Positions 1 through 44,163 of a DNA stretch of 44,163 bases are shown one piece after another. Below the pieces are notes generated by a model. That model saw only the letters and a program-made list of their open reading frames with translations, searched no databases and had not been told where the DNA came from. How positions within the stretch are numbered: position 1 is the first letter of the stretch; every line of letters begins with the position of its first letter. Both the position numbers and the translations under genes were made by a program. This stretch comes from Draconibacterium orientale (GTDB lineage Bacteria > Bacteroidota > Bacteroidia > Bacteroidales > UBA12170): positions 1 to 44,163 of the forward strand of contig DYSN01000021.1 in NCBI GenBank assembly GCA_020718205.1, given 5' to 3'.

Positions 1-51
1 AATGAACTCTTTGCCTAACGCTAATACTTCCGTATCGTGCTAAAACGGGTG

Positions 52-59
52 CAAAAGTA
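52..59 (-). promoter_or_regulatory. Candidate -7 promoter element for a gene off the left edge
   Basis: The minus strand reads TACTTTTG, an exact match to the Bacteroidota -7 consensus TAnnTTTG. No start codon lies between it and the left edge on that strand, so the gene it would serve begins outside the window. No clear -33 TTTG partner is visible. It lies beyond the terminator of the neighbouring gene, which fits a new transcription unit. Confidence 0.35.
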
Positions 60-140
60 ATCTTTAATTGATTCGATTATCATTTAATATAAAATTATTT
101 TAATAATTATTAATTGTTGGTTATCATTATATTACAAGTG

Positions 141-197
141 ATAAAAATAAAAAATCACCAAACAATTAAGATAATTCTTAATTTCATTTGGCGATTT
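141..197 (-). terminator. Intrinsic terminator after the CxxCH T9SS gene
   Basis: In the minus-strand transcript an 11-bp outer stem (arms at 187-197 and 152-162, one G-U wobble) encloses a second 7-bp stem (177-183 with 164-170) and a 6-base loop. A U-rich stretch follows immediately (complement of 141-151). It lies about 50 bases past the stop codon of the 266-residue gene, where a terminator would be expected. Confidence 0.75.
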
Positions 198-245
198 ATA
201 AGCAGATTCTAAGCAGAATCCACTAAAAATATTAATTTATTAAGG

Positions 246-1046
246 CTATTTCTTAACCATCTTTTGAGTTAATCTTTTGGTTTCATTTGCAAAGGTTATC
301 ATATAAACCCCATTTCTAATAGTAGAAATATTAATGTCATCTCCGCTTTTGTAGTCATCATTATAAAGAACTAACTTACCAGTCATGTCTACCACAGAAA
401 TACTGCCCGTTTCTGAACCAAGAAAAAATCTCACATTGTTATTGGCTGGGTTAGGCGATATAATAAGTTTTTTAACTATTTCCTGATTATTGGTACCCAC
501 CGATGATTCGTCGACGGCAAGAGTAGATTTATAAACTACATCACCGCTGGTACCTCCATTATTATTGGCGGCATTGAAAGCACCATAAAATGTAATTAGT
601 CCAACATCGGTTGCTGGTGCTGTCCAATTTAATGTCCAGGTTTTTGCGTTGTTTTGTGGAGTTATTCCAGCGTTGGTGTGAGTAACTGCATGATTTGAGT
701 TCGTCAATTGGGTTTCGGAATTGATTATTGTAAACTGACCTACCTTGTTCCCATTGGAATCTTCAGCTGTTAGTTCAAAGCCAAAACGGCCAACACCATT
801 ATGAGTACCCGTTGCTGTGATCGTATAAGTTTCCCCAACTACATAGCCTAACGCGGGGATATTGGAAGTTATCCATCCATCGACTGCGACAGGAGTTCCT
901 GAATGACATTGAGTGCAAGTAGCATTATTATCACCCGGGCTACCTGACTTTCCTCCAGGACTTCCATTATGATAAAGGGTTCCGGCAAAAAACAAAGCTA
1001 TAACTGCAGGTGCGATTAAAAAGGTGAGTGTAAAATTTTTCTTCAT
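246..1046 (-). CDS. T9SS-sorted extracellular protein with a CxxCH motif (choice-of-anchor V / Reeler-like)
   Basis: This 266-residue protein has an N-terminal hydrophobic export signal (about 5-22). A Gly/Ser/Pro-rich segment follows, with CTQCH at 44-48, the form of a covalent haem c attachment site. A beta-sandwich region (about 55-175) has features I associate with the choice-of-anchor V / Reeler-like group. A type IX sorting domain (about 190-266) contains ISPNPANN and ends in KKMVKK-like basic residues. The protein is predicted to cross the outer membrane by T9SS and to be released or anchored at the surface. Whether haem is attached is unknown; two cysteines could instead form a disulfide. 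The ATG at 1046 is the first Met and gives a normal signal peptide. Its function is not known. Confidence 0.8.
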   Translation of the reverse strand: MKKNFTLTFLIAPAVIALFFAGTLYHNGSPGGKSGSPGDNNATCTQCHSGTPVAVDGWITSNIPALGYVVGETYTITATGTHNGVGRFGFELTAEDSNGNKVGQFTIINSETQLTNSNHAVTHTNAGITPQNNAKTWTLNWTAPATDVGLITFYGAFNAANNNGGTSGDVVYKSTLAVDESSVGTNNQEIVKKLIISPNPANNNVRFFLGSETGSISVVDMTGKLVLYNDDYKSGDDINISTIRNGVYMITFANETKRLTQKMVKK

Positions 1047-1201
1047 AAAATTTAGATTTTAAACATTAGTAATTTTTTGATTAGAGGTAGTTGATATAGC
1101 ATGTTCAGCACATAATATATTGTCCACTTACTTCAAAGAACAGCTAAAATTTAGCGATGGTTGTTCCTTAACAAACCTTTAACAGCTTGCTGAACTGATT
1201 T

Positions 1202-3271
1202 TCAATTGAATAAAATCCAGTTAACCCCAAATCTAAAAGCCGCGTCCTGGGCAGGATAGCCAGGACTTGAATAGTAATTGTAATCCATTAATCCGGCATT
1301 AAAATGATCGTATCGCACAAATAGTCTGGCCTTTCCAATTTTCGCATTTAGGTATGCATCCATAAATATATAATCTCCAATAGTTTGGTCATCCTGCAAA
1401 TGAAACAATCTTAAAGCAGGCATATATTTATTGGCATAATAGGATGTAAAATAGTTGAATTCCAATCCGATTTCCAAATCAAGTGCCTTATTAAAAAACT
1501 CGTTAAAGTAAAAAAGTCTGGCCTTTCCGGTAAAATCAGGTACTCTGATTACCGTAGGAACCGAAACCTTCTGGTAGGCCATTGAGATATCGCTTCCCCA
1601 GGGTCCTAAACGGAAGTCTTTTCTTACAAGCAGCAGCAAATACTGAATATTTCCAGTATACTGAACAGGCTGAAGGGTTTGGTCGATGTAAACATAATTT
1701 ATAATGTTTTGTAAACTAAAATTCAGGTATAGTTTTTCCCGATCGAATTTTGCATGCAAATTTTGAATGTCGGTTTTACTCAGATTATTGTTCCAAAAAA
1801 ATCTCGAAGAATGGAATGATTTATAAAATATATCGGGTTCTTTGTGAGTCAATTGAAGTCCGCCTGTAAATAAATTCGATTTTATTTTAATAAAAACTTT
1901 AGCACCAAAATAGAAATCATTGGCCAAATGATCTCCCTGATAATATGCAAAATCTGACGAAAGACTTAATTGCTTTGCAAAATTGACAAATACACCACCA
2001 ATGATGGCATAATTCTGAAAATCAGTCTTTTGGCAGGATTGAAAGTATTGAGTATATTCATGCCTGGCTCCAAAAAAGAAGTTTATCCATTTTGGTTTTC
2101 CCGCAAAGTCCTTATAATCAGAATTTGAATAAGTCAACTCATTTACATATTTTCTAAGTCCTATGGTATCGGTATAACTAGTGCTATCATAGGTTGGGTA
2201 AAATGGCAAACCATTATAGAGTGTTGATGATTGGTCGGAGTCGGTGTATTTGAAGTTCTGTCGTTCGTAATTAAAATAATGACTTAATTTTCCCAAATGA
2301 CTCACGGGATCAAAATAGGGCTTTTTATAGTGAGTAACTGTAAATGCTTTGAAATCAATAATATTAGTATCTGGAATTGCCGATAAATCTGGCTCAGATT
2401 TGGAAAAATAAAAGTTTTGAGTCACTGCAGCACCTGAAATTCTTATCAGATTTGCAGCATTTGATAAATTTATCGCTATGACTTCTCTATTACTTTCCAG
2501 ATTTTCTTCAAAATCTGAACGATTTTCCAGTCCGCCATTTTCCTGCAATACTAATTTATTATGGTAGTATTGTGCATTAAAATGATATCGCTTATCCACA
2601 GTTTGATAACTACCACCAACAATAAAATTCTTAACATCTGTTTTTTGTCTTTTATAAGCTCCTAAATGATTAAATAATCTGAAGTTCATATTCAGGCTCA
2701 CCTGCTGATTCAGAAAACTCTGAGCATGTGTAAATTTTAAAACATTCTCCCTTTTGGACCCCATAAGGTAAAACAATTCGGTGAATGGGGTTTTAACATC
2801 ATATAATTGAATGTTTGCAGGAGACCAAATAAACCCATTATTGGAGCTGATACCAGCGTTGAAACCCATTTGATTATTCGTAGAAAAAACACGCGATTCA
2901 TGGGCTGAACCGATGATACCTAAATTATTAAATTCGTTGGAGAAAAGCCCAGACGGATCATAATCAGCTGAATTATGATTGGTTGTATCGATAAATAACC
3001 TGTTGGAATAATTAATGCTGTCGCGAAAAAAGCCATGTCTGTATACATCAAGTGTATCCAATTTAATAAAGAAGTCGAACACAGCGGAATTGTTGGTCGT
3101 TTGCTCCTGTATATTAGGTAAATTCGCATCCATAGTGTCTTGATCCATAGCATCTTGCATGTTTACGTTTTTCAACCTGGTTTCTGATGAATCTGCTATT
3201 ATTTGGGAGTTGCCAACCATAGTCAGCAAAAGGTAAAACAGCATTAAATAAACATGGGTTGCTTTGGGCAT
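1202..3271 (-). CDS. Putative outer-membrane porin, Porin_10 family
   Basis: A 689-residue protein with an N-terminal signal sequence (about 1-23, ending GNSQ) and a short low-complexity linker with repeated Met-Asp. A long series of alternating aromatic/polar strands follows and ends in FRFGVNWILFN, a terminal beta-strand typical of outer-membrane barrels. The length, the aromatic girdles (many YYN, FNY and YFN motifs) and the absence of a plug or TonB box fit the Bacteroidota putative-porin family (PF14121) better than SusC/RagA. Substrate unknown. The gene stands alone, with 155 bases to the next gene downstream and a perfect -7 element 18 bases before its ATG. Confidence 0.75.
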   Translation of the reverse strand: MPKATHVYLMLFYLLLTMVGNSQIIADSSETRLKNVNMQDAMDQDTMDANLPNIQEQTTNNSAVFDFFIKLDTLDVYRHGFFRDSINYSNRLFIDTTNHNSADYDPSGLFSNEFNNLGIIGSAHESRVFSTNNQMGFNAGISSNNGFIWSPANIQLYDVKTPFTELFYLMGSKRENVLKFTHAQSFLNQQVSLNMNFRLFNHLGAYKRQKTDVKNFIVGGSYQTVDKRYHFNAQYYHNKLVLQENGGLENRSDFEENLESNREVIAINLSNAANLIRISGAAVTQNFYFSKSEPDLSAIPDTNIIDFKAFTVTHYKKPYFDPVSHLGKLSHYFNYERQNFKYTDSDQSSTLYNGLPFYPTYDSTSYTDTIGLRKYVNELTYSNSDYKDFAGKPKWINFFFGARHEYTQYFQSCQKTDFQNYAIIGGVFVNFAKQLSLSSDFAYYQGDHLANDFYFGAKVFIKIKSNLFTGGLQLTHKEPDIFYKSFHSSRFFWNNNLSKTDIQNLHAKFDREKLYLNFSLQNIINYVYIDQTLQPVQYTGNIQYLLLLVRKDFRLGPWGSDISMAYQKVSVPTVIRVPDFTGKARLFYFNEFFNKALDLEIGLEFNYFTSYYANKYMPALRLFHLQDDQTIGDYIFMDAYLNAKIGKARLFVRYDHFNAGLMDYNYYSSPGYPAQDAAFRFGVNWILFN

Positions 3272-3288
3272 TGAAACTAAATTTGATG

Positions 3289-3296
3289 CAAATTTA
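3289..3296 (-). promoter_or_regulatory. Candidate -7 element of the Porin_10 gene
   Basis: The minus strand reads TAAATTTG, a perfect TAnnTTTG match, ending 17 bases before the porin ATG. A TTG lies about 26 bases further upstream, a little beyond the usual spacing for a -33 element, so the call rests on the -7 match and its position. Confidence 0.45.
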
Positions 3297-3335
3297 ATGA
3301 TTTACCTATGAGGGACGGTTTTCAATTATGAAAAA

Positions 3336-4982
3336 TTAGTTTTTCATTAGAGTACCTGAATATATACTCTTATTGCTAATAGTAACTTTGAAATGATAAA
3401 TATCAGGTCTATAGTTTAATCCAAATGCTGAAATTCCAGAGTTTAGTGGTTTATATTCAATAAGTTGACCTAAGCTATTGGTTACAATAATGCTAAATTT
3501 CCGATGATTATTATCCAGAGTTTCAAGGTAAAAACCGGAGCTGGAAATCGTTGGATATATTTTAATCGAAGAAGATGGGATAGTTTGATTTGCGGAAAGC
3601 CAGGTATCATCTTTAAAATAGGCAATGTATATTTTTTTCGAATAAGGACTTTCGAGAATTTGATCGCGTATAGCTATTTCGTTGCTGTATTGGCCAACGA
3701 TAAAAAAATGGTTGGGGTTAGGGACAGCAATATCGGTAATATTGGCACGTTCTCCGGTAATTTGCTGAGCCTGAGCAATTGAACCATCGGGACTAATTTT
3801 TACAACAAACACTTCATTACTTCCGCAACAAAGATTATAGGGCAGCACAATTTCTCCAAAATGAATATGGTTCAAATAATGACCTGAGATATGTGCGTTG
3901 CCCAAATGATCAAGCGAAAGGCTGACCACCGATTCCATGGATGAACTATAAAATCTTTGTGCCCAATGTACATCGCCATTGGTTGAGAATTTTGCAAAAT
4001 AGATGTCCTCATCGAATTCTGCAGTAGTTAATACCTGGTTTCCGAGATAAATCGATGAACTAAAAGTTCCTGTGGCGACTATATCACCTGTGGAACCTGC
4101 TTCAATTTTTATTACTGGCTTTAGATCGTCGCCTTGAAATTGATATGCCCACAGAACCTGAAGGCTATTATTTAGTTTTGCCAAATATAAACCGAGTTTA
4201 TCGCCAGCATCAAAGGAAATTTCCCCGAAACTAATCGTTTTATTAAAATCGCCCGCAATATAAATATTTCCATAAGTATCGGCAGTGATAGCGGATATTT
4301 GGTCAACACCTTCACCGCCAGCAGAAAAAGTTGCCAATATATTGCCATACAAGTCAAGCTTTGCAACAAATAAATCGGTTTCATCAGAGCTATAGACGGT
4401 ATCGGTTTCCAACACGGTGTAATCGTAAAATCTGCCTGCAATTACAATAGATTCATAAACAATTTCCATATCAATAAAAGACTCGGAATTGGGTCTCCCA
4501 AAAGTTTTAACCCATTCGCATTCACCAGAATTGGAATATTTTGCCAAAAACATATCGAAAGCTCCATTACTGTTAAAAATCTGATTGTTAATGCTCATGG
4601 ATTGACTGAATTTGCCCATGAGATAAAGATTTCCTTCAGAATCGCAAATTACTTTTTGAGCAAACTGGTCGTTGATTCCACCATCGCTCATGGTTCAGGC
4701 TATACTTCCATCTTGATTAATTGATACTAAAGCCAAATCGGCATCGCCATTGGATTCCAAGACTTCCTCACCCATTTGAAATTGATCTTCAAAATCGGTG
4801 AAAAGAAACAGATGATTTGCTTTATCAGTTGTTATTGAACGAATATCGGTATCAAAACTATCATTTCCATAATCAAAGACCCAATGCAAATCAGACTGCT
4901 TCCCCATTACTGAAAGCCGCACCAATAAAAAGATAGTAAAATACAGGTAAACAATAGGTTTATTCATGATGATAGGGTTCAT
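3336..4982 (-). pseudogene. SBBP-repeat T9SS-sorted protein interrupted by an in-frame TGA
   Basis: Read through, this is one 548-codon frame with a signal peptide, about seven SBBP-like beta-propeller repeats (GNIYIAGDF, GNLYLMGKF, GNAHISGHY) and a T9SS sorting domain (last ~75 residues, starting IKIYPTISSSG). A single TGA at 4695-4697 splits it into a 95-residue front and a 451-residue back that restarts only at an internal ATG (4691), which would lack a signal peptide. Sister repeats have Trp at the matching place (ECEWVKTFG, VLWAYQFQG, VHWAQRF, against GSIA-stop-TMSDGG), so TGG to TGA is the simplest explanation. The likely start is the ATG at 4967, where rlmH ends (ATGAATAA overlap), rather than 4982. 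A sequencing error cannot be excluded. Confidence 0.75.
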
Positions 4983-5433
4983 TGTTTAAAATACTAAATG
5001 CGCGATACAATTGTTCCATAAATATTATTCGTATAATTTGATGCGAGAAAGTCATTGATGAAAGTTTTAGTTGGTCGTTACTTCTTTCATAAACAGCGAA
5101 ACTAAAACCATAGGCACCTCCAATCAAAAAAACCAGATTCTTCATTCCCTGAACCATTTTTGATTGAATAAAAGTTGAGAATTCAATGCTGGTCAGGTTT
5201 TTTCCCCGCTCATCCAAAAGCACCAAAAAATCGTTGTTCGAGATTTTGTTCAAAATAGCCTCCCCTTCTTTAATTTTAAGCTCATCTTCGCTCAAATTCT
5301 TTACATTTTTCAAATTGGAAATTACCTCTATTTGAAATGGAATATATCGTTTAATTCTCGACTGATACATATTTATACCAGACTGAACATAATCGATACT
5401 TGTTTTTCCAACAACCAGAAGTGTAATCTTCAT
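4960..5433 (-). CDS. rlmH: 23S rRNA (pseudouridine1915-N3)-methyltransferase RlmH
   Basis: RlmH methylates pseudouridine 1915 in helix 69 of 23S rRNA, using S-adenosylmethionine on assembled ribosomes. The 157-residue length is normal for this SPOUT family. The N-terminal MKITLLVVGKT, LLDERGKNLTSIEF near residue 90, the glycine-rich cofactor loop FLIGGAYGF near 110-120 and the C-terminal SHQIIRIIFMEQLYRAFSILNNEPYHHE-type end are all diagnostic. It overlaps the start of the SBBP-repeat gene by 8 bases (or 23 if the more upstream ATG is used), so the two are probably co-transcribed although unrelated in function. Confidence 0.95.
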   Translation of the reverse strand: MKITLLVVGKTSIDYVQSGINMYQSRIKRYIPFQIEVISNLKNVKNLSEDELKIKEGEAILNKISNNDFLVLLDERGKNLTSIEFSTFIQSKMVQGMKNLVFLIGGAYGFSFAVYERSNDQLKLSSMTFSHQIIRIIFMEQLYRAFSILNNEPYHHE

Positions 5434-5533
5434 TTTAGGTTCAATTGCTTTTAAACGAGGGACAATAGACCCATTTCTTTAGATTTTGCTATTAGCAATA
5501 CATCAAGATTGGTTATTTCATCCGTTTTTTTTG

Positions 5534-5541
5534 CAAACTTA
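5534..5541 (-). promoter_or_regulatory. Candidate -7 element for rlmH
   Basis: The minus strand reads TAAGTTTG, matching TAnnTTTG, with a leader of about 100 bases to rlmH. No good -33 element is seen. Confidence 0.3.
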
Positions 5542-5732
5542 ATAAAACCGTTATAAATGAACCATAGGCAGGAATAAATGACCAACTTTATTAGTTTTTT
5601 AACAAAATCTCAACGAGCAAATTTGGAGTAAATCATTAAAAAAACTTTCCGACATCGTTAATATACTATCTCTTACAGCTCAACCACAATCAATAAAAGC
5701 AAAAAATAAATATAATTTGGCCATAATATTGC

Positions 5733-5740
5733 TATTTTTG
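5733..5740 (+). promoter_or_regulatory. Candidate -7 element for the DUF4783-nadC-yihY unit
   Basis: The plus strand reads TATTTTTG. A TTTG 13 bases upstream is closer than the usual ~19-base spacing. If real, the leader is about 170 bases long. Confidence 0.25.
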
Positions 5741-5915
5741 CGGGTACTAAAAATTAATTTGCCAATTAAGCAGAATCATAATCCAGGAAATGCGGGAAGG
5801 TTAATTTTTGTAGAAATTAAATGTAATTCTTTGATGTTATTGTTTTTTCGATTATCGTTTGAATTTATTTAGTTATTGATATTTAATATATTACAAAGTA
5901 TTAAATCTCCACAAT

Positions 5916-6299
5916 ATGAAAAAAATAATAGTGCTTTTAGTCCTCTTATTCCCGGGCACAGTAATGATTGCTCAGGATAAAAAAGACGTTTTTGACGATA
6001 TTTCTCAAGCGTTTTTAACAAACGATTCTCAAAGAATTGGAAATAATCTGGCTCAATCTATCGACATAAGCATTTTGACGAATGATGGAACATTTGGGAA
6101 GCCTCAGGCAACTGTATTGATAAAAGATTTTCTGCAATCAAACAATGTAAGTTCATTTACCATAAAACACAAAGGTTCGAGTAACGATTTGACTCAATAT
6201 GCCGTTTGTAATATGACTTCAGGGCAAATCAACTGGAGAGTATATATCCTTGTCAATAAGGAGCTTAAAATTATACAATTACAAATTGAAAAAGAATAA
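5916..6299 (+). CDS. DUF4783 domain-containing exported protein
   Basis: A 127-residue protein with a clear signal peptide (MKKIIVLLVLLFPGTVMIAQ, cleavage near 20) and a small NTF2-like domain (FDDISQAFLTNDSQRIGNNLAQSIDIS at the start, FTIKHKGSS near the middle, YILVNKELKIIQLQIEKE at the end). This is the Bacteroidota DUF4783 family, usually found beside nadC as here. The molecular role is unknown. It starts the plus-strand unit, and nadC begins 7 bases after its stop. Confidence 0.85.
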   Translation: MKKIIVLLVLLFPGTVMIAQDKKDVFDDISQAFLTNDSQRIGNNLAQSIDISILTNDGTFGKPQATVLIKDFLQSNNVSSFTIKHKGSSNDLTQYAVCNMTSGQINWRVYILVNKELKIIQLQIEKE

Positions 6300-6306
6300 A
6301 TATCCT

Positions 6307-7143
6307 ATGACCATTGAACAACATATCAGGCTTGCCCTTGAAGAAGATCTCGGAAGTGGCGATCACACATCGTTATCAACCATTCCAGCCCATGCCAGAG
6401 GGAAAGCCAGGCTCGTTGCCAAAGAAAGTGGTGTTTTGGCTGGAGTTAGAATTGCAGAAATGGTTTACAAGCAAATTGATTCTGCGACAGATATAAAGAT
6501 TTTTATAAACGATGGTGAAAAAATCAATAAAGGCGATATTATTTTCGAAGTCAGTGGAAAATCTATAGCGATTTTATCGGCAGAACGATTGGCTTTGAAT
6601 TATATGCAAAGGATGAGCGGTATAGCTACGACCACAAGCAAATATATTGCACTCCTCGAAGGGACCAAAACTCAATTACTAGATACCCGAAAAACTACAC
6701 CGCTCATGCGTCTTTTGGAAAAAGAAGCGGTTGTTTTGGGCGGGGCAAAAAACCACCGCATGGGCTTGTACGATATGATCATGATTAAAGACAACCATGT
6801 CGATTTTAGTGGAGGCATAATTCAGGCCATCGATGCCTGCCACAAGTATCTAACAAAGAATGATTTGAGATTGAAAATTGAGATTGAAGTCAGGAATATG
6901 AATGAGTTGGAAATAGTTTTAGAAAAAGGTGGAATAGATAGAATTATGTTAGATAATTTCGATCCGGAAACCTTGAAAGAAGCTATTGGAAAAATTGGGC
7001 ATCGTTTTGAGACAGAAGCCAGTGGCGGCATCACGGCCGACAACTTAAGAGTTTATGCAGAAACTGGAGTTGATTATATTTCGGTTGGAGCATTAACTCA
7101 TCAAATAAAAAGCCTCGATTTGAGTTTGCAAGCACTTTTATAA
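6307..7143 (+). CDS. nadC: Nicotinate-nucleotide pyrophosphorylase (carboxylating)
   Basis: NadC converts quinolinate and PRPP to nicotinate mononucleotide, CO2 and pyrophosphate in de novo NAD synthesis. From MTIEQH the protein is 278 residues, the family norm. Visible signatures are LEEDLGSGDHTS at the N-terminus, the substrate-binding LDTRKTTPLMRLLEK, GGAKNHRMGLYDMIMIKDNH, and barrel-strand motifs IEIEVRN, IDRIMLDNF, ASGGI and DYISVGALTH. A longer in-frame start at 6250 would overlap the DUF4783 gene and add a lysine-rich stretch foreign to the family, so the ATG at 6307 is preferred. nadA and nadB are not in the window. Confidence 0.95.
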   Translation: MTIEQHIRLALEEDLGSGDHTSLSTIPAHARGKARLVAKESGVLAGVRIAEMVYKQIDSATDIKIFINDGEKINKGDIIFEVSGKSIAILSAERLALNYMQRMSGIATTTSKYIALLEGTKTQLLDTRKTTPLMRLLEKEAVVLGGAKNHRMGLYDMIMIKDNHVDFSGGIIQAIDACHKYLTKNDLRLKIEIEVRNMNELEIVLEKGGIDRIMLDNFDPETLKEAIGKIGHRFETEASGGITADNLRVYAETGVDYISVGALTHQIKSLDLSLQALL

Positions 7144-7156
7144 TACCTTCATTGCT

Positions 7157-8044
7157 GTGAAAAACAAACTGCTTTGGCTACGTACAATAGTTATCCCCGG
7201 ATTTGATAATGTTCCAATATATAAGGTTCTCACCTTCTTTGTGAAAGGTGTCATGAATGGAGCCATTACAACCCGAGCTTCAGCCATTTCATTTAGTTTA
7301 TTCCTCGCACTTTTTCCGGCTCTTATTTTCATGTTTACTCTGATTCCATTTATCCCCATTGAAAATTTTCAGGAGATTTTACTTGGATTGCTAAAAGACA
7401 TCACCCCAAATAAAGCCTGGGAAGCAGTAGAATCTACTGTGATTGATATTGTAACCCGTCCGAGAGGAAGTTTGTTAAGTCTGGGTTTTTTCCTTGCCCT
7501 GTTTTTCGCAACGAATGGGATCAACAGCCTTATTGATGCTTTTAATGCCTCGTACCATACCATAGAATCCAGAGGAATCTTTATGCAACGTTGGGTAGCC
7601 ATTGTTTTGGTCTTTCTATTGGCCATTCTTTTGGTTATTGCCATTGCGGCTCTCACCACCGGAACTGCGTTCTTCAACTATTTGGACGACAAGAATCTGA
7701 TACACGACAGATTTGTGATATTATTAATTCAATGGAGCAGGTGGTTAGTTTTGCTCTTACTCACTTATTTTGGGATCTCTTTTATTTATTATTGGGGGCC
7801 AGCACGTAAGACACCATTTAAATTTTTCTCTGCAGGCTCTAGCCTTGCAACCATTTTTATGATGTTAATTAATATTGGATTTAATTTTTATGCCAACAAT
7901 GTGGCGCAGTACAATGTATTATATGGATCTATTGGGACATTATTGTTAATCCTGCTTTGGGTGTATTTTAATTCGCTGATTGTTTTAATTGGATTCGAAT
8001 TAAATGCCAGTATTCTATTGGCCAGAAAATCGTTGAAAGAATAA
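7157..8044 (+). CDS. YihY/BrkB family inner-membrane protein
   Basis: A 295-residue integral membrane protein with about six hydrophobic segments and the family's early motif TTRASAISFSLFLALFPALIF (about 37-57). The later STFVF-type region is represented by LGFFLALFFATNGINSLIDAFN and the end by LLILLWVYFNSLIVLIGFELNA. BrkB proteins were once thought to be RNase BN; their actual function is not settled. The start is a GTG 13 bases after the nadC stop; the next Met (7253) would remove part of the conserved N-terminal region, so GTG is preferred. It is probably co-transcribed with nadC. Confidence 0.85.
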   Translation: MKNKLLWLRTIVIPGFDNVPIYKVLTFFVKGVMNGAITTRASAISFSLFLALFPALIFMFTLIPFIPIENFQEILLGLLKDITPNKAWEAVESTVIDIVTRPRGSLLSLGFFLALFFATNGINSLIDAFNASYHTIESRGIFMQRWVAIVLVFLLAILLVIAIAALTTGTAFFNYLDDKNLIHDRFVILLIQWSRWLVLLLLTYFGISFIYYWGPARKTPFKFFSAGSSLATIFMMLINIGFNFYANNVAQYNVLYGSIGTLLLILLWVYFNSLIVLIGFELNASILLARKSLKE

Positions 8045-8056
8045 ATATTTTTAGAA

Positions 8057-8455
8057 TCAGGCAGCAGGCAGACCTCTTAATTCCAACAGGGAGCCTTCTT
8101 CACTAAATATCAGCAAGCTCCTAATAATCAATGGTCTTTGGGTGATTATTTCGTATTTTTTAGTAGCGTTTGAGCATATAAAGATGGCGCTCATTATTTC
8201 TCCATAGGGTTCGCAATGTGTTTTTATCTTAGATGGAACATCGCAAAATTTTAAATTTTTTTTGTACTCGATGAGTTTACCCTGGGCTGAAATTCTTGCA
8301 ATATGTTCAATTTCATCCACATAGAATATGGCTTCAAAATCATTTTCAATGGTTGACCATTCTACATTCAGACAGTGTGGGAAATGTCCTTCCAGTTGGG
8401 AAGTAACTGCTTCCGGAACATAATCCTCACTACTTTTAAAAAGGTCATCAATCAT
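8057..8455 (-). CDS. Small PepSY-like protein downstream of an ECF sigma factor
   Basis: A 132-residue protein with no signal peptide or membrane segment, so predicted cytoplasmic. The pattern HFPHCLNVEWSTIENDFEAIFYV followed by IARISAQGKLIEYKKNL resembles the short beta-alpha PepSY-like / DUF2874 fold of Bacteroidota. The C-terminal half (YEIITQRPLIIRSLLIFSEEG) may be a second such unit. It lies 65 bases downstream of the ECF sigma gene on the same strand and is likely co-transcribed, in the position where an anti-sigma factor is often encoded. A regulatory role is inference only. It converges on the BrkB gene with 12 bases between stops. Confidence 0.6.
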   Translation of the reverse strand: MIDDLFKSSEDYVPEAVTSQLEGHFPHCLNVEWSTIENDFEAIFYVDEIEHIARISAQGKLIEYKKNLKFCDVPSKIKTHCEPYGEIMSAIFICSNATKKYEIITQRPLIIRSLLIFSEEGSLLELRGLPAA

Positions 8456-8520
8456 ACCACAAAAAAAATTGTTTCAGTATTTTGACGACGGAAATAATAA
8501 AAGTAACGAAAAAAAAATGT

Positions 8521-9084
8521 TTATTCGAAAGTTTGTTCGTAGAGGTATACTACTCTTGACTTGGCTCGCTTCAATCTCATTTTCACAGCATCTTCGCTAA
8601 TGGCCAGGGATGAAGCAATGTCTCTAAGCGAAAGACCATCCTGATATTTCATCAGGAGCAATGCTTTTTCTTCGGGGTGGATTTGTTCCATAATAATAAT
8701 GAGATTTTCGTAATTTAATTCATCGACATTTGAGCTAACCTCATCAATTATTTCGGGAATGTCATTTTCGGAATTCCAGTTGGGGTAGTGTAATTGTTTC
8801 TTTTTTCTTAGGTGATCGATTAAATAATTATAGGTAATAGAAAACAACCAGGAAGAAAAACTTGAATTCCCTTTATAACTCCCGAGTTTTTCATATGCTT
8901 TGGATAAGATATCTTTAGCGAATTCGGAAGCTAACTGTTTGTTTTTAAGAAAGCTATAGCATTTCTGAGTTACTTTTTGAATATACCTGATATAAATTAT
9001 TCGAAAAAACTCACTATTCTGCGTATCCAAAATTAATTGAACGAGAGCTTCATCACTATATTTTTCATAATTTACAGGCTTCAT
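8521..9084 (-). CDS. ECF-type RNA polymerase sigma factor
   Basis: A 187-residue sigma-70 family protein containing only regions 2 and 4. Region 2 spans about 25-100 (LASEFAKDILSKAYEKL, SSFSSWLFSITYNYLIDHLRKKK). Region 4 spans about 130-180 with the helix-turn-helix LSLRDIASSLAISEDAVKMRLKRAKSRV. It directs RNA polymerase to a specific gene set. No FecR-type or zinc-finger anti-sigma gene follows; instead the small PepSY-like protein does. It is divergent from the coiled-coil lipoprotein gene 166 bases away, so it may control that operon, though I could not identify a convincing sigma-specific promoter. Confidence 0.92.
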   Translation of the reverse strand: MKPVNYEKYSDEALVQLILDTQNSEFFRIIYIRYIQKVTQKCYSFLKNKQLASEFAKDILSKAYEKLGSYKGNSSFSSWLFSITYNYLIDHLRKKKQLHYPNWNSENDIPEIIDEVSSNVDELNYENLIIIMEQIHPEEKALLLMKYQDGLSLRDIASSLAISEDAVKMRLKRAKSRVVYLYEQTFE

Positions 9085-9123
9085 AAACCACTAATAAACA
9101 ATGCTTTTGATTTATTTTTCATG

Positions 9124-9131
9124 CAAATTTA
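9124..9131 (-). promoter_or_regulatory. Candidate -7 element of the ECF sigma gene
   Basis: The minus strand reads TAAATTTG, a perfect TAnnTTTG match, ending 39 bases before the sigma factor ATG. No strong -33 element is seen. Confidence 0.4.
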
Positions 9132-9250
9132 CATTTATTTTTGATAGTTTAGTTACTTCTTAAAATTATCTCGTCTAAACATATGAGTTGAGAATGATTT
9201 TATTAAGCATGCATTCTTAAATAAATCTAATAATAATAATTAATTAAACT

Positions 9251-9847
9251 ATGAAAAAAAATCTGATTGTTTTTGCGTTGGCCATTACTGGTCTTTTAAT
9301 GGGTGGTTGTGCTAAAGTTCCAGAAGCTGAAATCGCTGCTACTACCGCTGCTATTGAAAAAGCTAAATTAGCTGAAGCAGACGTTTATCTACAAGCTGAA
9401 TATTCAGCATTACAAGATTCTATGGGTGCAATTAATGCTGAAGTAGAAGTTCAAAAATCTAAGTTATTTGCCAGCTACACTGTTGTTAAAGAACAATTAG
9501 CTGCTTTGCAAGTTCGCGCTGCAGAAGTTGAAGTTAACGCTGGTGTTAGAAAACAAGAAATTACTGCTGAAGTAAATGCTCTTTACACTCAATTACAAAC
9601 TTTAGCTGCTGAAAATCTTGCTTTAACTGAGCAAGCTCCTAAGGGCAAAGAAGGTAAAGCTGCAATTGAAGCTATCAAAGGTGAACTTTCTGCTATCGAT
9701 GCTTCTACTGCTGAAGTTTTCCAATTATTAGAAGGTGGGAAATTACTTGCTGCTCAAGCAAAAGCTACTGCCGCTGTTGAAAAAGCTAATGCTATCAACG
9801 CTGAATTAAAAGCTGTTATTGAAAAATACGGTAAAAAAAATAAATAG
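9251..9847 (+). CDS. Coiled-coil lipoprotein with C-terminal lysine (Braun-lipoprotein-like candidate)
   Basis: A 198-residue protein. The signal peptide ends in a lipobox LLMGGC with the lipidated Cys at position 20. The mature ~179 residues are almost entirely Ala/Glu/Lys/Leu heptad-like helix, with one short break near APKGKEGK (about 137-144), and end IEKYGKKNK with lysine as the last residue. No catalytic motif. Alanine codons are mostly GCT, unlike the mixed GCC/GCA use of its neighbours, and the leader is A/T-only just before the ATG; both suggest strong expression. An intrinsic terminator follows 16 bases after the stop, and two L,D-transpeptidase-fold genes come next. Inference: an outer-membrane lipoprotein that may be cross-linked to peptidoglycan through its terminal lysine. 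A DUF4398-like helical lipoprotein without cross-linking is the main alternative. Confidence 0.75.
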   Translation: MKKNLIVFALAITGLLMGGCAKVPEAEIAATTAAIEKAKLAEADVYLQAEYSALQDSMGAINAEVEVQKSKLFASYTVVKEQLAALQVRAAEVEVNAGVRKQEITAEVNALYTQLQTLAAENLALTEQAPKGKEGKAAIEAIKGELSAIDASTAEVFQLLEGGKLLAAQAKATAAVEKANAINAELKAVIEKYGKKNK

Positions 9848-9863
9848 TCTAACTATTGATTAG

Positions 9864-9892
9864 AGCCGGAACTTGATTCCGGCTTTTTTTTT
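9864..9892 (+). terminator. Intrinsic terminator after the coiled-coil lipoprotein gene
   Basis: A perfect 8-bp stem, AGCCGGAA (9864-9871) with TTCCGGCT (9877-9884), a 5-base loop and a run of T to 9892. The next gene's ATG is at 9896, so there is no room for a promoter between them. Downstream genes must be expressed by read-through or from a promoter inside the lipoprotein gene. Confidence 0.9.
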
Positions 9893-9895
9893 ATT

Positions 9896-11008
9896 ATGAA
9901 GTTAAAACGTAGGATTATATTTTTCCTTTCAATATTATTTCTTGGCCTGGTTGGTTTTGGTCTGTATAGTATGTACAAGTACATTACCAATCAACCCCCT
10001 ACAGAAGCTTCGGCCAAGGCTTTGGAAGCACTGGCCTATGCCAAAAGTGAGAGTGCTAATAAATACGCCACTGCCAAAGTAAAAAAAGCGGAACTGGTTC
10101 ACAGTCAGGCAATGCGCGAGTGGGATTATCAAAATAAAAAATATTTCTTTTCTCGTAACTTCGACAGAGTTGAAAAGCTGATGATTGAGGCTGAATCACT
10201 TGCTCTGGAAGCATCGGGCGAAGCTACAAACAGAAAAGTTTCAGCCAAAGGCCTGATTGAGAAAAAACTAAAGACCACTCTTCAGGAGCTTGAACTTTTC
10301 GAAAAGAAATTCAAGATTTTACCATTATCATCGCAAACATTCTCGAGCTTCAGTAAGTCTAAAATGCTTTACACCGAAGCTTTGGGTAAATTTAAGGAGA
10401 AGGATTATCACGAGGCAGAAAAAGCCATAAAGGAGTCCGAAACTCAGATTACCAAAATTAACAAAATAGCCCGAAACAAATTAACCGATTATTACCGCAA
10501 CTTTCCTATCTGGAAAAGAAATGCCCGGCGCGCCAGAGAGATGAGTAGAAATGGACAGATTGTAATATTGGTGAATAAATTTGAATCTACTTGCTATGTA
10601 CTCAAATCGGAAAAGGTGATCGCTGAATACAAGTCGGAATTCGGCACCAATTGGATGGGAGATAAAAGATTTATGGGCGACCACGCCACCCCTGAGGGAA
10701 TTTATAAGGTGGTGAAGATGAAAAGCGGCTCAAAAACAAGATATTATAAATCGCTTACTATTAATTATCCAAACGATGATGATGAGGCAGCATTTAACGC
10801 TATGAAAAAAAGTGGCTCCATATCGAAAAAATCGAAAATTGGGAGCTTGATTCAAATTCATGGTTTTGGTGGGAAAGGTGTTCACTGGACTCAGGGCTGC
10901 ATTGCTCTGGAAAATAAGGACATGGACAAAATCTATAATATCGCCAGGATCAACACCCCTGTAGTTATTATTGGATCTGAACAACCACTAAGCGAGTACT
11001 TAAAATAA
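9896..11008 (+). CDS. Membrane-anchored L,D-transpeptidase-fold protein with helical stalk (T-x-G-C variant)
   Basis: A 370-residue protein with one N-terminal membrane segment (about 6-27), a long Ala/Lys/Glu helical stalk (about 35-200) and a YkuD-type catalytic domain (about 218-360). Domain marks are GQIVILVNKFESTCYVLKS, the ATPEGIY motif at 264-270, IHGFGG with His322, and WTQGCIAL with Cys335. The canonical [S/T]-H-G-C motif is T-Q-G-C here, as in WTxGCIAL members related to YafK. YkuD proteins form or cut meso-DAP-linked bonds; E. coli YafK/DpaA releases Braun lipoprotein from peptidoglycan. Which reaction applies here cannot be read from sequence. The ATG follows the terminator T-run by three bases. 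Confidence 0.8.
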   Translation: MKLKRRIIFFLSILFLGLVGFGLYSMYKYITNQPPTEASAKALEALAYAKSESANKYATAKVKKAELVHSQAMREWDYQNKKYFFSRNFDRVEKLMIEAESLALEASGEATNRKVSAKGLIEKKLKTTLQELELFEKKFKILPLSSQTFSSFSKSKMLYTEALGKFKEKDYHEAEKAIKESETQITKINKIARNKLTDYYRNFPIWKRNARRAREMSRNGQIVILVNKFESTCYVLKSEKVIAEYKSEFGTNWMGDKRFMGDHATPEGIYKVVKMKSGSKTRYYKSLTINYPNDDDEAAFNAMKKSGSISKKSKIGSLIQIHGFGGKGVHWTQGCIALENKDMDKIYNIARINTPVVIIGSEQPLSEYLK

Positions 11009-11023
11009 ACATATATTAGCAGC

Positions 11024-11686
11024 ATGAAAAAATTGGGAGTTGTAATTATCATTTTTGCCTTTATCGTAAGTATTTCGCTTAGTGTTTGGGTATATTTATA
11101 CGCAGTTCCATCATTTCAATTAGATTATTTTCGTGCGCATTTGGCAGATGGAGTTGTTGAAGAAGATGGACTTAAGGAATTAACTTCAGATGCCCTGTTG
11201 GCTGAAACCAAATCGCTGGAACAAAAGCTGGATCAGCTTAACCCGGTAAAGGCCTACATAATTATCAATACCACCAGCAATACCTACGAGTTATATCGCG
11301 ATAAAAGGCTCATTAGAAAAGGAATTTGCTCCACCGGTTCACAAACAGAATTGGAAGGAGCCAATAAACGTAAGTGGGTTTTCGAAACCCCTAAGGGCGT
11401 TTTTAAGGTTAGAAATAAAATTGTGGATCCTGTTTGGAAAAAACCAGACTGGGCATTTGCAGAGGAAGGCTTGCCCATTCCTTCGGCCAATCATGAATCG
11501 CGCTACGAGTATGGGGTGTTAGGAGATTATGCTTTGAGCCTGGGTGATGGATATTTGATTCACGGAACGCTTTTTCAACGTTTCCTGGGTCTTCCAGTTA
11601 CACATGGTTGCATCAGGCTTGCTGATGATGATTTAGAAGCTGTTTATAAAGAATTACCCATCGGTGCCAAAGTATATATTTATTAG
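11024..11686 (+). CDS. L,D-transpeptidase (YkuD/ErfK family), membrane-anchored
   Basis: A 220-residue protein with an N-terminal membrane anchor (about 4-27), a short linker and a full YkuD domain (about 76-220). The catalytic signature is complete: His180 in YLIHGT, then THGCIRL with His194, Cys196 and Arg198. ETPKGVFKV (121-129) is the usual strand before the active site. Such enzymes use a periplasmic donor tetrapeptide stem and transfer meso-DAP to an amine, either another DAP (3-3 cross-link) or a protein lysine. The position 15 bases after the previous gene and just downstream of a lysine-terminated lipoprotein makes lipoprotein attachment an attractive role, by inference. Confidence 0.9.
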   Translation: MKKLGVVIIIFAFIVSISLSVWVYLYAVPSFQLDYFRAHLADGVVEEDGLKELTSDALLAETKSLEQKLDQLNPVKAYIIINTTSNTYELYRDKRLIRKGICSTGSQTELEGANKRKWVFETPKGVFKVRNKIVDPVWKKPDWAFAEEGLPIPSANHESRYEYGVLGDYALSLGDGYLIHGTLFQRFLGLPVTHGCIRLADDDLEAVYKELPIGAKVYIY

Positions 11687-11694
11687 ATTTTGAA

Positions 11695-12522
11695 ATGGAA
11701 AACTCAGAGAAAAAGGTTTTTACCAAATTAACCTATATTTTAATAATTATCCCACTTGTTATATCGGGATTGATAGCCACAGCCATGATTTATCTCTCCT
11801 TAGATGATGTAAAAGCTACTTTGGTTGCCATGCAGAACAATAACAATTCGGAATTGAAAGAAACGGTGGATTGGCAAAACGATGAAGCAAAAGATTTATT
11901 TAAAAAGAAGCAATGGCTTCTGCGCCAGTTGGAGTTGTCGGACGATAATACCATGAGTTTAGGAATCAATTTGGCCGACAGTAGTTTTCAATTGCAGCTT
12001 AATGGATTGGTTCTTATTCAAACAAAAATTAAGTATATAAGACCCACAGTTTTTCTTGACGAGGAAAGTTTAAATGTATATGATAAGCTATTTTTACAAG
12101 CAAAGAAAATTGACATCGAAACTGCAAGTGAGCCAAAAAGGGTGTTAACCAAGAAAAAAGTTGTTGCAGAATCGGAAGAAACAGAAGCCAAATCGGATAC
12201 GATTACTCAGGAAAGTACCGTTGTAGACAGCCTTTCCCAGACGACAAAAGTTGGTACTGTTATACAACAGCAGCTTCATTGGGAGTTTATAGCCAACAAC
12301 ATGGTTAAATTTGTAGTGATGGGATTGGCTGTTGGGCTAGATTCCTTATTGATACAACCCTCTTTTGATAAAGAAATGATGGCCAGCAGAAACGAAGCCG
12401 AATATAAAGCTATGGACTCTCTCGCCTATCATCCCACTATTTATTTATGGCTATTAAATCAGGATGCAAAGTCTATTTACAGAGCATTACCTGAAAAAGC
12501 GCAATTGGTTATCAGAAATTAA
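11695..12522 (+). CDS. Membrane-anchored periplasmic protein of unknown function
   Basis: A 275-residue protein with one membrane segment near the N-terminus (about 12-35) and a predicted periplasmic remainder. There is a helical stretch (DWQNDEAKDLFKKKQWLLRQLE), a beta-rich patch (GINLADSSFQLQLNGLVLIQTKI), an acidic/Thr/Ser-rich low-complexity linker (about 140-190) and a final globular part ending LPEKAQLVIRN. I do not recognise the family. It starts 8 bases after the L,D-transpeptidase stop, so it is co-transcribed with it and is a candidate partner of the envelope-tethering enzymes. Its stop lies 15 bases from the stop of the convergent giant gene. Confidence 0.7.
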   Translation: MENSEKKVFTKLTYILIIIPLVISGLIATAMIYLSLDDVKATLVAMQNNNNSELKETVDWQNDEAKDLFKKKQWLLRQLELSDDNTMSLGINLADSSFQLQLNGLVLIQTKIKYIRPTVFLDEESLNVYDKLFLQAKKIDIETASEPKRVLTKKKVVAESEETEAKSDTITQESTVVDSLSQTTKVGTVIQQQLHWEFIANNMVKFVVMGLAVGLDSLLIQPSFDKEMMASRNEAEYKAMDSLAYHPTIYLWLLNQDAKSIYRALPEKAQLVIRN

Positions 12523-12537
12523 AAAGTCCGTTCTGGC

Positions 12538-15500
12538 TTAGAAATACAATTTCTTTCCATCGCGGAATCCAACCACAAAAGCATCATTAACCAGCTCCTT
12601 TACTTTGGGCAGATAATGTCTGGCTTCTTTTTCCGATGTGAAATTTCCCAGGCTATACACATATTTTCCATTGGAATTCCGTGACATTTCGATTGATTCA
12701 TTTCCATCAAGTTGTGAAGAAATCCAATCCAGATTTACCGGATTACTATAAACACCTACCTGAATTCGGAAATTATTCGCTGTATTTGACGAAGTATTCT
12801 CGATCGTACTATTTTGAGCGATACTCCAATCGCTGTTCAGTCTTGTTGAGGCATCTTCCAAAATAACAATATCCTCGTCAGAAGGAATTTGCCCTCCCCT
12901 TTCAATAATGTCCATTGCCGAAGTAATATTCACTGATTTGCCATCGGTAAAGGCCACCACAAATGCATCGGCCACGCCATGGGCAACAATTTCATCTTTT
13001 CTGCTATTGGCTTCTTCCATTGATTTATAGATTCCGGAATAATATACCCAATATCCATTGTTTAATCGTTTGTGATAGAGTGGTGAAATTCCTAAAATAG
13101 AATTGCTGGTTCGTGGGCGTGTATATACTCCAATTTGCACTGTGAAATAAGTTCCCTGTAGAGCCGTAATATTGTTGGCTGAAAAATCTACATTATTAAT
13201 TACCGTTTCTACTGAATTACTAACAGGCACTGAGCTTGAATTTGTACCACCACCCGCCGAGGTTTGAGATGCCAATAGATTAATAGATTCGCCATTTCTC
13301 CAGCTTTTAATAAAGGCTTCGGGAAAGCCGCTTGCACGCAAGCTGTTTCGGCGGATAATGGCTGCTTCGATCTCGTTAAACTGACCAGAAAAATATCTGA
13401 TGTACGTTGAATTTGACACTCGTTCAGCTGAAACTTCGGGGACTTGCTTAAAGAAATCGGCAGATTTAAGTTCCTTGATCGCCAAAAACTGCACTTTATA
13501 AACCAGCCCAGATGCCGGGATTTCGAACGAAATCTGGCTTTTGACATCAGTTGATGTCTGGCCGACAGTTGGGGTATTGTTTTCTGGTGTCAGTGTCTTG
13601 GTTTGCGAAGTAGCAATCTCAACTTCCCGGTTCTGCTTCTGCTTCTTCTCCTGGTTATTGTCAGTGGAATTTGTTTGAGCCAACTCCTGCTGAGCCGATT
13701 GTTTGGGTTGGAAGGCGAGCATGCTATTGATATCGTGCTTTTCGAGCATGGTTTGTGCTTGTTGTTGAAGGTCAAGTGCTTTCATTTCAAGGGAATAAGC
13801 ATCCTGAAGAAGGATTTTTTTCATGGTAAAACTTATTCCTGGCTCGTTGGCCTTAAGATGCTTTAGTTGTGTCTGACTGAAATAATCGTCGATTTGTGCA
13901 AAAATAGCAGTCATCAATTCTCTTTCCTGGAGCGTAGCTTTCTCAAGCAGAATCTGCTGAAGCACCAATTGATTTTTCCTATATCGTGTTTTATTCTTTT
14001 GGGCAATCACTTCAAACTCTTCCAAAATCAAGTACATGGCTATGCCTTCTTTTTCTGTGGCTTGCTTTAGCAGCTCGTCGCGATTGACCAGATTATTAGA
14101 TCGTTCGGCTCTTTGTTTCAAAGTTGATGCTTCGGAAAGAAGTTTTTCTATTTGAGTTTTGAGGTCTTGTAGATAGGCATTAAAATCGCGGCTATTTTTA
14201 CGGGCAGTTTTTTGTTCATCGGCAGAGAGGGTCTCAAGGATAGAATTGGCCAGGTTAAAAACCAATTGGGCTTCATATTCTAAACTATCTGCCTTGATTC
14301 TTAACAATTTAACCTTTTGGGTATTGAGATAAATTTCTTTATCAGTGAGGTTGGAATTTGATGCCTGGGAAAGCATTACAATTTCGCGTTTGATGAGCTC
14401 AAGTTCCTCCGAAATCATTTCGGCTTTAAAATTTTCACGCTCATAGGCTCGCAAATCTGTTTTGCCAATGGCCACTGAATTCGATTCGGTTTCGGCAGTT
14501 GGCGCCTCCGAAGTGATATACCGTTCCTGATAAATTTGTTTTTTTCGGTTATCAATTTCGCTGAAAACAATTTCCCTGTTCACAGGAATTATTGATGCAG
14601 TGCCAGAATTTTGCACTGTTTGGTAAATTTGAGATGAGATAATCCCCAGAGCCAGAGCTACTTCGGATGATTGATAAAGCATATTTCCCTGAGCAAGAGC
14701 TTTTTCCGATTCGTTTTGCAATTGAGTGGCTTGTAATTCCAAATCCTCTGCTTTTTTAATCATTTCCCTACGCTTAAAGGCGTTCTTTTTCCCATCAGCT
14801 TTTTTGCGTTCTTCGCTTGCCTGGCTTAGCATCATGACCGATTGGTTGGCTAAATCCTGCGACTTCAGGTAAAGAGAATCCATTTCGGTTTTGTATTTTA
14901 CTGAATTGACCGAAATATCATTTTTCAATGAATTGAGCACGTGATTCGGAGAGTCTGAAAACTGCCCCACTTTATTTTGCATTTGAGTAAACAAGGATTT
15001 GCCCTGTTCGAGTTGCCCCCCGGAAATGGCCTTTTCAATTTCGAAGGACGACTGAGTGATTTGGTTTTTCTTTTGCTCCTCGGCGTTGGCATACACAGAA
15101 TATTTCTCGGTTAATTGCTTGAGCGCCAAGGCTTGGTTTAGGAATATCGCTGACGAGTCGCTCCAAAGTCTTTTTAATTCCGGGGTTCCATTTCCCGACT
15201 CCAGCTTCAGTAAAAATTCATTGCTATTATTAAGTTTCTGTTCGGCAAGCAGGGTCAGTTGATAGGTGACATTATTTACATCGGACAGATGGGTTTGAGC
15301 TGCAAAATTGAGTTGAGCCAGAGCGTTTCTCACATCGTTATCGTCGTTAAAATCAGCAGCTTTGTACGATTGTATCAATTGGGAAATGTCGGCTGATTCA
15401 TTACCGCTGGTGGTAGAATTCCTGACATTGCCCATTTGAGCATTGGACTCTGTGATTGCAGAATCCTGAGAAATTTTGGATTCAGTAGACCAACTAAAGA

Positions 15501-18500
15501 AGTTGGAAGAAACCAGATTGGTATTGGTTTCCGGGGCTACAGAGTGATAGAAACTTAGGAGTCCGGACTGGTCATTTCGCTGTATTTTCCCATCAACAAT
15601 GAGAAACTCGCTGTTCTCCGGACGGTTAAAAATATCAGTGGCTGGTGCTAGAATTTCCCCTGTTTCATAATTAAATGAAGCATCGTTTATGGTGTTGTCC
15701 TGTGAAGCCACTTTTCGTTGAAGCTGAACGTTTAGAAGCAGAGCTTCATCCGATTCATTGCTATTTACATAGGCCAGCACTTGATCCGCAGTAGATACCG
15801 ATTCGGCTAATAATTTACTGTTATCCCAGATTTTCCGGTCAGTCTTTTTGATAATTTGCGAAATCAATGCCGCTTTATAAAGGCTTTGCTTGCTTTGCCG
15901 GCTTAACATATTTGCGGTTTCAACCGATTCGACAGTAAGTTCAATAGTATTTAATATTTTTAGGCTTTGCTCTTCATATTTTGCTGCTTCCGAAATTTGA
16001 ATTGTGTATTCGCTTTCGAGCGCATTGCGTTTATTGGTAAGCTTTTCAATTTCATTTTTAAGGTTATCGACCTGAAGTGAGGTAGACCTGACCAATGAAT
16101 TCGTAGAACTGGCAACAGATGATTTCAATTCGGGTGCCTTAAAAGTCAACCCGGTATTTTCAGGATTTTCCAGAGGCGCAAAAGACAGAGCCAATTGTTT
16201 GGTATTGCTGCTAAGCGTGGTATTTGGTGCGAGCTCAAGGGCTGGATTCGTAGCGTCAGCCGAAGGAGTCAAGTCTTGCATGAGATCTTGAGAAGAAGTC
16301 CATTGTTTGGCTGGATTGCCAATGTTCTTTACAATGGAGCCGGCACTGGTTACTTCATAGACCATTTTCGAAGAACCCTGCGACGCAGGAGGCGCAAGCA
16401 GCAAACCTGTTGATTTATCAACCAATGACAGACTTTGGTTTAGTGTCTGGTATTTTTGAGCCAGTTCCTCCTGTTTACTGAAGGAAGATTTAGCTTGTTC
16501 CCAGTTTTTTTGATTTAGACCTTGATTCAACTTTTCGTTTTCCGATGACAATTCTACCATGATAGTTTCGGATAATGTGCTGTTATCCAATAGTGTTTGC
16601 TGGATATTTTTATACGCGGTAATATTTTGCGAAAGCACAATGGCAGTTGAGAATTTTTCGTTGGCTTGATTTACCAAAACCTTCTTGTTGGAGGTGGAAG
16701 CATCTTTTGCTTGTTGAAGAAGAACGTTGGCTTCGGCTAAAGCAGTATTGAGATTTCTTTCGGATTCCGGGATATTTAAATCAATCTTTTTTGCCAAAAA
16801 GTCGTTTTGCTTTTCCTGATTCCGGATATCGGCCAAAATTTGAGTGCTTCTTTCTTTAACAATACTGCTTCCTTGCTCGTTAAAACTCAAGGATTCCTGA
16901 CTTCCAAGGTCGCCAGATCCAACAGCCTTTTGTTCTAAATCCCCCGATTGATTTATTGCATAACTAATAGCTTCGGTGGTTGGAATACCTGTGGAGACAA
17001 AACTGTTTGCACCAAAGTCGTAAACTTTTTCCAAATGGGTGGCTAAGTGCCGGTAAACCGTACGCTTGGATTCGGGCGAGGCCGCTGACAGAAGTTGCTT
17101 TTTATATTCGGTTTCGGCAGATGATACATTTTGGCGGACTATGAGGATTTGAGAGGATAGCACAGAAAATTCCTTTTGAAGCGCATTCAGTTGGGCAAGT
17201 TTTTCCGTCTTTTCATTTTCGGGCAGGATAGCCCATTTAGACTTTATAATTTCGATTTGATTCTGAAGGTTTTTGCTTCTGATTTCTTCAGAAACCAATT
17301 TCTCATTTATAATTTCGATGTATTCATCAACCTTGCGTGACGGATTATTTGAGAACGATTTGGATGAATTGGCTATTTCTGAATTGGTTGAACCTGGCAA
17401 AAGATTCTCATAATCAGCATTTACTGTAACCACCATCGGTTTCCCGGATTCTGTGGATACTTCAAAGGGTTGGAAAGATTCGGTGTCTATATATTCTGCG
17501 GGTAAGGTTACCGCTTCTTTTTCCATATTGTCGAATGGAATATTGATGGATGAAGCAGTATTTGATGACTCCTTCCCGGGAATAACCATGCCCGAAATTA
17601 TAAATTTTGCCTCGTCGAAATTGCCATTTATCATGGCATGCTGGGCATTGCCATAAAGCAGATTGAGTTTGCTTAATGTATCATGTTTTTGACTGATGGA
17701 GTTCTTCAAACCTTCGGCAAAATCGCTTTGTTGTTGCGCCACATAAGCATATTTGCGGCTTTGAGCCACGGATGTATTGGCAGTTTTAACCGATTCATTT
17801 ACCAGGGTCATATCCTTATTTACCTGAGCAGACTTAAGCGAATTTCGCGCTTTGGCTAGCAGAATTTCCGCTTTGCTTGTATTTTGGATAGAAAGAGTTA
17901 ATGCCAACTGGCGAATACTGTCCTGTTGCTGAATCTGGATGTCAAATTTATCGATGAGATGGCGAACACTATCGAGGAGGGCATCCTGAGTTTTATTTTG
18001 TTGCAATTTTCGGGCAATCATATCTTCCCCCTTTTCGAAGTCTCCAACTACAGCAATCTGATTCTGAACCACAGGCTCAGGTATTTCCTTAAATTCGTCT
18101 TCGCTGATATTTACATCGAGACGTGCTTTATCTTTAATTTTTTTAAGGTCGGCTTCGGTGAGTTGTTGATTTTTTTTATAAATCGATGCCAAATCTTCTG
18201 AACCTTGGGGACGCTTTAAAATACCCACTTTATAAACCATAATTTTATCGTTCACGCTGTTTCGAACTGATGCGAACCACGCAGTTGTTTCGGATGTATC
18301 TGAAACAAATAAAATATCATCGACCGGGGTATTGAAAGGGAAATTGATGTTTTCGGGTATTGACCATTTCAGAGTTTTTGGATCTAAGACCGATTTAAAA
18401 ATATCGAAACCACCCATGGTATTGTGTCCATTTGAACTAAAGTAAAGGGTTTTTCCATCGGGCATCATTACGGGAAAATCGTCGTCGTAGGGAGTATTGA

Positions 18501-19248
18501 TAGATTCGGGTAATTTTTCAGCTTCGGACCAGGAGCCATCTTGGTTTCGGGTTCGGCGGAATATGTCTTTTTGAGCTTTACTATCTTTACCATAAGCAGC
18601 GTAGTAAACCACAGGTGCTTTAGAATTGAAGAACATAAAGTCGTTGGTATTCATCTTTACATCTTCTTTCGATGCAAAAGTCTCGGGTTTTTTAATGATG
18701 CGACCGCCAAAATCTCTCAGTTCGTAGGAACGGAAAAAATCTTGCCTTGCGACTTCGGTTTTTTGCATAACAAAAAGATCCCTAACACTTTGCATCATTG
18801 TCATTCCGTTTCGGCACATCTCGATTTTGCGGTCGACTTCGAAATTTTTATTGGCTTTCTTTCCGGCTTGTGCCTTGTATTTTTCATAGTATGAAATAGC
18901 AGCAGGGAAATTATAGTTGATATGATAGGCAAAACCCAGGTGAAAATACACATCGATATCGGATAATTGGTCGAGTCCTTTTTTAAGATATTCAATGGGA
19001 GCATAGGTATCGCTTCGGTCGGAATAGAGCAAGCAAACTCCAAACCTATAGTTGAGCATTGGATTTGTCCGGTCGAGACTCAACATTTGAGAATACATGG
19101 GAAAAGCTTTGGAATACTCGCCATTATTATAAAAATTGGTGGCCGCTGTTTCCATTTCCTGAGTCGATGCAAACTCATGCTGAGCCATTCCCCAATTGGA
19201 AAGGATCACAAAAAATACCACAATAAAATATTTAAAAGCAGATTGCAT
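12538..19248 (-). CDS. Giant exported TPR / PD40 propeller / coiled-coil protein with three C-terminal SPOR domains
   Basis: A 2236-residue protein. In order: signal peptide (1-22, SNWGMAQ); TPR-like helices (about 29-130); a PD40 beta-propeller segment (about 212-342) with DGKTLYFSSNG and GGFDIFKS; roughly 1500 residues of Ala/Gln/Glu/Lys/Ser-rich helix with many heptads; and three SPOR-like repeats (about 1913-1993, 2030-2110, 2158-2236), each with a VQ[IF] or IQV strand and a closing V-x-F-x-D-G-K or similar. SPOR domains bind peptidoglycan glycan strands lacking stem peptides. The TPR-PD40 front resembles PorE of the type IX secretion system, which instead ends in an OmpA-like peptidoglycan-binding domain. 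Likely periplasmic or outer-membrane-associated and structural. It lies 40 bases downstream of plsY on the same strand. Confidence 0.8.
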   Translation of the reverse strand: MQSAFKYFIVVFFVILSNWGMAQHEFASTQEMETAATNFYNNGEYSKAFPMYSQMLSLDRTNPMLNYRFGVCLLYSDRSDTYAPIEYLKKGLDQLSDIDVYFHLGFAYHINYNFPAAISYYEKYKAQAGKKANKNFEVDRKIEMCRNGMTMMQSVRDLFVMQKTEVARQDFFRSYELRDFGGRIIKKPETFASKEDVKMNTNDFMFFNSKAPVVYYAAYGKDSKAQKDIFRRTRNQDGSWSEAEKLPESINTPYDDDFPVMMPDGKTLYFSSNGHNTMGGFDIFKSVLDPKTLKWSIPENINFPFNTPVDDILFVSDTSETTAWFASVRNSVNDKIMVYKVGILKRPQGSEDLASIYKKNQQLTEADLKKIKDKARLDVNISEDEFKEIPEPVVQNQIAVVGDFEKGEDMIARKLQQNKTQDALLDSVRHLIDKFDIQIQQQDSIRQLALTLSIQNTSKAEILLAKARNSLKSAQVNKDMTLVNESVKTANTSVAQSRKYAYVAQQQSDFAEGLKNSISQKHDTLSKLNLLYGNAQHAMINGNFDEAKFIISGMVIPGKESSNTASSINIPFDNMEKEAVTLPAEYIDTESFQPFEVSTESGKPMVVTVNADYENLLPGSTNSEIANSSKSFSNNPSRKVDEYIEIINEKLVSEEIRSKNLQNQIEIIKSKWAILPENEKTEKLAQLNALQKEFSVLSSQILIVRQNVSSAETEYKKQLLSAASPESKRTVYRHLATHLEKVYDFGANSFVSTGIPTTEAISYAINQSGDLEQKAVGSGDLGSQESLSFNEQGSSIVKERSTQILADIRNQEKQNDFLAKKIDLNIPESERNLNTALAEANVLLQQAKDASTSNKKVLVNQANEKFSTAIVLSQNITAYKNIQQTLLDNSTLSETIMVELSSENEKLNQGLNQKNWEQAKSSFSKQEELAQKYQTLNQSLSLVDKSTGLLLAPPASQGSSKMVYEVTSAGSIVKNIGNPAKQWTSSQDLMQDLTPSADATNPALELAPNTTLSSNTKQLALSFAPLENPENTGLTFKAPELKSSVASSTNSLVRSTSLQVDNLKNEIEKLTNKRNALESEYTIQISEAAKYEEQSLKILNTIELTVESVETANMLSRQSKQSLYKAALISQIIKKTDRKIWDNSKLLAESVSTADQVLAYVNSNESDEALLLNVQLQRKVASQDNTINDASFNYETGEILAPATDIFNRPENSEFLIVDGKIQRNDQSGLLSFYHSVAPETNTNLVSSNFFSWSTESKISQDSAITESNAQMGNVRNSTTSGNESADISQLIQSYKAADFNDDNDVRNALAQLNFAAQTHLSDVNNVTYQLTLLAEQKLNNSNEFLLKLESGNGTPELKRLWSDSSAIFLNQALALKQLTEKYSVYANAEEQKKNQITQSSFEIEKAISGGQLEQGKSLFTQMQNKVGQFSDSPNHVLNSLKNDISVNSVKYKTEMDSLYLKSQDLANQSVMMLSQASEERKKADGKKNAFKRREMIKKAEDLELQATQLQNESEKALAQGNMLYQSSEVALALGIISSQIYQTVQNSGTASIIPVNREIVFSEIDNRKKQIYQERYITSEAPTAETESNSVAIGKTDLRAYERENFKAEMISEELELIKREIVMLSQASNSNLTDKEIYLNTQKVKLLRIKADSLEYEAQLVFNLANSILETLSADEQKTARKNSRDFNAYLQDLKTQIEKLLSEASTLKQRAERSNNLVNRDELLKQATEKEGIAMYLILEEFEVIAQKNKTRYRKNQLVLQQILLEKATLQERELMTAIFAQIDDYFSQTQLKHLKANEPGISFTMKKILLQDAYSLEMKALDLQQQAQTMLEKHDINSMLAFQPKQSAQQELAQTNSTDNNQEKKQKQNREVEIATSQTKTLTPENNTPTVGQTSTDVKSQISFEIPASGLVYKVQFLAIKELKSADFFKQVPEVSAERVSNSTYIRYFSGQFNEIEAAIIRRNSLRASGFPEAFIKSWRNGESINLLASQTSAGGGTNSSSVPVSNSVETVINNVDFSANNITALQGTYFTVQIGVYTRPRTSNSILGISPLYHKRLNNGYWVYYSGIYKSMEEANSRKDEIVAHGVADAFVVAFTDGKSVNITSAMDIIERGGQIPSDEDIVILEDASTRLNSDWSIAQNSTIENTSSNTANNFRIQVGVYSNPVNLDWISSQLDGNESIEMSRNSNGKYVYSLGNFTSEKEARHYLPKVKELVNDAFVVGFRDGKKLYF
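12541..13512 (-). repeat. Three SPOR-type repeats at the end of the giant protein
   Basis: Three divergent copies of about 80 residues spaced by about 117 and 128 residues. Each begins with a hydrophobic strand (VYKVQFLAI, YFTVQIGVY, NFRIQVGVY), has a central aromatic strand followed by G-x-[FY] (IRYFSGQF, VYYSGIY, VYSLGNF) and an E-A helix ending in an A-F-[VI] strand. The last two are closest to the SPOR consensus. The nucleotide copies have diverged, so this is an old protein-level duplication. Confidence 0.7.
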
Positions 19249-19288
19249 TAACTTCTATATTTGGTGTAAAAGTAAGGAATAATTAACA

Positions 19289-19930
19289 TTAGGAATATTC
19301 CTTCTTAGTTTTTAGAGTAAACTTGTTCTCGGTACCTTTCAGAAGTTTTCGAATATTGGAGCGATGTGTATAAATAATGAAGGAGCTGGCAAAAAATCCA
19401 AGCAAAACAAGAGGCATGGAGTTGTTTTTAAAAACAAAAACCAGAAACACAGGAAAGGCAATCCCCGCAGCTATTGAACCTAATGAAACATAGCGGGTTA
19501 GATAGATAACAACGATAAATGTGAGCAAACTAGATAAAAAGGCCAATGGAAAAAGGCCTATGGACATGCCGGCCAATGTCCCGACACCTTTCCCGCCCCT
19601 AAAGCCAGCAAATACAGGATATACATGACCCAATACAGCTGCGAGGCCGAACAAAATCTGAAGATATTCAACTGTCTCGGGGGAGTAACTCCAGGGTATT
19701 TTGGAAGCTATAAAAACCGGAAACCAACCTTTGGTGATATCGAAAATAAGGACAGGAATTCCGGCCCGAGGCCCCAAAACCCTCACGGTGTTGGTGGCCC
19801 CTGCGTTTCCGCTACCATGCTCTCTGATGTCGAGACTAAAAAACCATTTCCCAACCCAAACAGCAGTAGGAATGCTTCCGAGCAAATAGGAGCCGGTAAT
19901 CCCCAGAATTAAATACACAATAGAATCCAT
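19289..19930 (-). CDS. plsY: Acyl-phosphate:glycerol-3-phosphate acyltransferase PlsY
   Basis: PlsY transfers an acyl group from acyl-phosphate to glycerol-3-phosphate at the inner membrane, the first step of phospholipid synthesis. The 213-residue multi-spanning protein carries the three family motifs: LGSIPTAVWVGK (motif 1), GSGNAGATNTVRVLG (motif 2, glycerol-phosphate binding) and GHVYPVFAGFRGGKGV (motif 3). Its ATG shares one base with the stop codon of the 1497-residue gene upstream (TAATG), so translation of the two is probably coupled. plsX, the partner that makes acyl-phosphate, is not in the window. Confidence 0.95.
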   Translation of the reverse strand: MDSIVYLILGITGSYLLGSIPTAVWVGKWFFSLDIREHGSGNAGATNTVRVLGPRAGIPVLIFDITKGWFPVFIASKIPWSYSPETVEYLQILFGLAAVLGHVYPVFAGFRGGKGVGTLAGMSIGLFPLAFLSSLLTFIVVIYLTRYVSLGSIAAGIAFPVFLVFVFKNNSMPLVLLGFFASSFIIYTHRSNIRKLLKGTENKFTLKTKKEYS

Positions 19931-22900
19931 TAATTATATGGTTTTACGCGAGTTAGAAAATCGTCTTTCTTTTTTGTATCGCCAATATTGTAGCGGAATG
20001 CCGATTTTTTCCCATCATCTTTTTCTTCTTTAACTTTATTTTTATCTCCTTTACCGGTCACATCTTCGATAATTAAATCATTGAATTTTCCGAGGGATGA
20101 GAAAGCCTTGAGCAGATTGCTCTGATAATTGAAGTAGAACCACTCCCCTCCTATTTCGAAATAAATATTTACTTCGTCGCCTGACCTAATTTTTCTAAAC
20201 TCCACTATACCAACTATTTCGCCGTTGATTCTTCCTTTTAAAATCCCCCCGATATTTATCTTTCCCTGAGAAATATAGCTGTTGGTTGCGGGTTGCCATT
20301 TTAGTTTCATTTCGTTAAAAAACAAGGTATGAACCAGTTGGTCGGGACTTTTCTTTTGCTGACCAAGAGCTATGCGGGTAAGATATTTATCGGCAGCTTC
20401 TATTCCCATATATCCTCCAGCCACCTTAGCATAGAAATCGGAATTTAGATCGTAGCCGCTATATTCATTGGCTTTAAAAAGGTTTATAATTTCTTCGAGA
20501 GCTTTTTCTGAGAAGTGAAAATCGAAAGCCGAAGCCATAACAAAATCAGCATCGCCCGATTTCTCTACGGCGTTTCCATAGGATTGGATTACGAAATCTT
20601 CAGTTCGAACATCGATATTTATTTTGCCTTCGCCAAAAGTTTTACAGGAATTTGCATTAAAACTCAGGTAGTTATCGGGACGGCTGAGCTGAAGCAGCTT
20701 CTCCTTGCTCGAGATTCTATATTCATTGCTTCCTTCGTCGAAGGTAATAAACCCATTGGCCGACAAAATTACGGAATCGAAATAATCTACTTTATCCTGG
20801 AGGAAGATAGAATAAACTTCGCGTTTGGTTTGGCTGTTTGCTATACCCGCATATTTACGTGTATTGGAAATATCGGGCACCCGGGGTTGGACCGGAATTG
20901 GAATGAAAACATTTTCCGGTTCCACAATAGATTTGAAAGCAACCCAATGGTCGCCATTTATGCAGCCGGTATTAATTTTAAATCCCCCATCGAATTCAAG
21001 TTCTTTTCTACTGGCCAAAAGGTGTGCATCGCCATAGAATTTGAAGGCAGGGTTAAGCGTAAAATCATTTTCTTTAAGAATGGTTCCCGATGCAATGGTT
21101 TGAAAGGTAGTATCGACGCTGATATTGTTGAAGAAGATATTCTGTGCTTTTTTCTCTTTGTCGATATATTTATAATTTCCTGAGGCCATATAGTCGTTTT
21201 TACCATTCACTTTCACTTTGGCGTTATCAATATCGTGATATTTAGTGGTTGTATTGGCTAATATTCCAGCATTTTCCAATGGAATCATTTCGGCATTTTG
21301 TAAAATGGTCACAATACCGTCACCAGGAAAAATGGCAGCATCGGCCACATTGAGAAAGATAACGCCTTCGGCTCTGATTTCCTTCCTTTTACTATTGAAA
21401 CTTGCTTTGGCACTTTTGAACGTCAAAGAATCCTGACCGGGATGAACCGAGAAAAACTCAGAGCCTTTAATCTCAATGTCGGCCAGTTCTTTTCTGGTCT
21501 TTCCGACCAATTCTTCGGGCAATGTGGCGTCTTTTTTCGAGTAGGTTGTTTCATCTCTGTCCATATACCAGGTGGCTTCGTCCATATAGCAAATATATAG
21601 ATTTTGAGGAAATTCTACTACCGAAGTTCCGCCATTGGAGCTAAACAAGACTTTACGTTCTTTATAATCGGCATTTGCCTGAAAATTGGTTAGAGTCCAG
21701 CCATCGTCAATAAAATTAACGGTGTCGGCCTGATAGGTCAGATTTTTAAATTTGTATTTATTCGAAATCATCTTGGCAACCTTATAATTTAAAGTTCCGC
21801 TCCCTGTGAGGCCAGTTGGCTTGAGGCTCAACATACCAGCCAGATTGGTTTCCTCATCGTACATGCTCATATTGTCTTTTTTGGTAAAAATGAGCATTTC
21901 GTCCCGGTAAGGCATCCAATGTTCGTAAACGTTAATAGCATTCACTCGGGGATATTCAATTCCTGCAGTTGAAGCCTGAATATTAAAGGCATCGGCATGA
22001 ACATTCATGGAATCCAGATAGAAGATATAGTCTTTGGCAATGGTTTTGGAAGTGAGATAATCCAGGTTTCCATCGCCCCTAAGCCCCCGGTTACTCAGAT
22101 TCACGGTATTGAAAAAGTTTCCTTTGCCGCCATAGGCAGGCAGCCCCGATGTTGGAGTTTGCTTGACAAAACCAAGAGAATAATCGGGCATAACCCGCAG
22201 TGGTTCAGCAATATCAGGAAATATTCCACCCGAGAAAAGGTAGCCGTCAAAACTAATTTCTTCGGTTTTGATATCGTCGAGAGCATGGAGCACAAATGGG
22301 CTAATGCGATAATAGAACCTGCTTCGGGAATACACCCCTAGTTCGATAGAAGGGTGATCGTAGTAGGCATACGAATCTTTTTTACTATTAAAAACCGGAT
22401 ATTCCTTGTAGGGTTTAAGACCCGATTTATTGGCCGGATGGTCGATAAGAATATCGCCTGCCAAATCGATGAGTGCGGTTTTTACAGGAATTCTTTCATA
22501 CCCCCCAGTTGGCAGCGGACCTCCTTCGACCCAAAACCAAAGGGAGTCGATTTGTGGCATGTCGAGTTTAAAAGCATTATAATCGAAAACGCAATTGTGG
22601 GCTTTAAAGCTAAACCGACCCGCAGTTACAGTTCCATTGAACCTAAAGTCGCGGTTCTTTCCAACAATAATGTATTCGTCGTCGGCAATTTTTTTATCGC
22701 CTGGTTCAATTACAAGATTCTGGGAATCGGATAAAATAATGCTTTGCACACCGTTTATTCTTAAATCGAAACTATCGAGCCTGAGCTTGGCGTTGGTGAG
22801 TTTTGTGCTATCGGATCTGAATAGGATTACATCGTAATCAACTTTTCCGGTTCGGGCGTTTATATAAAAAGCAGTTCTATCTTTCACGATAACCAGGTCG

Positions 22901-24423
22901 TTTTCAGCATCGTACATTACAAATCCCTCGTGGGCTAATGATAGTAACTGAAGTTTAACCTGCTCGTAAGGCTTTTTTACATATTTGGTATAATCGAGTA
23001 TATAAATGACATCGGAATGGTTCTCTTTCACGTATTTATTGAGTAAACTTAGGGGATGTTCGGAATCCATTCCAATGATTTCTTCGAAGTGAGTGAGGGA
23101 GTATTGATTGTTGGATGTGAAAAAGGCCGGACGTTTATTCATGCCTTTAATCATGTCGAAGTCGATGTAATTTTCGTCCATTTTCCAGTAAAAGGCTTCC
23201 ACAAACATATCGAGTTGATGATATGTATTGGAGAATGGATCGGCTCGCAATCCTTTATCGTCGCGGATGAGTGAAAGCTCTCTGGTTTGATCGGAGTAGT
23301 TCATTCTCAAGCCACTGTGGTAAATACTATCTTGCCCATAGTGCATCGAAATGCTCGCGAACTGAGATCTGATTCTATCGGTATCGATAGAAAAACTGTT
23401 GGATTTGAGATAAATAAAAGGTTTGCCGTTGCGTTTAAAAGTGAGAACCACCGGGTTTTTAGAATCTCCAACACCAATCAATCTGGCGCCTTCAATTTTA
23501 AATCCCCCCGAGAAATCAACATCCTTAAATATTTCGGGAATCTCCCATTGCTTGGTGTATGAGGTGAAGGATGGATAAAGTGCTTTTTCGCCTGTCCGGC
23601 TGGCCAAAACTTGTTCTTCGAGCCTTCCGAGAAGCGGTTGACTGAAGTATCTTTTATTTTGAAACTCCACTGAATCGGCTTCGAATTTCGACATTTTCAT
23701 TTCGATTCGATAGTTGTTGAGTGTGGCAAATACTTCATCGGGAGTAAATCCGGCACGTTGCCAATCTATCCGGCCACCTTTACCAATCCATAAATTTTCG
23801 GCAGCAATAAAAACGCCCTGGGTATTATAAATATTGGAGCTATCTTTTTTGGTATAGCAAATAAGGTCGGTATTGGAGAATAAAACCCGGATGCTTGTAT
23901 CAACTTCCATGGACCAATCGCCAGTTATCTTCCACTGAATAATATCGTTGGAAAAAATAAACTGTTTATTGAACAGCGCAAGGCTATTTTCTAAATAGGC
24001 AGTAAAATCGCGACTGGGTTTGGTTTTTAAAATGAAATCGACACTTTCCATCCATTTCGAAATAGCAGCAGGATCGTACCCTTTGTCAATCATTGTAATG
24101 AGGCCAATAAAATAATCGTAGAAAAAAGGCATGGCCCGCATTTTATTATCGAGCATTTTATTGGAAGTGACATAAATTTTCTGTTTGATGTCGTCGCTAA
24201 AATAGCCGGTTGTCCACTTGACTTCCAAGTCTTTAAGAAAGTTTTTAACGAGCTTGGAATCTTTATCCTGAACCCGTTCAAAATGCACTTGTAGAGTTAC
24301 AAAATACTCGTCGGATGAGGCAGGCATCGACTTAACTACCTGTTGTCCAAAAGAGTAGAAATTCATTAACAAACCCACAAAAAGGGTTAGTGTTGTTACA
24401 AATATCTTTCTGTTCAAATTCAT
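19930..24423 (-). CDS. Giant exported beta-rich protein of unknown function, coupled to plsY
   Basis: A 1497-residue protein with a signal peptide (about 1-27, ending NFYSFGQ) and no other membrane segment. Most of it is made of short alternating beta-strands with turns rich in Asp, Asn and Gly (for example GGFKIEGARLIGVG, GAGTLNYKV-like and GNLDYLTSK segments), recalling the repeated strands of OstA/LptD-like or AsmA-like periplasmic proteins. A helical island at about 430-500 interrupts the beta pattern. The C-terminus is lysine-rich and ends FLTRVKPYN. I do not recognise a named family. Context (one-base overlap with plsY, then the giant SPOR protein) suggests an envelope role. A perfect -7 element lies 22 bases before the ATG. 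Confidence 0.7.
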   Translation of the reverse strand: MNLNRKIFVTTLTLFVGLLMNFYSFGQQVVKSMPASSDEYFVTLQVHFERVQDKDSKLVKNFLKDLEVKWTTGYFSDDIKQKIYVTSNKMLDNKMRAMPFFYDYFIGLITMIDKGYDPAAISKWMESVDFILKTKPSRDFTAYLENSLALFNKQFIFSNDIIQWKITGDWSMEVDTSIRVLFSNTDLICYTKKDSSNIYNTQGVFIAAENLWIGKGGRIDWQRAGFTPDEVFATLNNYRIEMKMSKFEADSVEFQNKRYFSQPLLGRLEEQVLASRTGEKALYPSFTSYTKQWEIPEIFKDVDFSGGFKIEGARLIGVGDSKNPVVLTFKRNGKPFIYLKSNSFSIDTDRIRSQFASISMHYGQDSIYHSGLRMNYSDQTRELSLIRDDKGLRADPFSNTYHQLDMFVEAFYWKMDENYIDFDMIKGMNKRPAFFTSNNQYSLTHFEEIIGMDSEHPLSLLNKYVKENHSDVIYILDYTKYVKKPYEQVKLQLLSLAHEGFVMYDAENDLVIVKDRTAFYINARTGKVDYDVILFRSDSTKLTNAKLRLDSFDLRINGVQSIILSDSQNLVIEPGDKKIADDEYIIVGKNRDFRFNGTVTAGRFSFKAHNCVFDYNAFKLDMPQIDSLWFWVEGGPLPTGGYERIPVKTALIDLAGDILIDHPANKSGLKPYKEYPVFNSKKDSYAYYDHPSIELGVYSRSRFYYRISPFVLHALDDIKTEEISFDGYLFSGGIFPDIAEPLRVMPDYSLGFVKQTPTSGLPAYGGKGNFFNTVNLSNRGLRGDGNLDYLTSKTIAKDYIFYLDSMNVHADAFNIQASTAGIEYPRVNAINVYEHWMPYRDEMLIFTKKDNMSMYDEETNLAGMLSLKPTGLTGSGTLNYKVAKMISNKYKFKNLTYQADTVNFIDDGWTLTNFQANADYKERKVLFSSNGGTSVVEFPQNLYICYMDEATWYMDRDETTYSKKDATLPEELVGKTRKELADIEIKGSEFFSVHPGQDSLTFKSAKASFNSKRKEIRAEGVIFLNVADAAIFPGDGIVTILQNAEMIPLENAGILANTTTKYHDIDNAKVKVNGKNDYMASGNYKYIDKEKKAQNIFFNNISVDTTFQTIASGTILKENDFTLNPAFKFYGDAHLLASRKELEFDGGFKINTGCINGDHWVAFKSIVEPENVFIPIPVQPRVPDISNTRKYAGIANSQTKREVYSIFLQDKVDYFDSVILSANGFITFDEGSNEYRISSKEKLLQLSRPDNYLSFNANSCKTFGEGKINIDVRTEDFVIQSYGNAVEKSGDADFVMASAFDFHFSEKALEEIINLFKANEYSGYDLNSDFYAKVAGGYMGIEAADKYLTRIALGQQKKSPDQLVHTLFFNEMKLKWQPATNSYISQGKINIGGILKGRINGEIVGIVEFRKIRSGDEVNIYFEIGGEWFYFNYQSNLLKAFSSLGKFNDLIIEDVTGKGDKNKVKEEKDDGKKSAFRYNIGDTKKKDDFLTRVKPYN

Positions 24424-24445
24424 GAGCTTATTTATTGGGGATAAA

Positions 24446-24453
24446 CAAAGATA
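24446..24453 (-). promoter_or_regulatory. Candidate -7 element of the giant-protein/plsY unit
   Basis: The minus strand reads TATCTTTG, a perfect TAnnTTTG match, ending 22 bases before the ATG of the 1497-residue gene and just downstream of the prmA terminator. This marks the start of a new transcription unit. Confidence 0.5.
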
Positions 24454-24518
24454 GTATTTATCAGTTTTGGCGAGCTGTAAATTTGTTCACAAAAAAAATT
24501 TGGTAAGTGAACATTTGA

Positions 24519-24563
24519 GTTTTAAAAAGCCGCAAAGGATTTTTTTAATGATACTTTGCGGCT
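24519..24563 (-). terminator. Intrinsic terminator of the tpiA-prmA unit
   Basis: In the minus-strand transcript a perfect 10-bp stem (AGCCGCAAAG at 24554-24563 read in reverse complement, pairing with 24528-24537) encloses a 16-base loop and is followed by a short U run. It sits about 50 bases after the prmA stop codon. The same AGCCGC stem would also form on the plus strand but without a good T-run. Confidence 0.8.
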
Positions 24564-24615
24564 GGTATTTTATTATGATATAAATTATTTGAAATACAAC
24601 ATTTTAAACTCCAAA

Positions 24616-25449
24616 TCAGGCTTTCTGAAAGATTGCAGCTACCCATTGGTTTCTTACACTGTGACTTTTATAACTCAATCCCAGACTTTCGGCATGAGCC
24701 CGAATGTCGGCAAGATCCGATTCATAGAATCCACTAAAAAATATTCGGCCTTCGGGTTTGAGCACTTTTTCATACTCAACCATGTCCTGAAGAAGGATAT
24801 TTTTGTTGATGTTGGCCAGAATCAGGTTGTAGGATCTGTTTTCGAGAAGAGCGGCATCGCCCAGCTCCACCACAATTTGGGGGAAACCATTTTTCAACAC
24901 ATTTTCCGATGCATTTATAAAGGCCCACTCGTTATTGTCGATGGCGTGAACAAGGGTTGCATTTTTCATTGCTGCGAAAATGGCTAAAACACCCGTTCCA
25001 CTCCCCATGTCTAAAACACTTTTCCCACTAACATCTTCATTGAGAATAAGTTGTATCATTTGAAAAGTAGTTTCGTGGTGGGCAGTTCCAAAACTCATTT
25101 GTGGTTCAATGATTATTTCGAATTCCATTTCCGGTTTTTGGGGGTGAAAAGGAGCCCTGATATAGCATCGATTATCGACCATAACCGACTCATATTCACT
25201 TTCCCATTTGGCATTCCAGTTTTGGTCGGGAATTTCGGTGAAGCTATAAGATATTGAAAACTGATTTTGTAAGGATTCAACGAGTTCATCAACAGCATTC
25301 TTCTGGAACAAATCGGCCAGGATATAAGCTTTGAAGGAGTTATCATCTTCCACAAAACTTTCGAAACCAAGCTCGCCCAATTCGGCAATAAGGATTTCGG
25401 TTCCGGGTTCCTGAGGATTTACTGTAAAAATCAGTTCCAGATAGTTCAT
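24616..25449 (-). CDS. prmA: Ribosomal protein L11 methyltransferase
   Basis: PrmA trimethylates several residues of ribosomal protein L11 using S-adenosylmethionine. The 277-residue protein has the N-terminal substrate-recognition domain (MNYLELIFTVNPQEPGTEILIAELGELGFESF), the linker PDQNWNAKWESEYESV and IIEPQMSFGTAHHETT, and the methyltransferase core with VLDMGSGTGVLAIFAAM (motif I), HAIDNNEWAF and LILANINKNILL (the N-[IL]-x-x-x-[IV] equivalent of the catalytic loop). Its ATG shares one base with the tpiA stop (TAATG), so the two genes form one unit, closed by a strong terminator. Confidence 0.95.
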   Translation of the reverse strand: MNYLELIFTVNPQEPGTEILIAELGELGFESFVEDDNSFKAYILADLFQKNAVDELVESLQNQFSISYSFTEIPDQNWNAKWESEYESVMVDNRCYIRAPFHPQKPEMEFEIIIEPQMSFGTAHHETTFQMIQLILNEDVSGKSVLDMGSGTGVLAIFAAMKNATLVHAIDNNEWAFINASENVLKNGFPQIVVELGDAALLENRSYNLILANINKNILLQDMVEYEKVLKPEGRIFFSGFYESDLADIRAHAESLGLSYKSHSVRNQWVAAIFQKA

Positions 25450-26210
25450 TATTTCACGCTTTTGATTATGGTTAAAAAATCTGCGGCATTTAAGCTGGCT
25501 CCACCAATCAAACCGCCATCCACATCGGGTTGGGCAAAGAGTTCGCGGGCATTTTGAGCATTGCAGCTTCCGCCGTAAATAACAGAAAGGCCTTCGGCCA
25601 ATTCGTTACCATATTTTCCTTTAAGAATCTGTCTGATGAAAGCATGCATTTCCTGTGCCTGATCAGATGTGGCAGTTCTACCGGTTCCAATGGCCCAAAC
25701 TGGTTCGTAGGCAATCACTACATTGGCCATTTCGTCATCGGTCAAATGAAATAAGCTATTCTCAATTTGTTTTTGAACAACCTGGAAATGAATATTTTGG
25801 TCACGTTCTTCAATCACTTCGCCACAACAAAAAATAGGAGTTATATCGTTATCCAAGAGTAGGTTCACTTTTTCGGCGAGCTCCTGAGCGGTTTCTTTAA
25901 AATATTTACGACGCTCGGAATGTCCAACAATGCAATAGTCAACATCGAGCGATTTGAGCATTTCGGCAGAAATTTCGCCAGTGTAGGCACCACCTTCTTT
26001 GTTTGAGCAGTTTTGAGCACCCACCGAAAAGCCATTTTCAAGACCCACATCGGTTGACATTTCCAGATAAAGTGCTGGGGGACAAATAACTACTTCAACA
26101 TTTTCCAACTCTATGGGTTCAATTCCTTCGGCCAATTCAAATAATAATTCGTCGGCTTCTTCAAAGGTTTTATTCATTTTCCAGTTTCCGGCAACAATTT
26201 GTTTTCTCAT
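25449..26210 (-). CDS. tpiA: Triose-phosphate isomerase
   Basis: TpiA interconverts dihydroxyacetone phosphate and glyceraldehyde 3-phosphate in the cytoplasm. From MRKQIVAGNWKMN the protein is 253 residues, normal for the family. Active-site residues are visible: Asn9 and Lys11 in GNWKMN, His97 in VGHSERR and Glu169 in AYEPVWAIGTG (loop 6). IYGGSCNAQN and DGGLIGGASL form the phosphate-binding end. An in-frame ATG at 26237 would add nine non-family residues and lies upstream of the promoter's probable start site, so 26210 is preferred. It is first in the tpiA-prmA unit. Confidence 0.96.
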   Translation of the reverse strand: MRKQIVAGNWKMNKTFEEADELLFELAEGIEPIELENVEVVICPPALYLEMSTDVGLENGFSVGAQNCSNKEGGAYTGEISAEMLKSLDVDYCIVGHSERRKYFKETAQELAEKVNLLLDNDITPIFCCGEVIEERDQNIHFQVVQKQIENSLFHLTDDEMANVVIAYEPVWAIGTGRTATSDQAQEMHAFIRQILKGKYGNELAEGLSVIYGGSCNAQNARELFAQPDVDGGLIGGASLNAADFLTIIKSVK

Positions 26211-26234
26211 ATGTTTTGCTTTTTTAATGAGCAA

Positions 26235-26242
26235 CAAAAATA
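26235..26242 (-). promoter_or_regulatory. Candidate -7 element of tpiA
   Basis: The minus strand reads TATTTTTG, a perfect TAnnTTTG match, ending 24 bases before the chosen tpiA ATG. It supports the start at 26210 over 26237, because transcription would begin downstream of the latter. Confidence 0.5.
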
Positions 26243-26263
26243 GGCCAATATTTCTTAAAAAGG

Positions 26264-26271
26264 TATATTTG
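26264..26271 (+). promoter_or_regulatory. Candidate -7 element of the DUF2809-like gene
   Basis: The plus strand reads TATATTTG, a perfect TAnnTTTG match, only 11 bases before the ATG at 26283. Transcription would begin almost at the start codon, giving a nearly leaderless mRNA, or translation begins at the second Met a few codons on. Confidence 0.45.
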
Positions 26272-26282
26272 TTTTAAGGCTT

Positions 26283-26681
26283 ATGAATAATTTAATGACT
26301 TTTAATATCAGATATTTCCTTTGGTTTTTAATCCTTTTAGCTATTGAAGTGACCATAGCCTTGCTTGTTCACGATAGATTTATAAGGCCCTATTTCGGAG
26401 ATGTTTTAGTGGTAATTATGATTTACACTTTCATTAAAACATGGCTAAAGATTACTGTGAGGCAGGGACTATTGGTAGTATTTGTTTTTGCATCGTTGGT
26501 AGAATTCTCACAATTATGGCCGTTAATAAAAATTTTCGGCCTTGAAAACTGTCAGATGGCTTATTGGTTTCCGGGCACCGGTTTTAATTCTTTGGATTTT
26601 ATTGCCTATTCGATTGGTCTCGTATTTGTATATTTTATTGAGAATCAATCCCCTGAAAAGAAAAATAGAAATAACAACTAG
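26283..26681 (+). CDS. DUF2809-like small integral membrane protein
   Basis: A 132-residue protein with four hydrophobic segments (about 9-28, 40-52, 58-75, 100-120). The RPYFGDVLVVIMIYTFIK segment and the later VEFSQLW and TGFNSLDFIAYSIG motifs fit the DUF2809 family of small membrane proteins, some of which sit near VanZ-like genes. Function unknown. A second in-frame Met five codons later (MTFNIR) could be the true start. The stop codon directly abuts the stop of the convergent mnmH gene with no base between. Confidence 0.75.
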   Translation: MNNLMTFNIRYFLWFLILLAIEVTIALLVHDRFIRPYFGDVLVVIMIYTFIKTWLKITVRQGLLVVFVFASLVEFSQLWPLIKIFGLENCQMAYWFPGTGFNSLDFIAYSIGLVFVYFIENQSPEKKNRNNN

Positions 26682-27713
26682 TTACTGGCTTTTTTGGGAC
26701 TCCAAAAGGAGAAGTAATTTTGCAGTTTCGGTTGGGTTATCATTTTCCACCGGGACATCAATTATGGTTTTGGGCTCTCTCTTGGAGATTCCAAACTCGT
26801 AGGCTTTATCATAATACTGAAGGCTCATATCGGCCACCAAATCGAACTGTTTCATTTCCAAAGCTTCCACTGCTTGCTGATATCTCAGTCCGCCTAATTT
26901 CTTTGAAATACGTTCCAAGGCTTTCGAAAGTTCCGAAACATCTTCGGTAACATATTCGTTTACAAGGCGTTGCTCACGAATTTTCTTGGGAACAATCACT
27001 TTATAAACAAGGGCTTCGCGCATGCGTTTAAACAGAGGAAAAGGGATACCGCATTGCCCCATGGTTACGCTTTCGTCTTCGAGCCAAAGGGTTTTATCTA
27101 TTTCCAATTTCGACCATTCAAGAGCCAGATTGTTTTCAAATTGCTCGTTGGTCGGCTGGGGAAGCTGACCAATAGTTCCAAAGGCAGATCCTTTGTGATG
27201 TGCTATTCCCTCAAGGTCGATGAACTGAGCACCCTGATTTTTAATCTCTTTTAATATTTCAGTTTTCCCGCTTCCGGTATAGCCCCCCACAATTCGAATG
27301 GGAATTTCCACATTAAACTGCTCCCTGATATAAGCTCGATAAGCCTTATAACCGCCTTCGAGAACCCAGACTTTAATACCAATCAACTCAAATAGCCAAG
27401 CCATGCTCGATGAGCGCATACCACCGCGCCAGCAATGAACCAAAAGCTTATTTCCCTTGGCCAGCCGTCGTGCCTGATGGGTGAAGTCGACCAGTTTAGG
27501 GCCCACAAGTTCCAATCCCAGCTGAATGGCAAAATCTCGTCCGGCTTGTTTATAACGGGTTCCAACCAAAGCCCGCTCATCGTTAGTAAATAAGGGCAGG
27601 CTGTGAGCACTGGGAATATGGCCCTGTGCAAACTCATCTGGAGAACGCACATCGATTATTGCCAGATTCTCTGCCCTTTGCAGAAACTCGTTAACCTGAA
27701 TTTTTTGAGCCAT
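26682..27713 (-). CDS. mnmH: tRNA 2-selenouridine synthase
   Basis: MnmH (SelU) geranylates 2-thiouridine at the wobble base of Lys, Glu and Gln tRNAs and then replaces the group with selenium from selenophosphate. The 343-residue protein has a rhodanese domain (about 5-130) with catalytic Cys94 in HCWRGGMRSSS, and a P-loop domain beginning GGYTGSGKTE (143-152). The middle QFIDLEGIAHHKGSAFG and LWLEDESVTMG segments are also typical. selD is not in the window, so selenium use by this organism cannot be judged. It lies 36 bases after the leucine-rich-repeat gene on the same strand and may be co-transcribed with it. Confidence 0.93.
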   Translation of the reverse strand: MAQKIQVNEFLQRAENLAIIDVRSPDEFAQGHIPSAHSLPLFTNDERALVGTRYKQAGRDFAIQLGLELVGPKLVDFTHQARRLAKGNKLLVHCWRGGMRSSSMAWLFELIGIKVWVLEGGYKAYRAYIREQFNVEIPIRIVGGYTGSGKTEILKEIKNQGAQFIDLEGIAHHKGSAFGTIGQLPQPTNEQFENNLALEWSKLEIDKTLWLEDESVTMGQCGIPFPLFKRMREALVYKVIVPKKIREQRLVNEYVTEDVSELSKALERISKKLGGLRYQQAVEALEMKQFDLVADMSLQYYDKAYEFGISKREPKTIIDVPVENDNPTETAKLLLLLESQKSQ

Positions 27714-27749
27714 TATGTTTTGATTTTTAAAGAATTAGGAGTTGGTGAA

Positions 27750-28595
27750 TTAATCGTCTATTTTTAAATGATTGGTCGAAAAAATGCTTTTGATTCTTTG
27801 TTTTTCATCCTCCGAAAACCGATTGCCATTCATATAAAAATCGTTGACAAAAGTCATTGTTTCCAAACCAGCAGGGAGTTTTTCCCATTGATTGTTCACC
27901 CAATACATTCGTTTTAAATTCGTTAGCTGATTAAAGTTTTCGGGGATACAAATATTGGGATTGCTACCGGCATTAAATACTTCTAAATTAGATAATTGAC
28001 CTATTTCGGCGGGAAGGCTATCAATTTGATTACAAAAAATACTGAGGAATGTAAGTTGCTTCATCTGGCCGATTTCGGCGGGAAGTTTTTTAAGCCTTAA
28101 TTTCGACATACTTAGCTCTTTCACCTGAGTTAACTCAAAAACTTTTACCAAACCTTCTTCATTAAATGGATTGCGCGAAATATCCAGAACCTGTAGGTTA
28201 GTCAAATCTTTCATTTCATTGGGCAGGCTTTCAAGCTCGTTGTGATAGAGCTTCAGGTAGTTCAGATTTTTCAATCGGCCAATCTGCGGAGCAATGGAAG
28301 TTATTTTATTATCGCTCAGCTCCAACCATTCCAACTTCTCCAAGCTTCCAATTTCTGCAGAAATATGCTGAATATGATTGTTTTTCAGCGATAATTTTTT
28401 TAGGTTGGTGAACAGAAAAACAGAATCGGGTATTGCTTCCAGTTGCAAATCCTCAAGAAAAAGCGAAATAATTTGTTCGGGCGCAAAATCGCGGGTTTCG
28501 GCCAGATTTCGAAATATTCTATTTTCAGCAATATTTTGCCCATTAGCAAATAGTACAACTGAAAAAAGAGAAATCATTAGTAAAAATAGTTTCAT
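27750..28595 (-). CDS. Exported leucine-rich-repeat protein
   Basis: From MKLFLLMISLF the protein is 281 residues with a signal peptide (about 1-19, ending FANGQ). About nine leucine-rich repeats of ~23 residues follow, with the form LxxLxLxxNxLxxLPxEIGxL (for example LEWLELSDNKITSIAPQIG and LNYLKLYHNELESLPNEMK). There is no T9SS sorting domain or transmembrane segment, so a periplasmic or lipid-independent secreted location is likely. The repeats suggest protein binding; the partner is unknown. A longer frame starting at 28685 is rejected because a perfect -7 element lies between the two candidate starts and the extra residues are not a signal peptide. Confidence 0.85.
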   Translation of the reverse strand: MKLFLLMISLFSVVLFANGQNIAENRIFRNLAETRDFAPEQIISLFLEDLQLEAIPDSVFLFTNLKKLSLKNNHIQHISAEIGSLEKLEWLELSDNKITSIAPQIGRLKNLNYLKLYHNELESLPNEMKDLTNLQVLDISRNPFNEEGLVKVFELTQVKELSMSKLRLKKLPAEIGQMKQLTFLSIFCNQIDSLPAEIGQLSNLEVFNAGSNPNICIPENFNQLTNLKRMYWVNNQWEKLPAGLETMTFVNDFYMNGNRFSEDEKQRIKSIFSTNHLKIDD

Positions 28596-28614
28596 TTGCG
28601 GGAATTTTGGTGGC

Positions 28615-28622
28615 CAAAAATA
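28615..28622 (-). promoter_or_regulatory. Candidate -7 element of the leucine-rich-repeat gene
   Basis: The minus strand reads TATTTTTG, a perfect TAnnTTTG match, ending 19 bases before the ATG at 28595. It decides against the more upstream in-frame start. Confidence 0.5.
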
Positions 28623-28751
28623 AGGATTTATTGAATGAAAGCGCAATAAATCAACCCCTACTTGTTCACCCTGCATCAAAGGCAAAATCTACTACCAAGC
28701 TCGAAAAATAAAATTACAGCATCAGTCAGGAGGCTGAAACTTTAAAAGGTC

Positions 28752-28759
28752 TATATTTG
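28752..28759 (+). promoter_or_regulatory. Candidate -7 element of hldD
   Basis: The plus strand reads TATATTTG, a perfect TAnnTTTG match, ending 16 bases before the hldD ATG. No TTTG at the usual -33 distance. Confidence 0.5.
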
Positions 28760-28775
28760 CGCAAATTTTAAAACT

Positions 28776-29741
28776 ATGATAGTAGTAACAGGTGCTGCGG
28801 GTTTTATAGGAAGCGCGCTGGTTGGAGGATTAAACAAAGCGGGTTTTAATGAATTGATTCTGGTAGATGATTTCACTTACCCAGCGAAAGAAAAGAATCT
28901 TGAAAACAAATCGTTTCTCGACAAAGTAAACCGCGAGCATTTGGCCGACTGGCTTAGAAACTATGCCGACGAAGTAGATTTTGTGCTTCACATTGGCGCC
29001 CGCACCGACACCACTGAGTTTGACAAAAATATTTTCGACAAGCTCAATCTCAACTACTCGAAAATGGTTTGGGATTTTTGCTCCAAAAATCAGATTCCAC
29101 TTATTTACGCTTCATCTGCAGCTACTTATGGAATGGGTGAATGGGGCTACGACGACCGCCACGACCTGGTGGAGAAACTCAAACCACTAAATCCCTATGG
29201 CGACTCGAAAAACGATTTCGATAAATGGGCTTTACAACAAGACCAGCGTCCCCCATTTTGGGCAGGTTTGAAGTTTTTCAATGTTTATGGACCCAATGAA
29301 TATCACAAAGCCCGCATGGCTTCGGTAATTTTTCACTCGTTCAACCAAATAAACGAAAAAGGATTGGTAAAGCTTTTCAAAAGTCACAAACCAGAATTTC
29401 AGGATGGCATGCAACTACGTGATTTTGTTTATGTTAAAGATGTTGTGAAGGTAATTCTATTCCTTATCAACCATAAACCCCAAAGCGGATTGTATAACCT
29501 TGGTACGGGTGAGGCAAGGGCTTTCCTGCATTTGGCCAACGCCACTTTTGCGGCTTTGAACCTGCAGCCCAATATCGAATTTGTTCCAACCCCCGAAGAT
29601 ATCCGCGATAAATACCAGTATTTTACAGAAGCCAATATGCAGAAACTCCGTCAGGCGGGCTACAATGAAACATTCTATACACTGGAAGAAGGTGTTAAAG
29701 ATTATGTTCAGAACTATTTGATGGAACAGTGCTATTTGTAA
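28776..29741 (+). CDS. hldD: ADP-L-glycero-D-manno-heptose 6-epimerase
   Basis: HldD (RfaD) epimerises ADP-D-glycero- to ADP-L-glycero-D-manno-heptose for lipopolysaccharide core synthesis. The 321-residue extended short-chain dehydrogenase has the NADP-binding TGAAGFIGSAL (5-15), IGARTDTTE (73-81), ASSAATYG (112-119), catalytic Tyr141 and Lys145 in NPYGDSKNDFD, FFNVYGPNEYHKARMASV, and the family's end motif KYQYFTEANMQKLRQAGY. The fit to the epimerase rather than a generic sugar epimerase rests on these last motifs. The other heptose genes (gmhA, hldE, gmhB) are not in the window. It converges with rarA. Confidence 0.93.
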   Translation: MIVVTGAAGFIGSALVGGLNKAGFNELILVDDFTYPAKEKNLENKSFLDKVNREHLADWLRNYADEVDFVLHIGARTDTTEFDKNIFDKLNLNYSKMVWDFCSKNQIPLIYASSAATYGMGEWGYDDRHDLVEKLKPLNPYGDSKNDFDKWALQQDQRPPFWAGLKFFNVYGPNEYHKARMASVIFHSFNQINEKGLVKLFKSHKPEFQDGMQLRDFVYVKDVVKVILFLINHKPQSGLYNLGTGEARAFLHLANATFAALNLQPNIEFVPTPEDIRDKYQYFTEANMQKLRQAGYNETFYTLEEGVKDYVQNYLMEQCYL

Positions 29742-29811
29742 AAAGAGCGGCTATCAATAACAGAATATACGGCTTATTCGCTGATTTTAATATAGTTACA
29801 ATATCCAATCT

Positions 29812-29871
29812 AGGAAAATATACCCCTTAAATTGTTTCGACGATAGCCCAAACTATCGGTTATATTTTCCT
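29812..29871. terminator. Nested inverted repeat at the hldD-rarA convergent junction, possible two-way terminator
   Basis: An 11-bp perfect inverted repeat (AGGAAAATATA at 29812-29822 and TATATTTTCCT at 29861-29871) encloses a second 6-bp one (CGATAG at 29841-29846 and CTATCG at 29853-29858). The right arms overlap the last codons and the TAG stop of rarA. No clear T-run follows on either strand, so a terminator role is plausible from position but not from the classic signature. Confidence 0.4.
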
Positions 29872-31133
29872 TTCCAGCGTTCTCTGATTTTTTGGGCATC
29901 CTGTTGTTCGCGTGCATTGTTTCCCGGATTATAAAATTGGGTTCCCTTTAGTTTTTCCGGAAGAAATTCCAACTCCACAAAATTTCCTGTAAAATCGTGG
30001 GCATATTTATAGTCATCGCCGTAGCCAATCTGTTTCATGAGCTTGGTTGGGGCATTTCGAAGATGAAGCGGAACGGGTAAATCGCCGGTTTTGGCAACCA
30101 TTTCCTGAGCTTTGGAAATGGCCATATACGTGCTGTTACTTTTGTCGCTATTAGCCAGATAAACAGCTGTTTGACTTAAAATAATCCGCGATTCGGGCCA
30201 GCCAATTTTGCTCACTGCATCAAAACAGGCATTGGCCAGCAAAAGTGCATTGGGGTTGGCATTTCCTATGTCTTCCGATGCCAGAATAAGCATGCGCCGG
30301 GCAATAAATTTCACATCTTCTCCCCCTTCTATCATTCGGGCGAGATAATACACAGCTGCATTGGGGTCGCTTCCTCTAATGGATTTTATGAAAGCAGAAA
30401 TGACATCGTAGTGCATTTCGCCTTTTTTATCATATGTGGCCAGATTATTTTGAATGATTTCACTCACCAGAGCATTGGTAAACTCAATTTGCTCCAATTC
30501 TGATCCAAAGGTATTCACTACAAGTTCCACAGCGTTGTACAATTTTCGGGCATCGCCCCCGGAAATTCGATAAAGGGCTTCCTTTTCAGTAAAAATAATC
30601 TGTAGACCAAACTGACTGCTATAAAATTGCTGAACGCGATTGCACAAACCATCTAAATGATTTATTTCCAGCGATTTAAGAATATAAACCTGGCATCTGC
30701 TCAAAAGCGGTGAAATAACTTCGAACGATGGATTTTCGGTGGTAGCACCAATGAGTGTTATGGTTCCTTTCTCAACAGCTGAAAGCAAACTATCTTGCTG
30801 CGACTTGCTGAACCGGTGAATCTCATCGAGAAATAATACCGATTTCTGCCCCGATTCGTCAGCCTTGTCAATAACTTCTCGAACCGACTTAACTCCGGCA
30901 TTGATGGCCGACAAGCTAAAAAGTGGTACCAAAAGCTTTTGGGAAATGATGTAGGCCAGGGTAGTTTTTCCCACTCCGGGAGGTCCCCACAAAATCATGC
31001 TCGGAATGTTTCCGGAATCGATTACTTTTCTTAAAATACCGTTTTTGCCAATTAAATGCTCCTGACCCACATAGTCGTTAAAACTTGTGGGGCGGAGAAT
31101 TTCGGCAAGGGGTTTTGAGTTTACATGGGACAT
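29853..31133 (-). CDS. rarA: Replication-associated recombination protein A (MgsA/RarA AAA+ ATPase)
   Basis: RarA is a clamp-loader-like AAA+ ATPase acting at stalled replication forks and at single-strand/double-strand DNA junctions, with SSB as partner. The 426-residue protein begins with PLAEILRPTSFNDYVGQEHLIG, has Walker A GPPGVGKTT (50-58), Walker B LFLDEIH (100-106), a sensor 1 TLIGATTENPSFEV, and the C-terminal tetramerisation and MgsA domain with IRGSDPNAAVYYLARMIEGGED and ASEDIGNANP, all diagnostic. It begins 18 bases after the alkaline phosphatase stop on the same strand. Confidence 0.95.
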   Translation of the reverse strand: MSHVNSKPLAEILRPTSFNDYVGQEHLIGKNGILRKVIDSGNIPSMILWGPPGVGKTTLAYIISQKLLVPLFSLSAINAGVKSVREVIDKADESGQKSVLFLDEIHRFSKSQQDSLLSAVEKGTITLIGATTENPSFEVISPLLSRCQVYILKSLEINHLDGLCNRVQQFYSSQFGLQIIFTEKEALYRISGGDARKLYNAVELVVNTFGSELEQIEFTNALVSEIIQNNLATYDKKGEMHYDVISAFIKSIRGSDPNAAVYYLARMIEGGEDVKFIARRMLILASEDIGNANPNALLLANACFDAVSKIGWPESRIILSQTAVYLANSDKSNSTYMAISKAQEMVAKTGDLPVPLHLRNAPTKLMKQIGYGDDYKYAHDFTGNFVELEFLPEKLKGTQFYNPGNNAREQQDAQKIRERWKGKYNR

Positions 31134-31151
31134 GAATGGAATCTATTTACC

Positions 31152-32336
31152 TTATTTCTTTTCTTTGGCAAATTTAAAAGATTCCATCATTTTTTGAAAA
31201 ATTGCTGTATTTTCATAAATTCCTGTAAACAATTCTGCTCCAGGACCATAGGCAAACACTGGAACCATGATGGTGCTGTGGTTATCTGTTGAGAACCTAC
31301 CTTCAACACTGCCTTCGGCCAAATTGGCATCGTGAATCGATAAACCTCCGGTTTCGTGATCGGCGGTGATAATAACCAGCGTATGACCATCTTTTTCGGC
31401 AAATTTCAATGCTGCGCCAACTGCACGGTCAAAATCGAGCATTTCTTCCACCAAATACGTAAAATCCATATCATGACCAGCCCAGTCAATTTGTGAGCCT
31501 TCAACCATAAGAAAAAATCCGTCTTTATCTTTCGATAAAATATCAATGGCTTTTGCAGTGGACTGTGGAAGTATATCACCACGTTCAGGGTATTTTTCCA
31601 AATGTCCGGGTTTAAGCAATGCTGCAAGTTTGCCATCATTTATAGTATGAAGTTCTTCTGTTTTGGTAACTACCTGAAATCCTTTTTCTTGTAGTTCAGG
31701 AATCAAATCATCATTGTCTGCACGTTGCGAAAAATCGTCTAATCCACCACCAATAAAAACATCGATTTTATCGCTTACAAAAAATTTAGCAATGTCGGCG
31801 GTATTTTTTCGGCTGCCTGTATGGGCAACAAAAGCTGCAGGAGTTGCATGAGTTATAGCGCAGGTAACCACAACGCCCGTTGCTTTTCCGTTTTCCGATG
31901 CTATTTCAAGGATGGAAGGAACCAGATTTCCGTCAGAATCTACTCCAATTGCTCCATTATTGGTTTTTGTTCCACAGGCCAAAGCGGTTCCGGCTGCGGC
32001 GGAGTCGGTTTTATATTTGTTTTTACTCTTGGTTTTTTGAAATCCCGTTTGATTGGCGTATTGAATATACAACTCATCGTTATTGGCTGAAAATCCGGCA
32101 AATACCTGTGCCAAACCCATTCCATCGCCAATGAGGAGTATTACATTGCGAATTTCGGCATTGGGGTGGGCAATGGCCTGAATCTGATCGACTTTATGTT
32201 GATGTGGGGAAGTATAAACTTGCCCTGTAACTTCTTTATTATATTCACCTTGAAGGTATTTTTTGGTTTCCTGTCCAAAAGAAAAATTCAGGATTAACAG
32301 TAACGATAGTACAAGAAATAATTTTGAAAGATTCAT
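31152..32336 (-). CDS. phoA: Exported alkaline phosphatase (PhoA family)
   Basis: A 394-residue phosphomonoesterase with a signal peptide (about 1-21, ending NFSFGQ), acting in the periplasm or at the surface. Metal and catalytic residues of the family are visible: Asp71 in IGDGMG, the nucleophile Ser112 in TDSAAAGTA, THATPAAF (162-169), Glu279/Asp284/His288 in VEGSQIDWAGH, ADHETGG (325-331) and His353 in DNHST. E. coli Arg166 appears to be matched within HTGSRKN (172-178). No T9SS sorting domain. A TATCTTCG on the minus strand at 32427-32434 is a near match to the -7 element, with a ~90-base leader. No Pho-box was identified. Confidence 0.9.
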   Translation of the reverse strand: MNLSKLFLVLSLLLILNFSFGQETKKYLQGEYNKEVTGQVYTSPHQHKVDQIQAIAHPNAEIRNVILLIGDGMGLAQVFAGFSANNDELYIQYANQTGFQKTKSKNKYKTDSAAAGTALACGTKTNNGAIGVDSDGNLVPSILEIASENGKATGVVVTCAITHATPAAFVAHTGSRKNTADIAKFFVSDKIDVFIGGGLDDFSQRADNDDLIPELQEKGFQVVTKTEELHTINDGKLAALLKPGHLEKYPERGDILPQSTAKAIDILSKDKDGFFLMVEGSQIDWAGHDMDFTYLVEEMLDFDRAVGAALKFAEKDGHTLVIITADHETGGLSIHDANLAEGSVEGRFSTDNHSTIMVPVFAYGPGAELFTGIYENTAIFQKMMESFKFAKEKK

Positions 32337-32497
32337 ATTTATATTATTAATATTGATTTATTTAATTTTAATTGATAACAAATCCCACTTGAATCTAAAT
32401 GATACTTTGTTGTTTCGATTTGGCTGCGAAGATAACGAGTAAAAAAATAAGGATAGATTTTGAGTTGCTTCATCGTGTTAAAAAATAGTCAAGATAT

Positions 32498-33136
32498 CTA
32501 TACCAAATTCTTTCGGTAAATGGAAGGCAGAGATATTTTATAATGAACCACCAAAATACGCAGAACGATAATAATGAAAATTGACACCAACTCAACCCAA
32601 AACCCATGATTGTCTTGATCGTAAAAAAGAAAATAGATGGTTCCACCTAAAATACTGATGGTTGCATAGATTTCTTTCTTAAAAATGATGGGGACATCGT
32701 TCACCAAAATATCGCGGATTACACCCCCAAAAGAACCTGTTATGGTTCCAAGTGCCACACAACTCACACCAGCCAAATTGTTCTCCAAACCAATCTGAAC
32801 CCCAATGATGGTATAGAGCGCCAGCCCAATAGTATCGAACAACGAGAGCGTTTTGCGCAGATAGCCCAGCCATTTTTGCAGGAGAATGGAAAAAACCGTT
32901 CCGCCTATGATGATGTAAGTGTAAATTGGATCAGAAAGCCAAAAGACATTGCGGTTTGCAATGATGATATCGCGGAGGGAACCTCCACCCACAGCTGTGG
33001 CAAAAGCGATAATAAACACCCCAAAAACATCGAGTTTTTTCTCCATGGCAGTCAATGCACCGGAGATTGCAAAAGCAAAAACTCCGCCCACTGCAATATA
33101 ATCCAGTATTTGTTGCATCGAGTTCACACTGCCCAT
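32498..33136 (-). CDS. Trimeric intracellular cation (TRIC-type) channel family protein
   Basis: A 212-residue inner-membrane protein with seven hydrophobic segments arranged as two repeats of three plus one. Each repeat contains the family signature: VGGGSLRDIII in the first and GSFGGVIRDILVNDVPII in the second, the glycine-rich ion-pathway helices of prokaryotic TRIC channels (UPF0126, YicG-like). Probably a potassium-permeable channel; physiological role unknown. Two starts are possible, 33136 or the Met six codons later at 33118 (MQQILDY), which fits the family N-terminus slightly better. It lies 24 bases after purL and is likely co-transcribed with it. Confidence 0.88.
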   Translation of the reverse strand: MGSVNSMQQILDYIAVGGVFAFAISGALTAMEKKLDVFGVFIIAFATAVGGGSLRDIIIANRNVFWLSDPIYTYIIIGGTVFSILLQKWLGYLRKTLSLFDTIGLALYTIIGVQIGLENNLAGVSCVALGTITGSFGGVIRDILVNDVPIIFKKEIYATISILGGTIYFLFYDQDNHGFWVELVSIFIIIVLRILVVHYKISLPSIYRKNLV

Positions 33137-33160
33137 GGGGTAATAATATTTATAGTTGAG

Positions 33161-36100
33161 TTAGAGATGACTTTCAATCCAAAGGCGGGCATTTACAAAA
33201 GCTTCGAGCCATGGTGTGATTTCATCTTTGCGATTTTGGGGATAATGTGCCCATTGCCAGGGATATACCGCTCTTTCGAGATGGGGCATCATGGCCAAAT
33301 GACGGCCATCTTTGCTGCAAATGGCAGCTGTGCCGAAGTCAGAACCATTTGGATTGGCAGGATAGGTTGACTTGCTGTATTTTACCGGAATCTGATACTC
33401 ATTCTCTGCCAAAGGCATACTGAACTTTCCTTCGCCATGAGCCACCCAAATACCGAGTTTTGTACCTGCAAGTGATTTCAGCATTACAGAATCATTCTCC
33501 ATAATATCCACATTTAAAAAGGCAGATTCAAATTTATGACTCTCATTATGAAGCATTCTGGCTTTTTGAGTATGCTCCGGATAAACCAGTCCCAATTCCA
33601 CCATGAGCTGGCAACCGTTGCAAATTCCGAGACTCAGGGTATCGCTGCGTTTGTAGAAATTGTCCAGTGCTTCTTTGGCTTTTTCATTGTAAGTGAAAGC
33701 ACCAGCCCAGCCTTTGGCCGAACCAAGAACATCGGAGTTGGAGAAACCTCCCACAAAAACAATCATACTGATGTCTTCAAGATTCTCTCGTCCGGCAATT
33801 AAATCGGTCATATGAATATCCTTCACATCGAAACCCGCCTGATGAAGTGACCAGGCCATTTCTCTATCGCCGTTGACTCCTTTTTCTCTGATAATGGCAG
33901 CTTTGGCTTTGGAACCTGAACGGCGGCTTTTTTCCAGATTAAACTGGCTTAAATTTCCGGTGAAACTTTGTGGAAAATGGTATTCCAGTTTATTGAGTTT
34001 ATAATTTATAAAACGCTGAGATGCTTTGCTTTCGCCACTTTGCTTCCTGTCGAGAAGGAACGAAGTTTTAAACCACAAATCGCGATAGGAATCAATATCA
34101 AATTCGTATGTCTTCGACTCATAAGTAAAAATAAGCTGCCGGTCTTCAATCACCTGAGCCAGCTGAATATATTTAACTTTTCGTTCATCCAATGCAGCTT
34201 TAAACTGCTCATTATCTGCTGTCTGAACTAGAATGGCAGGATTTTCGGAAAATAGAATTTTGATGATATCGGGTTCGTTGAAACCAGACAAATCAACCCG
34301 CAAACCGCCTGATACATTGGAGAAATTCATTTCGAAGAGTGTAGTGAGCAAACCACCAGCCGAAACATCGTGACCAGCCACAACCAAATCGCTCAGGATG
34401 CAATGTTGAATAGCATCAAAACCATTTTTAAAATAGGCTGCATCTTTAACCCCAGGAACTTCATTTCCTAATTTATTCAATGATTGCGCAAAAGCAGATC
34501 CCCCCAATTTCAGACTTTGAGAAGACAAATCAATATAGAACACCCCTTTGCCGGAATCTTGTTTCAACACCGGCTCTACTACTTTTTTAACATCGACTAC
34601 CTCTCCCACCGAAGAAATAATGACAGTTCCCGGGCTATAAACGGTATCGTTATTGTATTTTTGAGTCATTGAGAGGGAGTCCTTGCCTGTGGGAATATTG
34701 ATTCCCAAATCGATAGCAAAATCGCTGACTGCTTTCACGGCTTCGAATAAACGGGCATTTTCTCCCGGATTCCTGGCAGGCCACATCCAGTTGGCACTTA
34801 AGGAAACACCTTTCAACCCACCTTCAATTGGAGCCCAAACCAGATTGGTTAAAGCCTCTGCAATACTGAGTTGCGATCCGCGCGACGGGTTTACCAAAGC
34901 AGGGGCTGGAGCATGACCTATGGAGGTTGCAATTCCTTTAACCCCTTGGTAATCAATTGTCACTACGCCCACATTATTCAAAGGAAGCTGCAATTCGCCG
35001 GCACATTGCTGTTTGGCAATTTTGCCTGTAACTGAGCGGTCAACTTTATTGGTGAGCCAGTCTTTACATGCTACTGCTTCGAGTTGAAGAACCTGAGCGG
35101 CATATTCTTTAAGCTTTGATGCATCGTATTGTAAATCAGCAAAATCAGATTTTACAGTTTGATCGTCGAGTAAAGTTTTGGGTGGTTTACCAAAGAAATC
35201 GTTCAAATCCATGTTGATGGGTTTCCGACCTTCGGCGTTGAACACAAATTTTTTATCGTTGGTGGCCTTTCCAACCACATACATAGGGCTTCTTTCGCGT
35301 TCGGCAATTTTACTGAGCATTTCCAGATTTTCCGGATTCATCACCAGACCCATCCTTTCCTGAGATTCGTTGCCAATAATTTCCTTAGCCGAAAGTGTTG
35401 GATCGCCAACGGGCAATTTTGTCACTTCGATGATTCCCCCACTGGCTTCTACCAATTCGGAGAGACAGTTTAGATGTCCGCCGGCGCCGTGGTCATGAAT
35501 GGAAACTATAGGGTTTATATCGGATTCTACCAATGCTCTCACTGCGTTGAAAGCACGTTTTTGCATTTCAGGATTGGCACGTTGAACTGCATTGAGCTCA
35601 ATACTATTATCGAATTCACCGGTTGCAACCGACGAAACGGCTCCTCCGCCCATACCAATCCGATAATTATCGCCGCCCAGAACTACAATGGCATCGCCTT
35701 CTTCGGGCAGGTCTTTTTGGGCATCGCTCAATTTTCCAAAGCCAATACCACCAGCCAGCATAATCACTTTATCGAAGCCAAATTTTTTATCGTTTTCGAA
35801 ATGCTCAAAGGTTAGCAACGATCCGCAAATAAGTGGTTGTCCGAATTTATTTCCAAAATCACTGGCACCGTTGGATGCTTTGATAAGAATTTCTTCGGGG
35901 GTTTGATAGAGCCATGGTCTGGGCTCGGTTGCCTGCTCCCAGGTGTGTTCATCAGTGGTGCGGGGATAGCTGGTCATGTAAACGGCTGTTCCTGCAATGG
36001 GAATGCTGCCTTTTCCACCAGCCATTCTATCGCGAATTTCGCCACCAGTTCCGGTAGCCGCACCGTTGAAAGGCTCCACTGTGGTTGGGAAATTGTGGGT

Positions 36101-36847
36101 CTCGGCCTTCAGCGAAATCACCGTGTCCATATCTTTAATCTGAAAATAGTCGGCCTGATCCTGACGAGCCGGCGCAAATTGTTCCACCCGCGGACCTAAA
36201 ACAAAAGCCACATTGTCTTTATAGGCAGAAACCAGCCTGTTGGGGTGAATTTGAGAAGTCTTTTTAATGAGAGCAAACAAGCTGTCCTGCATTTCAACCC
36301 CATTAATAACGAAAGTACCGTTGAATATTTTGTGCCGACAATGTTCGGAGTTAACCTGGGCAAAACCATAAACCTCGCTGTCGGTGAGTTTGCGACCCAT
36401 TTTTTTCGAAATACCGTTGAGGTAATGCACTTCTTCGTCACTCAGAGCCAGTCCTTCTATTTTATTATAGGCGGCTATATCCATGATAAACTCAACGGGT
36501 TCAGGCTTTTTAGAAATGCTAAAGATTTCCTGGTTCAATTCCATATAAAGTGCCTGAAGCATAGGGTCATAGTTGGAATCTTCATCCTTTTCGGCTACAA
36601 AAAACTCTTCGATTCTGGTTATCCCTTCAATGCACATATTTTGGGTAATTTCGACGGCATTGGTACTCCAGGGCGTAATCATTTCCTTACGTGAACCAAC
36701 AAAAAAGCCCGAAATTCCGGGCACATCAAGATGTTTAACATCACCAAAAAGCCAAAGGAGCTTGGCCATATCATTTTCAGAGACAGACTGTTGGGCATCA
36801 ACTACAATGAGTTTTTTTTCCTCAGCATTGTAAAAAAACAGAATCAT
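33161..36847 (-). CDS. purL: Phosphoribosylformylglycinamidine synthase (single-chain PurL)
   Basis: This enzyme makes FGAM from FGAR, glutamine and ATP, the fourth step of purine synthesis. At 1228 residues it is the large single-chain form: an N-terminal PurS-like part, a linker, two AIRS-like halves ([34 protein letters not shown] in the second) and a glutaminase domain from about 985 on. The glutaminase triad is visible as Cys1076 (GICNGCQ), His1189 and Glu1191 (MPHLERA). [24 protein letters not shown] and [16 protein letters not shown] mark the two synthase halves. It is first in a purL-TRIC unit and divergent from suf. Confidence 0.96.
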   Translation of the reverse strand: [1228 protein letters not shown]

Positions 36848-36881
36848 TTTGCGCGATTAAGATGAATATTTTCAAACGCTG

Positions 36882-36889
36882 CAAAGATA
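36882..36889 (-). promoter_or_regulatory. Candidate -7 element of purL
   Basis: The minus strand reads TATCTTTG, a perfect TAnnTTTG match, ending 34 bases before the purL ATG. Confidence 0.5.
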
Positions 36890-36985
36890 ATATAATCGGG
36901 GCAATTGCAGGGTTTATCGATTATCGGATTTCAGATTTTTAATATTTTCTTAAGGAATATCGAAAAACATGAGATCAATGGCGTT

Positions 36986-37013
36986 CATCTCAAGTGGTTT
37001 GCCACTTGAGATG
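36986..37013. repeat. Perfect 12-bp inverted repeat between purL and suf
   Basis: CATCTCAAGTGG (36986-36997), a 4-base TTTG loop, and CCACTTGAGATG (37002-37013) form a perfect inverted repeat. It is not followed by a T-run on either strand, and both candidate promoters point away from it. A further TGAGAT at 36970-36975 could pair alternatively with ATCTCA at 36987-36992. It may be an operator for a dimeric regulator or a degenerate mobile repeat. Confidence 0.85.
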
Positions 37014-37145
37014 CCTGATTTGTTTGTTTGATTTGCATTTTAACTTAAAAATGTTTCGCTCACTTTTCAACTTCAACAATCGTGTCATCATCTCTTAACA
37101 GCAATTTAAGTAATCCTCTTATCGGCTTCATTGCTTGATTTTTCT

Positions 37146-37153
37146 TATATTTG
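37146..37153 (+). promoter_or_regulatory. Candidate -7 element of the suf operon
   Basis: The plus strand reads TATATTTG, a perfect TAnnTTTG match, ending 36 bases before the sufB ATG. Confidence 0.5.
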
Positions 37154-37189
37154 CCCACCAATTTAAATTTATTCTAAATAAGAACTTTC

Positions 37190-38638
37190 ATGGCCAAAGA
37201 CGATAATAAAATACTCGTAGACGTAACAACAAGCGATTACAAATACGGCTTTACAACAGATATAGAAACCGAATTTGCCCCTAAAGGGCTCACAGAAGAT
37301 ACCGTAAGATTTATTTCTGCAAAAAAAAATGAACCCCAATGGCTCCTCGACTTTCGATTGAAAGCCTTTAATAAGTGGCTTCAAATGGAATCCCCAAACT
37401 GGGCTCATCTGAAAATTCCAATCATCGATTTTCAGGATATATACTACTACGCAGCTCCCAAGAAGAAAAAAGAGTACGAAAGCCTGGATCAGGTTGATCC
37501 CGAACTCATCGATACTTTTAACAAACTGGGGATTTCGCTTGAAGAACAGAAGCGACTCTCTGGCGTAGCAGTTGATGTAGTGATCGATAGCGTATCTGTT
37601 AAAACAACTTTCACCGAAACCCTCGCAGAACTGGGCATTGTTTTTATGTCGTTTAGCGAAGCTGTCCACAAGCACCCGGAACTGGTGAAAATGTATCTGG
37701 GGAAAGCTGTACCCAGTGGCGACAACTATTTCTCCACCCTCAACGATGCAGTTTTTAGTGATGGGAGTTTTTGCTATATCCCCAAAGGCGTTCGTTGTCC
37801 GGTGGAACTTTCCACCTATTTTCGCATCAACGCAGCCAATACGGGTCAGTTTGAGCGAACATTGATTGTGGCCGACGAAGGCGCCTATGTGAGCTATCTC
37901 GAAGGATGCACAGCTCCACAACGCGATGAAAATCAGCTTCATGCTGCCGTGGTCGAAATTCTGGCCATGAAAGATGCCGAAGTAAAATACAGCACCGTAC
38001 AGAACTGGTATCCAGGAAATAAAGAAGGCAAAGGCGGAATCTATAATTTTGTTACCAAGCGGGGAATCTGTAAAGGTGACCACTCAAAAATTAGTTGGAC
38101 ACAAATAGAAACGGGTGCCGCCATTACATGGAAATACCCGAGCTGCGTTTTAGCAGGCAACAATTCCATTGGCGAATTCTACTCAGTGGCTGTTACCAAT
38201 AATTATCAGCAGGCCGATACAGGAAGCAAAATGATTCACCTGGGAAAAAATACCAAAAGCACCATTATATCCAAAGGTATCTCGGCAGGAAAAAGCCATA
38301 ACAGCTACCGTGGATTGGTGAAAATAGCCAAAAATGCCAGCAATAGCCGCAACTTTAGTCAGTGCGACAGCCTGTTGCTGGGCGATAAATGCGGTGCTCA
38401 TACTTTTCCCTATATCGAAGGACAAAACTCCACCAGCATTGTGGACCACGAAGCCACCACCTCTAAAATATCTGAAGACCAGCTGTTTTATTGTCAGCAA
38501 CGGGGCATTAGTCAGGAAAGTGCCGTGGGATTAATAGTGAATGGTTACGCCAAGGAAGTGCTCAATCAACTCCCCATGGAGTTTGCCGTTGAAGCTCAAA
38601 AGCTCCTGAGCATCAGTTTGGAAGGAAGTGTGGGATAG
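37190..38638 (+). CDS. sufB: Fe-S cluster assembly scaffold SufB
   Basis: SufB is the scaffold subunit of the SufBCD complex on which Fe-S clusters are built in the cytoplasm. The 482-residue length is normal. Typical segments are [17 protein letters not shown] near the start, [63 protein letters not shown], and [16 protein letters not shown] followed by [24 protein letters not shown], which contains conserved cluster-site Cys and Glu/His residues. It leads the suf operon; sufC begins 76 AT-rich bases later. Confidence 0.97.
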
Positions 38639-38714
38639 TAAAAAAAATCATCTAAACTATATAGATATAACAATTTAACAATTCAAATTCAACAATAAAT
38701 AAAACATAAACTAT

Positions 38715-39470
38715 ATGTTACTCAATATAAAAAACCTCCACGTAGAGATTAACGGAAAAGAAATTCTTAAAGGTGTGAATTTAGAAGTGAACAAAGGCGA
38801 AGTTCACGCCATTATGGGACCCAACGGAACCGGAAAAAGCACCTTAGCCAATGTAATTGCGGGGAAAGAGGGTTATACTATTTCCAGCGGAGAAATTCTT
38901 TTCAATGGTAAGGACATTTTAGATATGGAACCCGAAGTGAGAGCTCAGGAAGGAATTTTTCTGGGATTTCAATATCCGGTAGAGATTCCAGGTGTCAGCA
39001 TCACCAATTTCATGCGGACAGCCATGAATGAAATCAGAAAATATCACGGTCAGGAACCCCTCAGCGCTGGCGATTTTCTAAGAAAGATGGCCGAAAAGGA
39101 AAAATTGGTCGAGATTCATTCCAAGCTCAAAAACCGCTCAGTAAACGAAGGTTTTTCGGGGGGAGAAAAAAAGAAGAACGAGATTTTTCAGATGGCCATG
39201 CTCGAGCCACAACTTGCCATTCTCGACGAAACCGACTCCGGTCTTGATATAGATGCCCTTCGTATTGTAGCCAATGGAGTTAACAAGCTCAAAACCGATG
39301 AAAATGCTACCGTTGTCATCACTCACTATCAAAGACTTCTCGATTATATTGTCCCCGATTTCGTTCACATACTTTTCGAAGGGGAAATAGTGATGAGCGG
39401 CGGAAAAGAACTGGCCATGGAACTGGAAGAAAAAGGCTATGAGTGGATTAAACAAAAAATGAACGGATAA
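38715..39470 (+). CDS. sufC: Fe-S cluster assembly ATPase SufC
   Basis: SufC is the ABC-type ATPase of the SufBCD complex; ATP binding drives the conformational change that forms the cluster site. The 251-residue protein has Walker A GPNGTGKST (35-43), a Q-loop region FLGFQYPVEIPGVS, the signature NEGFSGGEKKKNEIFQM, Walker B LAILDETDSGLD and a switch His in VVITHYQRLL. The KKKNE extension of the signature is characteristic of SufC rather than transporter ATPases. sufD follows after 10 bases. Confidence 0.97.
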   Translation: MLLNIKNLHVEINGKEILKGVNLEVNKGEVHAIMGPNGTGKSTLANVIAGKEGYTISSGEILFNGKDILDMEPEVRAQEGIFLGFQYPVEIPGVSITNFMRTAMNEIRKYHGQEPLSAGDFLRKMAEKEKLVEIHSKLKNRSVNEGFSGGEKKKNEIFQMAMLEPQLAILDETDSGLDIDALRIVANGVNKLKTDENATVVITHYQRLLDYIVPDFVHILFEGEIVMSGGKELAMELEEKGYEWIKQKMNG

Positions 39471-39480
39471 ACAAAAGCTC

Positions 39481-40878
39481 ATGAAACAAACTCAATCATA
39501 TCCCATTCTTAGCAAGCTCGAAGGCTGGCTTAAGGAAACCAACGGCTTTTTTCTACCCCAATGGCAATCGGTGAGAAAAAATGCGCTGGAATCGTTTATG
39601 AAGATGGGCTTTCCGCATCAAAAAATGGAAAAATGGAGAAATACCGACTTAACTAAAGCCCTTAGCTTCGAATATTTGCTGCACACTCAGGATTTTAACC
39701 CCAATATTTCTGAAGACGAAATCTTCAGATGCGATGTTCATGAGCTCGATGCCTTCACCATAAATCTCTACCGCGGACGCTATGTTTACAAGGACTATCC
39801 CATCTTCGAAATGACCAACGGCGTCATTGTGGGCAGCTTGGTAGCAGCCATTACAAAATATCCCGAACTGGTGCAAAAGCATTTTGGGCAATACCTAAAA
39901 AAAGATGAGAAAAAACCCTTCGACTTGCTCAACACGGCACTTTTTCTCGATGGACTCTTTATTTATGTTCCAAAAAACGTAAAGATGGAACAACCTATTC
40001 AGCTTATCAATGCCGTGGGCAGAGAAGAAAATGCCTTTGTTCAAAGTCGTAATCTCATCATTCTGGAAGAGAATAGCGAACTCACCTTTATCCATTGCGA
40101 CGATTCATACGACTACAAAAAGAGTTTCTGCAATACCGTTAACGAGTTCTATCTGGGTCCCAACTCCAGCCTAGATCATTATAAAATACAGAATCTGAAC
40201 AATAATTCATATCTGATAAACTCCGACTATTTTCATCAGGAAAGAGATTCACGTCTGAGTACCAACAAAACAACACTCAACGGCGGATTGGTTAGAAACG
40301 AAGTGTATGATAATTTACAAGGCTTCGGAGCTTATTCAGATATTCTGGGGTTATATCTTTGCGACAAGAATCAGCATGTTGACAATCAGGTTTTTGTGGA
40401 TCATGCTGTTCCGCATTGCGAGAGCAACGAGCTATTCAAAGGCATTGTTGACGATTATGCCCACGCTGTGTTCAACGGTCATATTTTGGTTCGTCCCGAT
40501 GCCCAGAAAACAAACGCTTATCAAAATAACAACAATATCATTCTCACCGAAAAAGCCAGTGTGAACTCCAAACCATTCCTCGAAATATATGCCGACGATG
40601 TAAAATGCTCCCACGGATCAACCTTAGGTCAGTTGGACGAAAACTCGCTTTTCTATATTCGCCAACGGGGAATTGGGCTGAGCAATGCCCGCCTGCTGCT
40701 CATGTATGCCTTTGCTGCTGAAGTAATTAACTTTATTAAAATCGAGAATCTGCACACCAGAATCGACGATATGGTAAAGAAACGCCTTCGTGGCGAACTT
40801 TCCATTTGCGACCAATGCATACTCCAATGCAGCAATCCGGAATATAATTTCGAAATCGACTTAAGCAAAATACTATAA
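39481..40878 (+). CDS. sufD: Fe-S cluster assembly protein SufD
   Basis: SufD pairs with SufB in the SufBC2D complex and is needed for iron entry. The 465-residue protein has an N-terminal helical part (KMGFPHQKMEKWRNTDLTKAL), a right-handed beta-helix core and the C-terminal SufB/D motif DDVKCSHGSTLGQLDENSLFYIRQRGIGLSNARLLLMYAFAAEV. The conserved His in CSHGST is the residue placed at the SufB-SufD interface cluster site. sufS begins 3 bases after its stop. Confidence 0.95.
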   Translation: MKQTQSYPILSKLEGWLKETNGFFLPQWQSVRKNALESFMKMGFPHQKMEKWRNTDLTKALSFEYLLHTQDFNPNISEDEIFRCDVHELDAFTINLYRGRYVYKDYPIFEMTNGVIVGSLVAAITKYPELVQKHFGQYLKKDEKKPFDLLNTALFLDGLFIYVPKNVKMEQPIQLINAVGREENAFVQSRNLIILEENSELTFIHCDDSYDYKKSFCNTVNEFYLGPNSSLDHYKIQNLNNNSYLINSDYFHQERDSRLSTNKTTLNGGLVRNEVYDNLQGFGAYSDILGLYLCDKNQHVDNQVFVDHAVPHCESNELFKGIVDDYAHAVFNGHILVRPDAQKTNAYQNNNNIILTEKASVNSKPFLEIYADDVKCSHGSTLGQLDENSLFYIRQRGIGLSNARLLLMYAFAAEVINFIKIENLHTRIDDMVKKRLRGELSICDQCILQCSNPEYNFEIDLSKIL

Positions 40879-40881
40879 ATT

Positions 40882-42096
40882 ATGGACAATCAAAGCTTTC
40901 GGTCGCAATTTCCCATTCTAAATCAAATGGTTCATAACAAACCATTGGTTTATCTCGACAATGGAGCAACCACCCAAAAACCACAATGTGTAATCGATGC
41001 CATCACAAATTATTATACCACCATCAATAGCAATGTTCATCGTGGCGTGCATCATTTATCGCAATTGTCAACCGATGCCTTTGAAAGTGCCCGCAAAACC
41101 GTTAAAGAGTTTCTCGGAGCCACCCATTCGTGCGAAATCATCCTCACAAAAGGAACCACCGAAAGCATCAATCTGCTGGCTTATAGTTTTGGAGAAGCTT
41201 TTATTGGCGAAGGCGATGAAATTATCACCACCGAAATGGAACATCACGCCAATATTGTTCCCTGGCAATTGCTTTGCGAACGAAAAAAGGCCATTTTAAA
41301 AGTTATTGAAGTAGATGCCAAAGGAAATCTGGATTGGACTTCGTTCGAAAAATTACTCACGAGTAAAACCAAATTGGTTTCTGTGGCTCACATTTCCAAC
41401 ACTTTAGGAACTATAAATCCAATAGAAAGAATTATTGAATCGGCCCACAAAGCCGGAGCCAAAGTTCATGTGGATGGTGCTCAGTCTGTAGCACATATGC
41501 CTATAAACGTGGCAAATAGCGATGTAGACTTTTTTAGTTTCTCGGCGCATAAAATGTATGGTCCCATGGGCATTGGGGTTCTTTATGGAAAAGAATCACT
41601 GCTGAATCAAATGCCGCCATATCAAAGCGGTGGAGAAATGATAGACCAGGTGAGTTTCGAAAAAACCACATTTAACACACTCCCCTTTAAATTTGAAGCT
41701 GGAACACCCGATGTACCCGGGCTTTTAGGCCTCGAAGCAGCGATAAAATTTCTGCAAAATCTGGGGATGGAAAATATTAAGGATGCCGAAGAAGACCTAT
41801 TCAATTATGCTGTGGAAAAATTGAGCAAAATAGATGGTTTAGAAATATTTGGTGAGGCAGATAACAAGGCATCGGTAATTTCATTTCTTTTGCAAGGGAT
41901 ACATCCTTTCGATGCCGGAACCATTCTCGACCAGTTGGGAGTGGCAGTGAGAACAGGAAATCATTGTGCTCAACCCATCATGGCCAAATTTGGTATCACC
42001 GGAACCATCAGAGCTTCGATGGCCATTTATAATACCAAAGCGGACATTGACAGGCTGGCCGAAGCCATTATAAAAACACAAACCATGCTTTTATAA
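40882..42096 (+). CDS. sufS: Cysteine desulfurase SufS
   Basis: SufS is a PLP enzyme that removes sulfur from cysteine and holds it as a persulfide for SufE and SufBCD. The 404-residue protein is the group II type: PLVYLDNGATTQKP (21-34), HRGVHHLS (53-60), MEHHANIVPWQ, VHVDGAQSVAHM, the PLP-binding Lys224 in FSAHKMYGPMG, and the persulfide Cys362 in VRTGNHCAQPIM, on a short loop typical of SufS rather than IscS. It is between sufD and sufE. Confidence 0.96.
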   Translation: MDNQSFRSQFPILNQMVHNKPLVYLDNGATTQKPQCVIDAITNYYTTINSNVHRGVHHLSQLSTDAFESARKTVKEFLGATHSCEIILTKGTTESINLLAYSFGEAFIGEGDEIITTEMEHHANIVPWQLLCERKKAILKVIEVDAKGNLDWTSFEKLLTSKTKLVSVAHISNTLGTINPIERIIESAHKAGAKVHVDGAQSVAHMPINVANSDVDFFSFSAHKMYGPMGIGVLYGKESLLNQMPPYQSGGEMIDQVSFEKTTFNTLPFKFEAGTPDVPGLLGLEAAIKFLQNLGMENIKDAEEDLFNYAVEKLSKIDGLEIFGEADNKASVISFLLQGIHPFDAGTILDQLGVAVRTGNHCAQPIMAKFGITGTIRASMAIYNTKADIDRLAEAIIKTQTMLL

Positions 42097-42108
42097 AAGA
42101 TTTGAACT

Positions 42109-42546
42109 ATGACTATTAAAGAAATTGGACAAGAAATTGTTGAAGAATTTTCCATTTTCGACGACTGGATGGACAAGTACAACTACATCATCGAAATGGG
42201 TCGCTCTTTGGATATTATTGATGATTTTCAGAGGACTCCCGAGCATTTAATTTCGGGCTGTCAGAGCAGAGTTTGGTTATCGGCAGAATATGCTCAAGGA
42301 CTTGTTTATTTCAAGGCCGACAGCGATGCGGTGATAACTAAAGGTATCGTTCATATACTCATTCGTGCCTTATCTGGTCAAAAACCCGATGATATCATCA
42401 GCGATCCATTGGATTTTATCAATGAGATTGGATTAAAATCGCATCTATCCCCTACCCGCGCCAATGGGCTCAACAGTATGGTGAAGCAGATGAAACTTTA
42501 TGCCCTTGCATTCAAAGCAAAAAATGAACCATCAACCAACAATTGA
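42109..42546 (+). CDS. sufE: Sulfur acceptor protein SufE
   Basis: SufE takes the persulfide from SufS and delivers it to SufB. The 145-residue protein has the family layout: IVEEFSIFDDWMDKYNYIIEMG, then the persulfide Cys51 in PEHLISGCQSRVWL, the FKADSDAVITKGIVHILIRALSGQ segment and LSPTRANGLNSMVKQMKLYA at the end. It lies 12 bases after sufS. Confidence 0.95.
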   Translation: MTIKEIGQEIVEEFSIFDDWMDKYNYIIEMGRSLDIIDDFQRTPEHLISGCQSRVWLSAEYAQGLVYFKADSDAVITKGIVHILIRALSGQKPDDIISDPLDFINEIGLKSHLSPTRANGLNSMVKQMKLYALAFKAKNEPSTNN

Positions 42547-42555
42547 TACAAGAAT

Positions 42556-42912
42556 ATGTTTGGATTTTTAAAACCTAAGAAAATGGCCGACACCGATATA
42601 ACCAACAAAATGGTTCTTGAAAAAGAAATTATTAATACCCTTAAAAATATTTTCGACCCAGAAATACCAGTCAATGTTTTTGATTTGGGACTTATTTACG
42701 AAGTGGATGTTCAGGCTGATTTTCACGTTCATATCATCATGACACTCACAGCGCCAAATTGTCCCGTGGCAGAATCGCTACCTGTTGAAATTAAGGAAAA
42801 AATTGCGGCTTTGCCCGGAGTTAAAAGCGCCGAAGTTGAGATAAGCTTCAACCCACCATGGGATAAAGACATGATGAGTGAAGAAGCCAAACTCGATCTG
42901 GGTTTTCTTTAA
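42556..42912 (+). CDS. DUF59 / SUF-system Fe-S assembly protein
   Basis: A 118-residue MIP18/DUF59 protein, the SufT-like small factor that ends many Bacteroidota suf operons and helps Fe-S maturation by an unresolved mechanism. Features are IFDPEIPVNVFDLGLIYEVDV, MTLTAPNCPVAESLP with the conserved Cys, and VKSAEVEISFNPPWDKDMMSEEAKLDLG. The frame opens at 42556 (MFGFLKPKK) or at the Met nine codons later (42583, MADTDITNK); the later one fits the family length slightly better. It begins 9 bases after sufE and stops 4 bases from the convergent rluB-type gene. Confidence 0.88.
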   Translation: MFGFLKPKKMADTDITNKMVLEKEIINTLKNIFDPEIPVNVFDLGLIYEVDVQADFHVHIIMTLTAPNCPVAESLPVEIKEKIAALPGVKSAEVEISFNPPWDKDMMSEEAKLDLGFL

Positions 42913-42916
42913 AGAA

Positions 42917-44163
42917 TCAGGAAAGCACCTTGAGCATAGTGATTTCTGGGGGGGTAAGGAATCGCCATTTACCACGAGGCAAATCCTTTTTAGTCAATCC
43001 ACCCAATTTCACGCGGTCCAATTTTTCAACCTGATAACCGAAATGTTCAAAAATGCGGCGAACAATACGGTTTTTCCCCGAGTGAATCTCCAGACCAATT
43101 TCCTGTTTATTGCCATCAATCACATAGGCCATGGCATCGGGTTTTATAACGCCGTCTTCCAAATCCACACCATTCAGAATGGATTCGAAATCGATGCGCT
43201 CCAGATTTTTATCTAAGGTAATATGATAAATTTTCTTAATTTTATGCGATGGATGCGTAAGTTTCTTTGCCAATTCGCCATCGTTGGTAAACAATAGCAA
43301 CCCTGTGGTATTTCTGTCGAGTCGTCCCACAGGATATATGCGTTCTCTCACAGCATTTTCTACCAAACTCATCACGGTTTTCCGCTCATATGGATCATCG
43401 AGCGATGTGATATAGCCCTTAGGCTTATTCAGCAAAACATACACCAATTTCTCGCGGTGCAGGGTTTGGTCTTCAAATTGAATTTTATCTGTTGGGTCTA
43501 CTTTATAACCCAGTTCGGTAATAATCTGCCCGTTCACTTTAACCAATCCGGCTTGAATAAATTTATCTGCTTCCCGACGGCTACAAACACCCGAATGCGC
43601 CAAATACTTGTTTAGCCGGATTAAATCGGCATCGCTGCGTTTTTGCTGTGAAGAAATTTTGCTGGGAGAAATACGCTGACGTTTGCTCTTTTTTTCGCCG
43701 GCTTGTTCATCGTCGCCCACAGGCTGATTAGCATCTTCGGGCAAAACTGTACGTTTATAGGGCTTTCGCTCATAAGTGCTGCCCGCATCACGGTGGCCAA
43801 AAGACCTTCCGTCCGAATTACCTTCGCCCTCGCGGCTACCATAGGAACGGCGGGGTGATTCGCTGTCACTGCCTTCCGATCTGCGGTAAGGTTTTCTTTC
43901 GTAACTTCCACCGGAACCTTCCCTTCCGGTATAAGGTTTTCTTTCGGATGATCCGCCGGCTCCATCGCGGCTACCATAGCTACGACGGGGTGAATCGCTG
44001 TCACTGCCTTCCGGTTTATGATATGGTTTTCTTTCGTAGCTTCCCCCGGAACCTTTGCTTCCGGTATATGGTTTTCTTTCGGATGATCCGCTGGCACCAT
44101 CGCGGCTTCCATAGCTTCTGCGAGGTGAATCGCTGTCGCTTCCTTCCGGTTTGCGGTAGGGTT
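42917..44163 (-). CDS. rluB: RsuA/RluB-type rRNA pseudouridine synthase with repetitive basic N-terminal tail (5' end off window)
   Basis: The enzyme isomerises a uridine of rRNA (RluB: position 2605 of 23S rRNA; exact target not provable here). Visible are 414 residues up to the right edge. The last ~245 are the conserved part: S4 RNA-binding domain (IRLNKYLAHSGVCSRREADKF), KVNGQ, and the catalytic motif PVGRLDRNTTGLLLFTNDG, with the catalytic Asp in GRLD. Before it, an in-frame tail rich in Arg, Ser, Gly, Tyr and Lys reaches the window edge without a stop or start; a shorter call beginning at 43744 would need a TTG start and cut the tail. The tail is made of 45-residue repeats. It is probably an RNA-binding extension. 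Confidence 0.88.
   Translation of the reverse strand, partial: PYRKPEGSDSDSPRRSYGSRDGASGSSERKPYTGSKGSGGSYERKPYHKPEGSDSDSPRRSYGSRDGAGGSSERKPYTGREGSGGSYERKPYRRSEGSDSESPRRSYGSREGEGNSDGRSFGHRDAGSTYERKPYKRTVLPEDANQPVGDDEQAGEKKSKRQRISPSKISSQQKRSDADLIRLNKYLAHSGVCSRREADKFIQAGLVKVNGQIITELGYKVDPTDKIQFEDQTLHREKLVYVLLNKPKGYITSLDDPYERKTVMSLVENAVRERIYPVGRLDRNTTGLLLFTNDGELAKKLTHPSHKIKKIYHITLDKNLERIDFESILNGVDLEDGVIKPDAMAYVIDGNKQEIGLEIHSGKNRIVRRIFEHFGYQVEKLDRVKLGGLTKKDLPRGKWRFLTPPEITMLKVLS
43780..44163 (-). repeat. 135-bp tandem repeats (45-bp sub-units) in the rluB tail
   Basis: A landmark (TGAATCGCTGTC, once TGATTCGCTGTC) recurs at 43856, 43991 and 44126, exactly 135 bases apart. Within each unit a GGTTTTCTTTCG motif repeats at 45-base spacing (about 43890/43935 and 44025/44070). 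In protein, each 45-residue unit is three 15-residue pieces: ERKPYTGSKGSGGSY-like, ERKPYHKPEGSDSDS-like and PRRSYGSRDGAGGSS-like, each with a Tyr at the fifth place. Period multiples of three keep the frame open. The array runs off the window. Confidence 0.9.

Follow-up and report, generated by a model that had tools for sequence, protein, structure and literature searches.

The window, by which we mean the whole 44,163-nucleotide stretch analysed here, carries four consecutive open reading frames on the plus strand between positions 9251 and 12522: P1 (9251-9847), P2 (9896-11008), P3 (11024-11686) and P4 (11695-12522). This four-gene run had been read in an earlier note as a functional analogue of the Braun lipoprotein Lpp, tethered through its last residue, with its own pair of YkuD enzymes. 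The genes were indeed found as described, and they do not lie together by chance. Among the best 80 of 193 relatives the order P1-P2-P3-P4 is kept on one strand at 71 loci (locus L074 is counted here, yet its P2 is broken into two ORFs), while eight of the remaining nine end at contig ends and one is interrupted; loci L027 and L028, identical to L045 and L051, were omitted from set A5. In a sample of the phylum the order is intact at all eight loci other than the window, seven of which lie outside the window's class. The genomes with P1 are also those with full-length P2, 9 of the 395 sampled; eight of them yielded P4 at E 1e-5, the ninth in a local search (E 3e-9), and nowhere in the sample does P1 occur without both YkuD enzymes. 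The four genes are thus real and strongly linked, and a separation of P1 from the YkuD genes, which would have spoken against the earlier note, is clearly not what these genomes show. Cultured organisms are among the carriers, for example Mangrovibacterium, Mariniphaga and Maribellus.

P1 encodes a lipoprotein precursor of 198 residues, with a lipobox cysteine at position 20 (codon 9308-9310), a terminal Lys198 and, as had been stated, 179 mature residues. The expectation of a long dimeric or trimeric helix was not borne out: the model, made for the monomer only, has helices at residues 25-40, 48-69, 77-128, 133-161 and 165-197 (mean pLDDT 89.7), which makes the modelled P1 a bundle of some five helices, not a rod. 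Foldseek gave no match to this model at E 0.001; the closest fold, the spectrin-like N-terminal domain of Borrelia BB0323, is a lead only (probability 1.00, E 0.21, TM 0.46/0.56, 11% identity). A sequence search of the PDB with P1 returned nothing useful, with one match at 0.073. Some P1 members, the window's own not among them, match DUF4398 (PF14346; 23 of 96 at E <=0.01, best 3.5e-6), as does one of ten P2 members, and other helical families are matched as well (ABC_tran_CTD by 17 P1 members, EzrA by nine).

Lpp is a single long helix that forms a trimeric rod, and its C-terminal lysine is the residue through which it is attached. The corresponding residue of P1 is not conserved, an outcome that the earlier note had itself named as one that would refute its model. 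Among 89 members of the main set the last residue is Lys in 41, Arg in 34 and something else in 14, and in the seven relatives from outside the window's class there is no Lys either at the end or within the last five positions. Attachment through the last residue as the common mechanism was accordingly rejected. What stands is a weaker form of the claim, confined to the main set, where a lysine lies within the last five residues in 85 of 89 members and within the last eight in all 89; the basic tail is retained as an attachment region for that set only. The tail ends in Lys or Arg at 67 of 80 loci, with no sign that Lys is favoured. A second candidate site lies inside the protein, where Lys133 (codon 9647-9649) sits in an AP(K/R)GK(E/D)G turn and is kept in 96 of 96 members, 80 of them by construction of the search pattern; counted independently of that pattern, it is kept in 16 of 16. 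Lys101 is likewise kept in 95 of 96, and given this the conserved lysines of P1 may be structural. If the modelled bundle is antiparallel, the Lys133 turn and the C-terminus may both face the membrane side.

The two YkuD-fold proteins noted previously, one with a full THGC site, were both recovered. P3 is by its sequence a canonical, predicted membrane-anchored YkuD L,D-transpeptidase: it passes the Pfam YkuD model (PF03734) with 81.1 bits against a cut-off of 23.4, and its motif VTHGCIR (Cys196, codon 11609-11611) has Arg two residues past the Cys, as do all 72 of 72 relatives.

P2 combines a membrane helix, a long helical domain and a YkuD domain that also passes the Pfam model (58.8 bits, same cut-off), with the motif HWTQGCIA around Cys335 (codon 10898-10900). 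From sequence comparison the helical N-terminal domain and P1 are homologous, a relationship that the earlier note had missed. In the account of this family in PMC8263019, transpeptidases are recognised by an Arg two residues after the Cys and DpaA-like proteins by Ala or Asn there; in the P2 family this position is Ala in 67 of 73 members, Gly in six and Arg in none. The counterparts of DpaA Lys83 and Tyr109 are an invariant K257 and a nearly invariant Y283. The closest solved structures are DpaA/YafK and the carboxypeptidases Csd6, Pgp2 and Bd1075, which like P2 lack the Arg and have the Lys83 and Tyr109 counterparts; unlike them, P2 has its own membrane helix, the P1-like domain and a longer loop before IHG. 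Both the relatives and the residue marks support a resemblance to DpaA, even though P2 scores only 32.6 bits with the NCBIfam model LdtF_DpaA_YafK, far under its cut-off of 365. P2 could instead be an L,D-carboxypeptidase. The counterpart of Csd6 Trp158, which belongs to an aromatic D-Ala pocket and corresponds to DpaA Met133 according to PMC10653827, is not present in P2, all ten aligned members having Gln or Glu at that position.

P4 begins with a hydrophobic helix, in keeping with the one-pass membrane protein recognised before, and what follows is probably a degenerate YkuD fold that lacks a conserved Cys. This assignment, which is new here, has weak statistics. With Foldseek, every one of ranks 1 to 20 was a YkuD or L,D-transpeptidase chain (E 0.018 at best, probability 0.99, TM 0.29/0.45), with no match at E 0.001; hhalign of P4 against P3 gave E 5e-5, or 8e-4 with more sequences, where decoys gave 0.012 to 0.6. 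P4 did not match Pfam YkuD, and comparison with the YkuD domain of P2 gave E 0.32. On the hhalign result with P3 and the Foldseek ranks, we provisionally rejected the idea that P4 is an unrelated membrane protein.

Upstream of P1 and divergent from it lies a gene for an ECF sigma factor (8521-9084, minus strand), the presumed regulator, followed by a gene for a small protein of 132 residues (8057-8455, minus strand) that has no Pfam match and travels with the ECF gene. A putative ECF-type promoter, GTTACTT-N13-CGTC (9152-9175, plus strand), stands 99 bases upstream of P1, and a second copy (8484-8507, minus strand) precedes the small gene. The ECF gene, the promoter and the hairpin described below had all escaped the earlier note. 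Where an ECF gene adjoins the cassette, the motif precedes P1 at 44 of 47 loci, the window counted, or at 42 of 46 under other position limits; the copy upstream of the small gene is present at only 26 of the 45 loci that hold this gene. Exact matches to the 11 specified bases number two in the window's own genome, both at the cassette, in a search that would miss degenerate sites; a large stress regulon for the factor had been considered and was set aside on this count. The pattern read backwards gave one match in the same genome and one or two in each of six relatives, so two matches per genome are not above chance alone, and it is their positions that constitute the evidence. The four of these relatives with an ECF gene have one or two promoter matches at the locus and at most one elsewhere; the two that have no ECF gene have no promoter matches. 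Judging from these motifs, the sigma factor encoded beside the cassette apparently turns it on.

Between P1 and P2 lies a terminator-like hairpin with a T run (9862-9886, plus strand), found after P1 at 66 of 80 loci (L096 being omitted from the count), compared with 1 of 75 at the second junction of the cassette and 0 of 72 at the third. The codon adaptation index of P1 exceeds that of all ribosomal-cluster reference ORFs in seven of eight genomes; in the eighth, G089, it is not above a reference set that is poor (seven ORFs). With G089 dropped, P1 departs from local codon usage by z 3.5 to 7.0 in seven of seven genomes, while P2-P4 are near background except for the window's P3 (z 2.9). Because the hairpin follows P1 and the codon bias of P1 exceeds that of P2-P4, we predict that P1 is abundant and the enzymes are scarce, as with Lpp. 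Of the earlier reading, the conserved unit of lipoprotein and YkuD genes, the resemblance of P2 to DpaA and the place of P3 as a canonical transpeptidase are supported, and the hairpin and codon bias are in keeping with a plentiful structural lipoprotein on which few enzyme molecules act; the terminal-lysine mechanism is not supported.

Building on the gene order, the co-inheritance, the active-site motifs, the homology of P1 and P2, the promoter motif, the hairpin and the codon bias, we propose, with a probability of roughly 0.5, that the cassette is a regulated module for attaching a lipoprotein to peptidoglycan and releasing it. P1 would be present in large amounts in the outer membrane, on its periplasmic side, and P3, anchored in the membrane, would link P1 through one of its lysine side chains to the meso-DAP of peptidoglycan, either at the internal K133 or, in the main set, at a lysine of the C-terminal tail. 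P2, as a DpaA-like hydrolase with its own P1-like helical domain, would detach P1 or trim the same stem peptides; P4, probably inactive, might serve as scaffold or regulator; and in roughly half the lineages the adjoining ECF factor would turn the cassette on. A fuller version, which we advance tentatively and at somewhat less than even odds, is that an inducible, reversible covalent outer-membrane tether evolved in Bacteroidota independently of Lpp, comprising an abundant bundle lipoprotein with an internal or near-terminal Lys, a dedicated transpeptidase, a dedicated DpaA-like hydrolase bearing a copy of the tether domain, an inactive YkuD protein that steers them and a nearly single-target ECF factor.

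It is also possible, if rather doubtful, that the cassette is an envelope-reinforcement response in which P1 binds peptidoglycan, P2 or other P1 molecules non-covalently, with P3 forming 3-3 cross-links and P2 shortening stem peptides. The signals of abundance require no covalent link, the tail is basic rather than lysine-specific, P1 and the N-terminal domain of P2 are homologous and could pair, and there are carboxypeptidases among the structural relatives of P2; taken alone, however, non-covalent binding leaves unexplained why P1 never occurs without both YkuD enzymes across the phylum sample. Distinctly less probable is a role for P1 as an outer-membrane activator of P2 and P3, much as LpoA and LpoB activate penicillin-binding proteins: strict co-inheritance and the P1-like domain within P2 would suit it, but an activator is expected at roughly the low level of its enzymes, and the hairpin and codon bias predict a large excess of P1. 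An Lpp-like rod attached through its C-terminal lysine, which the window's P1 and the 41 Lys-ending members would allow, is very improbable given the Arg and other termini, the lack of terminal Lys outside the class and the modelled bundle.

The cassette resembles the E. coli system (Lpp, LdtA/B/C and DpaA) in that a helical, predicted outer-membrane lipoprotein, expected to be abundant, goes with a YkuD transpeptidase and with a YkuD protein similar to DpaA. It differs in that its genes are gathered at one locus, with an ECF promoter and with P4 as a further YkuD protein that is probably inactive. P1 differs from Lpp in having three times the length, a bundle as its model, no conserved terminal Lys and no sequence relationship as far as searched. 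A precedent for a non-terminal attachment site is LimB of Coxiella burnetii, an outer-membrane lipoprotein tether and Lpp analogue attached through an internal lysine; the description drawn on here includes no cassette of the P2/P4 type (PMC12274547). DpaA-like proteins are described in many bacteria that lack Lpp, Bacteroidetes included, so that other substrates are possible (PMC8263019).

P1, with its own enzymes adjoining, is a concrete candidate for such a substrate, and because cultured carriers exist the question is directly testable. In this cassette a means of tying the outer membrane to the cell wall, and of letting it go again, may have evolved independently. If the tether did arise independently, a DpaA-like protein would gain a substrate in bacteria without Lpp, and, were P1 attached, a single sigma factor would be able to switch outer-membrane tethering in a large phylum.

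The four plus-strand ORFs described in the earlier note are present as stated: P1 (9251-9847), a lipoprotein precursor of 198 residues with Cys20 and a terminal lysine; P2 (9896-11008), a DpaA-like YkuD protein; P3 (11024-11686), a canonical YkuD L,D-transpeptidase; and P4 (11695-12522), a membrane-anchored protein. P2 and P3 score above the Pfam YkuD cut-off, P4 matches no Pfam family, and none of the four reaches an NCBIfam cut-off. Beyond them, a convergent ORF of 2236 residues (12538-19248) has a PD40-like N-terminus, a C-terminal SPOR domain and PorE/CHU_0125-like similarity far under cut-offs, and an ORF of 1497 residues (19930-24423) matches no Pfam family at E 1e-5.

The lipoprotein and both YkuD genes had been taken for a single locus, and their linkage is indeed kept among homologues. 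Among named genomes, 193 relatives of P1 were found, and in 71 of the best 80 loci P1-P2-P3-P4 are consecutive on one strand (including locus L074, in which P2 is split in two ORFs); contig ends truncate eight. The sole interruption among the 80 is at locus L096 (3787-8897), where four unrelated ORFs separate P1 from the start of P2. Among 395 genomes drawn evenly from the phylum, P1 occurs in nine, its own included, and full-length P2 in exactly those nine; P4 is found in eight, and in the ninth by local search (E 3e-9). The order is intact in all eight loci besides the window, seven of them from outside its class. Matches to the YkuD domain of P2 only, DpaA-like and without the P1-like domain, occur in 84 more of these genomes, and thus other DpaA-like proteins exist outside the cassette.

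Within a sample of 60 genomes of relatives, P1 was found at E 0.01 in 12 genomes, its own included (10 strong matches and two weak, 0.003 and 0.01), and P2 in the same 10 genomes as strong P1, with two further partial YkuD matches; 6 of these 10 cassette-bearing genomes have no YkuD match besides P2 and P3. All nine relatives' loci inspected hold P1, P2 and P3, and eight hold P4, the ninth lying on a contig that stops within P3. The distribution is patchy, since only 2 of 10 congeners, some with incomplete genomes, carry the cassette.

According to an excerpt of PMC8263019, Arg at the second position past the catalytic Cys marks transpeptidases, and Ala or Asn there marks DpaA-like proteins. 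P3 has this Arg in 72/72 relatives, and P2 has Ala (67/73) or Gly (6/73) and never Arg (0/73). Searched against PDB sequences at E 0.01, the P2 profile gave six matches, 7o21, 8ikr, 6xj6, 6xj7, 4xzz and, weakest, 4lzh; over the aligned stretch, 8ikr has the sequence of E. coli DpaA, and the L,D-carboxypeptidases include 7O21, 6XJ6 and Csd6 (4Y4V) (PMC10653827, in excerpt). In the alignment with DpaA, Lys83 corresponds to the invariant K257 of P2 and Tyr109 to the nearly invariant Y283, and the carboxypeptidase Trp is absent from P2, with Q or E there in 10/10 aligned. These counterparts and the replaced Trp make P2 more DpaA-like than carboxypeptidase-like, and from its sequence we predict P2, whose activity is putative, to be closer to DpaA than to the carboxypeptidases.

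The P4 model has modest confidence (pLDDT 69.2); its first 20 Foldseek matches are all YkuD or L,D-transpeptidase chains, at low TM-scores and a best E of 0.018, with none at E 0.001. Profile comparison relates P4 to P3 (E 5e-5, or 8e-4 when further sequences are included, against 0.012 to 0.6 for decoys) and gives no match to the YkuD domain of P2 (0.32). P4 relatives share no invariant Cys, and 48/71 lack Cys beyond residue 60. P4 is likely, if not certainly, a degenerate YkuD domain.

The P1 model, built from 96 sequences, is confident (pLDDT 89.7), with helices at 25-40, 48-69, 77-128, 133-161 and 165-197; the fold that matches it best, at probability 1.00 and E 0.21, belongs to the N-terminal domain of Borrelia BB0323, termed spectrin-like in an excerpt of PMC12758692. 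DUF4398 is matched by 23/96 members. The N-terminal domain of P2 aligns with P1 in hhalign (E 1e-11 and 7e-17), and the P2 profile picks up P1 itself in three genomes (about 5e-16 to 8e-16); by these sequence comparisons the two are homologous.

The earlier note had P1 attached through its terminal lysine, which as the common mechanism lacks support: the last residue is K in only 41/89 of the main set of relatives and R in 34/89, and K in 0/7 of those outside the class. In the main set K lies among the last three residues in 72/89, the last five in 85/89 and the last eight in 89/89; outside the class the last five hold K in 0/7 and the last eight in 4/7. K101 is present in 95/96 sequences and K133 in 96/96, of which 16/16 count independently because the search pattern for the other 80 included K133. 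Coxiella LimB offers a precedent for attachment via an internal lysine (PMC12274547, in excerpt).

A divergent ECF sigma gene (8521-9084, minus strand, in the window) is present in 47 of the best 80 loci, at 400 bases or less in 46. GTTAC-N15-CGTC lies 5' of P1 in 44/47 ECF-bearing loci, the window counted, with 40 distinct spacers, and in 2/34 loci without a close ECF gene (shuffled sequences 0.015); one of those two, L124, has a more distant ECF gene. By eye, the ECF-bearing loci L064, L074 and L121, without the exact promoter, have a GTGAC variant followed by CGTC upstream of P1. GTTACTT-N13-CGTC matches twice in the window's own genome, both times at the cassette locus, upstream of P1 and of a small gene; the reversed control pattern also matches once, so the evidence for the promoter is the position of the sites and not the number of matches. 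The small gene (8057-8455, minus strand) encodes a 132-residue protein without a Pfam match that accompanies the ECF gene across loci, and has its own ECF-type promoter copy in 26/45.

A terminator-like hairpin follows P1 at 66/80 P1-P2 junctions (shuffles 0.2; in the window -14.6 kcal/mol, z -4.4), and is found at 1/75 P2-P3 and 0/72 P3-P4 junctions. Codon adaptation of P1 exceeds that of every reference ORF in 7/8 genomes (window 0.870 vs 0.671 to 0.779), the reference being ribosomal-cluster ORFs called by length and strand only. With amino-acid composition fixed, z for P1 is 3.5 to 7.0 against local codon usage (7/7 genomes) and 0.9 to 5.2 against ribosomal usage, and for P2-P4 -2.2 to 2.9. 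Together the hairpin and codon data predict very high abundance for P1 and low abundance for the enzymes.

The literature titles and abstract openings searched, with subscription journals mostly uncovered, do not describe the cassette, which is weak evidence of novelty. P1 could be an activator; given that it is strictly inherited along with a transpeptidase and a DpaA-like protein, and given its predicted excess, a substrate or structural lipoprotein fits better, and the most economical reading would have P1 covalently attached.
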